Position numbers and translations under genes: made by a program. Source: Thermococcus alcaliphilus (GTDB lineage Archaea > Methanobacteriota_B > Thermococci > Thermococcales > Thermococcaceae). From it: DNA of 64,000 nucleotides. Positions 1 to 64,000 of the stretch are shown piece by piece (the first letter of the stretch is position 1; the number at the start of each line of letters is the position of its first letter). Location: the NCBI RefSeq assembly GCF_024054535.1, contig NZ_JAMXLV010000018.1:1-64000 (forward strand), given 5' to 3'. Under the pieces are notes generated by a model. The model was not told the DNA's origin and searched no databases. It saw nothing but the letters and a program-made list of their open reading frames with translations.

Positions 1-27
1 ATTTTGTTTCGGCGAAAAGGTTTTAAG

Positions 28-59
28 GCTGAAACCATCCAGTGAATAATGGTTTCAGC
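28..59. repeat. Perfect 11-bp inverted repeat
   Basis: The arms GCTGAAACCAT (28-38) and ATGGTTTCAGC (49-59) are perfect complements around a 10-nt loop. The stretch from 1 to 192 holds no gene that I recognise. The hairpin could be the 3' end or terminator of a transcript from beyond the left edge, or part of an RNA read leftward from the symmetric TATA box at 160-168. Only the palindrome itself is directly visible. Confidence 0.6.
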
Positions 60-159
60 TTGCATGTTTCCCCCCTTTCTTTTTCTGTGGTAGTGTCTGG
101 GATTTAAACCTGACGCCTCACTGCTTATCCTGACAGTATCATTTCCAAAAACCGTAAGA

Positions 160-168
160 TTTATAAAT
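160..168 (+). promoter_or_regulatory. TATA box of tRNA-Arg(UCU)
   Basis: TTTATAAAT is centred about 28 bp before the tRNA 5' end, the usual spacing for an archaeal TBP site. The sequence is nearly palindromic, so leftward initiation is also possible. Confidence 0.65.
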
Positions 169-192
169 GCAATCAAGCCCAATAAACTCCGA

Positions 193-269
<77 letters not shown>

Positions 270-332
270 TAAATTCTCCAGAAACATCTCTACACCATAA
301 TTCTTCCTTAAGCTTCACCCCTAAGAGTTTAT

Positions 333-394
333 GGCAATGATGACCATAAGGTCTCCCCGGCTGAATATGATGAGCTGGACCCGTAACTGAGCCC
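333..394 (+). ncRNA. C/D box methylation guide sRNA
   Basis: All four boxes are canonical and in order: C box ATGATGA (337-343), D' CTGA (361-364), C' ATGATGA (367-373) and D CTGA (387-390). The guide segments are 17 nt (344-360) and 13 nt (374-386). GGC at 333-335 can pair with GCC just after box D to close a short terminal stem, and an oligo-T run follows. This matches archaeal box C/D sRNAs, which bind L7Ae, Nop5 and fibrillarin and direct 2'-O-methylation of rRNA or tRNA. The targets were not identified here. It lies alone between tRNA-Arg and the hydrogenase maturation genes. Confidence 0.88.
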
Positions 395-400
395 CTTTTT
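391..400 (+). terminator. Oligo-T terminator of the C/D sRNA
   Basis: GCCCCTTTTT directly follows box D. Archaeal RNA polymerase terminates on such T runs, which would place the sRNA 3' end within a few nucleotides of the closing stem. Confidence 0.6.
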
Positions 401-458
401 GAATAATCCTTAAGAAGGGATTAAAAACTAAAAGTTCTTGCTTACCAAGGTCTTAGTC

Positions 459-926
459 TTAAATTTCTGCCAAAATTCTCTCTAAAATACTAACCAGCTT
501 TTCTGCACTTTCCTTAAGCTCCTCGCTCATATCAACAAAAAGTCCCGTCTGCTTTGGCTGGGCACCGATGAGAATGAACTTTGCATTTATGTGTCCTTTT
601 AGGTAGCTGACCAAAAGCTTTAAGGGCATCTTGTGGGTTGAGAAAGCCTCTCCTAGAGTCCCTTCAGGGTCCGCCAAAACTATTTCGCCTGGCTTTCCTT
701 CAAAGTGTACTGCATCTATAAAAACCACGTGAGTGGGGTTTTCCCTTATTATCTTCCCGGCATAGCTCTCGGGCATTTCCCCGCAGTTTAAAAACACCAC
801 CTTGGGATTTGAAACTCTCTCCTTTAGCATTTCCACAACGTAGACACCAAAAGCATCGTCTCCCCTGACGTCGTTTCCGATTCCACATACAACAACCTTT
901 TTTGCCCCTTTAAAAAATTCCTCCAT
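459..926 (-). CDS. [NiFe]-hydrogenase maturation protease (HycI/HyaD family)
   Basis: This 155-residue peptidase of family M52/A31 removes the C-terminal extension of a hydrogenase large subunit after nickel insertion. The N-terminal signature GIGND (about residues 15-19) followed by RGDD is typical of the family, and its length matches the usual 150-170 residues. The ATG at 926 is chosen because GGTGA lies 5 nt before it; a TTG slightly upstream has no ribosome site. It is the last gene of the hypA-hypB-protease operon, 21 nt after the HypB-like ATPase. The hydrogenase it serves is not in this window, so substrate assignment to one of the Thermococcales hydrogenases is open. Confidence 0.9.
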   Translation of the reverse strand: MEEFFKGAKKVVVCGIGNDVRGDDAFGVYVVEMLKERVSNPKVVFLNCGEMPESYAGKIIRENPTHVVFIDAVHFEGKPGEIVLADPEGTLGEAFSTHKMPLKLLVSYLKGHINAKFILIGAQPKQTGLFVDMSEELKESAEKLVSILERILAEI

Positions 927-947
927 AATTATCACCAAAAATTGAAA

Positions 948-1673
948 TTAAAGAGACTCTGCAATTTTTTCGACCTTTTTGCCAAATTCACTGCTCAAAA
1001 GCTCTTCCACGTTGCCTATCTTTTCATCAAGGTCTCTGTAGAGTGGAATGCCGACAAGGTAAGGCACGCCAAATTCTCTGGCGAAGTTCTCAATGTCCTT
1101 CTCTTCATCGAGCTTCATATTTTCCACTATGCCAATTATTTTGAGGTTTTGCTCTTTCAATAGCTCAAGGAGCTTTTTAACAACGTTGATAGCAAGCTTT
1201 GAGGGTGTAGCCACAACCAGAAACTCCCCTCTTTTGAGGAACCTCAAGACGTCCAAAAATTGATCTCCCATTCCCGGAGGCATGTCAATTATGAGGAAAT
1301 CAAGCTCATCCCATCTTGTTATTGCTAGAAGCTCTATCAGGACGTCGCTTATTTCCATTCCCCTCAGTGGGGTTGGCTTATCTTCGGAGTAATACACTAT
1401 GCTCATAAACTTAATTCCGTGCACTTCTGGAGGAACAACACCTTTGTCCTCTTCGGGAAACTCCTTGGGCTCAAAGCCCAGTATGACGTGGTCACTTGCC
1501 CCATGGAAGTCCAGATCGAGAAGGCCAACTTTATAACCTTTCTTTGCCAGAACTAAGGCCAGAGTAGTGGAAACCATTGATTTTCCTACCCCTCCCTTGC
1601 CGCTCACTACAGGAATAATCCTCTTGACTTTTTCGAGCCTGGCCTCAACTGCCTTTATCCTTGGGTCAATCAC
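948..1673 (-). CDS. ATPase-type HypB (Mrp/MinD family), nickel insertion
   Basis: This is a 241-residue Mrp/MinD/NBP35-class P-loop ATPase with a deviant Walker A, GKGGVGKS at residues 25-32. Thermococcales lack the usual GTPase HypB and use this ATPase type, which partners HypA in nickel delivery in T. kodakarensis. The gene starts with GTG at 1673 inside the hypA stop (GTGA overlap), with GGTGATGAGG just upstream, so the two are translationally coupled. Function is inferred from family and from its position between hypA and the protease. Without that context it would be annotated as an Fe-S scaffold Mrp protein, which lacks support here because no CxxC appears. Confidence 0.9.
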   Translation of the reverse strand: MIDPRIKAVEARLEKVKRIIPVVSGKGGVGKSMVSTTLALVLAKKGYKVGLLDLDFHGASDHVILGFEPKEFPEEDKGVVPPEVHGIKFMSIVYYSEDKPTPLRGMEISDVLIELLAITRWDELDFLIIDMPPGMGDQFLDVLRFLKRGEFLVVATPSKLAINVVKKLLELLKEQNLKIIGIVENMKLDEEKDIENFAREFGVPYLVGIPLYRDLDEKIGNVEELLSSEFGKKVEKIAESL

Positions 1674-2086
1674 TCCTCATCACCTTCGACCTTTATTGCT
1701 GCAAGATAAACTCCTCTCCCCTTTGTAACCTCAAAGTCCCTGCTACCGCATTTCGGACAGGCAAGGAAAGCATGAACTACCTCGGGAATAAAGTGGATAT
1801 CCTCCTTTATCCTCTCGTCAAAACCTTCTTTGACATCTTTGAGCTTCCATTCGTTTCCACAGTTTCTGCACTTAAATTCCGCCTCCTCAATAACAAACTC
1901 AATCTCTGCCTCCTCTGCAATAGTCCCCTTCTTTATTTCGTTGATGGCAAACTCAAGTATCTCTTGATTAACGTCCTGCAATTCTCCAAGGACGATCCTC
2001 ATGCCCAAAACTTTGTCTTTCCCATGCTGCCTTGCAAATTCAATTGCAGTCCTAACTATACCATCAGCGAGCGCCCATTCGTGCAT
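1670..2086 (-). CDS. hypA: Hydrogenase nickel metallochaperone HypA
   Basis: The protein has 138 residues and starts MHEW, where His2 and the N-terminus bind nickel in the family. Two CxxC pairs, Cys73/Cys76 and Cys110/Cys113, form the structural zinc site. The ATG at 2086 is chosen because it gives the required Met-His N-terminus and has GGTGA 6 nt before it. A GTG at 2095 that lies inside that ribosome site would add three residues and destroy the nickel motif. It is the first gene of a three-gene operon whose promoter carries a candidate SurR site (2117-2141). The match to the T. kodakarensis HypA family is close over the whole length. Confidence 0.96.
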   Translation of the reverse strand: MHEWALADGIVRTAIEFARQHGKDKVLGMRIVLGELQDVNQEILEFAINEIKKGTIAEEAEIEFVIEEAEFKCRNCGNEWKLKDVKEGFDERIKEDIHFIPEVVHAFLACPKCGSRDFEVTKGRGVYLAAIKVEGDEE

Positions 2087-2116
2087 GATCTTCACCAGAA
2101 AACTCTAAGCGAGGAA

Positions 2117-2141
2117 GTTTATAAATGGTGGCGTTTCAAAC
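2117..2141 (-). promoter_or_regulatory. hypA promoter with SurR-like half-site
   Basis: Read leftward, TTTATAAA (2118-2125) is a TATA box about 32-39 bp before the hypA ATG. Immediately upstream is GTTTGAAAC (2133-2141), matching the GTTn3AAC core bound by SurR, the redox regulator of hydrogen and sulfur metabolism in Thermococcales. A site just upstream of TATA is the activator position. The match is seen; regulation is inferred. Confidence 0.5.
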
Positions 2142-2164
2142 AAAAGGTGTTAAAAAGAAAAGGA

Positions 2165-3541
2165 CTAGTGCCACGTAACGGTTTTGTGCTTTACCTTTCC
2201 AGCAAGGGCATCCTTTAATGCCTGTTCCATAATCTCCAAGCCTTTTTCTGCAATTTCTTTTGTTATCACAAGCGGTGGCGTTATTCTTATGACGTTTCCG
2301 AACATGCCGTAGCTCGGCAAAATTAAGCCGAGCTCAAATGCCCTCCAACAGATTTTTCCGGTTAACTCTGGGTCTGGAATCTTGGTGTTAGGTTTCACTA
2401 TTTCTGCACCCACCATCAGCCCTTTGCCTCTAACGTCTCCGATGACCTCATAGCTATCCTTCATTTCAAGCAAGCGCTTCTTTATGAAGTCCCCAACCTT
2501 CAGTGCGTTCTCTAAAAGGTTTTCCTCCTCTATTATCCTGAGCGTCGCATATGCTGCCGCTGAAATAACGGGATTGGCGGCAGGTGTGAGCAGAGCAGAA
2601 CCGCTTGTCATGTCCATAAGCTCGGCTTTTCCAATTACTCCACTAAGACCCATTCCACTTGCTACACCCTTTCCAAAGGATATGAAATCGGGCTCGACAT
2701 CAAACCACTCACTTGCAAACCACTTTCCAGTTCTCCCAATTCCTGTCTGCACTTCATCCATTGCCAAGAGAATTCCATATTCGTCTAGCACTTTTTTGAG
2801 CTCTTTGAAGAAATTCTCTGGTGGAACAACGATTCCAGCGTCTCCTTGAATAGGCTCAGCTAAAAGAATGCTTACCTCATCCGGAGGCAATACATGGGCA
2901 AAGACATAGTTCTCTAGATAGTCCAAAAAGGCGTTTATCAGCTCGTTGGGTTCTTCATAACCGTCTATCCTCCACGGGTTTCTGTAAGGATTGGGATATG
3001 GAATCCAGACTACATTCGGGACTAGTGGCGAGAATCCTCTTTTCTGGGAGCTTTGAAAGGCAGCGACAGACGTTGCTCCATAGGTTTGGCCATGATAAGC
3101 CCCAATGAAGGCAACTATCCAAGGTTTTCTTGTGGCAAAACGGGCAACTTTCATAAGCAGATCAATGGAATCACTCCCGCTTAACCCAAAGAGAATTTTT
3201 GGATTTCCTATTGGGGCTTTCTCAGCTAAAATCTCCGCAACTTCTATCGCTCTTTTGCTGTATGTGTAGCCGATCATCGAGTGCTGTATCTTTGCCACCT
3301 GCTCTTGTACTTCTTTAACTAACTTAGGATGAGCATAACCAGTTGAGGCTGCAGCTGCTCCTGCAAGAAAGTCTATAAAAACATTGCCATCTACATCCTC
3401 TATCAGAGCTCCATAACCTCTCTCGGGAACAACAGGAAAAAGCTTAACACCTAAGCCTTGTGAAATAACCTTTTTCTCCCTCTCTACGAGTTCCTTGGCT
3501 TTTGGCCCTGGAGGAGTAACAACTAGTTTTGGATATTCCAT
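2165..3541 (-). CDS. Class III PLP aminotransferase / amino-acid racemase family
   Basis: This 458-residue fold-type I PLP enzyme belongs to the 4-aminobutyrate/ornithine aminotransferase group. The PLP lysine is Lys291 in the motif SFGKG, and the preceding MDEVQTG is the usual cofactor-ring contact. In Thermococcales this family contains both omega-aminotransferases and enzymes shown to be amino-acid racemases (alanine, serine and broad specificity), so a specific reaction cannot be read from sequence. It lies 50 nt after the sodium:alanine symporter and probably shares its message. That pairing fits an alanine- or serine-directed enzyme, but this is inference. GAGGTGA precedes the ATG at 3541. 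Confidence 0.88.
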   Translation of the reverse strand: MEYPKLVVTPPGPKAKELVEREKKVISQGLGVKLFPVVPERGYGALIEDVDGNVFIDFLAGAAAASTGYAHPKLVKEVQEQVAKIQHSMIGYTYSKRAIEVAEILAEKAPIGNPKILFGLSGSDSIDLLMKVARFATRKPWIVAFIGAYHGQTYGATSVAAFQSSQKRGFSPLVPNVVWIPYPNPYRNPWRIDGYEEPNELINAFLDYLENYVFAHVLPPDEVSILLAEPIQGDAGIVVPPENFFKELKKVLDEYGILLAMDEVQTGIGRTGKWFASEWFDVEPDFISFGKGVASGMGLSGVIGKAELMDMTSGSALLTPAANPVISAAAYATLRIIEEENLLENALKVGDFIKKRLLEMKDSYEVIGDVRGKGLMVGAEIVKPNTKIPDPELTGKICWRAFELGLILPSYGMFGNVIRITPPLVITKEIAEKGLEIMEQALKDALAGKVKHKTVTWH

Positions 3542-3591
3542 TTAAATCACCTCACAAAACGATAAAAAGTCAAAAAGAAAAATGGGGGAAA

Positions 3592-5139
3592 TCATGGGTT
3601 TGCAGAGACAAACTCGTCGGTGTACCTCTTGATGACCGTTGCTAGGAGTATGAGCCCAACAAGGTTTGGTATTGCCATAAGTCCATTCATCATGTCTGAG
3701 AATGTCCATACGTTTTCAAGGGCTGTTGTGGCACCTATGTATAGGAACACTACGAAGAGGAGGTTGTAGATCAAGTGAAGCTTTGGATAGAGCTTCGCGA
3801 ACTTTTCTGGATCGCCTTCAATCCACTTTGCAAGGTACATAATGTTCTGTCTGCCATAGAAGGACCATGCAAGCACTGTAGAGTACGCGAAGAGGATAAC
3901 ACCTATAACCACCATGACTTCACCTATGTGTCCAAATGCCCTTGCGAAAGCTTCTTGGGTTAGAGGAGTGCTTGTCTTTCCAGTTTCCCATGCCCCCGTT
4001 GCCACAATTGAGATACCTGTTAATGAACAGATAATGAGTGTGTCAATGAATGGTCCAAGCATTGCCACGTGAGCCTGTCTTGATGGATGATCTGTCCTTG
4101 CTGCAGCGTGAGCGAGTGTAGCAGTTCCTAGACCAGCTTCGTTGGAGAATAGACCTCTAGCTACTCCCCACCTTATTACGGTACCTACTGCACCACCGGC
4201 AACTGCCTGTCCAGTGAATGCATCTTTGAATATGAGGGCTATTGCAGATGGCAGCTGACCAGCGTACTTAATCCAGACACCAATTGCAAAGATGAAGTAG
4301 ATTATTGCCATAAAGGGGACTAGGCCCTCTGCAACTTCTCCGATTCTCTTAATTCCACCAACGATAACTATGAAGGTTATGAACGCGAAGAAGATACCTG
4401 TTATCCATGTTGGAACGTTGAATGCCTGCTTCATTCCCAATGCTAGAGAGTTTGCCTGTGTCATGTTTCCAATTCCAAATGCTGAAATCGCTGCAAATAA
4501 CGCGAAGAGTATTGCCAAGGTTTTGCCAAGGGTTGGAAGTGAGCGCCCTGTTAATAGGTATAGTGCCAGTATGAGGAAGAGAATTGCTATTATGATAGCA
4601 AGTATCATTAAACCTCCGCTTAGCTTTGTGGATTCGTAGCCGATGAATATTGCGAAGAGGATTATGAAGAGTCCAGCTATTGTCCTGAAAGTTGGTGAGA
4701 TTTCCTCCTCTGCCAGTCCTCTCTCTAAGAAGTTGAAGGTTCCACCGATCATTGTTCCGTCTGGCAACTTGCTTCTAAAGGCAACTCCCAAAAGTCCCTC
4801 CGAGTACCTAGTTGCCATTCCAACGAGAGCTGTGACCCACATCCAGAACAGTGCACCCGGTCCTCCGGCAGCTATTGCAGTTGCTACACCTGCTATGTTT
4901 CCTATACCAACTGTTCCAGCAATGGTTGCCATTAAAGCTTGGAATGGTGTAATATCACCTTCACCTTGCTTCTTTCTTCCCTCGAAGAGGGTGAACCTTA
5001 TAGCCCACCCAAGTCGGCGGAACTGTATGCCCCCAAGGTATATTGTTAGCAACAACCCTGTACCCACCAGTAAAATCATTATTGGGGGACCCCAAACCAT
5101 GCCATCCAGCCAGTTTATAAAGTCCATTATGGCACTCAT
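3592..5139 (-). CDS. Sodium:alanine symporter (AGCS family)
   Basis: This is a polytopic membrane protein of 515 residues, the normal length for the alanine-or-glycine:cation symporter family. Conserved family segments include TIAGTVGIGNIAGVATAI and the RGLFSNEAGLG motif. It imports alanine, glycine or serine with sodium. The ATG at 5139 has GGAGGTG five nucleotides upstream; the longer reading frame to 5172 lacks a site and crosses the inferred transcript start. It heads a unit with the class III aminotransferase, although a T-rich stretch after its stop may end part of the transcripts. A palindrome at 5163-5176 probably controls it. Confidence 0.94.
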   Translation of the reverse strand: MSAIMDFINWLDGMVWGPPIMILLVGTGLLLTIYLGGIQFRRLGWAIRFTLFEGRKKQGEGDITPFQALMATIAGTVGIGNIAGVATAIAAGGPGALFWMWVTALVGMATRYSEGLLGVAFRSKLPDGTMIGGTFNFLERGLAEEEISPTFRTIAGLFIILFAIFIGYESTKLSGGLMILAIIIAILFLILALYLLTGRSLPTLGKTLAILFALFAAISAFGIGNMTQANSLALGMKQAFNVPTWITGIFFAFITFIVIVGGIKRIGEVAEGLVPFMAIIYFIFAIGVWIKYAGQLPSAIALIFKDAFTGQAVAGGAVGTVIRWGVARGLFSNEAGLGTATLAHAAARTDHPSRQAHVAMLGPFIDTLIICSLTGISIVATGAWETGKTSTPLTQEAFARAFGHIGEVMVVIGVILFAYSTVLAWSFYGRQNIMYLAKWIEGDPEKFAKLYPKLHLIYNLLFVVFLYIGATTALENVWTFSDMMNGLMAIPNLVGLILLATVIKRYTDEFVSANP

Positions 5140-5162
5140 CTTAGCACCTCCAAAGAGTACTG

Positions 5163-5176
5163 CATAGTGCACTATG
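5163..5176 (-). promoter_or_regulatory. Perfect 14-bp palindrome, likely operator
   Basis: CATAGTGCACTATG is fully self-complementary. It lies about 30 bp downstream of the leftward TATA box at 5201-5210 and therefore falls at or just after the inferred transcription start of the symporter gene. That is the position where archaeal repressors block polymerase. The regulator is unknown; Lrp-family proteins are common choices for amino-acid transport genes. Confidence 0.55.
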
Positions 5177-5200
5177 GCATTAAGATTAACGTCAAGGAAT

Positions 5201-5210
5201 TATTTAAAAC
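5201..5210 (-). promoter_or_regulatory. TATA box of the symporter gene
   Basis: Read leftward, GTTTTAAATA predicts initiation near 5180, leaving a 40-nt leader that holds the GGAGGTG ribosome site. Confidence 0.55.
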
Positions 5211-5306
5211 TTTCTAGCACATTTATGAACCTCAATGAAATAAAATCAAGAAAGAGGACATTACCAATGAACATATTTTCAAAATTTTATGAGGCTAAAT
5301 GAAATA

Positions 5307-6425
5307 CTACCAGAACTTTCCATGTTCTTCTCTTGGAATCGGGCAGAGAACTATCCTTCTAGCCCACAGACAATCTCCGCAGCTTGGTACGTTTCCCCAG
5401 CAGTCCATTTTTGAGCCCTTGGCATAATCACACGCGTCAACAACAGGACAATCTGTGCAGGAGGGATAGAGGGAATTTCTAACACTAAACCTAAACCACG
5501 TATATTCTCTGCTCGTCCATATTTCTTTCAGAGATTTCTCTTTCACATTGCCAAAGGAATAAGCTTCCACTCTTTTCTCCCTTCCGAAAATGTATTCCGG
5601 GTATGTATGAAGAAAGCGATAACAAGGTGCAACTTCTCCATCCCACCTAACCACAGCGACGTTATTTTCAACAAAGTCACAGTGTCTTTCACTTCTAAGT
5701 TTAAATTCTGCTACTTTAACTGGAAATCCACGATATATCTGGGGATAAAGTTTGGAAAGTGCATTGCTTATATCGACACTTCCGTCGTAGATTATCATTT
5801 CGGCATGCTCTGCTGTAATCGGCATTAGGTTTGAGAAAAGCAGGGTATCTATGTTAAACCTAGAGAGATACTTCACAAGCTCTGCCATTTGTGTGTAGTT
5901 CTCTTTTGTCAAGACTACTTCAACTCCAACATGCGGAATCTCCGTATTTTCTCTCTTCTTTATCTCAGCAAACTTTTTGAGCCGTTCAACTGTAACGCTG
6001 GGCATTATATGGCCCAATCTCGTTGGCTGTGTTGGGATTGCATCCAGAGAAATGTATATCAAATCAACTCTGAGCCTTACAAGCTCTTCAATAAGTTTAT
6101 CCGTAAGAAGAAAACCGTTCGTTGAAATACCTACTGCATATCCCCTCTTTTTTACCTCCTTTACCATGTCCATAAAACGGGGATGCACAAGGGGTTCACC
6201 AATACCACCAAAGTAAATCATCTTTAAGTTAGGAAACTCTTTGGCATCATCCAGAATTTTCAAGAAAAGGTCATAATCCATATCGCCCTCTTCATCTTCC
6301 CAGTACTGCTTAAAACACATCTCACATCTCAAATTACATCGGTTTGTTATTTCAATGTAGAGGTATCTCATATCTGGGGCTTTAGGAAGCAGAATCTTAG
6401 CGTTGTCCCAATGGAACTCATGCAT
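5307..6425 (-). CDS. Radical SAM/SPASM maturase of tungsten oxidoreductase
   Basis: The 372-residue protein has the radical SAM cluster motif CxxxCxxC (CNLRCEMC) near residue 33-40. The C-terminal cysteine-rich tail, which contains CTDCPVVDAC and later SCGDCLW, is typical of SPASM/Twitch domains holding auxiliary Fe-S clusters. It matches the family found beside tungsten aldehyde:ferredoxin oxidoreductases in Thermococcales, sometimes called cofactor-modifying protein. It is the third gene of the AOR operon and starts directly after the MoaD-like stop (TGA then ATG, no spacer). The exact chemistry on the tungstopterin or enzyme is not established. Confidence 0.88.
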   Translation of the reverse strand: MHEFHWDNAKILLPKAPDMRYLYIEITNRCNLRCEMCFKQYWEDEEGDMDYDLFLKILDDAKEFPNLKMIYFGGIGEPLVHPRFMDMVKEVKKRGYAVGISTNGFLLTDKLIEELVRLRVDLIYISLDAIPTQPTRLGHIMPSVTVERLKKFAEIKKRENTEIPHVGVEVVLTKENYTQMAELVKYLSRFNIDTLLFSNLMPITAEHAEMIIYDGSVDISNALSKLYPQIYRGFPVKVAEFKLRSERHCDFVENNVAVVRWDGEVAPCYRFLHTYPEYIFGREKRVEAYSFGNVKEKSLKEIWTSREYTWFRFSVRNSLYPSCTDCPVVDACDYAKGSKMDCWGNVPSCGDCLWARRIVLCPIPREEHGKFW

Positions 6426-6674
6426 TCAACCGCCTCCCACTGGAGGGAATATACTTACCACGTCTCCGTCCTTGAGTTTGGTGTTAAGTTTCTCAAGGTG
6501 CTCGATGTTTTTTCCGTTAACCAAGATAACGGCTCCCTTTTCGAGCTCTTTTTTCATTTTGGGATATTCGTTATAGAGCTTTTCCAAAAGTTCTCCCACC
6601 GTATCAGCCTGAACTTCGAGCTCGCTCTTTCCAACAATGCCTCTGAGTGTAGCAAAAACCCTTACCTTAACCAT
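6426..6674 (-). CDS. MoaD/ThiS-family small beta-grasp protein
   Basis: This 82-residue ubiquitin-like protein ends in PPVGGG, the diglycine tail that is thiocarboxylated or conjugated in MoaD, ThiS and SAMP proteins. It would supply sulfur for the dithiolene of molybdopterin/tungstopterin. The ATG at 6674 is used because GGTGAGG lies just before it, whereas a GTG at 6683 is part of that ribosome site. It sits between AOR and its radical SAM maturase, so a dedicated role in building the tungsten cofactor for AOR is likely but inferred. Confidence 0.9.
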   Translation of the reverse strand: MVKVRVFATLRGIVGKSELEVQADTVGELLEKLYNEYPKMKKELEKGAVILVNGKNIEHLEKLNTKLKDGDVVSIFPPVGGG

Positions 6675-6707
6675 TTTCCTCACCCAAAAATAAATAATGA
6701 AGAAAAG

Positions 6708-8525
6708 TTAATAATACTTATCCAAACCAAGCTCCTTAAGCTTCTCCTCAGTTGGATATCCTTTCTCGTCCCAGCCTCTGAGCTTGTAGTATTTTGGAAG
6801 GATTTCATGGAGTTTTACCACGTGTCCTTTGTTGGGCCCTTCAGGCATCGGCTCTTCTAAGAACCTCTTGGGCAAAGTATCGTCTTTTTCTGGGACTAAG
6901 CCGGCTTTAAGGTTAAAGATCCTCTCAATGTTCCATACTCTCTCTCCCGCCTTGAGCCACTCGTCAGTTGTGTAATCAAAGCCTGTTGCAGCATTTAGCA
7001 TCTCAGCGTAATCATCTGCTCCAAGTGCAAAGCTTGTGAAGAGGCACAATCCGGAGGAATCAATTACCGCAGTTAGGTCTTGGAATATCTTAACCCACTT
7101 GGCTTTCTCCTCGCTTACATCGTGAGGATCAAGCTTTACTGGAACACCGAGGATTTCTGGACTGATCATGTATCCTCTAACGTGACATCCACCTCTGTTG
7201 GAGGTAGCATAAGTGACACCATGTCCTTCTGCTCCTCTTGGGTCGTAAGCCGGGAGCTCCTGCTTCTTAACGCTCATTGAGTACTCTGGATGCCCGTAGC
7301 TCTCAGCCAAGCGGTAGCTTCCTTCAGCTAGTTTGTCCCCAAAGCCCTCTCTAAGGGCTATCTTTTCAATGTAGTAATGGAGAACTTCGCTGTTGCCAAA
7401 CCTCAATGGTGGTGCATCTCCAAGCTCTTCCTGCTTTATGATTCCCTTCTCATAAAGCTCCATAGCTGCCGCTAGAGTTCCACCTGTTGAAATCGTGTCA
7501 AGACCAAATTCGTCACAGAGGTGGTTTGCTATCACTATGCTTGCCAGGTCATTTATACCACAGGTCGCACCAAGAGCCCATATGCTCTCGTATTCGGGAC
7601 CTTCGGTAATTCCTACAGCTGGGTGATATGAGACTCTTCCACATCCAATTGGACATGCAAAGCATGGGTGGTTCCTCACTAAATACTTTGCGGCCAAAGC
7701 TTCACCGCTCTGCTCATAGGCGTACTTAAAGACTCCTGTCTGGAAGTTGTACGTTGGATAAAGGCCGTTTTCATTTATTATGTTTACTAGAACTGCAGTT
7801 CCATACTGTGGAAGTCCTCCGCCCGTAATTGGATTCTCCTTTATCTTCTTTATCTTCTCCTTAACGACACTCATGAACTTTTCTTTGTCAGCAAGCTCTA
7901 CCTGCTTTGTTCCTCTGACGACAACAGCCTTCAAATTCTTGCTTCCCATTACTGCTCCAACACCGCTTCTTCCAGCTGCTCTGTGTTTGTCGTTCATTAT
8001 GTTTGCAAACCTTACAAGTTTCTCTCCCGCAGGCCCTATACAAGCAACTCTCGCCTTTTTGTCTCCAAACTCTTCAAGGAGCTTGTCCGTTGTTTCGCCA
8101 ACTCTCTTACCCCAGAGGTGGGAGGCATCTTTGATCTCCACATCTTCATCCTTTATGCTGATGTAAACTGGGTGATCTGCCTTTCCCTCAACAATAAGGA
8201 AGTCATAACCTGCAAACTTGAGCTCTGGTCCAAAGAAGCCACCGGAATTACTTGAGGCTATGAAGCCCGTTAATGGGGACTTTGTAACTACCATGTACCT
8301 GCCACCGGTTGGGGCGGTTGTTCCGGTCAAGGGGCCTGTGGCAAAGATTAACTTATTCTCTGGGCTGAATGGATCAACTTTTGGATCTATTTCCTCTAAA
8401 AGAAGCTTTGTTGCGAGACCTCTACCACCAATGAACTCCTTTGCGTCTTCTTCCTTTAGCTCTTCCACTTTTATTTCTCCCGTCGTTAGGTTAACTCTCA
8501 ATATTTTTCCCATATACCCAAACAT
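6708..8525 (-). CDS. aor: Tungsten aldehyde:ferredoxin oxidoreductase
   Basis: This 605-residue enzyme oxidises aldehydes from amino-acid breakdown to acids and reduces ferredoxin. The [4Fe-4S] ligands Cys288, Cys291, Cys295 and Cys494 fall at the same positions as in Pyrococcus furiosus AOR, with the pterin-binding DSSGLC context around Cys494. The length and nearly all blocks follow P. furiosus AOR rather than the FOR, GOR or WOR paralogues. GAGGTG lies 9 nt before the ATG. It leads a three-gene operon with a MoaD-like protein and a radical SAM maturase. The upstream region holds an inverted repeat (8630-8645). Confidence 0.97.
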
Positions 8526-8565
8526 AAAGCAACACCTCGAACAAATATCAACATATAATTATGCA

Positions 8566-8593
8566 TTTCAAATTATAAAATTTGACGAAAATA
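8566..8593 (-). promoter_or_regulatory. AOR promoter region with shared 17-bp motif
   Basis: The leftward TATA-like TTTATAATTT lies near 8566-8577. The adjoining 17 bp AAAATTTGACGAAAATA (8577-8593) recurs exactly at 51544-51560, upstream of another leftward gene. In an AT-rich 64-kb window one such chance repeat is not surprising, so a regulatory meaning is only suggested. Confidence 0.35.
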
Positions 8594-8629
8594 AAATAAT
8601 TTGCAGAAAAGTAAGATGTTAAACAGCAA

Positions 8630-8645
8630 TGTTCACATCGGAACA
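8630..8645. promoter_or_regulatory. Inverted repeat TGTTC-n6-GAACA upstream of AOR
   Basis: Two 5-bp half-sites are separated by 6 bp, about 105 bp before the AOR start and 45 bp past the end of the DIPP synthase gene. The 11-bp repeat period suits a dimeric winged-helix regulator. No specific regulator is assigned. Confidence 0.35.
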
Positions 8646-8689
8646 CTATGTTGAATACAAATTCATTAATGTACGCAGATGTCCATAAA

Positions 8690-9973
8690 CTACTCTGGAA
8701 GTTTTTCCTTTTTTTGCACTAAATAAACTGTAGCGAACACCCGGATGTGGGTTATCAATGCTAGTGTTATGAAAATCAGCTCTATTCTCCCAATCAAACA
8801 AAGAACCATTGTTAAGAATATTCTTTCATCCCTTTTACCGAAAAGGTATTTCATTTGGGGAATTGCTTTATATATGTCAACAAAATACTCGCCTTTGTAA
8901 CGCTCTGTTGAGTAGCTTACCATGGCAGATCCAAAGATGGCTAGGGAAACTACCATCCACCCCCATATGTTTGGGTGTAAGTGGAGGGCAAGTGCCAACA
9001 ACACGAAAAAGTCGACGTATCTATCCAAGATAGAATCAAAATATCCGCCGAACTTACTTGTTTTCATTGCAGCCCTTGCTATCTCCCCATCGACTCCATC
9101 GAGAATTGAGTTTAACTGGTACAGCAGCCCACCAATAGGAGGGCTAATAAAAGCTACAACAGCCGCGATTATACCAACCACAAAGGAAAATAGCGTCATA
9201 TGGATTGGTTCAACATAATCTACGAGAGCTTCACTGATCTTTGTGGATATCCTTCTGTTCAAATACCTCGATATGACTCCATCCCCACTGCCTTTTATGG
9301 CATTCCTTATCAAGAACTTCTTGGCTTTTTTGATATCTTCTGGTGTGTCAATGTCCATCCAGAAAAGTCCACTTACTTCAAATACTTCCAAGCCAGCCTC
9401 TTTGACGATTTCAGCTAATTCAAGCTTCTCTTTTTCTCTGATCAGCTTTTCTATTATCTCAAAGATATCCCGCTCTAGAACAAAAAATCCCGTATCCAAG
9501 GCGTCGTACTCTTCAAGTGCTTTTCCAATATCTGCTACTCTTCCATCGTCTATTTTCACCTTTGTGGCTTCTTCAGTATTTGTGAATTTCCCTTCCCTAT
9601 CAACTACAAGTCCCTTACCTTTTAGAGCTTTCCTAATGAAGGTCTCTTCATAAACGTGGTCGCTCATCACTACAACAAACCTGCCTGAGACGTATGAACG
9701 GGCGAGATATAAGCTGTATCCATTCCCCCTTTCTGGGAACTCATTAATCACGAGCTGATATCTAAAGTTATTTTTCCTTAAAAATTCCTCAAACTTTTCT
9801 TTGTATAACGGGTTGGTAATAATCACAAACTCATCAATTCCTTCCATTTCAAGAATTTTCATCGTTCTGTAAAGTATCTCCCTTCCAGCAACTTTTATTA
9901 GGCCCTTGGGAGTTTCCTTGCTGAGTTTTCCCATTCGAGTTCCAAGCCCAGCCGCCAGAATTACCGCTTTCAT
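8690..9973 (-). CDS. Bifunctional inositol-1-P cytidylyltransferase / DIPP synthase
   Basis: This is a 427-residue fusion. The first ~230 residues form a sugar-nucleotidyltransferase fold (GLGTRMG near residues 9-15) that makes CDP-inositol. The rest is a membrane CDP-alcohol phosphatidyltransferase with the complete signature D-x2-DG-x2-AR-x8-G-x3-D-x3-D, followed by hydrophobic helices. The enzyme condenses CDP-inositol with inositol-1-phosphate to the phosphorylated precursor of di-myo-inositol phosphate, a solute accumulated by Thermococcales under heat stress. It is monocistronic and divergent from the carboxypeptidase gene. The fused arrangement is known in Thermococcus and Pyrococcus. 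Confidence 0.93.
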   Translation of the reverse strand: MKAVILAAGLGTRMGKLSKETPKGLIKVAGREILYRTMKILEMEGIDEFVIITNPLYKEKFEEFLRKNNFRYQLVINEFPERGNGYSLYLARSYVSGRFVVVMSDHVYEETFIRKALKGKGLVVDREGKFTNTEEATKVKIDDGRVADIGKALEEYDALDTGFFVLERDIFEIIEKLIREKEKLELAEIVKEAGLEVFEVSGLFWMDIDTPEDIKKAKKFLIRNAIKGSGDGVISRYLNRRISTKISEALVDYVEPIHMTLFSFVVGIIAAVVAFISPPIGGLLYQLNSILDGVDGEIARAAMKTSKFGGYFDSILDRYVDFFVLLALALHLHPNIWGWMVVSLAIFGSAMVSYSTERYKGEYFVDIYKAIPQMKYLFGKRDERIFLTMVLCLIGRIELIFITLALITHIRVFATVYLVQKKEKLPE

Positions 9974-10103
9974 CTTGCATCCTCAATATCTTTTTCTTGG
10001 TTTTCTAAAAAGTTTTAGTGTTTTCAAGCGAGTTTTTTGCGTTAAGATGCATGTCGAAAGAGTTAAAAATATTGTGAGCTTAGATACACATAGGTGAACA
10101 AAG

Positions 10104-11606
10104 ATGGCTGAGGAGATATTCCAAAACGAGACCATAAAACAGATTTTAGCCCACTATAGGAAAATATGGGCAATTGGACACGCTCAGAGCGTCCTTGGGT
10201 GGGATATGGAAGTAAACATGCCCAAAATGGGAATAACCGAGAGGAGCACTGCACAGGGGGAGCTTTCAGTTTTGGCCCATAGTTTTATGCTGGAGCCAAA
10301 GTTTGTTGAGCTTGTAGAGAAAGCAGCTGGAGAAGAGTTAAACGATTATGAGAGAGGAGTCGTCAGAGTACTGCAGAGGGAGATAAGAATAGCAAAGGCA
10401 TTTCCGCCGGAGTTCGTTAGGGAGCTAAGCGAAGTTAGAAGCAAAGCAACCATGGCATGGGCTGAAGCGAAGGAAAAGGATGACTTCAAGAAGTTTGAAC
10501 CGTGGCTTGATAAAATAATAGAGCTTGCGAAGAAAGCAACAGAGTACCTCGGCTATGAGGAGTATCCATACGATGCCCTCCTTGACCTCTATGAGGAAGG
10601 ATTGAGGACGAGGGATTTGGAACCGATATTTGAAAAACTAGAGAAAGAACTGAAGCCAATTCTGGACAGAATACTTGAAGAGGGCAAGGTTCCTAGAGAA
10701 CATCCCCTAGAGAAGGAGGAATACGATGTTGAGAGTATGAAAAAAGTCAACTTGAAAGTTCTTGAGCTCTTGGGATATCCTTTAGGAACAAGAGGTCGCT
10801 TGGATGTGTCACCTCATCCGTTCACGACGGAGTTCGGAATCCACGATGTAAGGATAACAACCAGATACGAGGGCTTTGATTTCAGGAGAACCCTTTTAGC
10901 TGTGGTTCACGAATTTGGTCATGCGCTCTACGAGCTCCAGGTGGATGAGAGGTTTATGTTCTCTCCAATAGCTGGAGGAGTATCCCTTGGAATCCACGAA
11001 AGCCAGAGCAGATTTTGGGAGAACATCATTGGAAGAAGCAGGGAATTTGCAGGGTTAATTTATCCAATTCTCAAGGAAAATCTTCCATTCATATCAAAAT
11101 ACACTGAAGATGACATCTATAACTACTTCAACATAGTTAGGCCAGATTTCATAAGGGTAGAGGCAGATGAAGTTACCTATAACCTGCACATCCTCTTGAG
11201 GTATAAACTTGAGAAGCTCATGGTAAACGAAGAGGTCAAGGCTAAGGATTTACCTGAGCTCTGGAACGACGAGATAGAAAGGCTTCTCGGCATAAGACCA
11301 AAGAACTACAAAGAGGGAATTCTCCAAGATATTCACTGGGCCCACGGAACCGTTGGCTACTTCCCCACCTACAGCCTCGGAACACTCTTGGCAACGCAGA
11401 TTAGGAGCTACATCCTTAGAGACATCCCGGACTTCTACGAAAAGGTCGCAAACGGAGAATTTGCGCCGATAAGAGAATGGTTAAGGGAAAAAGTGCACAA
11501 ATACGGAAGCATGTATCCACCAAAGGAGTTGCTTGAGAGAAGCTTCGGAGAAGGCATAAATCCAGAATACTTCATAGAATACATAAAGGAGAAATATCTA
11601 GGCTGA
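10104..11606 (+). CDS. Thermostable metallocarboxypeptidase (M32)
   Basis: The 500-residue cytosolic carboxypeptidase belongs to the Taq/Pfu family. The metal motif HEFGH occupies residues 269-273, as in P. furiosus carboxypeptidase, and the family signature HESQSRFWEN follows. It releases C-terminal amino acids from peptides, except before proline. GGTG lies 8 nt before the ATG. A TATA-like TAAAAATATT near 10063-10072 would start transcription near 10093. It overlaps the convergent ASCH gene by 9 bp. Confidence 0.96.
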   Translation: MAEEIFQNETIKQILAHYRKIWAIGHAQSVLGWDMEVNMPKMGITERSTAQGELSVLAHSFMLEPKFVELVEKAAGEELNDYERGVVRVLQREIRIAKAFPPEFVRELSEVRSKATMAWAEAKEKDDFKKFEPWLDKIIELAKKATEYLGYEEYPYDALLDLYEEGLRTRDLEPIFEKLEKELKPILDRILEEGKVPREHPLEKEEYDVESMKKVNLKVLELLGYPLGTRGRLDVSPHPFTTEFGIHDVRITTRYEGFDFRRTLLAVVHEFGHALYELQVDERFMFSPIAGGVSLGIHESQSRFWENIIGRSREFAGLIYPILKENLPFISKYTEDDIYNYFNIVRPDFIRVEADEVTYNLHILLRYKLEKLMVNEEVKAKDLPELWNDEIERLLGIRPKNYKEGILQDIHWAHGTVGYFPTYSLGTLLATQIRSYILRDIPDFYEKVANGEFAPIREWLREKVHKYGSMYPPKELLERSFGEGINPEYFIEYIKEKYLG

Positions 11607-11954
11607 AGTCCCTTCCTTTTTTTCTATCTCCTCTATTGGCTCTACTTCAATCGCTACAACCCCATATTTCCTTTCTTCCTCTTCGCTGTAAAATTTTCTG
11701 TAGATTTTTACTCCTTCATCTATGCTCTTCACGTTTGGGAGAACCCTATCAAGTCCTTCTTTCTCAAGCATTTCCTTGAACGATGGATAGACCCTCAAGG
11801 CTTTTACTCTTACTTTTAAGCGTCCCTCAAAAACTATTACATCTCCCGGCTTTATCTGCCTTCGTTTTTCATCGTACAGCCTTCCCTCAATCTTCTTTTT
11901 TCCCTCTTTTATCAGCTTCAGATACTCCTCTTGAAGCCCCATTTCCCACTCCAT
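11598..11954 (-). CDS. ASCH-domain protein
   Basis: The 118-residue protein has the beta-barrel ASCH fold related to PUA and is thought to bind RNA. The family motif is the N-terminal LKLIKEGKKKIEGRLYD region with the characteristic E-x-R. GGTGATG precedes the ATG. It starts one nucleotide after the end of the geranylgeranyl reductase gene, so the two are cotranscribed, though no functional link is known. Its end overlaps the M32 carboxypeptidase gene tail to tail. Confidence 0.82.
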   Translation of the reverse strand: MEWEMGLQEEYLKLIKEGKKKIEGRLYDEKRRQIKPGDVIVFEGRLKVRVKALRVYPSFKEMLEKEGLDRVLPNVKSIDEGVKIYRKFYSEEEERKYGVVAIEVEPIEEIEKKEGTSA

Positions 11955-11955
11955 T

Positions 11956-13074
11956 TTACATCACCAGGTATCTCAATAACATTGGAGTGACTCTCAAAGC
12001 CCTTGCAAGCAAACGTGGATGCTTTACAAGAGCAGTTATTGTTTTCTTGTGGTCGTCAAAGTCTGCATAGTTCTCTATTACTTCTATCGCTTCTCTGCTT
12101 GAAAGAACTTCAAAGAGCTTCTCTATTTTTTCTTGGTCGAGGGCTTTGAAAAGCTTCCTAACTCTGAGCCCAAAGGCGATCTGCTTCTTTATATCTCCAC
12201 AGAGCTTTTCGTAAATAGCCAAGTTATTCCTTCTTATGGCGTATCTGAGTGCATGAGCACAGAGCATCCCGTATACAATACCTCCAGCCGTTAGAGGCTT
12301 TATCTGCAAAGCGGCATCTCCCACTAGTGCAACGTTTCCCTTTACCCATGGCTTTCTAAATCCAAAACCGACGTTTCCGGCTTTTATCTCAACAACTTGT
12401 GTTTCTTTGAGGAGCCTTAGCCTTAAAAACCTCATAAGTGCATCGTAGCTTCCAAAAGTGCCCACTCTTGCTAGGGATTCGTTTACCGGAGCAACCCACA
12501 TGAAGAACTCCCCGTTTATGTCTTTGTTCACCCACACTTCAACAAAATCCTTCTTTTTAAAGTCTCCAACTACTTCAACTTCGTAACCGCTCAAAAATTC
12601 CGCCTCTGCTCTTGCCCCAATTTCCTGGGCGACTTTGCTTGACACTCCATCGGCTCCAACGTAGAAATCGCCCTCTATCTCGAACCTCTCGTTAAACCTC
12701 TGTACAAGAGCTTTTCCATTTTTAAACCCTAAGAATCTGGCCCCCATATAGTATTCGGCACCTTTTTTGACCGCTCTCTCGGCAAGGCTCTTTTCGAGAA
12801 TCTTCCTGTCGACCATATATGCCTGTGGGGCTTTCTTTTTTATTTCAAAGCTCTGAATTCTGGAATAAAACACCGCGCCTCTGAACTCGTTAAGAATTGC
12901 TTCCCTTGGAAGGTTGAGCTTTTCAAAATTTTCTGCCCCGATTATACCCGTGCACGCCTTACCTCCAAAAGAGGTCTTTGCTTCAATTAGTGCAACCTTA
13001 AACTCTCCCGCAAGAAGATTTGCAAGATAATTCCCAACTGCTCCCCCACCTATTATCACAACATCATACTTCAT
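11956..13074 (-). CDS. Geranylgeranyl reductase family flavoprotein
   Basis: This 372-residue FAD protein begins with the dinucleotide motif GGGAVGN and carries the second FAD motif GDAALQIKPLTAGGI. The family saturates the isoprenoid chains of archaeal membrane lipids (digeranylgeranylglycerophospholipid reductase) or other prenyl groups. The ATG at 13074 has GGTGA five nucleotides before it; a GTG at 13083 lies inside that site. It is divergent from pcp, with about 60 bp of shared promoter DNA. Which lipid it acts on cannot be told from sequence, because archaea often carry several paralogues. Confidence 0.85.
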   Translation of the reverse strand: MKYDVVIIGGGAVGNYLANLLAGEFKVALIEAKTSFGGKACTGIIGAENFEKLNLPREAILNEFRGAVFYSRIQSFEIKKKAPQAYMVDRKILEKSLAERAVKKGAEYYMGARFLGFKNGKALVQRFNERFEIEGDFYVGADGVSSKVAQEIGARAEAEFLSGYEVEVVGDFKKKDFVEVWVNKDINGEFFMWVAPVNESLARVGTFGSYDALMRFLRLRLLKETQVVEIKAGNVGFGFRKPWVKGNVALVGDAALQIKPLTAGGIVYGMLCAHALRYAIRRNNLAIYEKLCGDIKKQIAFGLRVRKLFKALDQEKIEKLFEVLSSREAIEVIENYADFDDHKKTITALVKHPRLLARALRVTPMLLRYLVM

Positions 13075-13138
13075 AAGCTTCACCGAAAAGTGTAACCTTT
13101 AAATCTTAATTAAACTTTAGCTTTTTTTGGTGGCTAAA

Positions 13139-13741
13139 ATGAAAGTCTTGGTTACTGGTTTTGAGCCTTTCGGGGGAGAGAAAATAAACCCCTCTTGGGA
13201 AGCCGTCAAGGAGCTTCCTGAGAAGATCGGAAATGCAGAGATAATAAAGCATCAGCTTCCAGTGAGCTTTAAGGGAGTTAAAGAAAAGCTGCCCAAGATT
13301 ATAGAAGATGTTAGGCCGGATGTTGTAGTCCTCACAGGCCAGGCTGGTGGAAGGGTTAACATAACCGTTGAAAGGGTCGCGATAAACGTTATGGATGCAA
13401 GGATGGAAGACAACGAGGGATACAAGCCAGAGGACGAACCAATATTTGAAGATGCTCCAGCGGCTTATTTTGCTACAATACCTGTAAAGAGAATTGTAAA
13501 TGCTCTAAGGGAGAATAAAATTCCCGCCATGGTGTCCAACTCAGCCGGAACCTACGTATGCAACACCGCCATGTACACAGCTCTGCACTACATAGCAATA
13601 AATGGATTAGAGGCGAAAGCGGGCTTTATACACGTCCCATATATCCCTGAGCAGGTTTTAGAAAAGCCACAACCTTCGATGAGTCTCGAGATGATAAGGA
13701 AAGCAATAGAAATAGCAATAAAAGAAAGCATAAAGAGTTAG
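13139..13741 (+). CDS. pcp: Pyrrolidone-carboxylate peptidase
   Basis: This 200-residue C15 cysteine peptidase removes N-terminal pyroglutamate. Visible motifs are the N-terminal [14 protein letters not shown], the glutamate in [14 protein letters not shown], the nucleophile in SAGTYVCN and the histidine in [11 protein letters not shown]. The ATG at 13139 is preceded by TTGGTGG; the upstream in-frame TTG is discarded. Its stop overlaps the convergent proS stop by 4 bp. Confidence 0.95.
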
Positions 13742-15204
13742 TACGTCCTTGCAAACCTTGCTATGTACTTCGCTTCTTTTCCACAGTGGGCACACTTCTT
13801 TCCTTCAATCTTTGCAGTTTCTTCTGGGTATGGTATTCCGAGCATACTTGCATCTAGGATTTCTTCCATCTCAACACCACAGCTCTCTTCACCACACCAT
13901 GGAAGCTCTACTACTCCTCTTCTGTCTTCAAAGAGCTGTTTAGCTTCTTCTATTGTGTCAACTCTCTTTATGTGGCTCTCCAAGAACTCTTTTGCCCTTG
14001 CGTAGAGGTTTTCCATTATTGCATCGAGGGTCTTTCTAACTTCTTCAACGATTTTTTCCCTCTCGACGGTGAATTTTTCAAAGGTGTCTCTTCTTGCCAA
14101 CACTGCCTTTTTGCTCTCGACGTCCCTCGGCCCCACTTCAATTCTCAATGGGACGCCCTTAATTTCCCAGTCGTAGAATTTCCTTCCAGGCCTTATCTCC
14201 TCTCTATCATCCACATGAACTCTAATGCCAGCCGTCTTGAGCTCTTCGGCAATTTCCTTGGCATAGGCATTAACATCGTATGGAGAGTCCTTCATTGGGA
14301 TCGGAACTATCACCACTTGAATGGGAGCTATTGTTGGGGGAAGTACAAGGCCGTTGTCGTCTCCATGTACCGCCATGACAGCAGCAAGCAATCTTTCGCT
14401 CATTCCAAATGTAGTTTGGTGAACATAGTCGTGGGTTCCGTCTTCTTTTTCATAGGTTATCTCGTATGCCTTTGCAAAATTCTGCTTGTAGTTGTGCATT
14501 GTTCCAATTTGTAGAGTCCTTCCATCGGGCATTATTACTTCTGCACCAAGAGAGTAGAATGCTCCTGGGAACTTATCCCAGTCCGGTCTTTTTGAGACAA
14601 TGTAAGGTAAAGCGAGTTTTTTGGCAAGGTTGTCAAATATCTCAAGGTCTTCTTTTATTTGCCTTTCGGCATCTTCAAAGCTGTCATGAGCGGTGTGAGA
14701 CTCAAAGAATCTGCTTATTTCTCTTACTCTGATCAAAGGTCTTGTGTGTTTCGTTTCATATCTATAAACGTTAACTATCTGGTAAACCTTGAAGGGCAGA
14801 TCTGCATGAGACCTAATCCATAGGTTAAACATAGGGTACATAGCGGTTTCACTAGTTGGTCTCAAAATAAGCTTTATATCTAGGGGCTTCTCACCAGCTT
14901 GTGTTACCCACAAAACTTCCCCATGGAATCCCGCTATGTGCTCTGCCTCTTTCTCAAACTCTGTCTCTGGAATTAAAGCTGGAAAGAGCACCTCATCGTG
15001 CCCGGTTCTTCTCATCTCCTCATGGATGAAGTTTTCGATGTTTCTCATAATTCTCAATCCATATGGCAACCAAACGTTCATTCCCTTTACTGGATATCTC
15101 TTGTCCTGTATCTCAGCGAGCTCTATCATTTCATTGTACCATTCGCTGAACTCGTTAGACCACCTTTCTCTCTTTACTTTTGGTTTTTTACTGGCATCAC
15201 CCAT
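13738..15204 (-). CDS. proS: Prolyl-tRNA synthetase (archaeal type)
   Basis: This 488-residue class II synthetase charges tRNA-Pro. Motif 2 is visible in [20 protein letters not shown], and the anticodon-binding domain follows the catalytic core. The C-terminal extension with CGEESCG and CAHCG is the zinc-bearing tail of eukaryote/archaeal-type ProRS. GGTGG is placed properly before the ATG. It is divergent from the 2-hydroxyacid dehydrogenase gene. Confidence 0.97.
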
Positions 15205-15311
15205 AAACTCACCACCTATCCCTTAAAAATGTCCAATGTTTTTTAATCTTTCGCAGATTTCTCAAAAAGTTTTATTAACATGTTTCGATGAAAGTTTTAG
15301 TGGTGAAAGAA

Positions 15312-16313
15312 ATGAAGCCAAAAGTCTTGGTTCTTTTTAACATGAAGAGTGAACCTTTAGAGCTCTTGAAGCAGTATTGCGACGTTGATGTCTTAGTTTA
15401 TCCAGAGAAGGAAAAGATACTGGAAATAATAGGCGAATACGACGGATTAATAGTCTCACCCTTGAATAGGGTGGATAAAGAAATAATTGAGAAAGGAGAG
15501 AAGCTTAAGGTCATAAGTACCCACTCCGCTGGCTACGACCATATAGACCTTGAAGCAGCAACTGAAAAGGGAATATACGTAACAAAGGTTAGTGGAGTTT
15601 TAAGTGAAGCCGTTGCAGAGTTTGCCGTGGGTTTGACCATAGCTCTTCTGAGAAAAATTGCCTATTCAGACAAGTTCGTGAGAAGGGGCCTTTGGGACTC
15701 TCACAGGACGGTTTGGGGATGGTACAAAAGAGTGGAAACAGTCTACGGCAAGAAGGTTGGAATCCTCGGAATGGGCCCAATAGGCAAAGCTATAGCAAGA
15801 AGAATGAAAGCCCTTGGAACGGAGATTTACTACTGGAGCAGAAGCAGAAAAGAGGATATAGAAAAGGAAGTAAGTGCAAAGTGGCTTCCACTTGAGGAGG
15901 TCTTAAAGCAGAGCGACATAGTTATCCTTGCCCTTCCTTCAACTCCCGAGACATACCACATAATAAATGAGGAAAGACTTAAGCTCATGGAAGGAAAGTA
16001 TCTAATAAACATAGGAAGAGGAAGCTTAGTTGACGAAAAAGCCCTTATTAAAGCCCTAAAAGAAGGAAAACTCAAGGGATTTGCCACTGACGTTTACGAA
16101 AAAGAGCCACTTCAAGAAAGCGAACTCTTTGAAATGGAATGGGAGACCGTGCTTACTCCACATCACGCAGGATTGGCGAAAGAGGCTATGGAGGACATGG
16201 GGTTCCAAGCAGTAAACAATCTGCTATCGATTTTTAGGGGCGAAATTCCGGAAAACCTCGTAAACAAGGAGGTTCTTAAAATAAGGCCAATAGAAGAAGT
16301 TAAACTCCTCTGA
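15312..16313 (+). CDS. D-isomer-specific 2-hydroxyacid dehydrogenase (glyoxylate reductase-like)
   Basis: This is a 333-residue NAD(P)-dependent dehydrogenase. The Rossmann motif GMGPIGKA lies in the middle, with the catalytic Arg-Glu-His set visible in NIGRGSLVDE, TDVYEKEPL and TPHHAGL. The ATG at 15312 (MKPKVLV) is chosen because GGTGA is 5 nt before it. The ATG at 15288 lies too close to the TATA-like TTTTATTA near 15270. The exact substrate (glyoxylate, hydroxypyruvate or a longer 2-keto acid) is undetermined. Confidence 0.85.
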   Translation: MKPKVLVLFNMKSEPLELLKQYCDVDVLVYPEKEKILEIIGEYDGLIVSPLNRVDKEIIEKGEKLKVISTHSAGYDHIDLEAATEKGIYVTKVSGVLSEAVAEFAVGLTIALLRKIAYSDKFVRRGLWDSHRTVWGWYKRVETVYGKKVGILGMGPIGKAIARRMKALGTEIYYWSRSRKEDIEKEVSAKWLPLEEVLKQSDIVILALPSTPETYHIINEERLKLMEGKYLINIGRGSLVDEKALIKALKEGKLKGFATDVYEKEPLQESELFEMEWETVLTPHHAGLAKEAMEDMGFQAVNNLLSIFRGEIPENLVNKEVLKIRPIEEVKLL

Positions 16314-16396
16314 CATTTCTTTTAACTTTTTAACTTTTAAGTTATAAGTTCCCACTTCAGCATGAAGGGAAAATAAGCCAAAAAGAAGCTAAAGGG

Positions 16397-17314
16397 CTAC
16401 TCGCCCTTCAGAATCTTAACGACTTTTTCAGCAACTTCTATGCCGGCTCTTTCTTGGGCTTCAACCGTAGATGCTCCTATGTGAGGAGTTAGGACCACAT
16501 TGTCAAGCTTTGTCAAGGGATGATCCTTGGGAAGGGGCTCTTCCTCAAAGACATCCAGGCCAGCTCCAGCAATCCACCCCTCTTGAAGTGCCTTCACTAA
16601 AGCGTTTGTGTCTACAATGGGGCCCCTTGATGTGTTGATGAGGATTGCAGTGGGCTTCATGAGCTTCAACTTCTCTTCGTTAATTAGGTGGTAAGTACTT
16701 TCAAGGAGAGGCACATGGATTGTAACAACATCGCTGTTTCTCAAAAGCTCCTCAAGCTCTACAAACCTTCCACCAACTTCCTTTGCCCTCTCCTCATTTT
16801 TGATAACGTCATAGAGAAGAATTTTCATCCCAATTGCGTTTGCTATCTTTGCTACGGTGTATCCTATCCTTCCAAATCCTACAACACCAAGAGTCTTTCC
16901 TTCAAGCTCAAAGCCCATACACTGCTTCTTAGCCCATATTCCCTCTCTCATCTTCCTGTCAGCGAAGGCTACTTTTCTGGCTACATTGAAGATCAATGCG
17001 ATAGCCAACTCGGCAACGCTTCTACTTGATGCGGCGGGAGCGTTGACGATTTCAATCCCTTTGCTCTTTGCGTATTCGACATCTATGTTGTCCAAACCAA
17101 CGCCAGCTCTGGCTATAACCTTGAGGCTCGGTGCGGCATCTATAATCTCCTTCGTCACTTTGGGCTTGCTCCTCACTATTATAGCGCTGACATCTTTAAC
17201 GAGTTCCTTGAGCTTTTCTTGATCAGGGTATTCCTCATAGACTACATCTAATCCAGCGTTTTTCAAAATCTCGATTGCCTTTTCATGCAAAGGTGCGGCA
17301 ACTAACACTTTCAT
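16397..17314 (-). CDS. serA: D-3-phosphoglycerate dehydrogenase, short form
   Basis: This 305-residue enzyme oxidises 3-phosphoglycerate in serine synthesis. It carries GFGRIGYTVA for NAD binding, NTSRGPIVDT with the catalytic Arg, the Glu in DVFEEEP and the His in TPHIGAST. It lacks the regulatory ACT domain of bacterial SerA, as is usual in Thermococcales. GGAGGGG sits 6 nt before ATG 17314, so the TTG two codons earlier is rejected. It is the last gene of a unit with a membrane protein, panE and a DUF47 protein, 2 nt after DUF47. Confidence 0.88.
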   Translation of the reverse strand: MKVLVAAPLHEKAIEILKNAGLDVVYEEYPDQEKLKELVKDVSAIIVRSKPKVTKEIIDAAPSLKVIARAGVGLDNIDVEYAKSKGIEIVNAPAASSRSVAELAIALIFNVARKVAFADRKMREGIWAKKQCMGFELEGKTLGVVGFGRIGYTVAKIANAIGMKILLYDVIKNEERAKEVGGRFVELEELLRNSDVVTIHVPLLESTYHLINEEKLKLMKPTAILINTSRGPIVDTNALVKALQEGWIAGAGLDVFEEEPLPKDHPLTKLDNVVLTPHIGASTVEAQERAGIEVAEKVVKILKGE

Positions 17315-17316
17315 TC

Positions 17317-17964
17317 TCAACCCCTCCTTTTTAGTGCCATAAGCAAAACCTGATCGGAGGCATCCTCCGCTCTATCGGCTATATCTCCAATCTTTGTTAT
17401 AACCTTATCCCATATGATTTTTGCGAATGTTGTTATTTTCTCACTTTCAAAAACCTTTCTCAAAAGGGAATACTCAATTTTATCAGCCTCTTCTTCTGCC
17501 ATTTCAGTCTTTTTTGCATACTCAATCGCCTCATCGACGTTTGTGTTGAGTGCTTTAACAGCCTTTTCAAGGAGTTGATATGTCCTCAAGGAATAATCTA
17601 AAAGCTCTAGGATCTCATCCTTCAGATCTGAGGGCACTTTGGGTTTTGCTAAGATCAGAGAATGGGCGGCACTCTCCGCTGCATCTGCCACACTATCCAC
17701 TAGCTCAGATAATCTAGCGTAATCCCCTCTGTTAACCGGTAAAAATGCGCCTTGATAAAGCATTGTCTCTATTTCTCTCCTTAAAGTATCTGCTTCCCTC
17801 TCCAGTTCTTCAACTTCTTTCATTAGAGCCTCTGCCCTCTCAACTTCTCCATTGAGATAAGCTTCCACAAGTTCTCTAAGTTTTATTATGGTGGAATTTA
17901 CCGCATCAAGATGTCTGTCAATTGTTGCAAAAACATTATTTTCCTTCCCTCCAAATATGGGCAT
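17317..17964 (-). CDS. DUF47 (PhoU-like) protein
   Basis: The 215-residue all-helical protein resembles PhoU and has the family phrase PVNRGDYARLSELVDSVAD. Such proteins usually accompany Pit phosphate permeases, but here it is embedded between panE and serA with no transporter nearby. A paralogue at 36884 does sit with a Pit permease. Its partner and role here are therefore unknown. GGGGATGAG provides a ribosome site for the ATG at 17964. Confidence 0.82.
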   Translation of the reverse strand: MPIFGGKENNVFATIDRHLDAVNSTIIKLRELVEAYLNGEVERAEALMKEVEELEREADTLRREIETMLYQGAFLPVNRGDYARLSELVDSVADAAESAAHSLILAKPKVPSDLKDEILELLDYSLRTYQLLEKAVKALNTNVDEAIEYAKKTEMAEEEADKIEYSLLRKVFESEKITTFAKIIWDKVITKIGDIADRAEDASDQVLLMALKRRG

Positions 17965-17997
17965 ATCTCATCCCCAGTATACTATCAATGGGAGTCT

Positions 17998-18897
17998 TTA
18001 TTTAGTTTGTGACTCCTTAGCCTTTACCAAACTCCAGAGTGCAAAGTTTAGGGGAGTTTTTAGCCCTATTTCCTCACCGTATTCGATGATTTTACCATTT
18101 ATAAAGTCTATTTCTGTCATTTTGCCCCTTCTTATGTCCTGAAGCATGGAGTTATAGTTCTCTCTTGTTCTCTTAAGGGTTTCGAGGAGAAGTTCCATTG
18201 GATGCATATCGAACTCAATCCCCCATTGAGTAGCGACCTGACAGCCTTCCTTCACCACTTCCATCGCCAAGGTTAAGAGATAATCATTTTCCAGAATATC
18301 GCCATTTTTGACTTCCATAATAGCTCCAATTGGGTTTATTGCGGAGTTAACTATAGCCTTAGCCCACTTCCATCCTGCTATGTTCTCACTAATCTCCGCC
18401 TCTAGCCCGGCTTTCTTAAAAAGGGCAACAAGCCTTTCTGCAAATTCTCCTTTTCCCTTAGGGTAATTTCCGATTATTGTTATTCCCTTTCCAGTCCATC
18501 TAACAACTCCCCATCTCTCAAGGGTTGCCCCATTGGTAGTTATCCCGCCCAGAACATTTTTTGTGTATTTTAATGCTTCATCCTCGTTCCCAAGCCCGTT
18601 TTGAATGCTTAGTATCCATGTGTTTTCTCCTATGCTTTCTTTGGCACATTGTAAGGCATAAGCAGAGGAATAGGATTTTGTTGCTAGGATTATCAAGTCC
18701 GGAGGCTCTGGAGGAGTTTCGGTAACGGCTCTCGGATACACTGTGAACTCCTCAGCCCCAACAACCATGAGACCATTATTGTTTATAGCCTCTACATGTT
18801 CTTTCCGACCTATCAGCGTCACATCTTCCCCAATTCTCGTTAAAAGTGCGCCAAAAAGGGAACCTATGGAACCTGCACCGAGAACGTAAATTTTCAT
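17998..18897 (-). CDS. panE: 2-Dehydropantoate 2-reductase (ketopantoate reductase)
   Basis: The protein has 300 residues and begins with the NAD(P) motif GAGSIGSLFG. The conserved lysine region AGWKWAKAIVNSAINPIGA is present. It makes pantoate for coenzyme A synthesis; the T. kodakarensis homologue is reported to be feedback-inhibited by CoA. The ATG at 18897 follows GGTGATGAAAGG, and a longer frame to 18969 lies inside the upstream gene. The start overlaps the stop of that membrane protein gene by 3 bp (ATGA). Confidence 0.93.
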   Translation of the reverse strand: MKIYVLGAGSIGSLFGALLTRIGEDVTLIGRKEHVEAINNNGLMVVGAEEFTVYPRAVTETPPEPPDLIILATKSYSSAYALQCAKESIGENTWILSIQNGLGNEDEALKYTKNVLGGITTNGATLERWGVVRWTGKGITIIGNYPKGKGEFAERLVALFKKAGLEAEISENIAGWKWAKAIVNSAINPIGAIMEVKNGDILENDYLLTLAMEVVKEGCQVATQWGIEFDMHPMELLLETLKRTRENYNSMLQDIRRGKMTEIDFINGKIIEYGEEIGLKTPLNFALWSLVKAKESQTK

Positions 18898-19532
18898 CCT
18901 TTCATCACCTTCCTTAGTGGAAATAACGAGTAAACGGACAATGTAAGAGAAATTGCAAAGAATACCCACCAGTAGCCCCGAAGTGAGTAGTTAAACGTGT
19001 AGATTGTGTAGGAAAGGGCCGTGTAAAACATTGCCAAGAGAGGAATTCCGCCGATTGAAAGTTTTCTGTTTTTGAGAAAGAGCAACAAAATCCCAACAAT
19101 TGCTAAAGAAAATATGCAAGGCTTTATTTCATCTGGCCACACGATATTTAAAGTTCTTAGCAGAGTAGCTAAAGAAACAAGCCCGATGCCAATGTTGATG
19201 ACTCTTTCAGCTAAGCTAACCGGCTGGCTCGCTTTGGGGAGAGCAAAAATTATGGCAACAAGTGAGAGCAAAAGGCCTATAGCAAGGAATAAGGGAATCT
19301 TAACATCTGCCCAGTAGAATATGTCAACCATAAACGCCGAGGATAGGGAAACTCCTCCAAAAAATCTTGAGTTTTTATTCAAGTAGGCAACCGAGAGAAG
19401 TGCTATGAGAAGGGGAGAAAGATAAAACAATCCAGGGCTATCACCCAACTTACTCGGGAGCTCTCTTATCATTCCATAAACAAAAACTGCAAGGGATAGG
19501 AGATATATGCCTATTGGCAGAGTCTTTTTCAC
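18894..19532 (-). CDS. Polytopic membrane protein of unknown function
   Basis: I do not recognise the family. The ~212-residue product consists almost wholly of hydrophobic helices, about seven, with short loops. Two starts are possible. GTG at 19532 has GGTGA five nucleotides upstream. ATG at 19550 sits too near the inferred transcript start to have a leader. The open frame beyond 19550 crosses the divergent trmJ promoter and is not credible. It is translationally coupled to panE (ATGA), which could hint at a pantothenate or CoA link, but nothing in the sequence shows transport function. Confidence 0.7.
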   Translation of the reverse strand: MKKTLPIGIYLLSLAVFVYGMIRELPSKLGDSPGLFYLSPLLIALLSVAYLNKNSRFFGGVSLSSAFMVDIFYWADVKIPLFLAIGLLLSLVAIIFALPKASQPVSLAERVINIGIGLVSLATLLRTLNIVWPDEIKPCIFSLAIVGILLLFLKNRKLSIGGIPLLAMFYTALSYTIYTFNYSLRGYWWVFFAISLTLSVYSLFPLRKVMKG

Positions 19533-19581
19533 AATATTCACCGTAACCATTTTAATACATTCCCTTAAATATCTTGCAGTC

Positions 19582-20322
19582 ATGGAGCTGACGGTAATAC
19601 TCGTTGAGGTCGAATATCCCATAAACCTCGGAGCTATTGCAAGGGTTATGAAAAACTTTGGGGTAAAGGAGCTTATCTTAGTTAATCCCAAGGTTAGTCC
19701 TAATGACAAAACAGCTAGAAAATTTGCCGTCCATGCTGTAGATGTTTTGGAAAATGCAATACTCGTTGATTCACTTGACGAAGCCCTTAAAATGGTAGAT
19801 CTAGCTGTAGGAACTAGTGGGATAGCGGGAGGAGACTATATTCCGGAGAGAACTCCCATAACACCGGAAGAATTCGCAAAGAGGGCTTTTCTTTACGATG
19901 GGAGTATTGGGCTAGTTTTTGGGAGGGAAAGCAGGGGATTGGACAATGAAGAACTTAAAAAGCTAGATTTTACAGTTACAATTCCTACCAGCGAAGAATA
20001 CCCAGTAATGAACTTGAGCCATGCTGTCGCTGTGGTACTGTACGAGATTTACAAGCAAAGAACAAAGGCTGAAGTTGTAGAGGTAAAAGAGAAGCTTAGA
20101 AAGTCTACAAAGGAAGAGAGAATCAGATTGGTTAGACTTTGGGAAAAGCTCTTAAACACTTTGGAGTATCCAAAGGATTTGGAAAGACGAAAACTCTCTG
20201 TGTTAATGTTCCAGCGTTTTCTGGGAAGAGGGTTTATATACGCAAAGGAGATACACTCCATGTATGGGCCTCTAAGAAAAGCCATTGAAAGATTGGAGAG
20301 ATGTAAAGATGATTGCTATTGA
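19582..20322 (+). CDS. trmJ: TrmJ/SpoU-family tRNA 2'-O-methyltransferase
   Basis: This 246-residue SPOUT enzyme methylates ribose 2'-OH, probably at tRNA position 32. Its knot motifs are GLVFGRESRGLDNEE and PVMNLSHAVAVVLYEI, with the N-terminal VEVEYPINLGAIARVMKNFG typical of TrmH group 1. The ATG at 19582 lies about 26 bp from a TATA-like TTTTAATAC (19550-19558) and has no ribosome site, so the mRNA is probably leaderless. An upstream ATG-to-start extension is not supported. The next gene overlaps its 3' end. Confidence 0.9.
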   Translation: MELTVILVEVEYPINLGAIARVMKNFGVKELILVNPKVSPNDKTARKFAVHAVDVLENAILVDSLDEALKMVDLAVGTSGIAGGDYIPERTPITPEEFAKRAFLYDGSIGLVFGRESRGLDNEELKKLDFTVTIPTSEEYPVMNLSHAVAVVLYEIYKQRTKAEVVEVKEKLRKSTKEERIRLVRLWEKLLNTLEYPKDLERRKLSVLMFQRFLGRGFIYAKEIHSMYGPLRKAIERLERCKDDCY

Positions 20323-20836
20323 TTCATTCAAAATAGGCGGAAGAGAAATACAGATAGCCGCAATCTATGAAGAGAAAATTCAAGGCATAGCTTTTTCCCT
20401 TGATGGAGAAGAGTTTCTTCGAGAAAGAATTAGGGGTTTGGCAAAACACTTACAAAAGCGTGGTGTGAATGTTGATCTAAGGGAAAAGGAGAGCGACTTT
20501 CCTCAACTGGTTTACAAGGTTCTTGTGGGGGAAATTAAAAACGAAGAAGCACTGGAGTACCTTAGCTTTGAGGGAACCACTCCCTTTGAGAAGAAAGTTT
20601 ACGAGACGCTTACAAAAAAGGTTAAAAGAGGGGAAGTCATAAAATACGGTGAGCTTGCTAAAATGCTCAAGAGCTCACCAAGAGCCGTCGGAGGGGCAAT
20701 GAAAAGAAACCCCTATCCTATAGTGGTTCCCTGTCATAGAGTTGTTGCATCAAGCGGCTTAGGATGGTACACTCCAAAAATAGACTACAAAAAGTTTTTA
20801 CTCATGCTGGAGGGGGTGAAAAAATGGACAAGCTAA
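20309..20836 (+). CDS. ogt: Methylated-DNA-protein cysteine methyltransferase (MGMT)
   Basis: This 175-residue suicide repair protein transfers methyl from O6-methylguanine to Cys142 in the motif PCHRV. The Arg-finger segment SSPRAVGGAMKRNPYPIVV precedes it, nearly identical to T. kodakarensis MGMT. ATG 20309 preserves the family N-terminus; the frame back to 20285 is an extension inside trmJ. It overlaps trmJ by 14 bp and the TPR gene by 13 bp, so all three are coupled. Confidence 0.95.
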   Translation: MIAIDSFKIGGREIQIAAIYEEKIQGIAFSLDGEEFLRERIRGLAKHLQKRGVNVDLREKESDFPQLVYKVLVGEIKNEEALEYLSFEGTTPFEKKVYETLTKKVKRGEVIKYGELAKMLKSSPRAVGGAMKRNPYPIVVPCHRVVASSGLGWYTPKIDYKKFLLMLEGVKKWTS

Positions 20837-21861
20837 AACTCTACCTCATAGGGTTCCTCGTGGCTATTATTGCGATAGCAGCAGGCATAATATACAAATG
20901 GGGCTTCTGGATGCTGGTTAGGATAGTGCTGAGCTTAGGATTTTTAGGATTAACTCTAATGCTTGGATTTTTCTTGGCATTGACACTTTACGCAGAAAGC
21001 TGGAAGTACGCTGGGCTTTTAGTAATTCCAACAGCATTAAGTGCCTATGCAACGTATCTAAGCATTACATGGCAGAAGCTAAAGATAGTTGGTGGAATAA
21101 TAGTCCTCTTTGTTCTCGGGCTTGCGTTTGGTATATGGTACATAAGTGAACCCGATTTGAGCTTAACTGACCGCTTTAGAAGTGCTGAAAGTCTTGAGAG
21201 GGCTGGCAAATATAAGGCCGCTGCAAGAAAATATGAAAAGAAAGGGAACTACTTAAAAGCCGCAGAGATGTATGAAAAGCTTGGCTGGATGGAAAGCGCA
21301 GCTTGGGCATATGAAAAGGCTGAAAAATACGAAAGAGCTGCAGAGATCTATGAGCAGCTTTACGAGAAGGAAAAAGACACCTACTACCTCAAAGAGGCTC
21401 ACGAGTACTGGAAAAAGGCTGGCAACATGGAGAGAGCCGCAAAAGCGTTAGAGAGATATGCCGAGGAAGAGCCGTGGTTCTGGGAAGATGTTGCAAAGCT
21501 TTATGAAGAGCTTGGCAATGAGGAAAAAGCAAGAGAAGCCTGGGAAAAAGCTTTGGAATACTACAAAGGTGAAGCCCAAGAAGAGGGCGTCTTCTGGGAG
21601 GATGTTGGCAATATAGCGAGGAAGCTTGGAAACGAAGAGCTTGCAAAAGAGGCTTATCAAAAATTCCTTGAATACTGCTTAAAAGAGGCCGAAGAAGACC
21701 CCATGTGGTGGAAGCACGTTGCAGAGGCTTATGAATACTTGGGAGAAAAAGAGAAGGCTGAAGAAGCGAGGAAGAAGTACGAAGAATATAGGCAAAGAAT
21801 AATGAAAAGCAACGAAGAAACTTCAAACTTCCCTGATAACGCCAAAAAAGATGAAGAATAA
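20824..21861 (+). CDS. Membrane-anchored TPR-repeat protein
   Basis: The 345-residue protein starts with about three transmembrane helices (residues ~5-115) and continues with a long helical domain of at least six TPR-like repeats. Their consensus reads AGKYKAAARKYEKKGNYLKAAEMYEKLG. The tail is charged and acidic. TPR arrays bind partner proteins, so this looks like a cytoplasmic scaffold tethered to the membrane. GGGGGTGA precedes the ATG, which overlaps the MGMT stop. No enzyme motif is seen, and the link with TrmJ and MGMT is unexplained. Confidence 0.82.
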   Translation: MDKLKLYLIGFLVAIIAIAAGIIYKWGFWMLVRIVLSLGFLGLTLMLGFFLALTLYAESWKYAGLLVIPTALSAYATYLSITWQKLKIVGGIIVLFVLGLAFGIWYISEPDLSLTDRFRSAESLERAGKYKAAARKYEKKGNYLKAAEMYEKLGWMESAAWAYEKAEKYERAAEIYEQLYEKEKDTYYLKEAHEYWKKAGNMERAAKALERYAEEEPWFWEDVAKLYEELGNEEKAREAWEKALEYYKGEAQEEGVFWEDVGNIARKLGNEELAKEAYQKFLEYCLKEAEEDPMWWKHVAEAYEYLGEKEKAEEARKKYEEYRQRIMKSNEETSNFPDNAKKDEE

Positions 21862-22002
21862 AAAACTTTATTTTATATCTACCTTTTTTGAAATTTTTTA
21901 TAATGACTTCCAAAATAAGCTAAAATTTGTCAACAACTGCCTTTATAACCAAAATATTTTTTAACATATAAAGCAGAGTATCCAATCCGTGAGGGGATAA
22001 TT

Positions 22003-22477
22003 ATGGAGAGTGAAATCGAGGAGAAAGTTAAACTCAACATAATTAAAATTTCAAAGATGCCACTCAAGTTAATTATGGAAAAAGACTTCCTAAAACTCTC
22101 TCCAGAGGACAAAATTAAAACCCTAATTAAAAAAATTGGAGTACAGAACATGTGCTGTCATAACTGATGAAGATGAAAGACTTCTTGGGTTTATCTCTAC
22201 TGATGAATTGATAAATCTCATAGTCCCCCCTTCTGATTACATTTTGGTGGGAATTGACGCAATAAAAGAAGCTCACTTTGACTGGGAAAGGCCAGTTAAG
22301 GAAATAATGAACACAAGACCCTTAACTCTAAAACCCGATGATAAACTTGGATATGCCCTTGAGATGATGCTTGAAACCGGTATAAAACAATTTCCGGTTG
22401 TTGAAAGAGGAGGAAAGGTCGTTGGAACATTCTCAGCCCAATCAATAATACGACTTCTTCGGATTTTTGCCCGGTGA
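22003..22477 (+). pseudogene. CBS-pair protein gene disrupted by a one-base shift at an A7 run
   Basis: A well-formed start (GAGGGG then ATG 22003, TATA near 21965) opens a frame that runs 54 codons to a stop at 22167. The second half of the domain is encoded in another frame to 22477. Dropping one A from the seven-A run at 22129-22135 joins the halves into a continuous 157-residue CBS pair (IKKLEYRTCAVITDEDERLL across the junction, ending GTFSAQSIIRLL). CBS pairs sense adenosine nucleotides and often gate transporters. The antiporter gene follows 6 nt later. Possible causes are sequencing error, a true mutation or polymerase slippage on A7. Without repair only short fragments could be made. 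Confidence 0.85.
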
Positions 22478-22483
22478 GGAGAG

Positions 22484-23659
22484 ATGCAAGTAGAATTGAT
22501 AATGTATATTTCCCTTATGTTAGCCATTGCTGAAACATTTGGGTGGATATTTGCAAGAATAGGGCAACCAGTTGTTCTTGGTCAAATAATTGGGGGAATA
22601 CTACTCGGAACGTTCTTTCCTCCAACAGAGGAAGTCAAAGATATCTCAATGGTGGGAGTTCTCCTTCTTCTCTTTCTTGCAGGCCTTGAAAGCAGTGTTG
22701 ATGAGCTCAAAGAAGCCGGGAGAGCTGGTGTCTCGGTGGCAGGAATAGGGGTTTTCATTGCTTTTTTAATTGGATTTGCCATCGTTTATCCGTTTAAGGG
22801 ATTTAACCAAGCACTCATATATGGGGCTCTTACGACCCCAACAAGTGTTAGCCTGACTGTTAGAGTTCTCATGGAACTTGATGCCCTAAAAACTCGGGAG
22901 GGGATGACTATCTTAACTGCTGCAATAGTTGATGACATCCTTGGTATTATTATCCTGACAGTTATCATCTCACTGCTAGTTCAGGGAAGTGTTCATTATA
23001 CCGTTATAGCCTCAATCATTTTGAGGGTAATATTCTTTCTTGCAGTTGCTCTCTACATTGTTCCTCCAGCAATAGACCGGCTCTTAAAGAAAGTAGTTCA
23101 CTTAGGATTTGCCGATTCCACAATAACACTCTCAATGGCGGTACTATTCGCCTTTGCTTATTTTGCCGAACACATGAATCTTGCATCAATACTAGGGGCT
23201 TACCTATTTGGACTAGCACTTAGCGAAACTGAGTTTAGAAAACCGATATTTGAACACACTCGTATTATTGCTCATGCTATCTTTATCCCTTTGTTTTTTG
23301 TTGATGTGGGAATGAACATGCCAATGCAGGATATTAAATCAATAGGCTTCTTTGCCATTGTATTCTCTTTGGGAGCAATAGTTAGTAAAGTAATTGGTTG
23401 TGGTCTTGGAGCTCTTGTAGGAGGTTTAACTCTTAAGGAGTCTATTAGAATAGGAGTGGGAATGATCCCTCGAATGGGTGTAGAACTTGCAATGCTGACT
23501 GTAGCGCTCAATGAAGGGATAGTAGGAAAAGAGGCATATATCGTTATAGTTTTGATGATATTCCTTACTACCCTCGTTACTCCACCTTTCCTTAAAATAA
23601 GTTTCGGCAAACAGGTTGAGGAAGAGGAGTTAACAGAAATCTTTGAGATGGGATATTAG
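22484..23659 (+). CDS. CPA2-family Na+(K+)/H+ antiporter
   Basis: The 391-residue membrane protein has about 11-12 helices and the double-aspartate ion-binding motif in AAIVDDILGII. The NapA/KefB-type segment PTSVSLTVRVL precedes it. It exchanges protons for sodium or potassium. No TrkA-N domain is attached. The CBS-pair gene directly upstream may have provided nucleotide control. GGTGAGGAG precedes the ATG at 22484. Confidence 0.9.
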   Translation: MQVELIMYISLMLAIAETFGWIFARIGQPVVLGQIIGGILLGTFFPPTEEVKDISMVGVLLLLFLAGLESSVDELKEAGRAGVSVAGIGVFIAFLIGFAIVYPFKGFNQALIYGALTTPTSVSLTVRVLMELDALKTREGMTILTAAIVDDILGIIILTVIISLLVQGSVHYTVIASIILRVIFFLAVALYIVPPAIDRLLKKVVHLGFADSTITLSMAVLFAFAYFAEHMNLASILGAYLFGLALSETEFRKPIFEHTRIIAHAIFIPLFFVDVGMNMPMQDIKSIGFFAIVFSLGAIVSKVIGCGLGALVGGLTLKESIRIGVGMIPRMGVELAMLTVALNEGIVGKEAYIVIVLMIFLTTLVTPPFLKISFGKQVEEEELTEIFEMGY

Positions 23660-23785
23660 TTTATAAAGAAAGTAAACCCAGAATAGACTTTAAACTTCCC
23701 GGAAGAGGAGAAGAAATCTTGATGACATTTTCATTTTTGGGAAACCGTTATATATCCTTTTTTTGATTCCTTTCTGGTGGTAAGT

Positions 23786-24127
23786 ATGATGCCAATGAAG
23801 GGTATGAACCCCAAACAAATGCAGAAGCTCATGAAACAGCTTGGAATTAAGATGGAAGAGCTTGAGGGAGTTAAGGAGGTCATAATAAGACTTGAAAACA
23901 AAGAAATCGTTATCAAAGACGCTGCAGTAACCGTAATAACAGCTATGGGAGAGAAGAGCTACCAAATAGTGGGCAAGGAGGAAGTCAGAGAAGTTCTCAA
24001 CATTCCCGAAGAGGACATAAAACTCGTTATGGAGCAGGCAGGCGTTGACTACGAGACGGCCAAAAAAGCATTGGAAGAAACAAAAGGAGACCTGGCAGAG
24101 GCAATATTAAAACTCCAAGAATCTTAG
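23786..24127 (+). CDS. nac: Nascent polypeptide-associated complex protein (archaeal NAC)
   Basis: The 113-residue protein has a NAC beta-barrel domain (about residues 30-70) and a C-terminal UBA domain ([21 protein letters not shown]). It forms a homodimer near the ribosome exit and contacts emerging chains. The N-terminus [21 protein letters not shown] is typical. GGTGG precedes ATG 23786; an in-frame GTG three codons before lies in that site. A strong TATA box GTTATATATCC lies near 23747-23756. Confidence 0.95.
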
Positions 24128-24129
24128 AT

Positions 24130-24489
24130 TTACTCTTCCTTATGTTCCTTTTCAAATGCTTCAATTGCTTTCATTAGAGGAATTAAATGCATTAGAGCAG
24201 GTCCCCCAGCCATTAGAACTGCTACCAATCCGGCCTCTATAAGTTCCTCCTTCTTTGCTCCCGCTTCCATGGCCTTTTGGGTGTGCAAATAGATACACCA
24301 CTCACAACCGGCAGCTATCCCCAAAGCCAAAGCTATAAGTTCTTTTTCTCTTGTTGTTAAAGCTTTTGTCTCAGCAACTTCCCTCAAAAACCTTGAAAAG
24401 GCTGATATTTCCTTTGGGTGCTGCTTTCCAAGTGTTTGCAGAAGTTCCTCTATTTCCTTAAGTTTTGTCTGTACGTCTTCACACTCCAT
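24130..24489 (-). CDS. Carboxymuconolactone decarboxylase/AhpD-family protein
   Basis: This 119-residue helical protein carries the AhpD-type redox motif CEWCxxxH (CEWCIYLHT), with the conserved downstream histidine. Such proteins are small peroxidases or disulfide reductants, and many archaeal members have no proven substrate. GGTGG is 5 nt before the ATG. It is convergent with nac and divergent from hflX. Confidence 0.87.
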   Translation of the reverse strand: MECEDVQTKLKEIEELLQTLGKQHPKEISAFSRFLREVAETKALTTREKELIALALGIAAGCEWCIYLHTQKAMEAGAKKEELIEAGLVAVLMAGGPALMHLIPLMKAIEAFEKEHKEE

Positions 24490-24569
24490 AATACCACCGT
24501 GTAAAATTAGTTTTTTGAGTATAAATACCTATCCAAAAGAATATAAACCCCTTTGCTTAGCTCCAATCG

Positions 24570-25844
24570 ATGAGAGCTATTGGAGTAATAAGACACTCAC
24601 CCAATAGAAGGGTCAATAAAGAAGAGTTCGAGGAGCTTTTGAGAAGTGCCGGTTATGAAATTCTCGCAATAGTTGAACAAACCAGGGAAGAACACCCCAA
24701 GTATAACATAGGACCCGGAAAGCTCCAAGAAGTGAAGGAACTCATAAAAGAGCTCAACCCTGATAGGATAATATTTGCAAATCCACTCACCCCTTCCCAG
24801 TCCTTCAACATAACAAAAGAGCTTAAAATTGACGTCATTGACAAGTGGCAGCTTGTTCTTGAGATATTTGAGAAGAGAGCACATTCAAAAGAAGCCAAGC
24901 TTCAGGTCGAGCTGGCAAACCTCCAATACGAGTTGCCCCTTGTAAAAGAAGCCATTAGGAGAATTAAGCTTGGAGATAGGGCGGGTTTCAAAGGTATGGG
25001 TGAATATCAGACGCAGCAGTATCTGAAGCACATCCGCTACAGAATGGGGAAAATAAGAAAAGAGCTTGAAAAGGTTAAAGCAGATAGAGAAGTAAAAAGA
25101 AAGAGAAGAGAAGAAGTTGGATTTATACTTGTTGCTTTAGCAGGCTATACAAACGCTGGTAAGTCAACTCTCTTAAATGCACTAGCAGATGAGAATATAG
25201 AGGCAAAGACACAGATGTTCACAACCCTTGACACGACCACAAGAAGGTTTACAATAAACGGAAAAAGAGCCTTGATAACCGATACCGTTGGTTTTATAGA
25301 TGACCTTCCGCCTTTTATAGTTGAAGCTTTTCATTCAACCCTTGAGGAAATAGTGAGGGCAGATATTGTCCTTCTTGTTTTGGATTCAAGCGAACCTTGG
25401 AGAGAGATAAAGAGAAAGTTTTTAGCATCGATAGAAGTGCTAAAAGAACTCAAAGCATTGGATAAGCCCATCTTAGTCGTTCTAAACAAGAAAGACCTTA
25501 CAAGCGAGGAAGACCTTTCAGACAAAAAGAAGGCAATTGAGGAATTGATCAGCAGAAAGGGAATAACCGTAAGTGGGATCGCCTCAATATCTGCAAAGGA
25601 GAGGGATCTGGAAGAACTCTACACCGCCCTTGAGGAGGTAATGTTCACCCTTCCGAAATACAGGCTCTTTGAGATTCTTGTCAAGGAAAGGGAGAAGGTA
25701 CCAAAGGTAATAGCTTTAATAAACTCCATAGGGGAAATCTTAGATGTAAAATACGGCGAAACGACGAGGATTTCAGCCTACATTCAGGTGGGTATGATAA
25801 AAAGCCTTACAAAAATGGGAGTAGAGCTAAAGCATCCGAGCTAG
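24570..25844 (+). CDS. hflX: HflX ribosome-associated GTPase
   Basis: The 424-residue protein has the HflX N-terminal domain and glycine-rich linker (GDRAGFKGMGE), then a GTPase domain with G1 GYTNAGKST, G3 DTVGF and G4 NKKD. HflX splits or rescues stalled ribosomes. The ATG at 24570 lies 25 bp after a TATA box (GAATATAAA near 24540) and has no ribosome site, so the transcript is probably leaderless. It ends one base before the convergent UPF0201 gene. Confidence 0.93.
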   Translation: MRAIGVIRHSPNRRVNKEEFEELLRSAGYEILAIVEQTREEHPKYNIGPGKLQEVKELIKELNPDRIIFANPLTPSQSFNITKELKIDVIDKWQLVLEIFEKRAHSKEAKLQVELANLQYELPLVKEAIRRIKLGDRAGFKGMGEYQTQQYLKHIRYRMGKIRKELEKVKADREVKRKRREEVGFILVALAGYTNAGKSTLLNALADENIEAKTQMFTTLDTTTRRFTINGKRALITDTVGFIDDLPPFIVEAFHSTLEEIVRADIVLLVLDSSEPWREIKRKFLASIEVLKELKALDKPILVVLNKKDLTSEEDLSDKKKAIEELISRKGITVSGIASISAKERDLEELYTALEEVMFTLPKYRLFEILVKEREKVPKVIALINSIGEILDVKYGETTRISAYIQVGMIKSLTKMGVELKHPS

Positions 25845-26252
25845 TTATTCTATCGGCACGCCATCTTTTGTTCTTGGAGCCAGCCACTTCATTAGCCTTT
25901 GCGGATCCTTTGTTCTTATTATTATCGTTATCGGACCTAAGGGAGATTCCTCGTTAAAGTTGACCTTGCCCACATATGCGACCTGCTTGTGCACCTTAAT
26001 TATTATCTCTTCCCCAAAGTAACCTTCTTCCAGCATTGCTCTCGCTGTATCAAGAATCTGCTGTCCCCTGAAGAGTTCATAAAGTCTCTGAAGTGCTTTT
26101 TTATCCTTCGTCTTTCCTACTAAAAGGATGTAATCCCCTTTGTCAAACGCCTCAAACTCGAGGGGTGACACTAAGTTAAGCATAGCCTTCTTAACCTTCT
26201 CAATGTCCTCCGTAGGATAAACGTAAGCTTCAACCTCAACTTCCTCAAACAT
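25845..26252 (-). CDS. UPF0201 family protein (COG1325)
   Basis: This 135-residue conserved archaeal protein starts [14 protein letters not shown] and shows [15 protein letters not shown]. The family is described as a predicted RNA-binding, exosome-linked protein, but biochemical proof is lacking. GGTGG lies 5 nt before ATG 26252; the alternative GTG at 26261 is part of that site. It is divergent from the prolidase gene. Confidence 0.88.
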
Positions 26253-26354
26253 CTCGCCCACCAGTGATAATTAGAGAGACGGTTTTTGAACTTTTCCACA
26301 CTACCTACCGAAAGCATTTTATTACGATAAAAGTCATCTAAATTGGTGAAAAAC

Positions 26355-27398
26355 ATGGGAAGGATTGAAGCCATCAAAAAATATTTAGAAGAGAACGAAG
26401 TTGAGGCTGCTTTAATAACAAGTGCTCCAAACCTCTTCTACTTCACAAACGCCGCGCCCTTGGTTGGTGGCTATCTTGTAGTAACCCTAGAGGAAGAAAC
26501 TCTACTTGTCCCTGAACTCGAGTACGAGCAGGCAAAAGAGGAAGCTAGGGTCGGCGTTGAGAAGTTCAAGAAAATGGACGAGCTCTATGAATACCTCAAG
26601 CGCTTTAAATCGCTTGCAGTTGAAGGCAACATGAGCATTTCCTTCCAAAATGCCTTGAAGGAAAAAGCCGGGGTTAAAGAATTCAAGCTTTTGGACGATG
26701 TAATAAAGGAGCTCAGGATGATAAAGAGCGAAGAGGAAATAAAGCTTATCGAAGACGCATGCAGGCTGGCGGATATAGGGGTTATGACTGCCATAGAGGA
26801 GATAAGCGAAGGAAAGCGCGAGAAAGAGATTGCCGCTAAGGTTGAATATGTGATGAAACTCGAAGGTGCTGAGAAACCAGCTTTTGACACGATAATTGCA
26901 AGCGGTTACCGCTCCGCCCTGCCTCATGGAGTTGCAAGCGACAAAAGGATTGAGAAGGGGGATCTCGTTGTCATAGATCTTGGAGCCCTATATAGGCACT
27001 ACAACTCCGACATAACGAGGACAATAGTTGTGGGTACTCCAAATGAAAAGCAGAGGGAGATTTATGAGATAGTCCTCGAAGCTCAAAAGAAAGCCGTCGA
27101 AGCTGCAAAGCCAGGAATGACTGCAAAAGAACTCGACAGCGTTGCGAGAAAGGTAATAGAGGAGTACGGCTATGGTGACAAGTTCATCCATTCCCTCGGA
27201 CATGGAATAGGACTTCAGGTTCACGAGTGGCCTAGAGTTTCTCAGCAAGATGAGACCGTGCTGAAAGAAGGCATGGTAATCACGATAGAGCCGGGGATAT
27301 ATATTCCAAAGTTTGGCGGCGTTAGGATTGAGGATACCGTCGTTATAACAAAGAACGGTGCGAAAAGATTAACAAAAACAGACAGGGAGCTTATTTGA
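26355..27398 (+). CDS. pepQ: Xaa-Pro dipeptidase (prolidase)
   Basis: This 347-residue M24 metallopeptidase cleaves Xaa-Pro dipeptides. The dinuclear metal ligands are Asp208, Asp219, His283, Glu312 and Glu326, matching P. furiosus prolidase with a one-residue offset. Length and sequence follow that enzyme closely. The in-frame TTG at 26343 is part of TTGGTGA, the ribosome site for the ATG at 26355. Confidence 0.96.
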   Translation: MGRIEAIKKYLEENEVEAALITSAPNLFYFTNAAPLVGGYLVVTLEEETLLVPELEYEQAKEEARVGVEKFKKMDELYEYLKRFKSLAVEGNMSISFQNALKEKAGVKEFKLLDDVIKELRMIKSEEEIKLIEDACRLADIGVMTAIEEISEGKREKEIAAKVEYVMKLEGAEKPAFDTIIASGYRSALPHGVASDKRIEKGDLVVIDLGALYRHYNSDITRTIVVGTPNEKQREIYEIVLEAQKKAVEAAKPGMTAKELDSVARKVIEEYGYGDKFIHSLGHGIGLQVHEWPRVSQQDETVLKEGMVITIEPGIYIPKFGGVRIEDTVVITKNGAKRLTKTDRELI

Positions 27399-27426
27399 GC
27401 CTTAATGGGGCTTTGACCTTTTCTTT

Positions 27427-28701
27427 TTATCCTATAACTTCCCCCATGAGGTATGTCGAGGTTGCTTTTGTAACCTTTACCCTCACGAATTCTCCAAGGG
27501 GGGCATCGGGAAGTATTATATCCTTATAGTTCATTGTCCTTCCTTCTATTCCTCCTTTTTCTCCCGGAGAGTGTGTCAAAACTTCTACTTCTCTGCCTAT
27601 GTATCTTTTGTTTATCTCGTAGCTTATTGCAAGCCTTAATCTGTGCAGATAGCGGGAGCGCTCCTTTACCTTCCACCCCACTATTTGTCCTTCCATTTTT
27701 GCCGCTAATGTTCCAGGTCTTGGTGAAAAGCGTGAAACGTTTATCTTGTCCGGTTTTATCCTCTTAACCAGCTCTACCGTATTCTGGAAGGCTTCTTCGC
27801 TTTCTCCTGGAAAACCAACTATTATATCGGTGTTCAAGTTGAGGTCTTTGATGTGCTTTCTGAATTCTTTAACTATTTCTTCAAATTCCTCAACCGTATA
27901 CGTTCTTCCCATTTTCCTTAGAATTTCATTGTCGCCGCTCTGCACCGGCAAATGCAGGAACTTGTATATTTTCTCATCCTTGTAAACCTCTATAAGCTCA
28001 TCTAGTATTTTGATTGCATTGTTGGGGTTCATCATACCAACCCTTACCCTAAAATCGCCCTCTATTGTCGTAATCTCATCCAAAAGCCTTGCTAGGTTTG
28101 TGCCTATGTCGAAGCCATAGCAACCGGTGTCTTCGCTTGAGAGCTGAATCTCCTTATATCCTTTAGCTACAGCATCTTTTACCCATTTCACAATGAGCTC
28201 GGGTTTATAGCTCTTTAAAACTCCCCTCGCAAATCTTGTGGCACAATACGTGCAGGCATTCAAGCACCCTTCGCTTATCGGAACTACAAAAACAACGCCT
28301 CCCTTCCAAATTCTGGGGAGTTCTAATTTGTCAATGCTCCTCTCTTTCCACCCTTCAACACTGATTAGCTTTTCTCCCTTCTCTGCCAATTGTATGGCTT
28401 CAACAATTCTGTCTATGCTTTTAACCCCAAGAATTCCAGAGGCTCTCTCATCTATTGCATCTGGATTAACGTGTGGCAAACAGCCCGTCACTATAACCTT
28501 TTTTCCACTATCAATGAGCTCTTTAATCCTTTTGCTCATGTGCTTTTCCGTTGGGTCTTTGACGGCACAGGTGTTAACAACAACATACTCCGCACTATCC
28601 AAGTCCGCTATCTCATAGCCCGCTTTGAGCAGCAGGGCTTCCATAATCTCTGCATCTGCCTTGTTCCTTGTGCACCCATAAGTTTCTATGTGAACTCTCA
28701 T
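27427..28701 (-). CDS. tRNA t6A methylthiotransferase (MiaB-like, e-MtaB type)
   Basis: The 424-residue radical SAM enzyme adds a methylthio group to t6A37 of tRNA. It has the MTTase N-terminal domain starting RVHIETYGCTRNKADAEIM, the radical SAM motif CLNACTYC, and a C-terminal TRAM domain (GREVEVLTHSPGEKGG). The ATG at 28701 gives the family N-terminus; the frame to 28875 is an unsupported extension. It is divergent from the flavodoxin gene. Confidence 0.93.
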   Translation of the reverse strand: MRVHIETYGCTRNKADAEIMEALLLKAGYEIADLDSAEYVVVNTCAVKDPTEKHMSKRIKELIDSGKKVIVTGCLPHVNPDAIDERASGILGVKSIDRIVEAIQLAEKGEKLISVEGWKERSIDKLELPRIWKGGVVFVVPISEGCLNACTYCATRFARGVLKSYKPELIVKWVKDAVAKGYKEIQLSSEDTGCYGFDIGTNLARLLDEITTIEGDFRVRVGMMNPNNAIKILDELIEVYKDEKIYKFLHLPVQSGDNEILRKMGRTYTVEEFEEIVKEFRKHIKDLNLNTDIIVGFPGESEEAFQNTVELVKRIKPDKINVSRFSPRPGTLAAKMEGQIVGWKVKERSRYLHRLRLAISYEINKRYIGREVEVLTHSPGEKGGIEGRTMNYKDIILPDAPLGEFVRVKVTKATSTYLMGEVIG

Positions 28702-28787
28702 CGCAATCCAATCCCTTAGAGCATTTAAAAAGATATGGTAGCAAAGATGGGTATTTAAACTTCCGGGAGAATTAAAAATGATGCCGG

Positions 28788-29225
28788 ATGAGAGTGTGCA
28801 TACTCTACGATTCCAAGCACGGGACGACGGAAAAGGTTGCAAGGGCAATAAAAGAAGCGATTGAGGAATATGCAAGTGTAGAGGTCAAAAGGGTAAGTGA
28901 AGTAACGACCCTTGGAGACTGTGAGCTCGTTATCGTAGGAACGCCAATTTACTATGAAAAACCTCTAAAAAGCATTCTTGAGTTTTTGGAAAAGCACTCC
29001 GAGGAGCTTGAGAAGAAAAAGGTGGCGATTTTTATTGTCTGCTTTGCAGTTGCATTTAGGAGCCTTGTCAGATGGCATATTCAAAACCACTACATAAAGC
29101 CCTTAAAGGAGAGAATTCGGGGAGAAATCGTTGGTACCCTCATGTTAAGAGGCGGCATTGGAAATATAGGAGAGGGAGAGATAGAGAAAGCAAAGAGATG
29201 GGCTTTCAGGCTTTTAGATTTTTGA
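28788..29225 (+). CDS. Flavodoxin-domain protein
   Basis: The 145-residue protein has the FMN phosphate-binding loop YDSKHGTTEKVA and the second loop GTPIYYEKPLKS. It resembles the menaquinone-independent HemG/flavodoxin-like group. It may carry electrons or act as a small reductase, and its partner is unknown. TATA-like TATTTAAAC near 28752 fits a short leader. It overlaps a small convergent membrane protein by 12 bp. Confidence 0.85.
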   Translation: MRVCILYDSKHGTTEKVARAIKEAIEEYASVEVKRVSEVTTLGDCELVIVGTPIYYEKPLKSILEFLEKHSEELEKKKVAIFIVCFAVAFRSLVRWHIQNHYIKPLKERIRGEIVGTLMLRGGIGNIGEGEIEKAKRWAFRLLDF

Positions 29226-29405
29226 CCTCTTATCCAGAAGCCATAATACGAACCCTATCAAGCCCACAAAGGCCACCATTCCAATCATTGTTATCAATAT
29301 GTTGGTATACGTTGCAAGGACTCTCGTGAGAATTATTAGGAACGCCATTGCAATGGCAAGGCCTACGATCAAGAAGAGAGTCCCAAGCTCTTCCAGTATT
29401 CTCAT
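29214..29405 (-). CDS. Small two-helix membrane protein
   Basis: The 63-residue product has two hydrophobic helices (about 8-30 and 36-57) and a basic tail LDKRSKI. GGTGG lies 5 nt before ATG 29405, which argues that it is a real gene. It starts 2 nt after the UPF0282 gene and is likely cotranscribed. No family is recognised. Confidence 0.65.
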   Translation of the reverse strand: MRILEELGTLFLIVGLAIAMAFLIILTRVLATYTNILITMIGMVAFVGLIGFVLWLLDKRSKI

Positions 29406-29407
29406 GA

Positions 29408-30316
29408 CTACCACCCAATCTCAAACGGTATTTCGGCTTTTTCTCCTTTCTCAAGTTTGTGAAGTTCTTTTCTGTAGGCTTCTAGGGGTTTGTCCTCTTT
29501 TTTCAAGAAGCGCGCAAAGGTCAGAGGCTCTTTCTCAACCTGGGCAAAAAATTCGGGGTATCTTTTATCTCTAACCACGTGGTGATCTAAGATAATTTCT
29601 GCGTTCGTTTCTCTTATTATCTCGTTGAGGTTCTTGAGCCCTGTGTTCCAAGCTTCCTTAACCCGATACCCTTCTAAATATAGAGGTGGGCCTCCTGTGA
29701 TTAGTACGTCCGGCATCTGCCTGATTATCCACTCTTTCGAGGCTTTGTTTAAAAGCTGAATGTCGCTTGCGTGAATAACCCTTTTCTTCCCATCGTCTAC
29801 CATAACCATCACGACAAAGCCGAGCTTCGAGCCCTCACTCCCATGGGGAACTGCCGGGGAGAACTCGATTATAAAGTCCCCAAAGTCAAAGAACTTTCCA
29901 TCCGCATATTCAATCTTTTTCGCTATCTTTTGAGCTTCTTTGAGGAAAGCCCATGCCCTTTTTCGCTGGCTGAAGTTTATGTTTTCTGTGGGATGTTTTA
30001 TGAGGAGTGTTTTTCCACTGTAAAGTTCCTTCGCTTTTTCCGGAGAAGAACTTTCGTAAATTCCCTCAAAGAACGGCGTATGGTGGTCGTAGTGATAGTG
30101 GGAAATTGTTATTATCTGGGCTTTTTTTGAATAACGCTGTATCTTTTCCCTTGCCTTTTGCAGGGCTTCAAGCTCTGCTTTAGCTGGAGGTAAGGAATAA
30201 CGTTTTGGACCTAATGCCGTTCCAGGATCGATAAGAATGCCCACTTTTCTAACCTCTAGGAAAGTTGCGAGGCTTCTAACACCGAGGCTTTCAGAGGCAA
30301 GTGGAATGATCTTCAT
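29408..30316 (-). CDS. UPF0282 metallo-beta-lactamase-fold hydrolase
   Basis: This 302-residue protein carries the metal motif HYHYDHH, with later ligands in VPHGSEGSKLG, HASDIQ and LDHHVVRD. It belongs to the archaeal UPF0282 group within the MBL fold, and its substrate is not known. GGTG precedes the ATG at 30316. The following 63-residue membrane protein gene is 2 nt away. Confidence 0.88.
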   Translation of the reverse strand: MKIIPLASESLGVRSLATFLEVRKVGILIDPGTALGPKRYSLPPAKAELEALQKAREKIQRYSKKAQIITISHYHYDHHTPFFEGIYESSSPEKAKELYSGKTLLIKHPTENINFSQRKRAWAFLKEAQKIAKKIEYADGKFFDFGDFIIEFSPAVPHGSEGSKLGFVVMVMVDDGKKRVIHASDIQLLNKASKEWIIRQMPDVLITGGPPLYLEGYRVKEAWNTGLKNLNEIIRETNAEIILDHHVVRDKRYPEFFAQVEKEPLTFARFLKKEDKPLEAYRKELHKLEKGEKAEIPFEIGW

Positions 30317-30397
30317 GGGGACACCTTAAGTTTTAGGCTTTTGATTTTCTTAAACTTAACTTTGAAGTTATAACTTGTAACTTATGACTTAAAAGTT

Positions 30398-31462
30398 CTA
30401 ACTGAAAATGCGCCTTAGGATTGCAAGCTGACGTTTACTCCAAGCATCCTCTTCAATAACTACAAGAAGCACTCCATTGTTTATTAGTGCAAAGTCCTTT
30501 AATGCAGCTAAAAATTTTACAATGGACTCAAACCCATTGTACATTGCCAGATACTCCAGGCAATCTATTATCACCACACCTTCGAGACCTTTTTCCTTTG
30601 CTTCTCTGAAGTATTCACTTGTCATCTGAGCCATGTAGGCAAGATTTGTAGGAGAAATCCTATTTTCTCGCTCCTCGGTGCTTAGGTAGTAGGCATTCCA
30701 TTTTTCTGGAACGTTTAAGCTTCTAACAAATGCCAGCACCGGGTAATCCTTAAGGTTCTCCTTTATCTGCTCGTACTCCTTTGGGGTGATAAGTCTGGCA
30801 CCAGGCTCCAAAACAACCCTTGGCTCTATGGGCTCCTCGAAGAACAGAAATTCTTTGGAAGTCACAAGGTTTATCATAAGAAGTGCCATGCCTACAGAGA
30901 GAGCAGTGCCGATGAATATCCATACAAACCTAAGGCTGGGAAAACTCAGCCTTACGGGGTAGAGAATAACAAAGATTCCAAATGTAATTGTCACAACGCT
31001 GAGGTAAAAGATGTTCCTTTTCTTTTTACCTATTGCCAGGAATACAAAGCCAGAAAATAGGAAGAATATTCCTGAGAGAACGACAAACGGCACCTCGATA
31101 GAGGAAAAGCTATAAGAAAGCCCTAAATGAGTTAAGAATATCCCATAAAGGGCAAAGATTGGAGGTATAATTCCTATTAATTCTGGCCTTATTGATGTTT
31201 TAATATCCCCATACTCTTTGAAATACATTAGGGTTCCATATATCAAAGTCCCTGAGAAGAAAGAGTAAAAGAGTGCAATCCCTTCTTTATTTCCGGTATA
31301 AAAAGCCACCTGCATTAGTATGAAAAACACCCATGCAGCTGACCAAAAAAGGAGCGCTTTTATCCTGTGCTCCAAATATGTGTGAAAGAGCACTCCAAAG
31401 GTTCCAGTGGCAACGAATATGCTAAAGACATGAATAAATTTTGCTAGATAGCTTTCATCCAT
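30398..31462 (-). CDS. Membrane protein with DUF835 domain
   Basis: The 354-residue protein has about seven transmembrane helices in residues 5-215. A soluble C-terminal DUF835 domain starts near PGARLITPKEYEQI. DUF835 is largely a Thermococcales/archaeal family whose fold resembles a degenerate MEDS/KaiC-like signalling module; its function is unproven. The 7TM-plus-cytoplasmic-module layout resembles a sensor. GGTGAG is 5 nt before the ATG. The gene is monocistronic. Confidence 0.8.
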   Translation of the reverse strand: MDESYLAKFIHVFSIFVATGTFGVLFHTYLEHRIKALLFWSAAWVFFILMQVAFYTGNKEGIALFYSFFSGTLIYGTLMYFKEYGDIKTSIRPELIGIIPPIFALYGIFLTHLGLSYSFSSIEVPFVVLSGIFFLFSGFVFLAIGKKKRNIFYLSVVTITFGIFVILYPVRLSFPSLRFVWIFIGTALSVGMALLMINLVTSKEFLFFEEPIEPRVVLEPGARLITPKEYEQIKENLKDYPVLAFVRSLNVPEKWNAYYLSTEERENRISPTNLAYMAQMTSEYFREAKEKGLEGVVIIDCLEYLAMYNGFESIVKFLAALKDFALINNGVLLVVIEEDAWSKRQLAILRRIFS

Positions 31463-31571
31463 AATAGCTCACCACATTTGAGATCATATTGTCAATTGTA
31501 GGAAATAATTAAAAAAATTATGGTCAGAAGGGAAAAAGATTTTTAATCTCATTTTCGCTGAATATTATCGA

Positions 31572-31649
31572 GGGCCCGTAGCTTAGTCAGGATAGAGCGT
31601 CGCCCTCCGGAGGCGAAGGTCGCGGGTTCAAATCCCGCCGGGCCCGCCA
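31572..31649 (+). tRNA. tRNA-Arg (anticodon CCG)
   Basis: The acceptor pairs GGGCCCG with CGGGCCC, with discriminator G and encoded CCA (31647-31649). The anticodon arm TCGCC/GGCGA has loop CTCCGGA, so the anticodon is CCG, reading CGG. The T arm is GCGGG-TTCAAAT-CCCGC. No intron is present. Confidence 0.97.
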
Positions 31650-32096
31650 TAACAGCCCTTACCTGCGTAAGCGCTGGCGGAATGTTAAGTGCTTTTCTAA
31701 GGATTTACAATAAATGAACGGGGTTTCTTGTTTACGTGCTCTTTTATGAGGGTTTCACTCGAGAAAGCGTCCTGTGGACGCTAAAATTGGATTGAAACCT
31801 GATTGAAAGTGCGTATTTAGGAAGTAAACCCCTCCAAAAGTGCTTTTGAGTAGTGCACAACTGGTTTTTGCCTGTTATTAAGAAGGGAACTCTTTTGGTC
31901 AAACTTTTTCCAAAAGTTTGCTTGCCTGCGCGAAGTTTGATCAAGGTTCGTGGTTCCTTTTACCTTGCCCTTCTACTAGGGATTTTTCATTCTAAAAAGC
32001 CCTCTTGGGATGGAATTTCACTACAGCAATAAAGAATTTGATGATACCCCTCCACAGAATAAGAATATAAAAATGAAAAGAACGTGATCTGGAAAT
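31650..32096. other. Hairpin-rich non-coding interval
   Basis: No credible gene lies in these 447 bp. An open frame on the minus strand (31744-31944) lacks a ribosome site. Instead there are nested and strong palindromes. GGTTTCA/TGAAACC (31751-31757/31793-31799) encloses AGCGTCC-TGT-GGACGCT (31766-31782). CAAACTTTT/AAAAGTTTG (31900-31908/31912-31920) competes with CTTTTGG/CCAAAAG (31892-31898/31910-31916). AGGG-A-TTTTT/AAAAA-G-CCCT spans 31978-32003. This could be a structured RNA, a dispersed palindromic element or decayed DNA; there is no second copy in the window. Confidence 0.6.
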
Positions 32097-33239
32097 TCAA
32101 GAAGCTCCAAAAAACATGTCTTGTCTTTGCCTCCTTGGATGCTTCATTTCTTTGATCTTTACCCTTGCAGTCCTTTCAATGTCCCTCAGCTTGGGGGATT
32201 CCCATGGAGCCACAAAGGTTACGGCTTTTCCTTTCTTGCCTTCTCTTCCGGTTCTGCCAATTCTATGAACATAAGCCTCCGGATTTTGGGGGACTGAATA
32301 GTTTATTACATGCGTTAAGTCCTTGACGTCTAACCCTCTTGCCGCAACATCCGTCGCAACCAAGATTTCAGTCTTGCCCCTTCTAAAACGCTCCAAAATC
32401 CTTTCTCTTCCCTTTTGAGGGATATCCCCGTTCAAAGCCTCTGCTTTGTACCCTTTAGCCTTAAGCCTAGCTGCCAGTTCTCTTGTCTCCTTTTTTGTCT
32501 GGCAGAACACTATCCCATAAAAGTCCTCGTTATTGAGAATCCTGCACAAAAGCTTAAATTTGTTGTTTGGGCGCACTTCAAAGTAGTACTGTTCAACCTG
32601 CTCTGGGGCGAGGCTTTTTTCCTGGACTCTTATGACCTCATAATCTTTTAAATACCTCCTTGCCAAGCGAAGGATCTCCCTTGGAATGGTAGCAGAAAAC
32701 ATCAGAACCCTTTTCTCTTCATTTGTATACCTCAAAATTCTCTCGATATCATCTATAAAGCCCATATCTAGCATTCTGTCGGCTTCATCCAGTATAAAGT
32801 AGCTCACACCGCTAAGCGAAAGTGTGCCTCTCTCTATGTGGTCTATTACCCTTCCAGGAGTGCCAACAACTATGTGGACACCTTTCCTTAGGCTTTTAAT
32901 TTGAGGCCCTATGGGCTGACCCCCATAGACTGGAAGAACATAGACTCTCTTTTTTCCTCTCAATGATCTTATTTCATCCACAACCTGGATTGCAAGCTCC
33001 CTTGTTGGAGTTATAACTATCGCCTGCACATCCTTTATATCTTCCTCTATGAGCTCTATCAACGGAAGGGCAAACGCGGCGGTTTTACCTGTTCCGGTTT
33101 GTGATTGCCCAATTATATCCTTATTTCCACCTAGAAGTCTTGGAATAACTTCTCGCTGGATATCAGTTGGTCTTTTGAACCCTTTTCTTCGTATGGCATT
33201 TAAACTGCTTTCTGATAGTCCTAACTTTTCAAAACTCAT
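32097..33239 (-). CDS. DEAD-box RNA helicase
   Basis: The 380-residue minimal helicase carries the Q motif (PTDIQREVIP), motif I SQTGTGKT, PTREL, motif II DEAD (LDEADRM), SAT, and motif VI HRIGRTGR. It has no accessory domains beyond a short basic tail. It resembles the cold-inducible Tk-DeaD of T. kodakarensis. A leftward TATA box CGTTTATAAGG near 33357-33366 predicts a leader of nearly 100 nt. GGAGATG precedes the ATG. Confidence 0.94.
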   Translation of the reverse strand: MSFEKLGLSESSLNAIRRKGFKRPTDIQREVIPRLLGGNKDIIGQSQTGTGKTAAFALPLIELIEEDIKDVQAIVITPTRELAIQVVDEIRSLRGKKRVYVLPVYGGQPIGPQIKSLRKGVHIVVGTPGRVIDHIERGTLSLSGVSYFILDEADRMLDMGFIDDIERILRYTNEEKRVLMFSATIPREILRLARRYLKDYEVIRVQEKSLAPEQVEQYYFEVRPNNKFKLLCRILNNEDFYGIVFCQTKKETRELAARLKAKGYKAEALNGDIPQKGRERILERFRRGKTEILVATDVAARGLDVKDLTHVINYSVPQNPEAYVHRIGRTGREGKKGKAVTFVAPWESPKLRDIERTARVKIKEMKHPRRQRQDMFFGAS

Positions 33240-33421
33240 GTTTACATCTCCTCAAGTTTATGTCCATTAGAGAACAGAACAGTGTATTATCGGATAATTC
33301 TAACGTTCCGCGCTCTAACTGGATTTTTCTTTGCATTCTTCCTAACATTTGTCACCTTATAAACGTTTGCAAAGGACAAAGTTCTTAACCCTTAAAGTGT
33401 TGAACAATAAAGGTGCTGAAT

Positions 33422-33928
33422 GTGATTAAGGGGTGGAAAGCTTTAGTGTTTCCGTTTTTGCTTGGAGGGCTACTAATAGCTATTGGTATGAACTTTGGAG
33501 AAACCTATGAGCCGTACAAGCAGTGGGAGGATGAGATAGCGATAAAGCCCGGCCATGTGTTTATAGAAGAGTGGAAGCTTGCAAAAGGCGTTCTTTTTGA
33601 AGTAAATGCCACCGTAGAATGCGGCAACAGGAGCGTTGTCCTTTACGCTGTAGAGAAAGCCTCTGGAAGGGAAATTAATGAGGGAGGCTTATACTTATAC
33701 TTCAAGACTTCAAAAGAGGGGATATACCAGATATACTATGATAATTCCCAAAGTTCTCTTTTGCCGGCCAAACTTCTCGTGGTTAGAAGGGTGTACCTAA
33801 TCAAACGCTCCCAGTTTTCGGCATTGTTGATTGGCATTGGTAGTGCGCTCGTAATTGTTATCGGGCCGTTTTTTGTCCTCAAGAAAAGTACGATTCTTCA
33901 AAAGAGATTTAAGAAAAAGGTGGATTAG
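33422..33928 (+). CDS. Membrane protein with central extracytoplasmic domain
   Basis: The ~168-residue protein has an N-terminal helix (about 8-25), a soluble beta-rich middle, and a second helix near residues 130-155 followed by a lysine-rich tail. GTG 33422 is chosen because GGTG lies 6 nt upstream; a GTG at 33413 is part of that site. No family is recognised. It is 23 nt before the metallophosphoesterase gene and probably cotranscribed. Confidence 0.7.
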   Translation: MIKGWKALVFPFLLGGLLIAIGMNFGETYEPYKQWEDEIAIKPGHVFIEEWKLAKGVLFEVNATVECGNRSVVLYAVEKASGREINEGGLYLYFKTSKEGIYQIYYDNSQSSLLPAKLLVVRRVYLIKRSQFSALLIGIGSALVIVIGPFFVLKKSTILQKRFKKKVD

Positions 33929-33951
33929 ATGAATTATAGGTGGTGAGCAAA

Positions 33952-35544
33952 ATGAGAAAGATGTTGCCTATTTTATTTATAGGACTATTAGTTTTTGCAG
34001 TCGGATGTACTCAAACCTCCACCACGACTTCAACAACTACTCAAGGAGGAATAGACTTTAGCTCCTACAACAGGGGAGAAATAATCCAAAAATGGGCGGA
34101 GATATTCAGCACTGAGACAGTTTATGTAAGCGAGGGATATGAAGAGCTTGCAAAGCACTACTTCCCAAATGCTCAAATTAAGACTAAAAACGAGTTTGAA
34201 AGTGGTATAGCGATCTTATCTCCGGAAGATGCAAGGGAGCTTCTTAGAGGAAAGCCCATTGTCACAACTCCAAGGGAGTATTTTGGATATGTGGTCTACA
34301 AGTCTGGGATCAAATTCGTTGGTGAGGAGATAGGGACTATAATTGCATACAAAGAAAACGGCAAGGATAGGCTTATTTTCACAGGGAATGGAAAATCTGG
34401 GATAGGTGCGGCTTTAAAATTTGCAGAAGAGTTAAAAGAGGGGAGAGAGTTAAATCCTTCTGTTGTTCTGAGGAGAGGTGACTTCGAAGGAGTAGTCATT
34501 AAAGTGATAGGGGATAACGACTGGGATGGAATAAAAGATAATGACGAATACTGGCTCCTAAAGGAGATATACGTGGAAGAGCCCTTCATTTACAGCTGGA
34601 GAATCGTTAAAGGAGAGAACATAACTGTAAGCGGAGGCTTTATAAGACTTGTAAACGGCTCAAAAGTCCATATAAAAGCCCTTGGATTCAACGTAAGCGT
34701 TAAGGTCAAGGATCCGAAAGGCGTCCAGATAACCTACGTAATCGAGAACATAAATCCCCAGTTCGTTGAGTATCCAAACGGGGCTAAGGTAGGAGATACT
34801 TGGATAGAGCTTACCACGAGTGAGGACTTCTCTATAACTCCCAAAGAAGTGGAGAGCTTCACGTTCTTGGCATTTGGCGACCACAGACCTGGAAGCGGGA
34901 CAAAGCAGCCGGAGGTATTCTTCAAGATAAGAGACCTCATGAACGAAGATACTGGAGCTTTTATAATTGACAGCGGAGATTTGGTCTACTCGGGGAAAGT
35001 TGAAGAGTGGGCAGAGCTGTTGAAGGAGTGGAAGTTCAACAAGCCCGTGTTTGTTGCTCCCGGAAATCACGAATACCAAGGAGAAGGAAAGAACATCTAT
35101 CACAAGTTCTTTGGACCAACAGATTATTCCTTTGTTCTTGGCAAATATTACTTCATCTTTGCCAATAACGTTGAGAACAACTACAAGCTAACATCCGCTC
35201 AGTGGGCGTGGCTTGAAAAAGAGCTTGGAAAAGCAAAAGCCTTAGGCAAAAGACCTGTTATAGTTATGCACACACCTCCAATAGATCCCAGGCCTGAGGG
35301 AGACCATGCAATGAATCCAACGGATGCCAAAAAACTCTTAGAGCTCATGAAGGAATATAACGCCTTTGGAGTGTTTGGGCACATCCACATCTACTGGTAC
35401 GGCGAAAAGGATGGTGTGAAAATGGTGATAACCGGCGGCGGAGGGGCACCACCATATGCAAAACCCGACGAAGGAGGCTTCTACCACTACGTAAGGATAA
35501 ACGCAGGAGATACCATAGCTGTAGAGCCTGTGAAAGTCGAATAG
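33952..35544 (+). CDS. Secreted metallophosphoesterase lipoprotein
   Basis: This 530-residue protein has a signal peptide with lipobox FAVGC, a Thr/Ser-rich linker, and a unique N-terminal domain of about 280 residues. A calcineurin-like phosphoesterase domain follows: FGDHRPG, SGDLVYSG, GNHEY, HTPP and FGHIH are all present. An aspartate-rich DNDWDGIKDNDEYW loop resembles a calcium-binding element. It probably hydrolyses phosphoesters at the cell surface. The phosphate permease follows 107 bp downstream under its own promoter, which makes phosphate scavenging plausible but unproven. GGTGAG precedes ATG 33952. Confidence 0.85.
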   Translation: MRKMLPILFIGLLVFAVGCTQTSTTTSTTTQGGIDFSSYNRGEIIQKWAEIFSTETVYVSEGYEELAKHYFPNAQIKTKNEFESGIAILSPEDARELLRGKPIVTTPREYFGYVVYKSGIKFVGEEIGTIIAYKENGKDRLIFTGNGKSGIGAALKFAEELKEGRELNPSVVLRRGDFEGVVIKVIGDNDWDGIKDNDEYWLLKEIYVEEPFIYSWRIVKGENITVSGGFIRLVNGSKVHIKALGFNVSVKVKDPKGVQITYVIENINPQFVEYPNGAKVGDTWIELTTSEDFSITPKEVESFTFLAFGDHRPGSGTKQPEVFFKIRDLMNEDTGAFIIDSGDLVYSGKVEEWAELLKEWKFNKPVFVAPGNHEYQGEGKNIYHKFFGPTDYSFVLGKYYFIFANNVENNYKLTSAQWAWLEKELGKAKALGKRPVIVMHTPPIDPRPEGDHAMNPTDAKKLLELMKEYNAFGVFGHIHIYWYGEKDGVKMVITGGGGAPPYAKPDEGGFYHYVRINAGDTIAVEPVKVE

Positions 35545-35613
35545 TTCTTTTTCCCTTTTCTATATATTCTATATAGTCAACTGTATCCAGCTATATTCTA
35601 TTGCGGCAAAGTA

Positions 35614-35621
35614 TTTATATA
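35614..35621 (+). promoter_or_regulatory. TATA box of the phosphate permease unit
   Basis: TTTATATA lies 31-38 bp before the pit ATG, leaving a short leader with GGTGATG. The T-rich DNA at 35546-35560 just before it may end the metallophosphoesterase transcript. Confidence 0.6.
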
Positions 35622-35651
35622 CATCATATTTAGCCTGCTCTGGTGATGAAA

Positions 35652-36878
35652 ATGATCGAGCTACTTAGTGATCCCTGGTTGTTCATCACAATTGCGGTTG
35701 GCCTTTTTATGGCATGGGCAATAGGTGCAAACGATGCTGCAAACTCAATGAGTACAGCCGTTGGAGCCGGAGCAATAACACCAAAGCAGGCAGTTATAAT
35801 AGCGGGCGTGCTTGAATTCACAGGTGCTTATCTCTTCGGAAAAAGCGTTACCGAAACTGTTAGGAAAGGAATAATCGATGCGTCTCAAATAAGCGATCCA
35901 AATGTTATTGTTTATGGCTCTATTGCCGCCCTTCTTGCGGCCTCGCTATGGTTGCTGTTTGCATCAAAGTTTGGATTGCCAGTGTCAACGACCCACTCCA
36001 TTATAGGAGGCATAGTTGGTTATGGTATGGTATATGCCGGAACTTCAATAGTGAATTGGGGCAAGATGGCACAAGTAGTTGCCAGCTGGATACTCTCTCC
36101 GATATTTGGCGCAATAGTTGCATTCGTCGTCATAAAACTTGTCTCTAAAACCATACTCCAGCAAAAAGATCCAATAGAAAGCGCTAAAAAATGGGCGCCT
36201 GTGTGGATAGGACTTGCATTTGTTGTCATAGGCTCAATGTTCTATATCAAGGTTATGCATGGGAAGTCTCTTTTCATTGCGGTGAGTAGATACGGTCTTG
36301 CGGCAGGAATCGGAGCGTTTTTGGTCAGCTTTGCACTTTTGAGAAGAAACTTCAAAGCGACCGATCCATACTGGGGGGCTGAGGCGATATTTAGAAAGGT
36401 CCAAGTGCTAACCTCCGCCTATGTTGCTCTCTCCCACGGTGCAAACGATGTTGCAAATGCAGTCGGACCTGTTGCGGCAGTTTATGCAGTAGCAACTATG
36501 GGGTTAGCTGGAATGAAGGTTCCAGTGCCAAGATGGATTTTAGCGATGGGTGGTTTAGGAATAGCCATAGGAGTAGCAACTTATGGATACAAGGTTATGG
36601 AAACCGTTGGAAGGAAAATCACCGAGCTGACAAACACGAGAGGATTTAGCATAGATTTCTCCGCTGCAACAGTAGTGCTGGTAGCCTCTTGGTTGGGACT
36701 GCCAATTTCCACAACACACACCGTTGTAGGAGCCGTTATAGGTGTGGGTCTGGCAAGAGGAGTAAAAGCAATAAACAAGGACATCGTTAAGGATATAGTC
36801 ATATCTTGGTTTGTAACCGTGCCTGTGGCGGCTATAATTGCGGGCATTGTGTTTAAGATACTAATGATTGTGGGGTGA
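35652..36878 (+). CDS. pit: Low-affinity phosphate permease (Pit family)
   Basis: This 408-residue permease has two homologous halves. Each contains the signature GANDAANS (near residue 25) or GANDVANAVGP, and VSTTHSIIGG or ISTTHTVVGA. It imports phosphate coupled to protons or sodium. ATG 35652 has GGTGA five bases upstream; GTG 35643 sits within that site. The DUF47 gene begins 5 nt after its stop. Confidence 0.94.
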   Translation: MIELLSDPWLFITIAVGLFMAWAIGANDAANSMSTAVGAGAITPKQAVIIAGVLEFTGAYLFGKSVTETVRKGIIDASQISDPNVIVYGSIAALLAASLWLLFASKFGLPVSTTHSIIGGIVGYGMVYAGTSIVNWGKMAQVVASWILSPIFGAIVAFVVIKLVSKTILQQKDPIESAKKWAPVWIGLAFVVIGSMFYIKVMHGKSLFIAVSRYGLAAGIGAFLVSFALLRRNFKATDPYWGAEAIFRKVQVLTSAYVALSHGANDVANAVGPVAAVYAVATMGLAGMKVPVPRWILAMGGLGIAIGVATYGYKVMETVGRKITELTNTRGFSIDFSAATVVLVASWLGLPISTTHTVVGAVIGVGLARGVKAINKDIVKDIVISWFVTVPVAAIIAGIVFKILMIVG

Positions 36879-36883
36879 AAATG

Positions 36884-37570
36884 ATGCAGGTCTGGACAAA
36901 ATTATTCGCTAAAAGCCCGTTTAAGCCTTTAATAAAGCACGCTGAAGTTGTTTTAGAGACTGTAGAAACTCTTGAGAGGGCCCTTGAGGCATGGGATAAA
37001 GGAGAATACGAGGCAATGAGAGAATACGCGAGGAAAGTAGATGATCTCGAGGACTTTGCCGACAAAATCAAAGAGGAGATAAGGGATAGCTTAAGTTCAA
37101 AACTCTTTATGCCCGTTAACCGGGGAGACATCTTAAGGTATCTTCAGATGCAGGATAAAATAGCAGATGCCGCTGAGAACACTGCAAAGTGGCTTCTAGT
37201 TAGAGACCCAAACGATACTCCCGAAGACCTCAAGGAGGAAGTGAGAAGTCTAATAATGAAGATGAGTCAGGAAAGCATCAAAGCAGCAAAACTCGTCTAT
37301 GAGGCAATAGTTCAAATGGATAGAGTTATAGAGAGCGGGTTCGGTGAGAAAGAAATCGAGAGGGAGTACGAAATAATCAAGGAAATAGAAGGCGTTGAGC
37401 ACAAAATAGATGAACTCGATACCAAGTTCATGGAGATAATTTTCAAAAACTCTTCCAGGTTAGAGTGGGGACTTGGAATGTATCTCCTCAACATTGCAAA
37501 AACGCTAAGCAACATATCGGATAGAGCAAAAGACGCAGCAGAGAGAATAAGACTAATGATGAACAAATGA
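36884..37570 (+). CDS. Pit accessory protein (DUF47, PhoU-like)
   Basis: The ~228-residue helical protein contains PVNRGDILRYLQMQDKIADAAE and a closing ISDRAKDAAERIR block, both typical of DUF47. The family is the usual partner of Pit permeases and may modulate transport. Two adjacent ATGs (36881, 36884) are possible; the second gives the better 5-nt spacing from GGTGA. It is a paralogue of the protein at 17317. Confidence 0.88.
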   Translation: MQVWTKLFAKSPFKPLIKHAEVVLETVETLERALEAWDKGEYEAMREYARKVDDLEDFADKIKEEIRDSLSSKLFMPVNRGDILRYLQMQDKIADAAENTAKWLLVRDPNDTPEDLKEEVRSLIMKMSQESIKAAKLVYEAIVQMDRVIESGFGEKEIEREYEIIKEIEGVEHKIDELDTKFMEIIFKNSSRLEWGLGMYLLNIAKTLSNISDRAKDAAERIRLMMNK

Positions 37571-37637
37571 ACTTCTCTGGTTTTCTGCTTTTTTAAGTTT
37601 TTGTTCAGTTCTCAAGGAAAAGTAAGAAGAGAAAACT

Positions 37638-37865
37638 TCAGATAGCTATCATGGTTGAGGTCATTTGTATTTCGGGCATCTTCCTTATTCTTTCTGTTAT
37701 GAAGTGGTCGAGATCTTTGAGCGTATCTGTCTCAACCTTAACTATAAGGTCATACTCTCCATAAACCACATATGCTTCCTTTACTTCCGGATAGGTAAGA
37801 AGTTTCTCCATAACTTCCCTTTCCTTTCCAGCGGCCGTCACCATCAAAATAAACGCCGTCACCAT
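37638..37865 (-). CDS. Stand-alone Lrp/AsnC ligand-binding (RAM) domain
   Basis: The 75-residue protein is only the alpha-beta RAM sandwich of Lrp regulators (YVVYGEYDLIVKVETDTLKDLDHFITERIRKMP). It has no DNA-binding helix-turn-helix. Such proteins bind amino acids and may assemble with full-length Lrp proteins or act alone. GGTGG precedes the ATG. It is monocistronic, beside an acetamidase-like gene. Confidence 0.9.
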   Translation of the reverse strand: MVTAFILMVTAAGKEREVMEKLLTYPEVKEAYVVYGEYDLIVKVETDTLKDLDHFITERIRKMPEIQMTSTMIAI

Positions 37866-37951
37866 AGCTTACCACCAATAATATTTGGTTTTTTGAGTAT
37901 TTAAGCTTATCGTCATTGATAAGGAAAAAATGACAAATTAGGGGAAGCTAA

Positions 37952-38857
37952 TTATTCCAAAGATAGCGCCTTTAAAACATCTTTTGCCGACACATACTCT
38001 TTTGGAATCTTAATTCTCACGGTCTTTTTAGGATCCACCAGCTGGCTTATCTCAACGTCCAAAATAAGGCTCCCCAGCATGTATGCTTCTTCCCAGCTTA
38101 ATCCTAAGGCTTTTTGAAGGACTTTAACACCGAGTTCAGTTGTCTGCCTAATAGCATCCCATAAATCTTCCTCGGAAACGAGTATATACAAGGAGCCTTC
38201 TGTTTCAAGTACCGGATATGGAGGAGCCATTCCTTTTACAATGCCAACCCTTACCGTCACCTTTCCCGAGACTTCACAAGCTGAGACGCAGATTTCCCCA
38301 TCTCCCATTACCGCGTGTAGGTCTCCAATAGCCAGCAATCCTCCCTCAACGAAGACGGGCAGATAAAGAGTGGTGCCTTTTCTTATGAGTTTGGTGTCCA
38401 TGTTTCCACCGTGCTTGCCGGGTTCGCCACATGGAATTTCTTTTAGAGATGCAACGCCGATAACTCCTATCATAGGCTTTGCAGGTATTCTAAGATCTCC
38501 AAAATAGACAAAGCCGTCTTTGATTTTGCAGACTTTAGTTTTCGGCTCTTTAACCATATCCCCTAAAACTCCTGCATTTGGTGCAATAACAACCACTCCC
38601 TTGTCTGCCACTTCTATATCCAGAATCTCAACCTTTAAGGCATCTCCTGGTTTTGCACCTTTTACGTAAAGTGGCCCTGTTGCGGGATTTACCTTTGAGA
38701 AGTCCACAGCTGCAAGGGTTTGCTCCTCTGAGGTTATCTGGTTGGAAAGAGCATCCAAAGTCTCAAAAACCACTATCTCTCCGTTTTCTGCTTCTGCAGC
38801 TGGTCTAAGATTTGGCCCAAAGGCAAAAATATGCTTGGACTTATCTATAAAGAGCAT
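37952..38857 (-). CDS. Acetamidase/formamidase family amidohydrolase
   Basis: This 301-residue protein shows the family elements TGPLYVKGAKPGDALKVEI, GKHGGNMDTK, AIGDLHAVMGDGEICV and the C-terminal LSWEEAYMLGSLILDV. It would release ammonia from short-chain amides; the natural substrate in Thermococcales is not known. ATG 38857 follows GGTGG by 5 nt, and the GTG at 38866 belongs to the site. It is divergent from the kinase gene. Confidence 0.87.
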   Translation of the reverse strand: MLFIDKSKHIFAFGPNLRPAAEAENGEIVVFETLDALSNQITSEEQTLAAVDFSKVNPATGPLYVKGAKPGDALKVEILDIEVADKGVVVIAPNAGVLGDMVKEPKTKVCKIKDGFVYFGDLRIPAKPMIGVIGVASLKEIPCGEPGKHGGNMDTKLIRKGTTLYLPVFVEGGLLAIGDLHAVMGDGEICVSACEVSGKVTVRVGIVKGMAPPYPVLETEGSLYILVSEEDLWDAIRQTTELGVKVLQKALGLSWEEAYMLGSLILDVEISQLVDPKKTVRIKIPKEYVSAKDVLKALSLE

Positions 38858-38915
38858 GTACACCACCAGCTTTAAAATATCCCAGCAATGTTAATTAAAC
38901 TATCGGGGAAGAAAA

Positions 38916-39560
38916 ATGGAGCATCTCATAAGTCAGAAGGAGCTCGAGAAGTTCAAAGAACTTCTCGGGAAAAGGGGAGTTAAGCTCGAAAAATTCTACT
39001 CTAAAGGAACAACTAGCTTAGTGTTTACTGGAAATGCAGAGGGCAAAAAGGTTATCATAAAGCTCGAGAGACCTGATTCACCGAGAAAGAACTTCAAGAG
39101 GGAAGCAGAAATCCTGAAGTTTCTTGAAAGAGAAGAAATAACGCCACGTTTGGTGGATTATGGTGTTTTTGAGGGGAGAGAATTTCTCGTTAGAGAGTTT
39201 GCCGAAGGTGAGCCCCTGCTTTATGCAACTCCTCGAAAAAAGCACATACTTCAGATACTTGAAAAAACGTATCGGCTCGATGTTCTAGGCATTGATCACG
39301 GGCAGATACAGGGAGGAAAGCACATTATAATCAACGATACCGTCTGGATAATCGACTTTGAAAAAGCGGGCTTTAGAAAGCCAAAGAACGTAACCTCTGC
39401 CATGGCAATGATATTTCTCAACGACAACATTATCGCAAAAAGGGTTAGGGAAAAATTTAACCTAGATACTCGCTTCCTAAACGCTTTACGAGAGGCGTTG
39501 AGGGAATATAAGAGGACGAAAAACATTGAGAAGATCAGGGAGCTACTTTCTAGTCTTTAA
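38916..39560 (+). CDS. Small RIO/Bud32-like protein kinase (COG2112)
   Basis: The 214-residue predicted Ser/Thr kinase has a glycine-poor ATP loop (SKGTTSLVFTG), a lysine in VIIKLERP, a catalytic loop with DHGQIQGGKH and the metal motif IDFEKAG. This degenerate loop pattern defines the archaeal COG2112 group. Substrates are unknown. A purine-rich GGGGAAG precedes the ATG. It overlaps a small convergent membrane protein gene by 18 bp. Confidence 0.83.
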   Translation: MEHLISQKELEKFKELLGKRGVKLEKFYSKGTTSLVFTGNAEGKKVIIKLERPDSPRKNFKREAEILKFLEREEITPRLVDYGVFEGREFLVREFAEGEPLLYATPRKKHILQILEKTYRLDVLGIDHGQIQGGKHIIINDTVWIIDFEKAGFRKPKNVTSAMAMIFLNDNIIAKRVREKFNLDTRFLNALREALREYKRTKNIEKIRELLSSL

Positions 39561-39854
39561 TCTGTCCCATCCCCATATTGAAAGGGGAATCAAAAACGCC
39601 GCAATAATGAGCCCTATTCTTGGATCAATGAGATACTCAAAGAGGAGGATTATGAAAATCGTTATGCCGATCATAACAAACAAGTCTCGATCAAAAATTC
39701 TAGATTTTGCGAGGAGGTTCATCTCCCTGGAGATGTAAGCAAGATACAGAGGGATTCCCAAGGCAGCTATTGCTACACCAACATAGCTTTTGGAGACGAT
39801 TGAAACAATTAGGCCGATTAAAAGTATCCCCAAGACAGCGTATTCACTCTTCAT
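39543..39854 (-). CDS. Small polytopic membrane protein
   Basis: The 103-residue product has four hydrophobic segments and a basic C-terminus (WDRLKTRK). A leftward TATA-like ATTTAAAG about 25-30 bp before the ATG supports expression, though no clear GGTGA site is seen. It is not assigned to a family. It is divergent from the acylaminoacyl peptidase gene. Confidence 0.65.
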   Translation of the reverse strand: MKSEYAVLGILLIGLIVSIVSKSYVGVAIAALGIPLYLAYISREMNLLAKSRIFDRDLFVMIGITIFIILLFEYLIDPRIGLIIAAFLIPLSIWGWDRLKTRK

Positions 39855-39919
39855 GGAGTAGAGGTCATCAATTAACTTTAAATAATTTAGGGCTTATTTT
39901 ATATTTAGGTGATAGCGTT

Positions 39920-41824
39920 ATGAGTAAGATCGAATGGAATGAAAACACCTTCTCTAAGTTTGCCTATTTGAGTGACCCGAGGATATCAAAGGATGGGAAG
40001 AAGGTTGCATACGTCCTAACAAAGGCAAACCTAAAGGACAACAAGTATGAAAACACTATAGTGGTTGAAGAGGTTGAAGAAGGCGGAAGAAAATTCATTG
40101 AAAATGCATCGATGCCTCGGTTTTCTCCAAGCGGAAAGAAAATAACCTTTGTAAGGGCAAATGAAGAAAAGAAAACTGCAGAAGTGTGGCTTTATGATTT
40201 GAGCTCAATGAGCGGAAAGAAAGTCCTTGAGGCAAAGAACATCCTCGACGTAAGCTGGAATGAAGATGATAGGAGAATACTAATAACGGGCTTCAAAAGA
40301 AGAGACGACGAGGATTTCGTCTTTGAAGACGACGTTCCCGTGTGGTTCGATGCTAAGGGCTTTTTTGATGGTGAGAAGACAACATTCTGGATAGTCGATA
40401 CTGAGAGCGAAGAAGTTCTTGAGGAGTTTGATGCAGAGAGGTTCTCCTCCGCAATATGGCACGGGGATGCAGTTATTTACAACGCCCCCCACAGAATGGA
40501 TGGGAAGCTTCAGTTCTTCAAGTTCTATGACGTGTATCTCTACAAGGATGGAGAGAGTGAAAAACTCTTTGAAGGAGTTTCATATGCTGCTGTACACTCC
40601 AATGGAGAGCTAGTTTTACTCTATGGAAAGCCAAAGAAAGAGAAGAGAAGCGAGCATAACTTCTTCTACCTCTGGGACGGCAAAGACGTCAAACCACTAA
40701 CGGAACAATTCGTCCACAACAACGGAGGAGGAAAGCTCGATGAGAAAGGAAACCTCTACTTCACCATGGCAAAAGAAGGAAAAATAAGCCTCTACAAGCT
40801 CGAAGGAAAAACTTTAGCCCCAATAGTAGAGGACAGCTCCTGGGTAATGGGTTTCGACGTGAGCGGAGATGGAAAAGTAGTTCTCCTTAAAGAGACCGAC
40901 ACAAGGCTTAGGGAGCTCTACCTTTGGGACGGAGAGCTGAAGCAGATAACAGACTACAATGGGCCGATATTTGCGAAGCTTAAGGCAAGACCAATAAGGC
41001 ACTTCCGGTTCAAGAGCCTTGATTTAGAGCTTGATGGGTGGTACATTAAGCCTGATATCAAAGAAGGCGAAAAAGCTCCGGTGATAGTGTTTGTCCACGG
41101 CGGGCCTAAAGGAATGTACGGCTATTACTTCAAGTACGAGATGCAGTTAATGGCTGACAAAGGCTATTACGTGGTTTTCGTTAACCCAAGGGGAAGCAAT
41201 GGCTATGATGAAGACTTTGCCCTAAGAGTTCTTGAGAGAACGGGCTTAGAAGACTTCCAAGATATTCTAAACGGAGTAGAGGAGTTCTTTAAACTTGAGC
41301 CTCAGGCAGATAGGGAGAGGGTTGGGATAACAGGTATAAGCTATGGCGGCTTCATGACAAACTGGGCACTAACACAGAGCGATCTCTTTAAAGCAGGGAT
41401 AAGCGAGAACGGCATAAGCTACTGGCTCACAAGCTACGCTTTCTCCGATATAGGCTTGTGGTTCGACAAGGAGGTAATAGGAGACAACCCACTCGAAAAC
41501 GAGAATTACAAAAAGCTGAGCCCACTCTTCTATGCCAAAAACGTTAAAGCCCCTCTACTGCTGATTCACTCCCTTGAAGACTACCGCTGCCCACTCGACC
41601 AGAGCGTGATGTTCTACCACGTGCTTAAGGACTTAGGTAAAGAAGTCTACATTGCAATCTTTAAACGCGGCGCCCACGGGCACAGCCTAAGGGGAAGCCC
41701 AAGACACAGGGCAAAGCGCTACAAGCTCTTCATGGAGTTCTTCGAAAGAAAGCTCAAGAAGTATGAGGAAGGCTTTGATGTGGAGAAGATATTAAAGGGA
41801 TGTAACAACAAAAAGGGAGAATGA
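39920..41824 (+). CDS. Acylaminoacyl peptidase (S9 prolyl-oligopeptidase family)
   Basis: The 634-residue serine peptidase has an N-terminal beta-propeller (about 1-350) and a C-terminal alpha/beta hydrolase. The nucleophile lies in GISYGGF, the aspartate in EDYRCP and the histidine in RGAHGHS. It removes acylated N-terminal residues or cleaves short peptides. ATG 39920 has GGTGA upstream; the 71-residue extension to 39707 runs through the divergent gene and promoter and is rejected. Confidence 0.93.
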   Translation: MSKIEWNENTFSKFAYLSDPRISKDGKKVAYVLTKANLKDNKYENTIVVEEVEEGGRKFIENASMPRFSPSGKKITFVRANEEKKTAEVWLYDLSSMSGKKVLEAKNILDVSWNEDDRRILITGFKRRDDEDFVFEDDVPVWFDAKGFFDGEKTTFWIVDTESEEVLEEFDAERFSSAIWHGDAVIYNAPHRMDGKLQFFKFYDVYLYKDGESEKLFEGVSYAAVHSNGELVLLYGKPKKEKRSEHNFFYLWDGKDVKPLTEQFVHNNGGGKLDEKGNLYFTMAKEGKISLYKLEGKTLAPIVEDSSWVMGFDVSGDGKVVLLKETDTRLRELYLWDGELKQITDYNGPIFAKLKARPIRHFRFKSLDLELDGWYIKPDIKEGEKAPVIVFVHGGPKGMYGYYFKYEMQLMADKGYYVVFVNPRGSNGYDEDFALRVLERTGLEDFQDILNGVEEFFKLEPQADRERVGITGISYGGFMTNWALTQSDLFKAGISENGISYWLTSYAFSDIGLWFDKEVIGDNPLENENYKKLSPLFYAKNVKAPLLLIHSLEDYRCPLDQSVMFYHVLKDLGKEVYIAIFKRGAHGHSLRGSPRHRAKRYKLFMEFFERKLKKYEEGFDVEKILKGCNNKKGE

Positions 41825-41969
41825 GTTCTCTTTTCCTTATTTTTTGAATGAAACAGTAACATTTGAAGAAGTCGGGAGTATTGCCCTAACAGGTCTTTGA
41901 GATGTAGAAATAGTTCCTGTTTCTAACAATTGACAAAGGCTTAAATCTTTCGACGGGATAATACTTCTG

Positions 41970-42024
41970 AACAATGAGGATACTTTGACCAACTGAGTGG
42001 TGATGACTACGGGAGTGGCCGAGC
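41970..42024 (+). ncRNA. Candidate C/D box sRNA
   Basis: Boxes appear as C ATGAGGA (41974-41980), D' CTGA (41993-41996), C' GTGATGA (42000-42006) and D CCGA (42019-42022). Both guides are exactly 12 nt and the inner spacer is 3 nt, which is typical archaeal geometry. A TATA-like CTTAAAT near 41940 would start transcription around 41968. The terminal boxes each differ by one base from consensus and no terminal stem is obvious, so this is tentative. It abuts the 3' end of the convergent mptE gene. Confidence 0.42.
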
Positions 42025-42717
42025 TTAGAGGTTTATTATCCTTGCTCTCCCATTCTTTTTAAGCCAGTCCAGAAGCATTTGAGCGATTTCAAACTTTTTC
42101 TTTTTAGTCTCCCATATTGGGGTGTGCTCCGTTAAATAGGGTTTGCTCCACTTTCCCACTACTTCTCCAAAATCGAAGCCAGCGAGGATTATCTCTCTAG
42201 CTCCAAGCTCCTCCGCAAGAAAAACAGCTCTGTCTCCATCGGTAAAACCGCCAAAGTTGTAAACAATGTCTAAAGGCTCTGTTTGGCACGTCCCCAAAAC
42301 GTTCTTGAGCTTTGGCACATAAGCTCTAAGCTTGTCCATGTTGTCCCCGTGAGCATGAACAACAACGTAAGCCCCAAGCTTGTTTGCCCCCTTTATGTCT
42401 TCAAACCTTCCATCCAAGTCAGTGACAATAATATCCGGAGTGATGCCATATTCCAAAAGGGCTGAGGTTGCCCCATCGGCGGCTATTAAGGTTCCCCCAA
42501 ATTTTTCTCCCCCGAGTGCTTTCTCCAAGCTCGGTCCAGCTCCAAAAACATGAACTCTCTCGTTAATTCTTTTTTTGAGGTCTTCAGCCAGAATGTAGTT
42601 TTTGTTCTCCAACAAAAGTTCTCTCAATAGAAAGGCAGCTTCTCTGTCTCTCCCTCTATCGTAGCCCATTTTGTCTAGAATTTGGACGTAAAACGGCTCC
42701 CACTCCAACCATTTCAT
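42025..42717 (-). CDS. 6-Hydroxymethylpterin diphosphokinase MptE-like
   Basis: The 230-residue protein of COG1634 has the motifs VHVFGAGPSLEKAL, AADGATSALL, VTDLDGRFE and VVVHAHGDN. MptE of methanogens pyrophosphorylates 6-hydroxymethyl-7,8-dihydropterin on the way to archaeal folates (methanopterin-type). Related pterins in Thermococcales make this role plausible. The gene is monocistronic. Confidence 0.85.
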   Translation of the reverse strand: MKWLEWEPFYVQILDKMGYDRGRDREAAFLLRELLLENKNYILAEDLKKRINERVHVFGAGPSLEKALGGEKFGGTLIAADGATSALLEYGITPDIIVTDLDGRFEDIKGANKLGAYVVVHAHGDNMDKLRAYVPKLKNVLGTCQTEPLDIVYNFGGFTDGDRAVFLAEELGAREIILAGFDFGEVVGKWSKPYLTEHTPIWETKKKKFEIAQMLLDWLKKNGRARIINL

Positions 42718-42939
42718 GTGCTTGTCTATGGCATTCTACTTTATAGAGATTTTGTTGCAAAGGGAAATCAAAGGGTGCAAAAAAATGATTTTGGAGTAAT
42801 TTTTCGCCTATGTCTGTTTGAGCATCAGATGACTTTTACAAAAAAGTAAAAATTTCCCCAATTTAGCAATTTTGCCACCTAAATGACTACAAAAATTTTA
42901 AATACATGACCCCTCTTAGATACACTTTGGTGAATCTCT

Positions 42940-44517
42940 ATGAAGAGTAAAGTACTATCTTTGGCATTGTTGGCCATTTTTGTTTTTAGTGTAGTGGCCA
43001 GTGGATGTATAGGAGGAGAAAAAACAACTACCCAAACGGGCGGAGCAGGATACGCAGAGCAAATAGTAATAGGAGTAACGGATAAAGTCACAGACTTAGA
43101 TCCCGCAAATGCATATGATTTCTACACATGGGAAGTTCTCAACAACATAATGGAGGGGCTTGTCAAGTACAAGCCCGGAACTCTCGAGATAGAACCTGCT
43201 CTTGCAGAAAGCTGGGAAGTTAATGAAGATTCCACTGTTTGGACGTTCCACCTTAGAAAAGACCTAAAATTTGCAGATGGAACACCTCTAAAAGCTCAAG
43301 ACGTTGTAAGAAGCATAGAGAGAGTAATGACAATCCAAGGAGATCCTTCGTGGCTTGTTACCGACTTTGTGGAAAAAGTTGAGGCAAAGGACGATTATAC
43401 AGTCGTGTTCTACCTGAAACAGCCAACATCTTACTTTTTGGCACTTTTGACAACGCCACCATATTTCCCAGTTCATCCAAGCTATTCTCCAAATGAGATT
43501 CAAAGTGATCAGACTGCAGGTGGAGCTGGGCCATATAAAATAGCCAAATGGGTTAGAGATGAAGAGCTTGTCCTCGAAGCCAATCCGAACTACTACGGAG
43601 AGCCTCCCAAGACTAAGAGGATAATAATCAAGTTCTATAGAGACGCTTCAACCATGAGATTGGCACTACAAAACGGCGAAATAGACATTGCATGGAGAAC
43701 CCTAAGGCCAACAGATATTGAGAGCTTGAAGAGTGAGGGCAAATATTCAGTTATCGAAGTACCTGGAGGATTCATAAGATATGTATGTCTTAACACAAAG
43801 GCCGAGCCAACAAACAACGTGAAAGTAAGGCAAGCCCTTGCAGCGGCAATCGACAGGCAGGAGATTTCAAACAAAGTCTTCAAAGGTACAGTTGAGCCAT
43901 TATACAGCCTGATTCCAAATGGAATGTGGTCCCACATAGATGCATTCAAAGAGAAGTATGGTGATGGCAATATTGAGCTAGCTAAGAAGTTGCTCAAAGA
44001 GGCAGGCTATGATGAGAATAACCCATTAATGATACAGCTCTGGTACACTCCAACTCACTATGGTGACACTGAAGCAGACCTTGCTCAAGTACTTAAAGAA
44101 CAGTGGGAGAGAACTGGAGTAATAAAAGTGGACATCAAGAGTGCCGAATGGGGAACATACGTGGATTATGCAAGAAAGGGACAAATGCAAGTGTATCTCC
44201 TTGGATGGTATCCAGACTATCTGGATCCAGACGATTACACAACTCCATTCTTAAAGAGCACCGCAAACAGTTGGGCTGGAACAGGATACGCGAATCCAAC
44301 CGTTGATGAGTTATTAACAAAAGCCCAATCGCTCACAGACCAAAATGAAAGGACAAAGCTCTACGAACAAGTACAGAAGATACTTGCCGAAGAAGTTCCC
44401 TACATACCGCTGATACAAGGGAAACTCTTTGTTGTGACCAGTCCAGATGTCAAGGGCGTAACGATAGGACCAGATATGATATTCAAGTACTCCACCATTT
44501 ATAAGGAGAAGAGCTGA
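42940..44517 (+). CDS. Peptide-type ABC transporter substrate-binding lipoprotein
   Basis: The 525-residue family 5 solute-binding protein starts with a signal peptide and lipobox VASGC (Cys23), followed by a Thr-rich tether. Family blocks include DPANAYDFYTWEVLNNIMEGL and YLLGWYPDYLDPDDYTTPF. It captures oligopeptides or, in some Thermococcales relatives, beta-linked oligosaccharides; the ligand cannot be told from sequence. A TATA box TTTTAAATA near 42895 and GGTGA before the ATG support the start. It heads the five-gene importer operon. Confidence 0.92.
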   Translation: MKSKVLSLALLAIFVFSVVASGCIGGEKTTTQTGGAGYAEQIVIGVTDKVTDLDPANAYDFYTWEVLNNIMEGLVKYKPGTLEIEPALAESWEVNEDSTVWTFHLRKDLKFADGTPLKAQDVVRSIERVMTIQGDPSWLVTDFVEKVEAKDDYTVVFYLKQPTSYFLALLTTPPYFPVHPSYSPNEIQSDQTAGGAGPYKIAKWVRDEELVLEANPNYYGEPPKTKRIIIKFYRDASTMRLALQNGEIDIAWRTLRPTDIESLKSEGKYSVIEVPGGFIRYVCLNTKAEPTNNVKVRQALAAAIDRQEISNKVFKGTVEPLYSLIPNGMWSHIDAFKEKYGDGNIELAKKLLKEAGYDENNPLMIQLWYTPTHYGDTEADLAQVLKEQWERTGVIKVDIKSAEWGTYVDYARKGQMQVYLLGWYPDYLDPDDYTTPFLKSTANSWAGTGYANPTVDELLTKAQSLTDQNERTKLYEQVQKILAEEVPYIPLIQGKLFVVTSPDVKGVTIGPDMIFKYSTIYKEKS

Positions 44518-44550
44518 TTTTTCCTTTATTCTCCCTTCTTTTTGAATTTT
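44518..44550 (+). terminator. T-rich intercistronic stretch after the binding protein
   Basis: Several T runs lie in the 63-bp gap between the binding protein and the first permease. Partial termination here would yield more binding protein than permease, as is common for ABC importers. This is inference from composition. Confidence 0.4.
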
Positions 44551-44580
44551 TGAACTGCAATAAATCAAGGTGGTGGTCAA

Positions 44581-45600
44581 ATGGCTCGTGGAATCGGTCA
44601 ATACATAGTGATAAGGGGTCTCATGATAATCCCAACAATTTTGATCCTTTATACGATTGTTTTTATATTCCTCAGAATTTTACCCGGAAATCCTGTTTTA
44701 GCCGTTGTTGGAACCAAAAATATTTCTCCCGAACAGCTTCAGCATTTGATGGAAATGGCGGGGCTTGATAAGCCCCTGTATGTTCAATACTTTGATTATC
44801 TCTGGAAGATGCTTCATGGGGATTTTGGAGTAACTTTAGCATTCCCTATGGGAAAGCCTGTTGTTGAATATTTAAAATTGAGATTCCCGGCCACGTTAGA
44901 ATTAACTATTTTTGGATTCACTGTAAGCGTTCTCCTTGGCCTTTTGACCGGAACAATAGCAGCAACAAAGAAAGGTACAAAGATTGATACAGGAATGAGG
45001 CTATACAGCATAATAGCATACACACTCTTTATTCCATGGTTTGGGATGATGCTTCAGTATGTTTTTGGTATACACTTTCATGTACTCCCAACTTCTGGAA
45101 GAATAGACCCCGGGATAGAGTTGCAAAGAATAACCGGCCTTTATGTATTGGACAGCATATTAACTGGAAACTGGGAAGCATTTACCAGCGCAATAAGGCA
45201 CCTCATACTTCCAGCAACGACATTAGGCATAGTGCTTAGTGGAGCATACACAAGGCTTGTTAGAAACAACATGGTCGACGTCCTTAGTCAAGATTTTATC
45301 CGCTCCTACTATGCTAGGGGAGTTAGGGACTGGAAAGTTACATGGTACGCTCTTAAAAATGCATTTATTCCCGTCGTGACCCTAATGGGACTTCAATTTG
45401 CAATTTTGCTTGGGGGTGCAGTTTTAACTGAAACTACCTTCAACTGGCCAGGCATGGGAACCTTCATAGTAGACAGAATTGATTACAGAGACTATAACGC
45501 TATTCAAGGTGCGGTGGTGTTCTTTGCGTTCTTTGTGGGGCTTATCAGCTTGATAGTAGACATTGTATACGCACTCTTAGATCCGAGGGTTAAATACTGA
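44581..45600 (+). CDS. ABC transporter permease (DppB/OppB type)
   Basis: This 339-residue inner-membrane permease has six predicted helices, with the N-terminal IVIRGLMIIPTILILYTIVF segment and the cytoplasmic EAA-type loop DFIRSYYARGVRDWKVTW. It forms the channel with the DppC-like protein. GGTGG precedes the ATG, and the next gene starts 10 nt after its stop. Confidence 0.94.
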   Translation: MARGIGQYIVIRGLMIIPTILILYTIVFIFLRILPGNPVLAVVGTKNISPEQLQHLMEMAGLDKPLYVQYFDYLWKMLHGDFGVTLAFPMGKPVVEYLKLRFPATLELTIFGFTVSVLLGLLTGTIAATKKGTKIDTGMRLYSIIAYTLFIPWFGMMLQYVFGIHFHVLPTSGRIDPGIELQRITGLYVLDSILTGNWEAFTSAIRHLILPATTLGIVLSGAYTRLVRNNMVDVLSQDFIRSYYARGVRDWKVTWYALKNAFIPVVTLMGLQFAILLGGAVLTETTFNWPGMGTFIVDRIDYRDYNAIQGAVVFFAFFVGLISLIVDIVYALLDPRVKY

Positions 45601-45610
45601 GGTGATTTAA

Positions 45611-46459
45611 ATGGAAGTAATAACCAAAATTACAGGATTCATCTTTGATAAAAAACCCGGAAGAGGGCTTTTATTGTTTGGACTTGCAATAGTGCTGATA
45701 GTTATTCTAATGGCGATTTTTGCACCGCTTATAGCACCATATGATCCTACAAAGACAACGGAAGATAGCTTCGCGCCGCCAAGTAAGGAGCATCCGATGG
45801 GAACGAACAGATTAGGACAAGACGTCTTCTCAAGAATAGTCTGGGGATCGAGAGTAGTTCTTTATGTCGTGTTTATAGCTACTATGCTTTCTATGAGCAT
45901 AGGCGTTCCTCTAGGCCTCATCTCTGGATACCACGGAGGAAAGATAGACAGGGTACTAAGTGTAATCATGGACAGCATCTACGCATTTCCGGCACTCATA
46001 CTTGCAATAGTTATTGCCGTAGTTCTAGGCCCAAGTCCGGTAAACACTGCCATTGCGATATCATTTGTATATGTGCCAACGTATTTCAGAATGGTTAGGG
46101 GACAAACGCTGAGCTTAAAAGGACAATTATTTGTCGAGGCTGCTAAGGCATTAGGAGCGAAGAACAGGGAGATAATGTTTAAGTATATCCTTCCCAACCT
46201 AGCACCAACTGTATTAGTCGTTTTCACTTTAAGCGTTGCAGATGCTATTCTAACAGAGGCAGGACTGAGTTTCTTAGGATTATCTGTGACACCTCCAACT
46301 CCAGACTGGGGATACGACTTAAGAGTAGGACAACCATTCCTCTTAGATGGCTACTGGTGGCTTGTGTTCTTCCCAGGAGTGATGATAATGCTGCTCGCAA
46401 TGGCATTTGCACTAATTGGAGAAGCCTTAAGCGAAAGAATTTCCCTTGGGACGAGGTGA
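45611..46459 (+). CDS. ABC transporter permease (DppC/OppC type)
   Basis: This 282-residue permease carries the DppC N-terminal helix and the periplasmic segment HPMGTNRLGQDVFSRIVWG. The EAA loop is LFVEAAKALGAKNREIMF. It pairs with the DppB-like subunit. GAGGTGA precedes the ATG, and the ATPase gene follows after 5 nt. Confidence 0.94.
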   Translation: MEVITKITGFIFDKKPGRGLLLFGLAIVLIVILMAIFAPLIAPYDPTKTTEDSFAPPSKEHPMGTNRLGQDVFSRIVWGSRVVLYVVFIATMLSMSIGVPLGLISGYHGGKIDRVLSVIMDSIYAFPALILAIVIAVVLGPSPVNTAIAISFVYVPTYFRMVRGQTLSLKGQLFVEAAKALGAKNREIMFKYILPNLAPTVLVVFTLSVADAILTEAGLSFLGLSVTPPTPDWGYDLRVGQPFLLDGYWWLVFFPGVMIMLLAMAFALIGEALSERISLGTR

Positions 46460-46464
46460 TTAAA

Positions 46465-47424
46465 ATGCTGCTGGAAGTAAAAAACTTAAGCATTTATTAT
46501 TACACCCTTGCCGGCACTGTGAGAGCAGTTGAAAATGTGTCTTTCACAATAGACAAAAAAGAATGGGTAAGCTTTGTTGGGGAAAGTGGGAGCGGAAAAT
46601 CTACAGTAGCTTACGCTCTCTTGAACCTCGTCCCCTCCCCTGGTAAAATCGTCAATGGGGAGATTATCTTTGAGGGAAAAAACATACTTGGATTAACGAA
46701 AGATGAGCTAAGAGAGATAAGGGGAAAAGAAATCAGCATGGTTTTCCAGGATCCTATGACGAGCTTAGACCCTCTAAGAAAAATTGGCGATCAAATAGTG
46801 GAAGTTATGACGGAACATGGTATGGAAAAAGATGAAGCATATAATAGAGCCAAGGAACTGCTTAGGAAGGTAAACCTCCCAGAAGATAGAATGAGCTATT
46901 ATCCTCACCAGCTCAGTGGTGGGCAAAGACAGAGGATTGCCATAGCCATTGCCATGGCATTTAATCCAAAGCTCCTTATAGCAGATGAACCCACAACTGC
47001 CCTAGATGTTATAGTGCAGGATGCAATTATGGATCTTATTGAGAGCCTCAAGAAAGAGGGAACAAGCATATTTTTTGTGACACATGATATATCCCTTGCG
47101 GCAGAGAGAAGTGATAAAATAGCTGTAATGTATGCAGGAAAACTAGTGGAGTTTGGAAAGGTGGAGCAAATTCTTGAAAATCCCCTTCATCCCTATACCC
47201 AATCACTCCTTGCAAGTGTTCCTGATTTATGGAGTGAAAAAGAGATAAAAGCAATACCCGGCTATCCTCCCGATCTCAGAAATCCTCCAAGTGGGTGTAG
47301 ATTCCACCCAAGATGTCCCGTGTTTAAAGAAAAAGCCACTTTAAAGGGAGTTTGTGACTCCATAGAACCTGAAACTATTGAAATTGAAAAAGGTCACTTC
47401 GTAAGTTGCCACCTGTACAGGTGA
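46465..47424 (+). CDS. ABC transporter ATPase (DppD/OppD type)
   Basis: The 319-residue ATPase has Walker A GESGSGKST, signature LSGGQRQR and Walker B LLIADEPTTALD. The C-terminal oligopeptide ABC domain contains a cysteine cluster (GCRFHPRCP) that in this family can bind an Fe-S centre. ATG 46465 follows GAGGTGAT; the frame back to 46357 runs inside the permease gene. It stops 5 nt before the next ATPase. Confidence 0.95.
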   Translation: MLLEVKNLSIYYYTLAGTVRAVENVSFTIDKKEWVSFVGESGSGKSTVAYALLNLVPSPGKIVNGEIIFEGKNILGLTKDELREIRGKEISMVFQDPMTSLDPLRKIGDQIVEVMTEHGMEKDEAYNRAKELLRKVNLPEDRMSYYPHQLSGGQRQRIAIAIAMAFNPKLLIADEPTTALDVIVQDAIMDLIESLKKEGTSIFFVTHDISLAAERSDKIAVMYAGKLVEFGKVEQILENPLHPYTQSLLASVPDLWSEKEIKAIPGYPPDLRNPPSGCRFHPRCPVFKEKATLKGVCDSIEPETIEIEKGHFVSCHLYR

Positions 47425-47429
47425 TAAAA

Positions 47430-48416
47430 ATGGAAAGCATACTCAAAGTTGAAAACCTCAAGAAATATTTCCCAGTCAAGAGGACTATTCTGGAAACTCT
47501 CAGAAAAGAGCCCCAAAAATACGTCAAAGCTGTGGATGGAATAAGTTTTGAGGTGAGAAAAGGTGAAACCCTCGCGTTAATTGGAGAAAGTGGATGCGGG
47601 AAAACTACCACGGGCAGGGTTATTCTAAGACTTATTGAGCCCACCGATGGGAAGATAATCTTTGATGGGGTAGACATTACTCACCTCGACTACGAGGCGT
47701 TGAGACCCTACAGGAGAAGAATGCAAATGGTTTTCCAGGATCCGTATGCAAGTCTGAGTCCAAGAATGAAAATTGGAGATGCAATCGCTCATCCACTTTT
47801 GATTCACAACCTAGCGACAAAAGAAGAAGCAAGAGAAATGGCCCTAAAAATGCTTCGCAGAGTGGGTTTAACACCAGAAGAGGAGTTTTACGAAAGATAC
47901 CCCCACCATCTGAGCGGTGGGCAAAGACAGAGGGTTGTCATAGCTAGAGCCATGATACTGAAACCAGAGTTCGTAGTTGCGGATGAAGCAGTCTCCATGA
48001 TTGATGTTTCAATGAGAGCCTCCATCTTGGAACTTCTTGAAAGCTTTAAGAAGGAATATCACCTAAGCATGCTTTTCATAACACACGATATAGCCGTTGC
48101 AAAGCTTATAGCTGATAGAATAGCTGTTATGTACCTGGGAAAAATTGTGGAAGTAGGGCCAACAGAGGAAGTTCTCAAAAATCCTGCCCATCCATACACA
48201 ATGGCACTAATTCAAGCCGTTCCTTCAATCGTTAAAAGGGAAAAGAAAAAGAGGATAGAGATAACAGGTGAAGTTCCTAACGCTGTTAATCCTCCAAGTG
48301 GATGCAGATTCCACCCAAGATGCCCACTTATGACAGAAGAATGCAGAACAAAGGAACCGGAACTTGTAGAAATAAGCAAAGAACACTTTGTTGCCTGTTA
48401 TCATCCTCTTGTCTAA
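47430..48416 (+). CDS. ABC transporter ATPase (DppF/OppF type)
   Basis: The 328-residue ATPase has Walker A GESGCGKTT and signature LSGGQRQR. Its Walker B region reads VVADEAVSMID, with Ala where ADEP is usual and a modified D-loop. The C-terminal GCRFHPRCP cluster is conserved. It works with the DppD-like subunit as an asymmetric pair. GGTGA precedes ATG 47430. This is the last gene of the importer operon. Confidence 0.94.
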   Translation: MESILKVENLKKYFPVKRTILETLRKEPQKYVKAVDGISFEVRKGETLALIGESGCGKTTTGRVILRLIEPTDGKIIFDGVDITHLDYEALRPYRRRMQMVFQDPYASLSPRMKIGDAIAHPLLIHNLATKEEAREMALKMLRRVGLTPEEEFYERYPHHLSGGQRQRVVIARAMILKPEFVVADEAVSMIDVSMRASILELLESFKKEYHLSMLFITHDIAVAKLIADRIAVMYLGKIVEVGPTEEVLKNPAHPYTMALIQAVPSIVKREKKKRIEITGEVPNAVNPPSGCRFHPRCPLMTEECRTKEPELVEISKEHFVACYHPLV

Positions 48417-48417
48417 G

Positions 48418-48894
48418 CTATTTATTTTCCTTTAGGTTTCTCAACTTTCTATCTATTTTTACCATCTCTTTCCACTGCCTTCCGGGCCAGTAGATTTGAC
48501 CACACTGAGTGCAGATGTAAAATTCATCGTAATCCTCATAAACGCCTTTTGGCACTTTCCCCTTGATTTCTTCTTTTTTGGCCCTTCTAATTAGCCCATT
48601 ACACTTTGGGCATCGTGCGTTTTCTGGAAATAGCTCTTTAAACTCAAAGCCCAGCTCCATAAGCTGCTTTACCTGCTCTTCAAACTTGTTGGATTTTATA
48701 AGAATTGCATTCTCACACCTCTTTGCAAGATCTTCGTCCCTCGTCAGAATTACTCTGCCTTCTTCTTTAGCAACCTTCAAAATTTCCTCGTCATTCTCTA
48801 TCCCGTAGAGCGTGTCGTAACCGTATAACCTAAGCCACCTTGCCAGCCTTCCGAGCATCATGTCGGCAATAAACTTTGTGTTTTTTCCTCTCAT
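48418..48894 (-). CDS. Mut7-C RNase-domain protein
   Basis: The 158-residue protein combines a PIN-like Mut7-C nuclease fold (KFIADMMLGRLARWLRLYGYDT, then ILTRDEDLAKR) with a C-terminal zinc ribbon (CPKC and CTQC). The acidic residues in FIAD, TRDED and YDEF suit metal-dependent RNA cleavage. ATG 48894 lies about 27 bp from a leftward TATA-like AATTTATTG and lacks a ribosome site, suggesting leaderless translation. Its cellular target is unknown. Confidence 0.87.
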   Translation of the reverse strand: MRGKNTKFIADMMLGRLARWLRLYGYDTLYGIENDEEILKVAKEEGRVILTRDEDLAKRCENAILIKSNKFEEQVKQLMELGFEFKELFPENARCPKCNGLIRRAKKEEIKGKVPKGVYEDYDEFYICTQCGQIYWPGRQWKEMVKIDRKLRNLKENK

Positions 48895-48978
48895 CAACGC
48901 TACTTTGGAGTGAAACAATAAATTTCTTTTGGAAGAAACCTTATAACCTCTTCAGCACTTCTAACTCTGGTGGCTCAA

Positions 48979-49725
48979 ATGATAGTGTACTTCATCGGCA
49001 CTGGGGGCAGTGAAGGAATTCCAGCACACCTCTGCACATGCCAAACATGTGAAGAAGCCCGTAAATTAGGTTTCGCCCAAAGAAAACCCTCTACGCTGGC
49101 TATAATCACCAAAAATAAAAAAGCCGTTCTTATAGACGTTGGGACGGATATTAGAGATTTACTGCACGTTCCTCTTGAGGCAATCCTCCTCACTCACTGG
49201 CACCACGATCACATATATGGCTTATATAAGCTCCGATGGATTGCAAAGAAAACAACCCTTTATGCCCCAAAAGGAGATGCAGATTGGCTCATGGTTAATG
49301 ACCCCAAGAATATCGATGTAAAGTTTATCAAAGCCGGAGATGTCTTGGAAATTGATTCCCTTAGAATAACCGCTCTAAAACTCAACCATCAAGTGGAAAC
49401 CCTAGGCTACCTGATAGAGGAAGACAACAAGAGTGTGGCGGTTCTTTATGACACCAAGGGACTTCCCGAAGAGACACTCGACCTATTAGATAAGAAAAAC
49501 CTTCGCCTAGCTATTGTGGATGCCACCTATTCACCGGGCATAGATGATCCTTATCACAACAACGTCGATGAGGGAGCTCAAATTGGGCTTAAACTGGCAG
49601 AAAGAACGCTTTTAAGCCACATATCTCACAAAAACCTGCCGTTTTTAATGCTGGATGAGTACGTAAGAAAGAAATATGGAGGAAAAGTTCTTGTAGCATA
49701 CGATGGGATGCTCTTTTACGTGTGA
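48979..49725 (+). CDS. PhnP-like metallo-beta-lactamase-fold phosphodiesterase
   Basis: The 248-residue protein starts GTGGSEGIPAHLCTCQTCEEA, with a CxCxxC zinc-type loop found in PhnP-like enzymes. The metal motif HWHHDH is followed by YDTKGL and DATYSP. PhnP family members hydrolyse cyclic phosphodiesters. GGTGG lies before ATG 48979. The nitroreductase gene follows after 9 nt and is likely cotranscribed. Confidence 0.85.
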   Translation: MIVYFIGTGGSEGIPAHLCTCQTCEEARKLGFAQRKPSTLAIITKNKKAVLIDVGTDIRDLLHVPLEAILLTHWHHDHIYGLYKLRWIAKKTTLYAPKGDADWLMVNDPKNIDVKFIKAGDVLEIDSLRITALKLNHQVETLGYLIEEDNKSVAVLYDTKGLPEETLDLLDKKNLRLAIVDATYSPGIDDPYHNNVDEGAQIGLKLAERTLLSHISHKNLPFLMLDEYVRKKYGGKVLVAYDGMLFYV

Positions 49726-49734
49726 GGTGGGATA

Positions 49735-50310
49735 ATGATACCTGAGCTTGCTAAAAGAAGGAAAACCGTGAGAAAATTCAGAAAAGAAGAGCCACCTATA
49801 GGGAAGCTCTTAAGAGCTTTAGAAGCAGCAAAAGAAGCTCCCTCTGGAATGAATGCCCAGCCGTGGCACTTCGTTATCGTTGAGAGCATTGAAATGAAAA
49901 ACCGTATTCGGGAGATCTGCGAGAGAGGAGAGAGAAAGTTTTACGAGAAGATGAAAGGAAAACTTGGAGAGTGGCTACAGGAGAAGGGGTTTACATGGCA
50001 AAAGCCCTTTTTGAGTGAAGCTCCCTATCTTGTTCTCGTGTTTACCGATGTTAGGGCGCCTTTTGCAGTCCAATCCACATGGCTTGCTGTAGGGTATCTC
50101 TTGCTTGCCCTTGAGGAAGAAGGGCTCGGCACGGTAACTTACACTCCTCCCAATCCCAAAGAGCTTGAAGAACTTGTAAATGCTCCTAAATATTACAAGC
50201 TCCAGACAATACTGCCTATAGGTTATCCCGACGATGAAAAGCCTAAATACGAAAGAAAAGCCCTTAAAGAAGTTATCAGCTTTGAAAAATTTGAAGAAGG
50301 AGAGAGCTAG
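49735..50310 (+). CDS. Nitroreductase-family FMN oxidoreductase
   Basis: The 191-residue protein has the FMN-binding N-terminus RRKTVRKFRKEEP, the APSGMNAQPWHFVIV motif and the C-terminal LEEEGLGTVTYTPPNP. It uses NAD(P)H and FMN; the physiological acceptor is unknown. GAGGTGGGA precedes the ATG. It overlaps the convergent lipoprotein gene by 4 bp. Confidence 0.92.
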   Translation: MIPELAKRRKTVRKFRKEEPPIGKLLRALEAAKEAPSGMNAQPWHFVIVESIEMKNRIREICERGERKFYEKMKGKLGEWLQEKGFTWQKPFLSEAPYLVLVFTDVRAPFAVQSTWLAVGYLLLALEEEGLGTVTYTPPNPKELEELVNAPKYYKLQTILPIGYPDDEKPKYERKALKEVISFEKFEEGES

Positions 50311-51437
50311 CTTACTTGCTCCACTCCAAGGTCTTCGAGCTTGAGGTATGCATATATATAAAGCTCCTCGTTGGTCTTTGGATCTTTATACCCATAAGTC
50401 CCCTCGCCCTCTATTACGAGAGGCAGGTAAGGGGAGATCTTTCCTTTTCCACTCAGTGAGAGCCCCTCTGCTCCAGCGTAACTCCATTGAGCCTCTACAA
50501 CCTTGAAGGAGAGACCTCCAAGCGTAATACTTCCATCGGGTTTTGTCTCCCAAGTCCATGTGTGCAGTCCATCGCTCCAGGTTCCGCTCTGTGGAACGAG
50601 CAGGTTGTAATCTTCCCATGTGTACCATATCCCAAAGTGAATTGTTGCAAACCAGCCCATGTAGAGGTAGCTCAAATCATAGTCAACCTCAGAGAGAATG
50701 TCATTGTCCCCCTCAAAGTAGGGGAACAAACCGCTCTGGAATGGCGTTGGATTGTAGAATGCAAATGTTTTTCCATTGTATTCAATTCTCATCCCCACAA
50801 ACTGTGCATCTCCCCCATAGGGAGACAGTGCGCCAAACCATGCGATATCCCATGGATAAATAGCGGCAGTGGTCTGGTTGCTCTTGTACCATATTGTTAT
50901 TGTTAGCTTTCCCTCTAAGCTTTCAGCCTTTATTGGAGTAACCACCGTTTGATACGCCCAAACCTCGAATTCGCCCAAATCTTTTTTGTTCATCTGAATA
51001 TCTTGTCCATAAACGTGGATTGTTTCTTTTCCAATTTTCTTCTCAATTTCGTATTCATACATAGGAGCCGTTTGATTTGGCTTAACCTTGTAGTAGTATT
51101 TGTAATAGGTTATGATGTACCTTTTTCCATTAAGCTCGAAGGGAGCATACTCCCATGGTCTCCAATAAGCTTCCTCTGTGGGAGTTTGAGTAGTTGTAGT
51201 TTGAGTTGGAGTCTCAGTTGTGGTGGTTGTAGTGTAAGTTGTGGTTGTTTGTGTGGGGGAAGAAGTCGTTGTAGTTTGGGTCGGAGAAGAGGTTGTAGTC
51301 TGGGTGAGGGTTTCACTTTGCGTGGTGGTTTGTGTTGGGGTAGAAGTTTCTTGGGTCTTTGTTCCTCCTCCAATGCAACCAGCTATAAAAACCAAACCAA
51401 CCAAAAAGAAAGCCAACAAGAGGTTGAATTTTTTCAT
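50307..51437 (-). CDS. Secreted lipoprotein with long Thr/Gln/Pro linker
   Basis: The 376-residue protein has a signal peptide with lipobox FIAGC. A low-complexity linker of about 70 residues built from TQTTTT/SSPT repeats follows, then an extracellular domain of about 280 residues rich in Trp and Tyr. The linker is a likely site of O-glycosylation, as in archaeal surface proteins. The domain is unknown; its all-beta, Trp-rich character could suit carbohydrate or lipid binding. GGAGG precedes the ATG. The leftward TATA-like AAATATTTAAG near 51516 predicts a leader of about 50 nt. Confidence 0.82.
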   Translation of the reverse strand: MKKFNLLLAFFLVGLVFIAGCIGGGTKTQETSTPTQTTTQSETLTQTTTSSPTQTTTTSSPTQTTTTYTTTTTTETPTQTTTTQTPTEEAYWRPWEYAPFELNGKRYIITYYKYYYKVKPNQTAPMYEYEIEKKIGKETIHVYGQDIQMNKKDLGEFEVWAYQTVVTPIKAESLEGKLTITIWYKSNQTTAAIYPWDIAWFGALSPYGGDAQFVGMRIEYNGKTFAFYNPTPFQSGLFPYFEGDNDILSEVDYDLSYLYMGWFATIHFGIWYTWEDYNLLVPQSGTWSDGLHTWTWETKPDGSITLGGLSFKVVEAQWSYAGAEGLSLSGKGKISPYLPLVIEGEGTYGYKDPKTNEELYIYAYLKLEDLGVEQVS

Positions 51438-51543
51438 GTCTCTTTACCTCCACTAAGAGCCCGAGTAGGGCCGATTTTGGAGACTTACATTACTATTTTG
51501 GACATTCATCCTTAAATATTTTTCCTTTATTCAAAATAAAACG

Positions 51544-51560
51544 AAAATTTGACGAAAATA
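51544..51560. repeat. Second copy of the 17-bp motif found upstream of AOR
   Basis: AAAATTTGACGAAAATA is identical to 8577-8593 and has the same orientation relative to a downstream leftward gene (107-123 bp before the lipoprotein start). It may be a shared regulator site or coincidence in AT-rich DNA. Confidence 0.35.
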
Positions 51561-51604
51561 GTTCTAAAGTTGAACCTTAAATTTTGACATTGATATAGTA
51601 AATT

Positions 51605-52051
51605 TCAGCCTTTTAGATGCTCTTCAAGCTCTTTCAGCACTTCCATTTGTTCTTGAGTCTCGACGGCAGAAGGCTTAAGAGAGCGCACCTTTGCAAGTGC
51701 TTCCCTTAAAGAAAACCCATGAGCGTACATAAGGTATGCAGTCACTACTGTCCCGCTCCTTCCACTTCCGCCGAGGCAATGTATCAAGACCTTTTTGCCT
51801 TCTTTGATTTTCTTTTCTATCCACTCGACAATCTTAAGCAGCTCCTTTAAAGATGGTGCGGTAAAGTCCTCTATTGGTGCATAAAGAACTTCAATACCCC
51901 TTTTGATAAGCCCCTCCAAGTCGTAATACAGCTCGTATTCGTAGGTAAGAACGACCACAGCATCAAATTTTTCTGCAATTTCTGGAATGTCTTCCGGGTA
52001 AGGCATAGGTGAAAAAGCCACATTCTCATCAACGAACTTTGGATACACCAT
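51605..52051 (-). CDS. Dual-specificity protein phosphatase
   Basis: This ~148-residue cysteine phosphatase has the P-loop HCLGGSGRSGT, fitting HCx5R, and the general-acid loop in PIEDFTAPSL. It is similar to the T. kodakarensis tyrosine/serine phosphatase. ATG 52051 (MVYPKFVDENVAFS) is chosen because a leftward TATA box GTTTATAAT at 52085-52093 lies immediately before the ATG at 52081, which would put that codon outside the transcript. Confidence 0.9.
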   Translation of the reverse strand: MVYPKFVDENVAFSPMPYPEDIPEIAEKFDAVVVLTYEYELYYDLEGLIKRGIEVLYAPIEDFTAPSLKELLKIVEWIEKKIKEGKKVLIHCLGGSGRSGTVVTAYLMYAHGFSLREALAKVRSLKPSAVETQEQMEVLKELEEHLKG

Positions 52052-52125
52052 TTTAACCGCCCTTCTTAGAATCTGCCACATAATATTATAAACTCTTACG
52101 CTGATCTTTAGTTAAGGTGAGAAAA

Positions 52126-53712
52126 ATGAGAAAAGAAGAGCTTAAGCTCTTTCTGCCAGTTTTGGTTTTTATAGGAATCTTATGGTTTTTCAGACCGTGG
52201 TTCCATGGAATTGCAATGAGCTTTTACAGGAACCCAACGATAATATACCTCTTCATCATATTAGCAGCCATCTTAATATACAGCTCCAAGAAAAAGTTTG
52301 TTGAGGAGCCAACAAAAAGGAACGCCTCATTGGGAGGCATTTTTGCCTTAGTGATTCTCTTATTGATCATTATCTCGGTATTCACTGGAGCCCTTTCAAA
52401 CACCGCCCTTTACAAAGAATATCACCCCACCCAAGTTTCAAACGAGCTCGAACTTTCAAGCAGTAAGATCAGGATTTTGCCCAAGTTAACTGCGTACCGT
52501 TATGCGGTCGATACGATAGAATATGCCCGATATACACTAGGTTCTTCCCATCTAACCATTAGGGACGGAACTCCGGTTTGGGGGTTCTTTATAATCCCCG
52601 ATGGAGCATGGAACGCAATAAGGCTCAAAGATAAGGGTGTTCTCTTCGTTGACATGAACACCACCCAAGCAAGAATGAAAAGAATCGAGAACGAACTCCA
52701 AGTCGGTCCAGGAATGCAGATATTTGACAACCTTGAGTGGAATCTCTACAAAAAGCACTATCTAATAGACCTCGACATTCCGCGGGCACTCTATTACGAG
52801 GGCAAGATTTACATCGTCGTTCCCTACATCTCGTACAGCTTCCGCGTCTTTTATACCGTTCCCAAATGGGGAGGAGTCTTAATCGTTGATGAAGATGGCA
52901 ACATAGAGGATCTAACCCCTGAAGAAGCCGTTAAAGATGAACGGCTGAAAGACTTTCCAATCTTCCCAGAGCTTTTAACAAGAAAGATCGTTCACGCTCA
53001 AAATTACTGGAAGGAAAGTGTGCTTTCAAACATAAAGAACCTCTGGCTTCACCACGAGAACCAGATAGAGCTTATAGATGTGAGTGGTCAAGGAAACAGG
53101 CAACCCTTTTTGGTAATTGCCAACGATGGGAAAGAATACTGGATGATTGCTGTGGAACCATATGGTAGGGCCCATGGATTAGCTGCAATATACCTAATTA
53201 ACGCTCAAACTGGAGAAATGAGCCAAGTAAAGTTTGAAACCCCTCTAACAGGGCCAGTAAAAGCAATAGATTATGTTAAAAAAGCCCTCCCAACTTTCGA
53301 CTGGAGCCAGTTTATGGCCGTTGAGCCGATTCCAATCTTCCTAAACGGAGAACTCTGGTGGAGAGTTGCAATAATTCCCGGAAGCGGTTCGGGTGTTGCG
53401 AAGATAGCTTTTGTAAATGCGGAGACCAAAGATGTGCAGATTTTTGAAAACGAAGATGAAGTTAGAGCGTTCCTTCTCTATGGGCAGGTAGGAGCAAAGG
53501 TTGAAGAGATCAGCGGAGTTGTTAAGGGAATTTACTCATACATCAAAGAGGGAAACACCCACTGGATACTAATAATTGGAAACGAAACTCTCCATTTAAG
53601 TGCAGACCAGTTAAGCGATGAGCTCATCCTCAAAGTGCTTAGCTTAAGAGAAGGAGACAGCGTAACTGTAAAAATTAGTGAAGGAAGGGTTGTAGAGATT
53701 GAGAAAAGATAG
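52126..53712 (+). CDS. Large membrane-anchored protein of unknown function
   Basis: The 528-residue protein has three N-terminal membrane helices (about residues 8-26, 35-52 and 68-90). A long soluble region follows, apparently outside the cell, with beta-rich blocks such as LIVDEDGNIEDLTPEEAV and a C-terminal OB-like segment (EISGVVKGIYSYIKEGNTHW). I do not recognise the family. GGTGAG precedes ATG 52126. It is first in a run of four genes with gaps of 11 nt, 37 nt and a 4-bp overlap. Confidence 0.78.
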   Translation: MRKEELKLFLPVLVFIGILWFFRPWFHGIAMSFYRNPTIIYLFIILAAILIYSSKKKFVEEPTKRNASLGGIFALVILLLIIISVFTGALSNTALYKEYHPTQVSNELELSSSKIRILPKLTAYRYAVDTIEYARYTLGSSHLTIRDGTPVWGFFIIPDGAWNAIRLKDKGVLFVDMNTTQARMKRIENELQVGPGMQIFDNLEWNLYKKHYLIDLDIPRALYYEGKIYIVVPYISYSFRVFYTVPKWGGVLIVDEDGNIEDLTPEEAVKDERLKDFPIFPELLTRKIVHAQNYWKESVLSNIKNLWLHHENQIELIDVSGQGNRQPFLVIANDGKEYWMIAVEPYGRAHGLAAIYLINAQTGEMSQVKFETPLTGPVKAIDYVKKALPTFDWSQFMAVEPIPIFLNGELWWRVAIIPGSGSGVAKIAFVNAETKDVQIFENEDEVRAFLLYGQVGAKVEEISGVVKGIYSYIKEGNTHWILIIGNETLHLSADQLSDELILKVLSLREGDSVTVKISEGRVVEIEKR

Positions 53713-53723
53713 GAGTGGGAAAC

Positions 53724-54281
53724 ATGAAGAAGGCCCTTTTTGTCCTTCTTCTCTCTTTGATCGTCTTAGTTTCCATATGTATAACTCGGCCCTCAACCAC
53801 ACCCACTTCTTCACCAAACGAGGCTTCAAAGGTTGTTTCATTCCTAAATGAAGCCAAAGAAAATCTTAATAAATGTGATACTACCTTAAAATCACCCTTA
53901 AACCCCCAGAGCGATCCAGCCTACCTCAACATGACCATCCTAAGCGAAACAGTGCTTAAACTAAACGGCGAGTTATATGAATATGTGGTTTTAGGGGTGC
54001 AAGAGGTTAACTTCTCAGGTGAAGTGTTGTTTAAAGGATACAGAATAATATGGAACACTCCAAAGAACATCACAACCACAGGAGGACAGAGAATTGATTT
54101 TAAGATTTACAAAGGAAGTTCAGTTGTTGACTCATTCGTATACTGGTACATACCATTTCAGCTTGATTCTTACTGCGTCTCAATTTATACGAAAGCTCTG
54201 GAGCTTCCAGAAGAAGAGATAACCTTCATTTTCATCCACATAGAGAAAAAAGATTTGTGGATGGCTCTAGCAAAAAGATAA
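53724..54281 (+). CDS. Secreted protein of unknown function
   Basis: The 185-residue product has a cleavable-looking signal peptide, then a Thr/Pro/Ser-rich stretch and a beta-rich domain. The Cys after the hydrophobic core lacks a full lipobox (SIC instead of a small residue before Cys), so lipid attachment is uncertain. GGAGTGGG precedes ATG 53724. No family is recognised. Confidence 0.72.
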   Translation: MKKALFVLLLSLIVLVSICITRPSTTPTSSPNEASKVVSFLNEAKENLNKCDTTLKSPLNPQSDPAYLNMTILSETVLKLNGELYEYVVLGVQEVNFSGEVLFKGYRIIWNTPKNITTTGGQRIDFKIYKGSSVVDSFVYWYIPFQLDSYCVSIYTKALELPEEEITFIFIHIEKKDLWMALAKR

Positions 54282-54318
54282 ATACTAGTTCCACCTACAG
54301 CACTTTAGGGGATTGGAA

Positions 54319-54726
54319 ATGAAAGAAAACACCAAGGCTTTCCTTTTTCTAATCTTTGCAACCCCATTGTGGACTCTAACAGCTTTTGGGATAGAAAAAC
54401 TCGAAGGCATGTATGGCAGAATTCACCCTGAAATTCTCTTCTTTATCTATCCAACCCTTATTGTGGCTTCAATAACCACACTTTTTCTATGGAAATTGCA
54501 GATTTCTCTCCCAGAATTTGCTGTAATGGCAAGCATCGCTCCCCTCATAGTAGCAATAGCACTTTCTATAGTAACAATGATTGAAGACCTTCGCTCCAGC
54601 TCTTATCACAGCGATGACCCGGGCTTTTTTGTTTTCTTTCTCTTTTATCTATTTCCCGTGGTTTCCTTCCTTTTAGGGGCATTCATATACTATACCATAG
54701 CCCGCTTAAAAGGTGATGCACAATGA
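54319..54726 (+). CDS. Four-helix membrane protein
   Basis: The 135-residue product has four hydrophobic helices and an acidic loop before the last (SSSYHSDDPGF). GGGGATTGG precedes the ATG. Its last four bases overlap the next start (ATGA). No family is recognised. Confidence 0.72.
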   Translation: MKENTKAFLFLIFATPLWTLTAFGIEKLEGMYGRIHPEILFFIYPTLIVASITTLFLWKLQISLPEFAVMASIAPLIVAIALSIVTMIEDLRSSSYHSDDPGFFVFFLFYLFPVVSFLLGAFIYYTIARLKGDAQ

Positions 54727-55514
54727 GACGTCAAACCGTTATCTTAATACTGGTTTCCCTATTGCTTTTGCTTCTATTAATCCCAATAAGACTGGCTATA
54801 ATGATTTTGCTGGATATAAGTGACATCTCTAAGATTTTGCCACGTAGTGTCTCTTTCTTGCCAATAATTGGGAGTGTCTTGTCTGCGTTTATTGTAGGAT
54901 TTTTGGTTAAAATTGTAGCGTTGAAGATTTATAAAGAAGAAAAACCAGCTAGAATAGCCTTTTTGGCAATCTTTTTCATCGCGCTTCTTATCTTTGTGTA
55001 TACAATCAACGTTCCCAGTATTGGACCCTCTCCACAGAAAGTCATCTACTACACCCTTTATGAAAATGAGGTTTACGTTAACCCCTATTTCGGAGAAATT
55101 TCCCTCCCATTTAAAGAAATGGACTGGACAAAAGAATATGGTCTAAGGCCTAGCGGATATCTAAAGAGAGAGGAGGGAATAGTTAACGGAACCGGTGGGT
55201 TTGTGTTCCAAAATATAACCAGTGTTTATATGGGAATTTTTGTCTATCCCAGCTCACACAAGAGTCCTAAATGCAAAAACGCTCTCAGAGATCTCGAAGA
55301 GATTCTCAAAAATAAAGGATGGCAAAGTATAGAAGTTCCTCCCGAAGCTCTGGAAAAGAGAAATTTCATTGGAAGGCTTATCAATGCCACGATGCTTCAG
55401 GAAGGAAATAAAGCCGTATACTTAGAATGCTCAGACGTGATGGCCTATGGGAGGTTGATAATTTTGTATGGAGAAAAAGAAGAAGTCATTGAACTCGCTT
55501 CAATCTTGAGCTAG
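54723..55514 (+). CDS. Membrane protein with C-terminal extracytoplasmic domain
   Basis: The 263-residue product has three N-terminal helices (about 5-27, 46-68, 80-97) and a soluble domain of roughly 160 residues containing two cysteines (SPKCKN and LECSD) that could form a disulfide. The helical layout resembles that of the 528-residue protein at the head of this operon. It is translationally coupled to the preceding gene. No family is recognised. Confidence 0.72.
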   Translation: MRRQTVILILVSLLLLLLLIPIRLAIMILLDISDISKILPRSVSFLPIIGSVLSAFIVGFLVKIVALKIYKEEKPARIAFLAIFFIALLIFVYTINVPSIGPSPQKVIYYTLYENEVYVNPYFGEISLPFKEMDWTKEYGLRPSGYLKREEGIVNGTGGFVFQNITSVYMGIFVYPSSHKSPKCKNALRDLEEILKNKGWQSIEVPPEALEKRNFIGRLINATMLQEGNKAVYLECSDVMAYGRLIILYGEKEEVIELASILS

Positions 55515-56300
55515 CTATTCCCTTATGAACAAAGCCGCGCCCATGCCAAAGTATGATGGGCAAGCGTAAGCAGTTTTTATGAGCTTCATTGGAACCTTTC
55601 TTAAAACGCCGTAAAGGACGAGCAGCTGCCAGTAGCTGTCCGGCAAAGCTTTGTTTATCAGCTCATCCGGTATCTCAAGGAACTCTTCAAGTCTACTTTC
55701 TTGGATTATTCTCATGATAAGCTCATCATATTCCTTAGCTTCGGGTGCATAGCCGTACGGGCCGTTGCCGTGTGCATGGGCATGGTCTGCACTCGCTATG
55801 AAGGCTACCCTTTTTCCGTAGTTTTCAAGGACTTCCCCAACAATTTCCCCGAATTTAACAAGCGTTTCTTTCGGAATGTGCCGTGCGGGAGTTAAAAGCA
55901 CTAGCGGTCTCTTTTCCAAGAAGTGGAGAGGTATAAGTTCTCCCCAAGTTAAGGGAAAACGGGAGTATTCCCCACTCAGCGAGGCAAAGTTTATATCAAC
56001 CACGGGCAAACCTTCAGTCTTTGCCTTTAGGTATATCTCTCTGGCAAGCTCTTTGTCCGTTTTATACTCCCCTGGAAGCTGAACTCCAGCAAAACCGAGC
56101 CACGAAATTAGATTCTCAGCCATTATAACCCCAAGGGCTTCACTCATGCGAACGTTATGAGGACTTATAAGAACATAAACCTCTGCTCTTGAAAGCTCCC
56201 TGCCAATTTCCTTAAGGACTTCTGCAAGCTTTCTCGTCTCCTCGTCCTCTGGCTTGAGAACGGGGTTCCCATGAGGCATCATAGCGACACCAATTAACAT
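55515..56300 (-). CDS. DODA-type (LigB-like) extradiol dioxygenase homologue
   Basis: This 261-residue protein of the class III extradiol dioxygenase fold has candidate metal histidines in MMPHGNP and SPHNVRMSE, and the catalytic segment ASADHAHAHGNGPYGY. The class opens catechols or modifies amino-acid-derived catechols such as DOPA, and relatives include Memo-type proteins without oxygenase activity. No oxygen-dependent aromatic pathway is expected in an anaerobe. It sits 4 nt after threonine synthase, so its true reaction is open. GGTGATG precedes ATG 56300. Confidence 0.8.
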   Translation of the reverse strand: MLIGVAMMPHGNPVLKPEDEETRKLAEVLKEIGRELSRAEVYVLISPHNVRMSEALGVIMAENLISWLGFAGVQLPGEYKTDKELAREIYLKAKTEGLPVVDINFASLSGEYSRFPLTWGELIPLHFLEKRPLVLLTPARHIPKETLVKFGEIVGEVLENYGKRVAFIASADHAHAHGNGPYGYAPEAKEYDELIMRIIQESRLEEFLEIPDELINKALPDSYWQLLVLYGVLRKVPMKLIKTAYACPSYFGMGAALFIRE

Positions 56301-56304
56301 TGCA

Positions 56305-57456
56305 TCACCACCTAAAACATTCCTCAAGGGATTCCAAAGAGCATTCATCTACTTTTGGGGTCTCAACGTGAGTTAGAGTCTTCAATCCAGCCCCAGTGAG
56401 AATGCTAACAACCTTCGCTCCTTCTTCAATGACGCCTCTTTCTCTGAGCTTTCTTATTGCACTCACTCCTGTTGCAGAGGCAGGCTGAACAAAGAGGCCT
56501 TCTCTGCCAAGGGCTTTTTGGGATTCCAAGATTTCTTCATCATTAACGGTAATGCATAGTCCGTCAAGTTCTCTCAAACGCCTCACCACTGCGTTCCCGC
56601 TTGGCGGATAGGGATTTTCTATGGCGTGGGCTATTGTGTGCGGGCTCTCAAACCTCTCTATTCTATCTTTTCCACTGTTGAACGCTTTGCATATTGGAGA
56701 ACAGCCTTCCGCTTGAACCACCACAAAACGAGGGAGGTTTTCGATTAACCCACTCTCTTTAAGTTCTAAAAATCCCTTCACAATCCCCCTAAACAGTCCT
56801 CCCGAGGAAGTAGGGACAACGACATAATCTGGAGTTATTTCCTCAATTATTTCGAAGCTTATGCTCTTGTACCCTTCAATCCTAAAGGGATCATCCGAGT
56901 TTATGAAGTATATACCCTTTTTCTGGCCTATTTCAAGGCTTTTGTAATAGAGCTCCCCGTAATCCCCATGAACTTTGATTATTTTTGCCCCATAAACTTC
57001 TAAAGCTTTGAGTTTTTCCTCTGCTATCGTCGATGAAACGAGAATGTACGTTTCAAGTCCAGCAAAAGCTCCATAAGCGGCAATGCTTGCCGCCATATTG
57101 CCCGTTGAGACCGTGCCAATCTTTTCAAACCCCAGCTGAAGAGCCCTATGAATGCCAAGATAAGTCCCCCTGTCCTTAAAGCTCCACGTGGGATTTGTGG
57201 TTTCATTTTTGAGATAAAGTTTAACTCCAAGCTCCTTTGAGAGCTTTTTTGCCTTTGTCAGTGGGGTGTCCCCCTCTCCAAGACTTAGCTCTGGCTTAAG
57301 CTCGAATGGGAAAAATCCGGAGAATTTCTCCCAAACTTTTCTCCCTATTCCGGGAACGCTCTTGAAAAGTTCAAGCTCCAAGGGTTCTCCGCACTCACAC
57401 CTCTGATATGGCTTTCTCAGAGAGTACTCTCTCCCGCATGCAGTACATTTCAGCAT
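56305..57456 (-). CDS. thrC: Threonine synthase
   Basis: The 383-residue PLP enzyme converts O-phosphohomoserine to threonine. A rubredoxin-like N-terminal CxxC pair (CTACG and CECG) is followed by GEGDTPL, the PLP lysine in WSFKDRG and the phosphate cup in SSGGLFRG. The ATG at 57456 lies 6 nt after GGAGGTG; the nine extra codons upstream are not used. It is the fourth gene of the operon that begins with the MFS transporter. Confidence 0.93.
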   Translation of the reverse strand: MLKCTACGREYSLRKPYQRCECGEPLELELFKSVPGIGRKVWEKFSGFFPFELKPELSLGEGDTPLTKAKKLSKELGVKLYLKNETTNPTWSFKDRGTYLGIHRALQLGFEKIGTVSTGNMAASIAAYGAFAGLETYILVSSTIAEEKLKALEVYGAKIIKVHGDYGELYYKSLEIGQKKGIYFINSDDPFRIEGYKSISFEIIEEITPDYVVVPTSSGGLFRGIVKGFLELKESGLIENLPRFVVVQAEGCSPICKAFNSGKDRIERFESPHTIAHAIENPYPPSGNAVVRRLRELDGLCITVNDEEILESQKALGREGLFVQPASATGVSAIRKLRERGVIEEGAKVVSILTGAGLKTLTHVETPKVDECSLESLEECFRW

Positions 57457-57479
57457 GAATTCACCTCCAACATGCAGCG

Positions 57480-58316
57480 TCATTTGGTTTTTGCGGCTCT
57501 CCCCAGAACTTCCCTTATTATCTTTGCAGCAGCAAAAGCACTTATACCTTTGTAATCATAATTAGGATTAAGCTCCACAATGTCAAAGGCAATTATTTCC
57601 ACGTTCAAGCTCTTTATTACTTCGACAAGCTCCCTCGTGCTTAGACCTCCCGGCTCAGGATTTCCCACACCAGGGGCAAAGGCAGGATCTAGGACGTCCA
57701 TATCAAACGAAAGGTATGCTTTTTCGAAAGGCACATGGACTCTTGGAGATTGATAAATCTCTGATGCAGAGATTATTTTTACTCCATGCTCCTTTGCAAA
57801 TTCGACCTGCTCTCTTGTAGGTGCCCTCACACCAATTTGGACAACGTTCTCCCTTTTTACCCAGCCCTCCTCTACCAATCGCCTTACCGTGCACGCGTGG
57901 GAGTACTTGTCACCCTCGTATTCTGGATACATGTCTGGATGAGCATCAAAGTAAATCAAGCCGAAATCCTCGTCTGAGGCTTCTTCAATCGCCTTAAAAG
58001 TGGTATAGGTTATAGAATGGTCTCCACCTAAAAAAAGGAAGAGTTCTCCATTATAATGCTCTTTAACTGTTTTGTTGACCTTTTCAACTAGCTCCTCAAA
58101 GGTATCTGCTTTGATATCTCCTAAATCCTTGTAGCTCCAATGTTCAGCTAGATTGACCAGGTCTTCATTAAAGCTGTTGTAAAGCTCCTCGGAAGTTGCC
58201 TCCCTTATGGCTTTTGGCCCTTCAGCGCAACCTCTTCTAAAGGAAGAGGAGTTATCCCACGGAATCCCGAGGATGTAGAGGTTTGGTTTTTTAGATGAAG
58301 GAATTCCAAAAAGCAT
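57480..58316 (-). CDS. speB: Agmatinase-family ureohydrolase
   Basis: The 278-residue manganese enzyme shows the ligands in GGDHS, FDAHPD and SFDMDVLDP. In Thermococcales close relatives act on N1-aminopropylagmatine rather than agmatine in polyamine synthesis, so the substrate is one of the two. The ATG immediately follows the stop of the MetRS-beta-like gene (TAGATG). No regulatory site is visible. Confidence 0.92.
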   Translation of the reverse strand: MLFGIPSSKKPNLYILGIPWDNSSSFRRGCAEGPKAIREATSEELYNSFNEDLVNLAEHWSYKDLGDIKADTFEELVEKVNKTVKEHYNGELFLFLGGDHSITYTTFKAIEEASDEDFGLIYFDAHPDMYPEYEGDKYSHACTVRRLVEEGWVKRENVVQIGVRAPTREQVEFAKEHGVKIISASEIYQSPRVHVPFEKAYLSFDMDVLDPAFAPGVGNPEPGGLSTRELVEVIKSLNVEIIAFDIVELNPNYDYKGISAFAAAKIIREVLGRAAKTK

Positions 58317-58646
58317 CTACCACACCTTCGTTCCTATTGGAACTTCATCCGGAACTGGCAAAAGGTAAACTTTGCCGTCTTCGCTCTCGGCAACTATAAG
58401 CATTCCTTGGCTCTCAACACCTGAAAGCTTTTTGGGCTTCAGGTTTAAGACGAAAATAAACTTCTTTCCTTCAAGCTCCTCGGGAGTGTATTGATCAGCT
58501 AAACCAGTTATTATAGTCCTCTGCTCACTTCCAAAGTCCACTTCGAGTTTTATGAGCTTCTTAGTTCTCTTCAGCTTTTCAGCTTTTTTAACAAGGCCCA
58601 CCCTAAGGTCAAACTTCCAGAATTCATTGACATCATAAAGCTCCAT
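58317..58646 (-). CDS. tRNA-binding protein, MetRS beta-subunit like
   Basis: The 109-residue OB-fold protein corresponds to the C-terminal EMAP-II/Trbp111 domain of methionyl-tRNA synthetase, with motifs DLRVGLVKKAEK and VVNLKPxKLSGVESQGM-like wording (VLNLKPKKLSGVESQGM). In archaea this domain is often a separate subunit that binds tRNA elbows. GGTGA lies 5 nt before ATG 58646; the frame to 58712 is rejected. It is followed directly by speB. Confidence 0.92.
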   Translation of the reverse strand: MELYDVNEFWKFDLRVGLVKKAEKLKRTKKLIKLEVDFGSEQRTIITGLADQYTPEELEGKKFIFVLNLKPKKLSGVESQGMLIVAESEDGKVYLLPVPDEVPIGTKVW

Positions 58647-58680
58647 AAATTTCACCACAAAAGATTGGGGAAGCGAATAT

Positions 58681-59994
58681 TTAGGCTTTGTGCTGAGAGG
58701 AAGCATCTGCACTAAACTTCAAAATGATAAAAATGCTGAGAAGTATTAAAAGGGAAGCAAGAAGAAAGTCTGTAAGGAATCCACCTGCTTTCACGATAAA
58801 TCCGCTCAAGATACTTCCGACGATAGCACCAAGAGAGCTTATCAAGTTATAAAAGCCCATCATTGCCCCTTTTTCTTTCTCTTTCGCAAGCTTAGAGATT
58901 ATTGAAGTTGTTGATATGCCTATGTATGCCCAAGAATATCCGGCCAGTGCGTAGGAAATGAATGCACAGATTTTGAACATCGTTTTAGTTTGGGGTAAGC
59001 CAAGTAAAATAAGAGAGAACCCAAAGCTTCTTATGCTCAATCCCCTAATGAGAGATACTTTTCCACCTCTTCTCTCGGTGTGTATTCCGGCTTTCATATA
59101 CATATAGGCAGCTATTGATGAGTTTAGAATAGCAGCGAGATATATCTCGGAAGTGCTAACATTGCGGGATTTTAACAGGACTGGGAATTGTGAAAAATAT
59201 AACATCGCTCCTACCCAGAAGAGGATTGAGGCAAGATAAAACTCCTTAAACTCCAAAAATCTTGTGAGAGCCCGCTTGTTGTAGTCGGGCAGATGAATCA
59301 TGATGTTTGGCAGATACCTAAACTTTTCGACAATGTAGTTTGCATAAACTCCCAGACTCTTTCTCTCAATCCTAAACGGGGCTTCTTGAATCCACTTAAC
59401 TCCCAAAACAATCGAAGGAATATTAACAACAGCAAAAACTACAAGAAGTTGTCTAATACTTAGAAAATAAGCTAGGAAAAACCCTAGAATAAGCCCCACG
59501 ACCCATGCCCATCCACCTATCTCGTTGAACTTCGCAATTCCGTAGTCGAGTTGCTTTTTCTTTAGGACTCTTGCAATAAGTATAACCGGAATTGGAATTG
59601 TGGCTGCGATGAAGAAAGAATACAGAAAGCTGAGGACCATTAGCTGAGTAATGTTCCTTGAAAACGCCATTAGAAACGAGAACAAAGATGTTCCGATAAA
59701 GCCCAGTACCAAAAAAGGTTTTCTTTTAAGCATTTTATCTGAGAGCTTTCCCCAAAATACTCCCCCTATCATTGAGGCAATGCTTCCAATAGCGTTAATT
59801 ACTCCTACTTCTTGAGGAGATCCACCTGCTTCTAAAGTTAGGAGGGGTATCAGTGTAGAGGTACCACCTGTTGAAACCTTGAAGGGGACAAATGCGTAAA
59901 ACCATCTAATCTTGGACTTCTTTGTGTAGGCAAATAGGGCTGAATCTTCGATGGCTCTTAGGGATGCATTCTCCCTCTTCCGAGAAGCCTTCAT
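58681..59994 (-). CDS. MFS-type transporter
   Basis: The 437-residue protein has about 12 transmembrane helices and the cytoplasmic loop GGVFWGKLSDKMLKRKP, a variant of the MFS loop 2-3 motif. The substrate is unknown; linkage to agmatinase and threonine synthase would fit a polyamine or amino-acid exporter. GGTG precedes ATG 59994. It is first in the five-gene operon to 55515. Confidence 0.85.
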   Translation of the reverse strand: MKASRKRENASLRAIEDSALFAYTKKSKIRWFYAFVPFKVSTGGTSTLIPLLTLEAGGSPQEVGVINAIGSIASMIGGVFWGKLSDKMLKRKPFLVLGFIGTSLFSFLMAFSRNITQLMVLSFLYSFFIAATIPIPVILIARVLKKKQLDYGIAKFNEIGGWAWVVGLILGFFLAYFLSIRQLLVVFAVVNIPSIVLGVKWIQEAPFRIERKSLGVYANYIVEKFRYLPNIMIHLPDYNKRALTRFLEFKEFYLASILFWVGAMLYFSQFPVLLKSRNVSTSEIYLAAILNSSIAAYMYMKAGIHTERRGGKVSLIRGLSIRSFGFSLILLGLPQTKTMFKICAFISYALAGYSWAYIGISTTSIISKLAKEKEKGAMMGFYNLISSLGAIVGSILSGFIVKAGGFLTDFLLASLLILLSIFIILKFSADASSQHKA

Positions 59995-60036
59995 TGGGGA
60001 CACCTTAAAGTAATGAAAGAAGAAGAGAAGAGCAGT

Positions 60037-60186
60037 TCACCAGTCTTCATCTTCGTCCCAGTCTTCCTCCTCCCATTCCTCTTCATCCCAATCTTCATCG
60101 AATTCCTCATCAAACTCTTCTTCCTCTTCTACCAATGGCTCCTCCTCGTAGTCCTCTACCTTCTTCTTTTTCTTTGGGGGTTGCAT
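60037..60186 (-). CDS. 49-residue highly acidic protein
   Basis: The reading frame encodes a basic N-terminus (MQPPKKKKK) followed by about 38 residues dominated by Glu, Asp and Trp, ending DEDW. GGAGGTG sits 6 nt before the ATG, the best ribosome site in its area, and TATA-like GTTTATAAACC lies farther upstream. It is almost certainly unstructured and strongly negative, like acidic tails that bind histones, ribosomal proteins or SSB. No family is recognised. It is independent of its neighbours on either side. Confidence 0.8.
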   Translation of the reverse strand: MQPPKKKKKVEDYEEEPLVEEEEEFDEEFDEDWDEEEWEEEDWDEDEDW

Positions 60187-60199
60187 ATTTGACACCTCC

Positions 60200-60216
60200 C
60201 GCCCCCTCTCGGGGCG
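60200..60216 (-). promoter_or_regulatory. GC hairpin before the acidic-protein ribosome site
   Basis: CGCCCC and GGGGCG pair around a 5-nt loop, about 6-8 nt upstream of GGAGGTG on the transcript. If transcription starts from the TATA box near 60234-60244, this stem is in the 5' leader and may influence ribosome access. Confidence 0.5.
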
Positions 60217-60342
60217 TTATATACAGAAATCATGGGTTTATAAACTTTTCGTCATGGTTTCTCGGTTCTCATTCAAGATCTAAAAATATTAGGGCTGTAT
60301 AACAATGTTAATTGGATATAACAGCCATACCTGGGAGAAAGG

Positions 60343-60417
60343 TTTATATACCCTTAACCAACTTTAGAATGGCTAATATCCATAATACAAGGGCTGAATA
60401 AGCGTAGAGTATAAAAA
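60343..60417 (+). promoter_or_regulatory. Two TATA boxes upstream of the PLP-DUF1611-PP-loop operon
   Basis: TTTATATA (60343-60350, preceded by the BRE-like GAAAGG) predicts a start near 60372 and a leader of about 95 nt. TATAAAAA (60410-60417) predicts one near 60438 with a 30-nt leader. Between 60187 and 60466 I see no gene. Confidence 0.5.
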
Positions 60418-60466
60418 TCCAAATTTGAGCCCTCAAGTTCAAAAACAGGCGGATTTGGTGTGAGAA

Positions 60467-61369
60467 ATGGAGACAGAATTGAACTCTGATGAATCCCCCC
60501 TATTCAGAGCAACAAGCCTAGAGGAGAAATTGGGGATTTCAAAAATCTATCTAAAACTCGAAGCAGCAAATCCAACAAAAACACACAAAGATAGGATCGC
60601 AAAGGCACACGTTAAACGGGCAAAAGCCCTTGGCTTTTCTGGGATTACTGTGGGAACCTGTGGTAATTACGGGACATCTATAGCATATTTTGCAGAAAAA
60701 GAGGGATTAAGAGCCGTGATCTTTATTCCAAGGCACTATGAAAACTCAAGAATGGAAGAAATGAAAAGGCATGGGGCAGAGGTTATATTTGTAGACGGGT
60801 CATATGAGTCAGCAGTCTTTATGAGCAAAACTTTTGCAGCAACTATGAATTATTACGATGCAAACCCGGGATCGCAACCCATAATAGATTACGAAGCTTA
60901 TTCCCTCATTTCAAAAGAAATTCTCAAAGAAATTGAGCCATATGCAGTCTTTGTTCCCGTAGGAAACGGTTCCACTCTAGTGGGGGTTTACTATGGTTTC
61001 AAAAAATATGGAAAGATGCCAAAAATCATTGGAGTTACAACAAGCTACGGAAATCAAATACTGAACGCATTTTATACCGGTAGTATGGAAGAAGTTAGAG
61101 ACTTTGTTGAAACTCATTTCAACGAACCCCTTGTCTCATCGATATCTTTTGATCTTCAAAATGCCCTTGAAGCTGTAAAAGCATCGAAAGGGTATGTTTT
61201 TGGTTTTGCCGATGATACAGCCTTAAAATATGCCAAGATTTTGGAAATGAGTGAGAGGATAAAGGTTCTCCCAGCCTCTGCTCTAACTTTAGCCGGGCTT
61301 GTTAAGTTTGTTAGAAAATTCGGTGTAAATAACGAGAATTTCGTCCTGCTCCTTACTGGAGGGGTTTGA
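60467..61369 (+). CDS. Threonine-synthase-like PLP enzyme
   Basis: This 300-residue fold-type II PLP enzyme has the Schiff-base lysine Lys41 in PTKTHKDRIAKAH, TVGTCGNYGTSIA for the substrate carboxylate, and the phosphate cup VGNGST (165-170). It lacks the N-terminal zinc region of the threonine synthase at 56305 and is about 80 residues shorter. It is closer to the threonine/cysteate synthase and diaminopropionate-synthesis branch. The reaction, a beta- or gamma-replacement or elimination, is not determinable. GGTGTGAG precedes the ATG. It is first in an operon with DUF1611 and PP-loop genes. Confidence 0.83.
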   Translation: METELNSDESPLFRATSLEEKLGISKIYLKLEAANPTKTHKDRIAKAHVKRAKALGFSGITVGTCGNYGTSIAYFAEKEGLRAVIFIPRHYENSRMEEMKRHGAEVIFVDGSYESAVFMSKTFAATMNYYDANPGSQPIIDYEAYSLISKEILKEIEPYAVFVPVGNGSTLVGVYYGFKKYGKMPKIIGVTTSYGNQILNAFYTGSMEEVRDFVETHFNEPLVSSISFDLQNALEAVKASKGYVFGFADDTALKYAKILEMSERIKVLPASALTLAGLVKFVRKFGVNNENFVLLLTGGV

Positions 61370-61371
61370 AA

Positions 61372-62469
61372 ATGAAGAAAGCCTTGATTCTTGCAGAAGG
61401 AAGATACAACACAAGCGATGGAAAGACTGCCCATGGGTTGGTTAGATACTCTAAGAGGTTTAAGATTGTGGGGGTAATAGATTCCACTTTGGCTGGAAAG
61501 GACGCTGGAGAAGTCTTGGATGGAATACCCCGCAACATTCCCATCTACGGAAGCTTCGAGGAAGCAGTTGCAGAGAATCCCGATGTTAAGTATCTCATAA
61601 TTGGAGTGGCAACTCCTGGCGGATATTTGCCTCCGCTCTACAAGGAGATTATAAAAAAAGCAATAAAAAGAGGGATGAACATAGTTAATGGTCTCCACAA
61701 CTTCCTCAGCGACGATCCCGAATTTTCTCGCTTAGCCAAAAGGTACAAGGTTCAGCTGATAGATGTAAGGAAGATATACAGAGACCTAAAAATTCCTTTC
61801 ACAGGAAAAATTGAGGAAGTCAAGACCATAAAAGTCGCCGTACTGGGGACTGATGGTGCAATAGGCAAAAGAACTACCGCGATAATGCTTCATGAGGCAT
61901 TTAAGCACTTTGGAAAGAAGAGCGTTTTTGTGGCAATGGGACAAACAGGGTGGATGCAAGGGGCAAAATACTGCATAGTAATGGACTCAATAGTAAACGA
62001 CTTCGTTGCAGGGGCTATTGAGGACGTTATCTGGAGAGCTTGGAAAGAAGAAAATCCGGATGTTATTGTTACACACGGAGAGGGTTCTCTCCTCCACCCA
62101 GCTTATCCAGGTGGATTTGAGTTAATAGCCTCAGGTAGACCAGACTACATTGTGCTCCAGCATGCCCCGGCAAGAAAATTCTTCGATGACTTCCCTCAGT
62201 ACGAAATTCCACCATTAGAGAGGTACATACAGCTGATTGAACTCCTCTCTGGTAAGAAGCCAATAGCTATCACAATAAACTCTGAAAGACTTACGAAGGA
62301 AGAAGCTATCCAAAAAGCCAGGGAAATAGAAGCAACTTACGGAATTCTAACGAGAGTACCTCTATATGAGGGTGTCGAAGACATAGTTAAGGCAATTCTT
62401 GAAGACGCAGAACACTTAAAAGCAGTGGCCCAGCAAGAGGTGACTGCAAATGCCTCTCAAATGCTTTGA
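61372..62469 (+). CDS. DUF1611 P-loop protein (DgcN-like)
   Basis: The 365-residue protein has a Rossmann-like N-terminal domain (about 1-150) and a P-loop domain whose variant Walker A GTDGAIGKRTT starts at Gly159. Later family blocks are MGQTGWMQG and HGEGSLLHPAYPGG. The bacterial relative DgcN is reported to be a D-glutamate N-acetyltransferase paired with a racemase; Thermotoga homologues have no proven role. GGAGGGG precedes ATG 61372, 2 nt after the PLP gene. The PP-loop gene overlaps its 3' end by 20 bp. Confidence 0.85.
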   Translation: MKKALILAEGRYNTSDGKTAHGLVRYSKRFKIVGVIDSTLAGKDAGEVLDGIPRNIPIYGSFEEAVAENPDVKYLIIGVATPGGYLPPLYKEIIKKAIKRGMNIVNGLHNFLSDDPEFSRLAKRYKVQLIDVRKIYRDLKIPFTGKIEEVKTIKVAVLGTDGAIGKRTTAIMLHEAFKHFGKKSVFVAMGQTGWMQGAKYCIVMDSIVNDFVAGAIEDVIWRAWKEENPDVIVTHGEGSLLHPAYPGGFELIASGRPDYIVLQHAPARKFFDDFPQYEIPPLERYIQLIELLSGKKPIAITINSERLTKEEAIQKAREIEATYGILTRVPLYEGVEDIVKAILEDAEHLKAVAQQEVTANASQML

Positions 62470-63883
62470 TTACATATCCATTGAAAAGCCAAAGCTCTCT
62501 TCTCGGAGGATCTCCTCCGTTTATACAATTTCTATTGATGGAAATGAGGAAAAATTTAGGCTCATTCACACCTACGAAGAAAAAATTCCCAGAAATGAAG
62601 TCTTCGCAAAGCTTATGGTCATAACTCCAGCGATAAACTACGCTCTCTTCACCCCAGAAATTTTCTTTAACTTTCCCCTCGATCCAAGAGACCTGCAGTT
62701 CTTTAAGGATATGATGGGGCTTACTGCAAATGATATCCTTGTGAACAGGATATACAAGAGGACAGGATTTGTCAGGGAAGAGTTCATCCCCAAAGAGATA
62801 AAACCGCAGCCTTTAGCGGAGGTTGTCCCGGAAAGAGTTGAAGAGGAAAATGTAAAACTAACTCCCGGCTACAACAAATGCGCTGTAATGCTTAGTGGTG
62901 GAAAGGAGAGCCTTCTCACCTATGGGCTTATGAAGGAGATCGGGTGCGAGGTTTATCCATTCTTTTTCAACGAATCCGGTGGACACTGGAAAGTTGCCCT
63001 AACAGCGTACAAGTGGTTCAAGGAGCATGAGCCAAATACCAAGAAAGTGTGGAGCAACGTGGACAGGCTTTACACATTTATAGAAAAGCACATGAAGATA
63101 CTTCAAAACGTAGGCAAGCCAAAGGCTGAGGTATATCCGATAAGGCTATTTTTCTTTGAGCATTACGTCTTCTCCTTCCTGCCACTAATTGAAAAGTACA
63201 ACATAGGAAATGTTTTGCTAGGCAACGAATATGACGACCCAAGAGGTCTCACCTACGAGTTCCATGGGATACCTCACTTTTATGCCGTCCTCGACCAGAG
63301 CCAGTTCTTCGACAAGTATATGACGAGATGGTTCGCCGAGAGGGGCTTAAATATAAGGCAGTGGTCTGCCGTAAGACCAATAACGGGACTTATCGTTGAG
63401 AGAATCCTCTACAACCGCTATCCGGAGCTCTTTAAACTCCAGAGGAGCTGTCACTCAGTTCACAAGGAGGGTGAAGATTATGTCCCCTGTGGCACATGCT
63501 TCAAGTGTAATGGTATCCAAACTTTTCTGCTCGCCAATGGAATAGATCCCCAGCTCATCAAATACAAACCACACCATATAGAAACACTCCCCAAGAGGAT
63601 AGCGAAAGGAAAAGTTAGACTTGACGAAGATGAACTCCAGCACTCACTCTATCTAATAAAGCAGAGAACCCCCAATTTTCCGCTAAGCGGGAAGAGGAGA
63701 GACCACGTGGAGATGCTCCACTTCGATGATAGAAATTCTCACTTCGACAACATCCCCCTGGAGTTCAGGAAGAGGATATACTCAATCTTTGAGCAGTATA
63801 CAAAAGGATATGCCTATCTAAAGGAAGGCAAATGGGTTGAAATAACAAGGGAGGAGGTGCTTCATGGAGTACACGATAGTTGA
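62450..63883 (+). CDS. QueC-like PP-loop ATP pyrophosphatase
   Basis: The 477-residue protein has an N-terminal domain of ~135 residues without recognised homology, then an N-type ATP pyrophosphatase domain with the PP-loop SGGKES (149-154). Four cysteines (334, 347, 350, 353; C-x12-C-x2-C-x2-C) resemble the zinc site of QueC, which turns a carboxylate into a nitrile through AMP activation. Its length is twice that of QueC, so it is a distinct family. It would adenylate a carboxylate or amide in this pathway. GGTGA sits before the ATG, inside the DUF1611 gene. Confidence 0.85.
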   Translation: MPLKCFDYISIEKPKLSSRRISSVYTISIDGNEEKFRLIHTYEEKIPRNEVFAKLMVITPAINYALFTPEIFFNFPLDPRDLQFFKDMMGLTANDILVNRIYKRTGFVREEFIPKEIKPQPLAEVVPERVEEENVKLTPGYNKCAVMLSGGKESLLTYGLMKEIGCEVYPFFFNESGGHWKVALTAYKWFKEHEPNTKKVWSNVDRLYTFIEKHMKILQNVGKPKAEVYPIRLFFFEHYVFSFLPLIEKYNIGNVLLGNEYDDPRGLTYEFHGIPHFYAVLDQSQFFDKYMTRWFAERGLNIRQWSAVRPITGLIVERILYNRYPELFKLQRSCHSVHKEGEDYVPCGTCFKCNGIQTFLLANGIDPQLIKYKPHHIETLPKRIAKGKVRLDEDELQHSLYLIKQRTPNFPLSGKRRDHVEMLHFDDRNSHFDNIPLEFRKRIYSIFEQYTKGYAYLKEGKWVEITREEVLHGVHDS

Positions 63884-64000
63884 CGGGGAGATATATCTGG
63901 AAGAGATCAAAAAGCTTGACAGGGAAATAAGCTACTCATTCGTTCGCTTTTCCATTCCCTATGAGGACTTCGCAAAGAGGCACGAAGAACTCTTTAGAGA
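63864..64000 (+). CDS. Unidentified gene, cut by the window end
   Basis: A strong site GGGAGGAGGTG precedes ATG 63864, and the frame stays open to 64000 (45 complete codons, beginning MEYTIVDGEIYLEEI). It overlaps the PP-loop gene by 20 bp, the same coupling used by the previous pair. Too little is visible to name a family. It is the fourth gene of the operon. Confidence 0.75.
   Translation, partial: MEYTIVDGEIYLEEIKKLDREISYSFVRFSIPYEDFAKRHEELFR

Follow-up and report, generated by a model that had tools for sequence, protein, structure and literature searches.

Three enzymes encoded side by side in Thermococcus alcaliphilus, namely a PLP-dependent fold-type II enzyme, a DUF1611 protein and a PP-loop ATP pyrophosphatase, are retained or lost as a set in two archaeal groups, the Thermococcaceae (where a GNAT acetyltransferase makes a fourth) and the Thermoplasmatota. 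The genes lie at the end of the window, the whole stretch of 64,000 nucleotides that was analysed, with the following features:

58681..60003, - strand: divergent MFS transporter (PF07690, 1.5e-37)
60467..61369, + strand: PLP fold-type II enzyme (PALP), 300 aa, threonine synthase paralogue (PF00291, 5.6e-53; NF004996, 425 bits, cut-off 266)
61372..62469, + strand: DUF1611 protein, 365 aa, Rossmann-like N domain and P-loop C domain, DgcN relative (PF07755, 1.1e-67, 227.8 bits; PF17396, 2.7e-33, 114.6 bits)
61846..61878, + strand: P-loop GTDGAIGKRTT of the DUF1611 protein, residues 159-169 (translation; conserved in the alignment)
62450..63883, + strand: QatC-like PP-loop ATP pyrophosphatase, 477 aa (AF2 model; Foldseek and VIA matches to QatC)
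62894..62911, + strand: PP-loop SGGKES, residues 149-154 (translation; conservation in relatives)
63449..63508, + strand: four-cysteine site C334-x12-C347-G-x-C350-xx-C353 of the PP-loop enzyme (39/39 relatives)
63864..64000, + strand: start of a GNAT acetyltransferase, 154 aa (gene 63864-64328 on the contig; PF00583, 2.2e-17; PDB 1vkc, 3.7e-79)

The tight coupling described in the initial annotation is confirmed by the coordinates: the TGA of the PLP gene is followed by AA and the ATG of the DUF1611 gene (2-nt gap), the DUF1611 gene (end 62469) overlaps the PP-loop gene (start 62450) by 20 bp, and the PP-loop gene (end 63883) overlaps the GNAT gene (start 63864) by another 20 bp. Lys41 of the PLP enzyme (60587-60589), GTDGAIGKRTT, SGGKES and the four cysteines are likewise all present in the translations. 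The exact figure of 20 bp is incidental, the overlap length varying in relatives: by approximate measurement with start codons picked by script, the DUF1611 and PP-loop genes overlap by 14-29 bp in all but one of 18 Thermococcaceae loci (in the exception, L122, the PP-loop gene is broken), and at the PP-loop/GNAT junction the genes overlap by up to 26 bp or are up to 82 nt apart, excluding L118 with its broken PP-loop frame.

Among 94 Thermococcaceae genomes, the PP-loop gene is found in 27, the DUF1611 gene in 24 and the PLP paralogue in 20, and neither of the latter is ever present without the PP-loop gene. In Thermoplasmatota the PP-loop gene is present in 67 of 389 genomes, with DUF1611 upstream in 65 and the order PLP-DUF1611-PP-loop in 58. 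Where the PLP gene is missing from the cluster, a close paralogue is located elsewhere in the genome in five of six cases. Mirror-tree correlations across 70 loci are 0.90 for DUF1611/PP-loop, 0.74 for PLP/DUF1611 and 0.71 for PLP/PP-loop, with permutation maxima of 0.08-0.11. The genes are thus not rarely adjacent elsewhere, and co-occurrence, gene order and the agreement of the three trees back the proposal that they form one functional unit. One genome (G055) has an empty site with the flanking genes kept, and decayed copies occur, both of which fit an accessory role. An adjacent DUF1611 or PLP gene is lacking for a second PP-loop copy in G143 (C122, with 5.4 kb of upstream sequence inspected) and for the only copy in G242. 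A search of genome contigs with two patterns, both derived from a Thermococcaceae alignment, returned seven loci, all titled Thermococcales, Thermococcaceae, Thermococcus or Thermoplasmata/Thermoplasmatota. No paper on the PLP/DUF1611/PP-loop set was found among the openly licensed articles of PubMed Central, in keeping with the earlier statement that no characterised pathway has this set.

The fourth enzyme, of which the initial annotation could say nothing, is the GNAT acetyltransferase, encoded mostly beyond position 64,000. Such a GNAT on the operon strand was seen in Thermococcaceae only; it is not a universal fourth gene, as Thermoplasmatota often have a convergent RimI-like GNAT instead. 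The MFS transporter is a common neighbour in Thermococcaceae, not a constant one, and was rejected as an obligatory part: at a threshold of approximately 435 bits it is found in 20 of the 27 genomes with the PP-loop gene and also in 7 of the 67 without.

The PLP enzyme resembles threonine synthases (2zsj, 6cgq, 2d1f, 1uim) in its PLP fold-type II, KDR lysine, phosphate loop and closing TG, and the lysine (K41) is conserved in 30/30 relatives. It differs in that the (A/S)STGNT loop becomes TCGNYG, with an invariant cysteine (Cys65, 60659-60661), and in lacking the NPxR motif, whose arginine we take to be the substrate-phosphate arginine of threonine synthase. NPxR was found in 0/30 relatives, and the corresponding segment of the T. 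alcaliphilus protein contains no arginine, although that of nine relatives has one somewhere. Relative to 2zsj, the enzyme lacks about 20 residues at its N-terminal end and 30 at its C-terminal end. It scores 91 bits against the thrC model TIGR00260, below the cut-off of 167, and exceeds that of NF004996, which all 30 relatives match at 1e-5 or better and which may describe this subgroup itself. Because the enzyme is related to threonine synthase and has a different substrate loop, the PLP-dependent replacement chemistry initially assigned to it is unproven.

The DUF1611 protein belongs to a family in which all 26 relatives match PF07755 and PF17396 and retain G159, T160, D161, G165 and K166; the alignment shows GTDxAxGKRTT to be the rule in this subfamily, so that the P-loop is no variant, as had been thought. 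It shares the DUF1611 domains, P-loop GTD..GK, GQTG and EGQGS with DgcN (presumably the protein of structure 7xrj), but scores 169 bits with the DgcN model NF041892, far short of the equivalog cut-off of 480, and is paired with PLP and PP-loop genes. The DUF1611 proteins of trio loci group in a clade of their own, separate from the remaining DUF1611 proteins of the Thermoplasmatota (83 versus 20 sequences, support 0.88). A BioD/CobB-type P-loop in the C domain is only hinted at, by matches to CbiA (10/26 members, best 0.0015), AAA_26 (6/26, best 0.018) and dethiobiotin synthetase (E 0.39). DgcN was reportedly described in ISME J in 2023 as an N-acetyltransferase acting on D-Glu. Of the two activities suggested earlier for the DUF1611 protein, acylation is likelier by analogy, since the characterised relative is named an N-acetyltransferase in NCBIfam.

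The PP-loop enzyme has an N-terminal extension (residues 1 to about 140), a PP-loop core and a C-terminal extension. All 39 relatives contain the four cysteines, and position 153 is glutamate in 35 and aspartate in 4. The T. alcaliphilus protein (P0003) has no match in Pfam, NCBIfam or PADLOC; PF06508 (QueC) matches 3 of the 39 relatives (best 0.047), and the PADLOC QueC model is reached by 4 (best 0.00098). With the confident AF2 model (pLDDT 93.4), the best Foldseek match is QatC (9y02_B, E 1.3e-6), loose outside the core when taken over the whole length (TM 0.38-0.40 on the query, rmsd 10-13 Å). In VIA, QatC (9y01_B) aligns with Z 14.8 over 306 residues spanning model residues 5-412, and QueC (3bl5_E) with Z 13.3 over 193 residues (rmsd 3.3); QatC, QueC and Cap9 (Z 13-15) are followed by TtuA, NcsA and LarE (Z 8-10), with TilS and YcfA in the same lower band. 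The model thus upholds the QueC-like core fold proposed initially, but the predicted closest structure is QatC and not QueC, TilS or asparagine synthetase. The N-terminal domain modelled alone has weak matches (Foldseek best 2.1e-3, to UvrC and RNase H; VIA best Z 6.5, to a designed fold), and QatC is not among the best 50 matches listed by either program, so homology of the extensions to those of QatC is unproved.

QatC also has a four-cysteine site and extra sequence on both sides of its PP-loop core (PMC13279940, PMC13329287), but it is only ~10% identical to the archaeal enzyme, has SGGxDS in place of SGGKES and C(x)19CGxCxxRR in place of C(x)12CGxCxxC, and is encoded in qatABCD anti-phage defence rather than in an operon with metabolic enzymes. 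Neither C(x)19CGxCxxRR nor D(x)4R(x)7WxR of QatC occurs in any of the 39 relatives. Canonical QueC (PF06508) shares the core fold and the CGxCxxC site, of a type that binds zinc in QueC and QatC (PMC13329287, PMC13279940), but its VPxRN motif, present in the T. alcaliphilus QueC, is absent from 39/39 relatives. The other QueC motifs, YxQxHxxE and YPDC (PMC13329287), are also absent from all 39, yet the canonical QueC of T. alcaliphilus lacks both literal patterns as well, so that the evidence against membership comes down to VPxRN and the Pfam model. A (Y/F/L/H)DQ motif present in all 39 relatives is set by hhalign opposite FPDN of that QueC, in a weak match (E 0.004, probability 8%). The PP-loop enzyme cannot simply be called a QueC. 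Canonical QueC is encoded elsewhere in the T. alcaliphilus genome and in 57 of 58 trio genomes (of the 65 Thermoplasmatota with DUF1611 and PP-loop genes, 58 were checked), so 7-carboxy-7-deazaguanine (CDG) is probably available and the presence of QueC does not discriminate on substrate. CDG is disfavoured as the substrate of the PP-loop enzyme.

We tentatively regard the operon as an accessory archaeal metabolic cassette for a modified amino-acid-type small molecule, an overall reading with PLP, acylation and ATP-ligase steps that was put forward initially and is partly supported. The PLP enzyme, with its rebuilt substrate loop, would form, epimerise or beta/gamma-substitute an amino acid; the DUF1611 protein, by analogy with DgcN, would acylate its amino group from an acyl-CoA; and the QatC-like enzyme would use ATP to adenylate a carboxylate of the N-acylated compound and, as its modelled fold suggests, might pass it to ammonia (giving an amide) or to a second amine (giving a conjugate). 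In Thermococcaceae the GNAT may acetylate this product or some other amine, and the MFS protein is a candidate for carrying the product. That the steps follow the gene order is a guess. The case for amide formation is the fold, and PP-loop enzymes also transfer sulfur, which counts against it. The reading as a whole is weakened by the partnerless PP-loop copies, the MFS orthologues of cassette-free genomes, the looseness of the full-length QatC match, the low DgcN score of the DUF1611 protein and the restriction of the same-strand GNAT to Thermococcaceae.

A rather doubtful alternative is clearance or salvage of D-amino acids, in which the PLP enzyme would remove or invert a D-amino acid, the DUF1611 protein would N-acylate it and the PP-loop enzyme would trap it as an amide. 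The DgcN kinship of the DUF1611 protein favours this, as do some neighbours: a D-aminoacyl-tRNA deacylase gene (PF04414, in the L038 copy) is located upstream on the same strand in 27 of 70 Thermoplasmatota loci and convergently downstream in 5, enolase-superfamily epimerase-like and M14-like genes come after the PP-loop gene at 7 of the 84 loci examined (six trio loci and the lone PP-loop gene of G242), and an enolase-superfamily relative is near 9 of 20 other Thermoplasmatota DUF1611 genes. The deacylase gene, however, has a class I tRNA synthetase gene next to it as well and could have a housekeeping role, none of these neighbours was seen beside the Thermococcaceae copies examined, and an ATP-costly ligation would be odd for clearance. 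Sulfur transfer, with the PP-loop enzyme making a thioamide or thiocarboxylate and the PLP enzyme supplying or accepting sulfur, is unlikely: the invariant Cys65 and the listing of TtuA, NcsA and LarE in VIA are compatible with it, but QatC, QueC and Cap9 rank above these, and TilS and YcfA, to our knowledge not sulfur enzymes, share their band. The CGxCxxC site being of the zinc-binding kind (PMC13329287, PMC13279940) also argues against it.

A role in protein modification or defence as in Qat or type IV CBASS, with the PP-loop enzyme attaching a small molecule to the N-terminus of a protein, is very unlikely even with QatC as the best structural match. The partners look metabolic; no operon protein starts with MG; the four operon proteins have no PADLOC match and ten neighbours no convincing one (one at 0.0099), in a neighbour check limited to T. 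alcaliphilus, with other genomes glanced over and qatB having no Pfam model; and no phage match was found for P0003 and no plasmid match for its Thermoplasmatota homologue L107. It is scarcely credible that the genes are an ordinary threonine synthase and preQ0 synthase. NF004996 does call the PLP gene threonine synthase, and the literal QueC patterns missing from the organism's own QueC and the arginines near the NPxR site of some PLP relatives soften the motif evidence, but the STGNT loop and VPxRN are both absent, canonical QueC is encoded elsewhere, and T. alcaliphilus has a second PALP gene (about 390 aa) at 56305-57483.

A conserved, uncharacterised archaeal gene set is thereby defined in a family that includes laboratory model strains, and the names "threonine synthase" and "QueC-like" are put in doubt. 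The reaction of QatC is unresolved (PMC13279940), and the enzymes that accompany a QatC relative could disclose chemistry on which QatC structures by themselves have been silent. In a bolder and improbable version of the favoured reading, the PP-loop enzyme would represent a further QatC-type ligase branch, missed by the family libraries that were searched; within an archaeal pathway not yet described, it would couple an amine to the carboxylate of an amino acid that is N-acylated and possibly of D configuration. If so, QatC itself may act on something resembling an amino acid and not on a deazaguanine.

At the window end, the 1.89 Mb genome of T. alcaliphilus encodes a PLP-dependent enzyme (P0001), a DUF1611 protein and a PP-loop protein (P0003), and translation confirms these genes with all the motifs named in the initial annotation. 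The junctions proposed there also hold: 2 nt, a 20-bp overlap and a second 20-bp overlap into a gene truncated by the window edge. Read beyond position 64000 (locus L002), this gene encodes a GNAT acetyltransferase of 154 aa, supplying the fourth enzyme that had been left unnamed. It closely matches a protein of solved structure, 1vkc of Pyrococcus furiosus (E 3.7e-79). The region comprises:

55515-58712, minus strand: upstream run of LigB/MEMO-type (PF02900), PALP, arginase-family (PF00491) and tRNA-binding-domain (PF01588) genes
58681-60003, divergent, upstream of the operon: MFS transporter
60467-61369, plus strand: PLP gene
61372-62469, plus strand: DUF1611 gene
62450-63883, plus strand: PP-loop gene
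64311-64985 in window numbering (L002:5312-5986), convergent to the GNAT gene and overlapping its end: carbon-nitrogen hydrolase (PF00795)

The carbon-nitrogen hydrolase family (81) was found at two of the loci compared, L110 and L125. The same operon occurs in records titled Thermococcales archaeon, Thermococcaceae archaeon and Thermococcus sp., with 68-94% identity of the PP-loop protein.

A PP-loop match is present in 27 of 94 Thermococcaceae genomes, where gene order was read by tblastn with flanks of about 1.5 kb, which end inside the PLP gene and cover it partly. All four genes are found in the same order in 19 of the 27, including G070 (in-frame stop in the PP-loop frame) and G068 (PLP gene cut at the contig start); the others have four genes with a broken PP-loop frame (G027), most of the PLP gene missing (G089), loci cut by contig ends (G047, G050, G053), decay in all four genes (G029), or a PP-loop fragment only (G010 and G011). 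DUF1611 is encoded in 24 of the 94 genomes; the 67 that lack the PP-loop gene all lack DUF1611 too. Twenty genomes give PLP-profile matches scoring over 350 bits, the PP-loop gene being present every time; the remaining 12 matches within the limit used (205-213 bits) lie in frames of about 400 aa and probably represent true threonine synthases. In 19 of the 27 PP-loop genomes the MFS transporter, by coordinates, adjoins the operon. Seven genomes that lack the operon have the transporter as well; in G055, one of these seven, it marks a site that is empty between the same flanking genes. Since this site is empty and the MFS gene of G029 carries breaks along with the decayed operon, the module is dispensable.

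A genome-contig scan detected PP-loop relatives in two Thermoplasmata (34-35% identity), each preceded by PLP and DUF1611 genes, and a profile search of 389 Thermoplasmatota genomes gave 72 matches in 67 genomes, of which 70 matches were examined, a fragment with stops (G299) and a 35-bit match (G236) being omitted. The order PLP-DUF1611-PP-loop on one strand is found in 58 of the 67, so the three genes are not rarely adjacent elsewhere, as they would be if the proposed association were fortuitous. Six genomes have DUF1611 and PP-loop genes without a PLP gene at the locus; five of these encode a close PLP paralogue elsewhere (385-438 bits), and none was found in G374. G129 has all three genes with a 1.46-kb gap ahead of the PP-loop gene, and neither partner is at the locus in G242 or in G160 (weak PP-loop match). 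Second PP-loop copies lie at contig ends in G369 and G227, and that of G143 has no partner genes in the 5.4 kb read upstream. The DUF1611 family is present in 104 of the 389 genomes, 65 of which are PP-loop genomes. Tree correlations among the three proteins, computed over 70 loci, are 0.90, 0.74 and 0.71 (permutation maxima 0.08-0.11), and the Thermococcaceae form one group in each tree.

P0003 has no match in Pfam, NCBIfam or PADLOC, and no significant sequence match among solved chains. Its AlphaFold2 model, built with 39 relatives, is confident (mean pLDDT 93.4, pTM 0.93); Foldseek places QatC first (9y02_B, E 1.3e-6, 457 columns), then QueC and Cap9, the QatC fit being loose overall because TM is 0.38 and rmsd 13 A. 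VIA gives Z 14.8 for QatC (306 residues, model 5-412, rmsd 4.0), 13.3 for QueC (193 residues), 13.2 for Cap9 (178 residues) and 8-10 for TtuA, YcfA, TilS, NcsA and LarE. QueC is thus among the top structural matches, as the description "QueC-like" implied, but QatC ranks above it. The N-terminal extension (62450-62869) has weak RNase H-like matches only. For comparison of motifs, the genome's own QueC is located as follows:

L200:1453-2172: canonical QueC (PF06508, 208 bits), with FPDN replacing YPDC and no YxQxHxxE

VPxRN is present in this QueC and in none of the 39 PP-loop relatives. YxQxHxxE and YPDC are absent from both alike and hence uninformative here; bacterial QueC motifs from the literature thus cannot be transferred to T. 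alcaliphilus, whose own QueC lacks them. The four-cysteine pattern C-x(8-25)-CGxCxxC is found in all 39 relatives, whereas both QatC motifs checked are found in none. Invariant residues include E175, S176, G177, H179, W180, D205, R206, Y229, P230, F236, E260, D262, D282, Q283 and Q331; residue 232 is Q in 19 and R in 18 of the 39. Judged by spacing, residue 232 and F236 may correspond to R233 and F237 of QatC, which hold the adenosine according to PMC13279940, where the QatC reaction is described as unresolved. Identity with the archaea-only PF06508 clusters 7, 8 or 10, mentioned and left unstudied in PMC13329287, is unlikely because P0003 has no PF06508 match.

P0001 is a fold-type II PLP enzyme, closest to threonine synthases, and all 30 relatives retain the catalytic Lys41, the GNG(S/T)T loop and the closing TG. 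STGNT or STGNTA of the aligned threonine synthases is replaced by (S/T)CGN, whose cysteine is invariant, and the NPxR motif, the substrate-phosphate site of threonine synthase, occurs in none of the 30. The corresponding segment contains no arginine in P0001 but keeps one somewhere in 9 of 30 relatives, for which reason loss of this site is judged likely and no more. With the loop changed, NPxR absent and another PALP gene at 56305-57483, the NCBI name threonine synthase for the operon's PLP paralogue is doubtful.

The DUF1611 protein has both DUF1611 Pfam domains and, aligned with 2g0t, 2obn and 7xrj, shares their P-loop GTD..GK, GQTG and EGQGS. Its relative DgcN N-acetylates D-Glu. In passages of PMC12363236 and PMC10845958, dgcN is assigned to a pathway of D-Glu racemisation, and DgcN-DgcA is said to convert D-Glu to L-Glu. 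The 83 trio-context DUF1611 sequences are fully apart (support 0.88) from 20 others, taken from Thermoplasmatota genomes without the PP-loop gene, and nine of these 20 have an enolase-superfamily relative nearby (L182, L185, L186, L187, L192, L193, L195, L197, L198). In the two run against NCBIfam, the best models were DgcA (L182, 226 bits, below the cut-off of 400) and L-Ala-D/L-Glu epimerase (L198, 219 bits, below the cut-off of 500). This second group may possibly represent an archaeal DgcN-DgcA pathway; as it resembles the known arrangement, DUF1611 appears in two contexts, the trio being the other.

Some neighbouring genes in Thermoplasmatota give hints about the substrate:

L038:6927-7682: D-aminoacyl-tRNA deacylase, just upstream of the trio, with related loci alike
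L210:5267-7691: two overlapping genes that follow the PP-loop gene, one for an epimerase-like member of the enolase superfamily and one weakly M14-like

At 27 of the 70 loci the deacylase gene is upstream on the same strand, and at five it is downstream and convergent; it may be housekeeping, because a class I tRNA synthetase gene, probably for ValRS, precedes it in L038. Convergent epimerase-type enolase, weakly M14-like and RimI-like GNAT genes lie behind the PP-loop gene at 7 of 84 loci (six have the whole trio, whereas G242 has only its PP-loop gene); the epimerase-like and M14-like pair resembles bacterial murein-peptide genes. These hints of context and the kinship to DgcN make N-acyl or D-amino acids the first candidate substrates, and only that.

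The analysis shows which genes make up the set, their order, that they are present and lost together, their folds and their conserved sites; the activities are predicted. The following general reading is offered tentatively and somewhat short of even odds, because fold does not fix substrate: the PLP enzyme would make or invert an amino acid, DUF1611 would N-acylate it, the PP-loop enzyme would activate a carboxylate to form an amide or conjugate, the Thermococcaceae GNAT would acetylate, and the MFS protein may act in transport. As anticipated in the initial annotation, no published pathway holding all three genes was found in the open-licence literature, nor, among open-licence papers, a description of the combination in Thermococcus; the titles and abstracts of open-licence DUF1611 papers do not treat the gene set, and the consulted parts of the QatC and QueC studies (PMC13279940, PMC13329287) do not describe the operon's PP-loop group. 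What appears to be new is a conserved combination of known enzyme families that includes a QatC-like branch missed by the family libraries searched.
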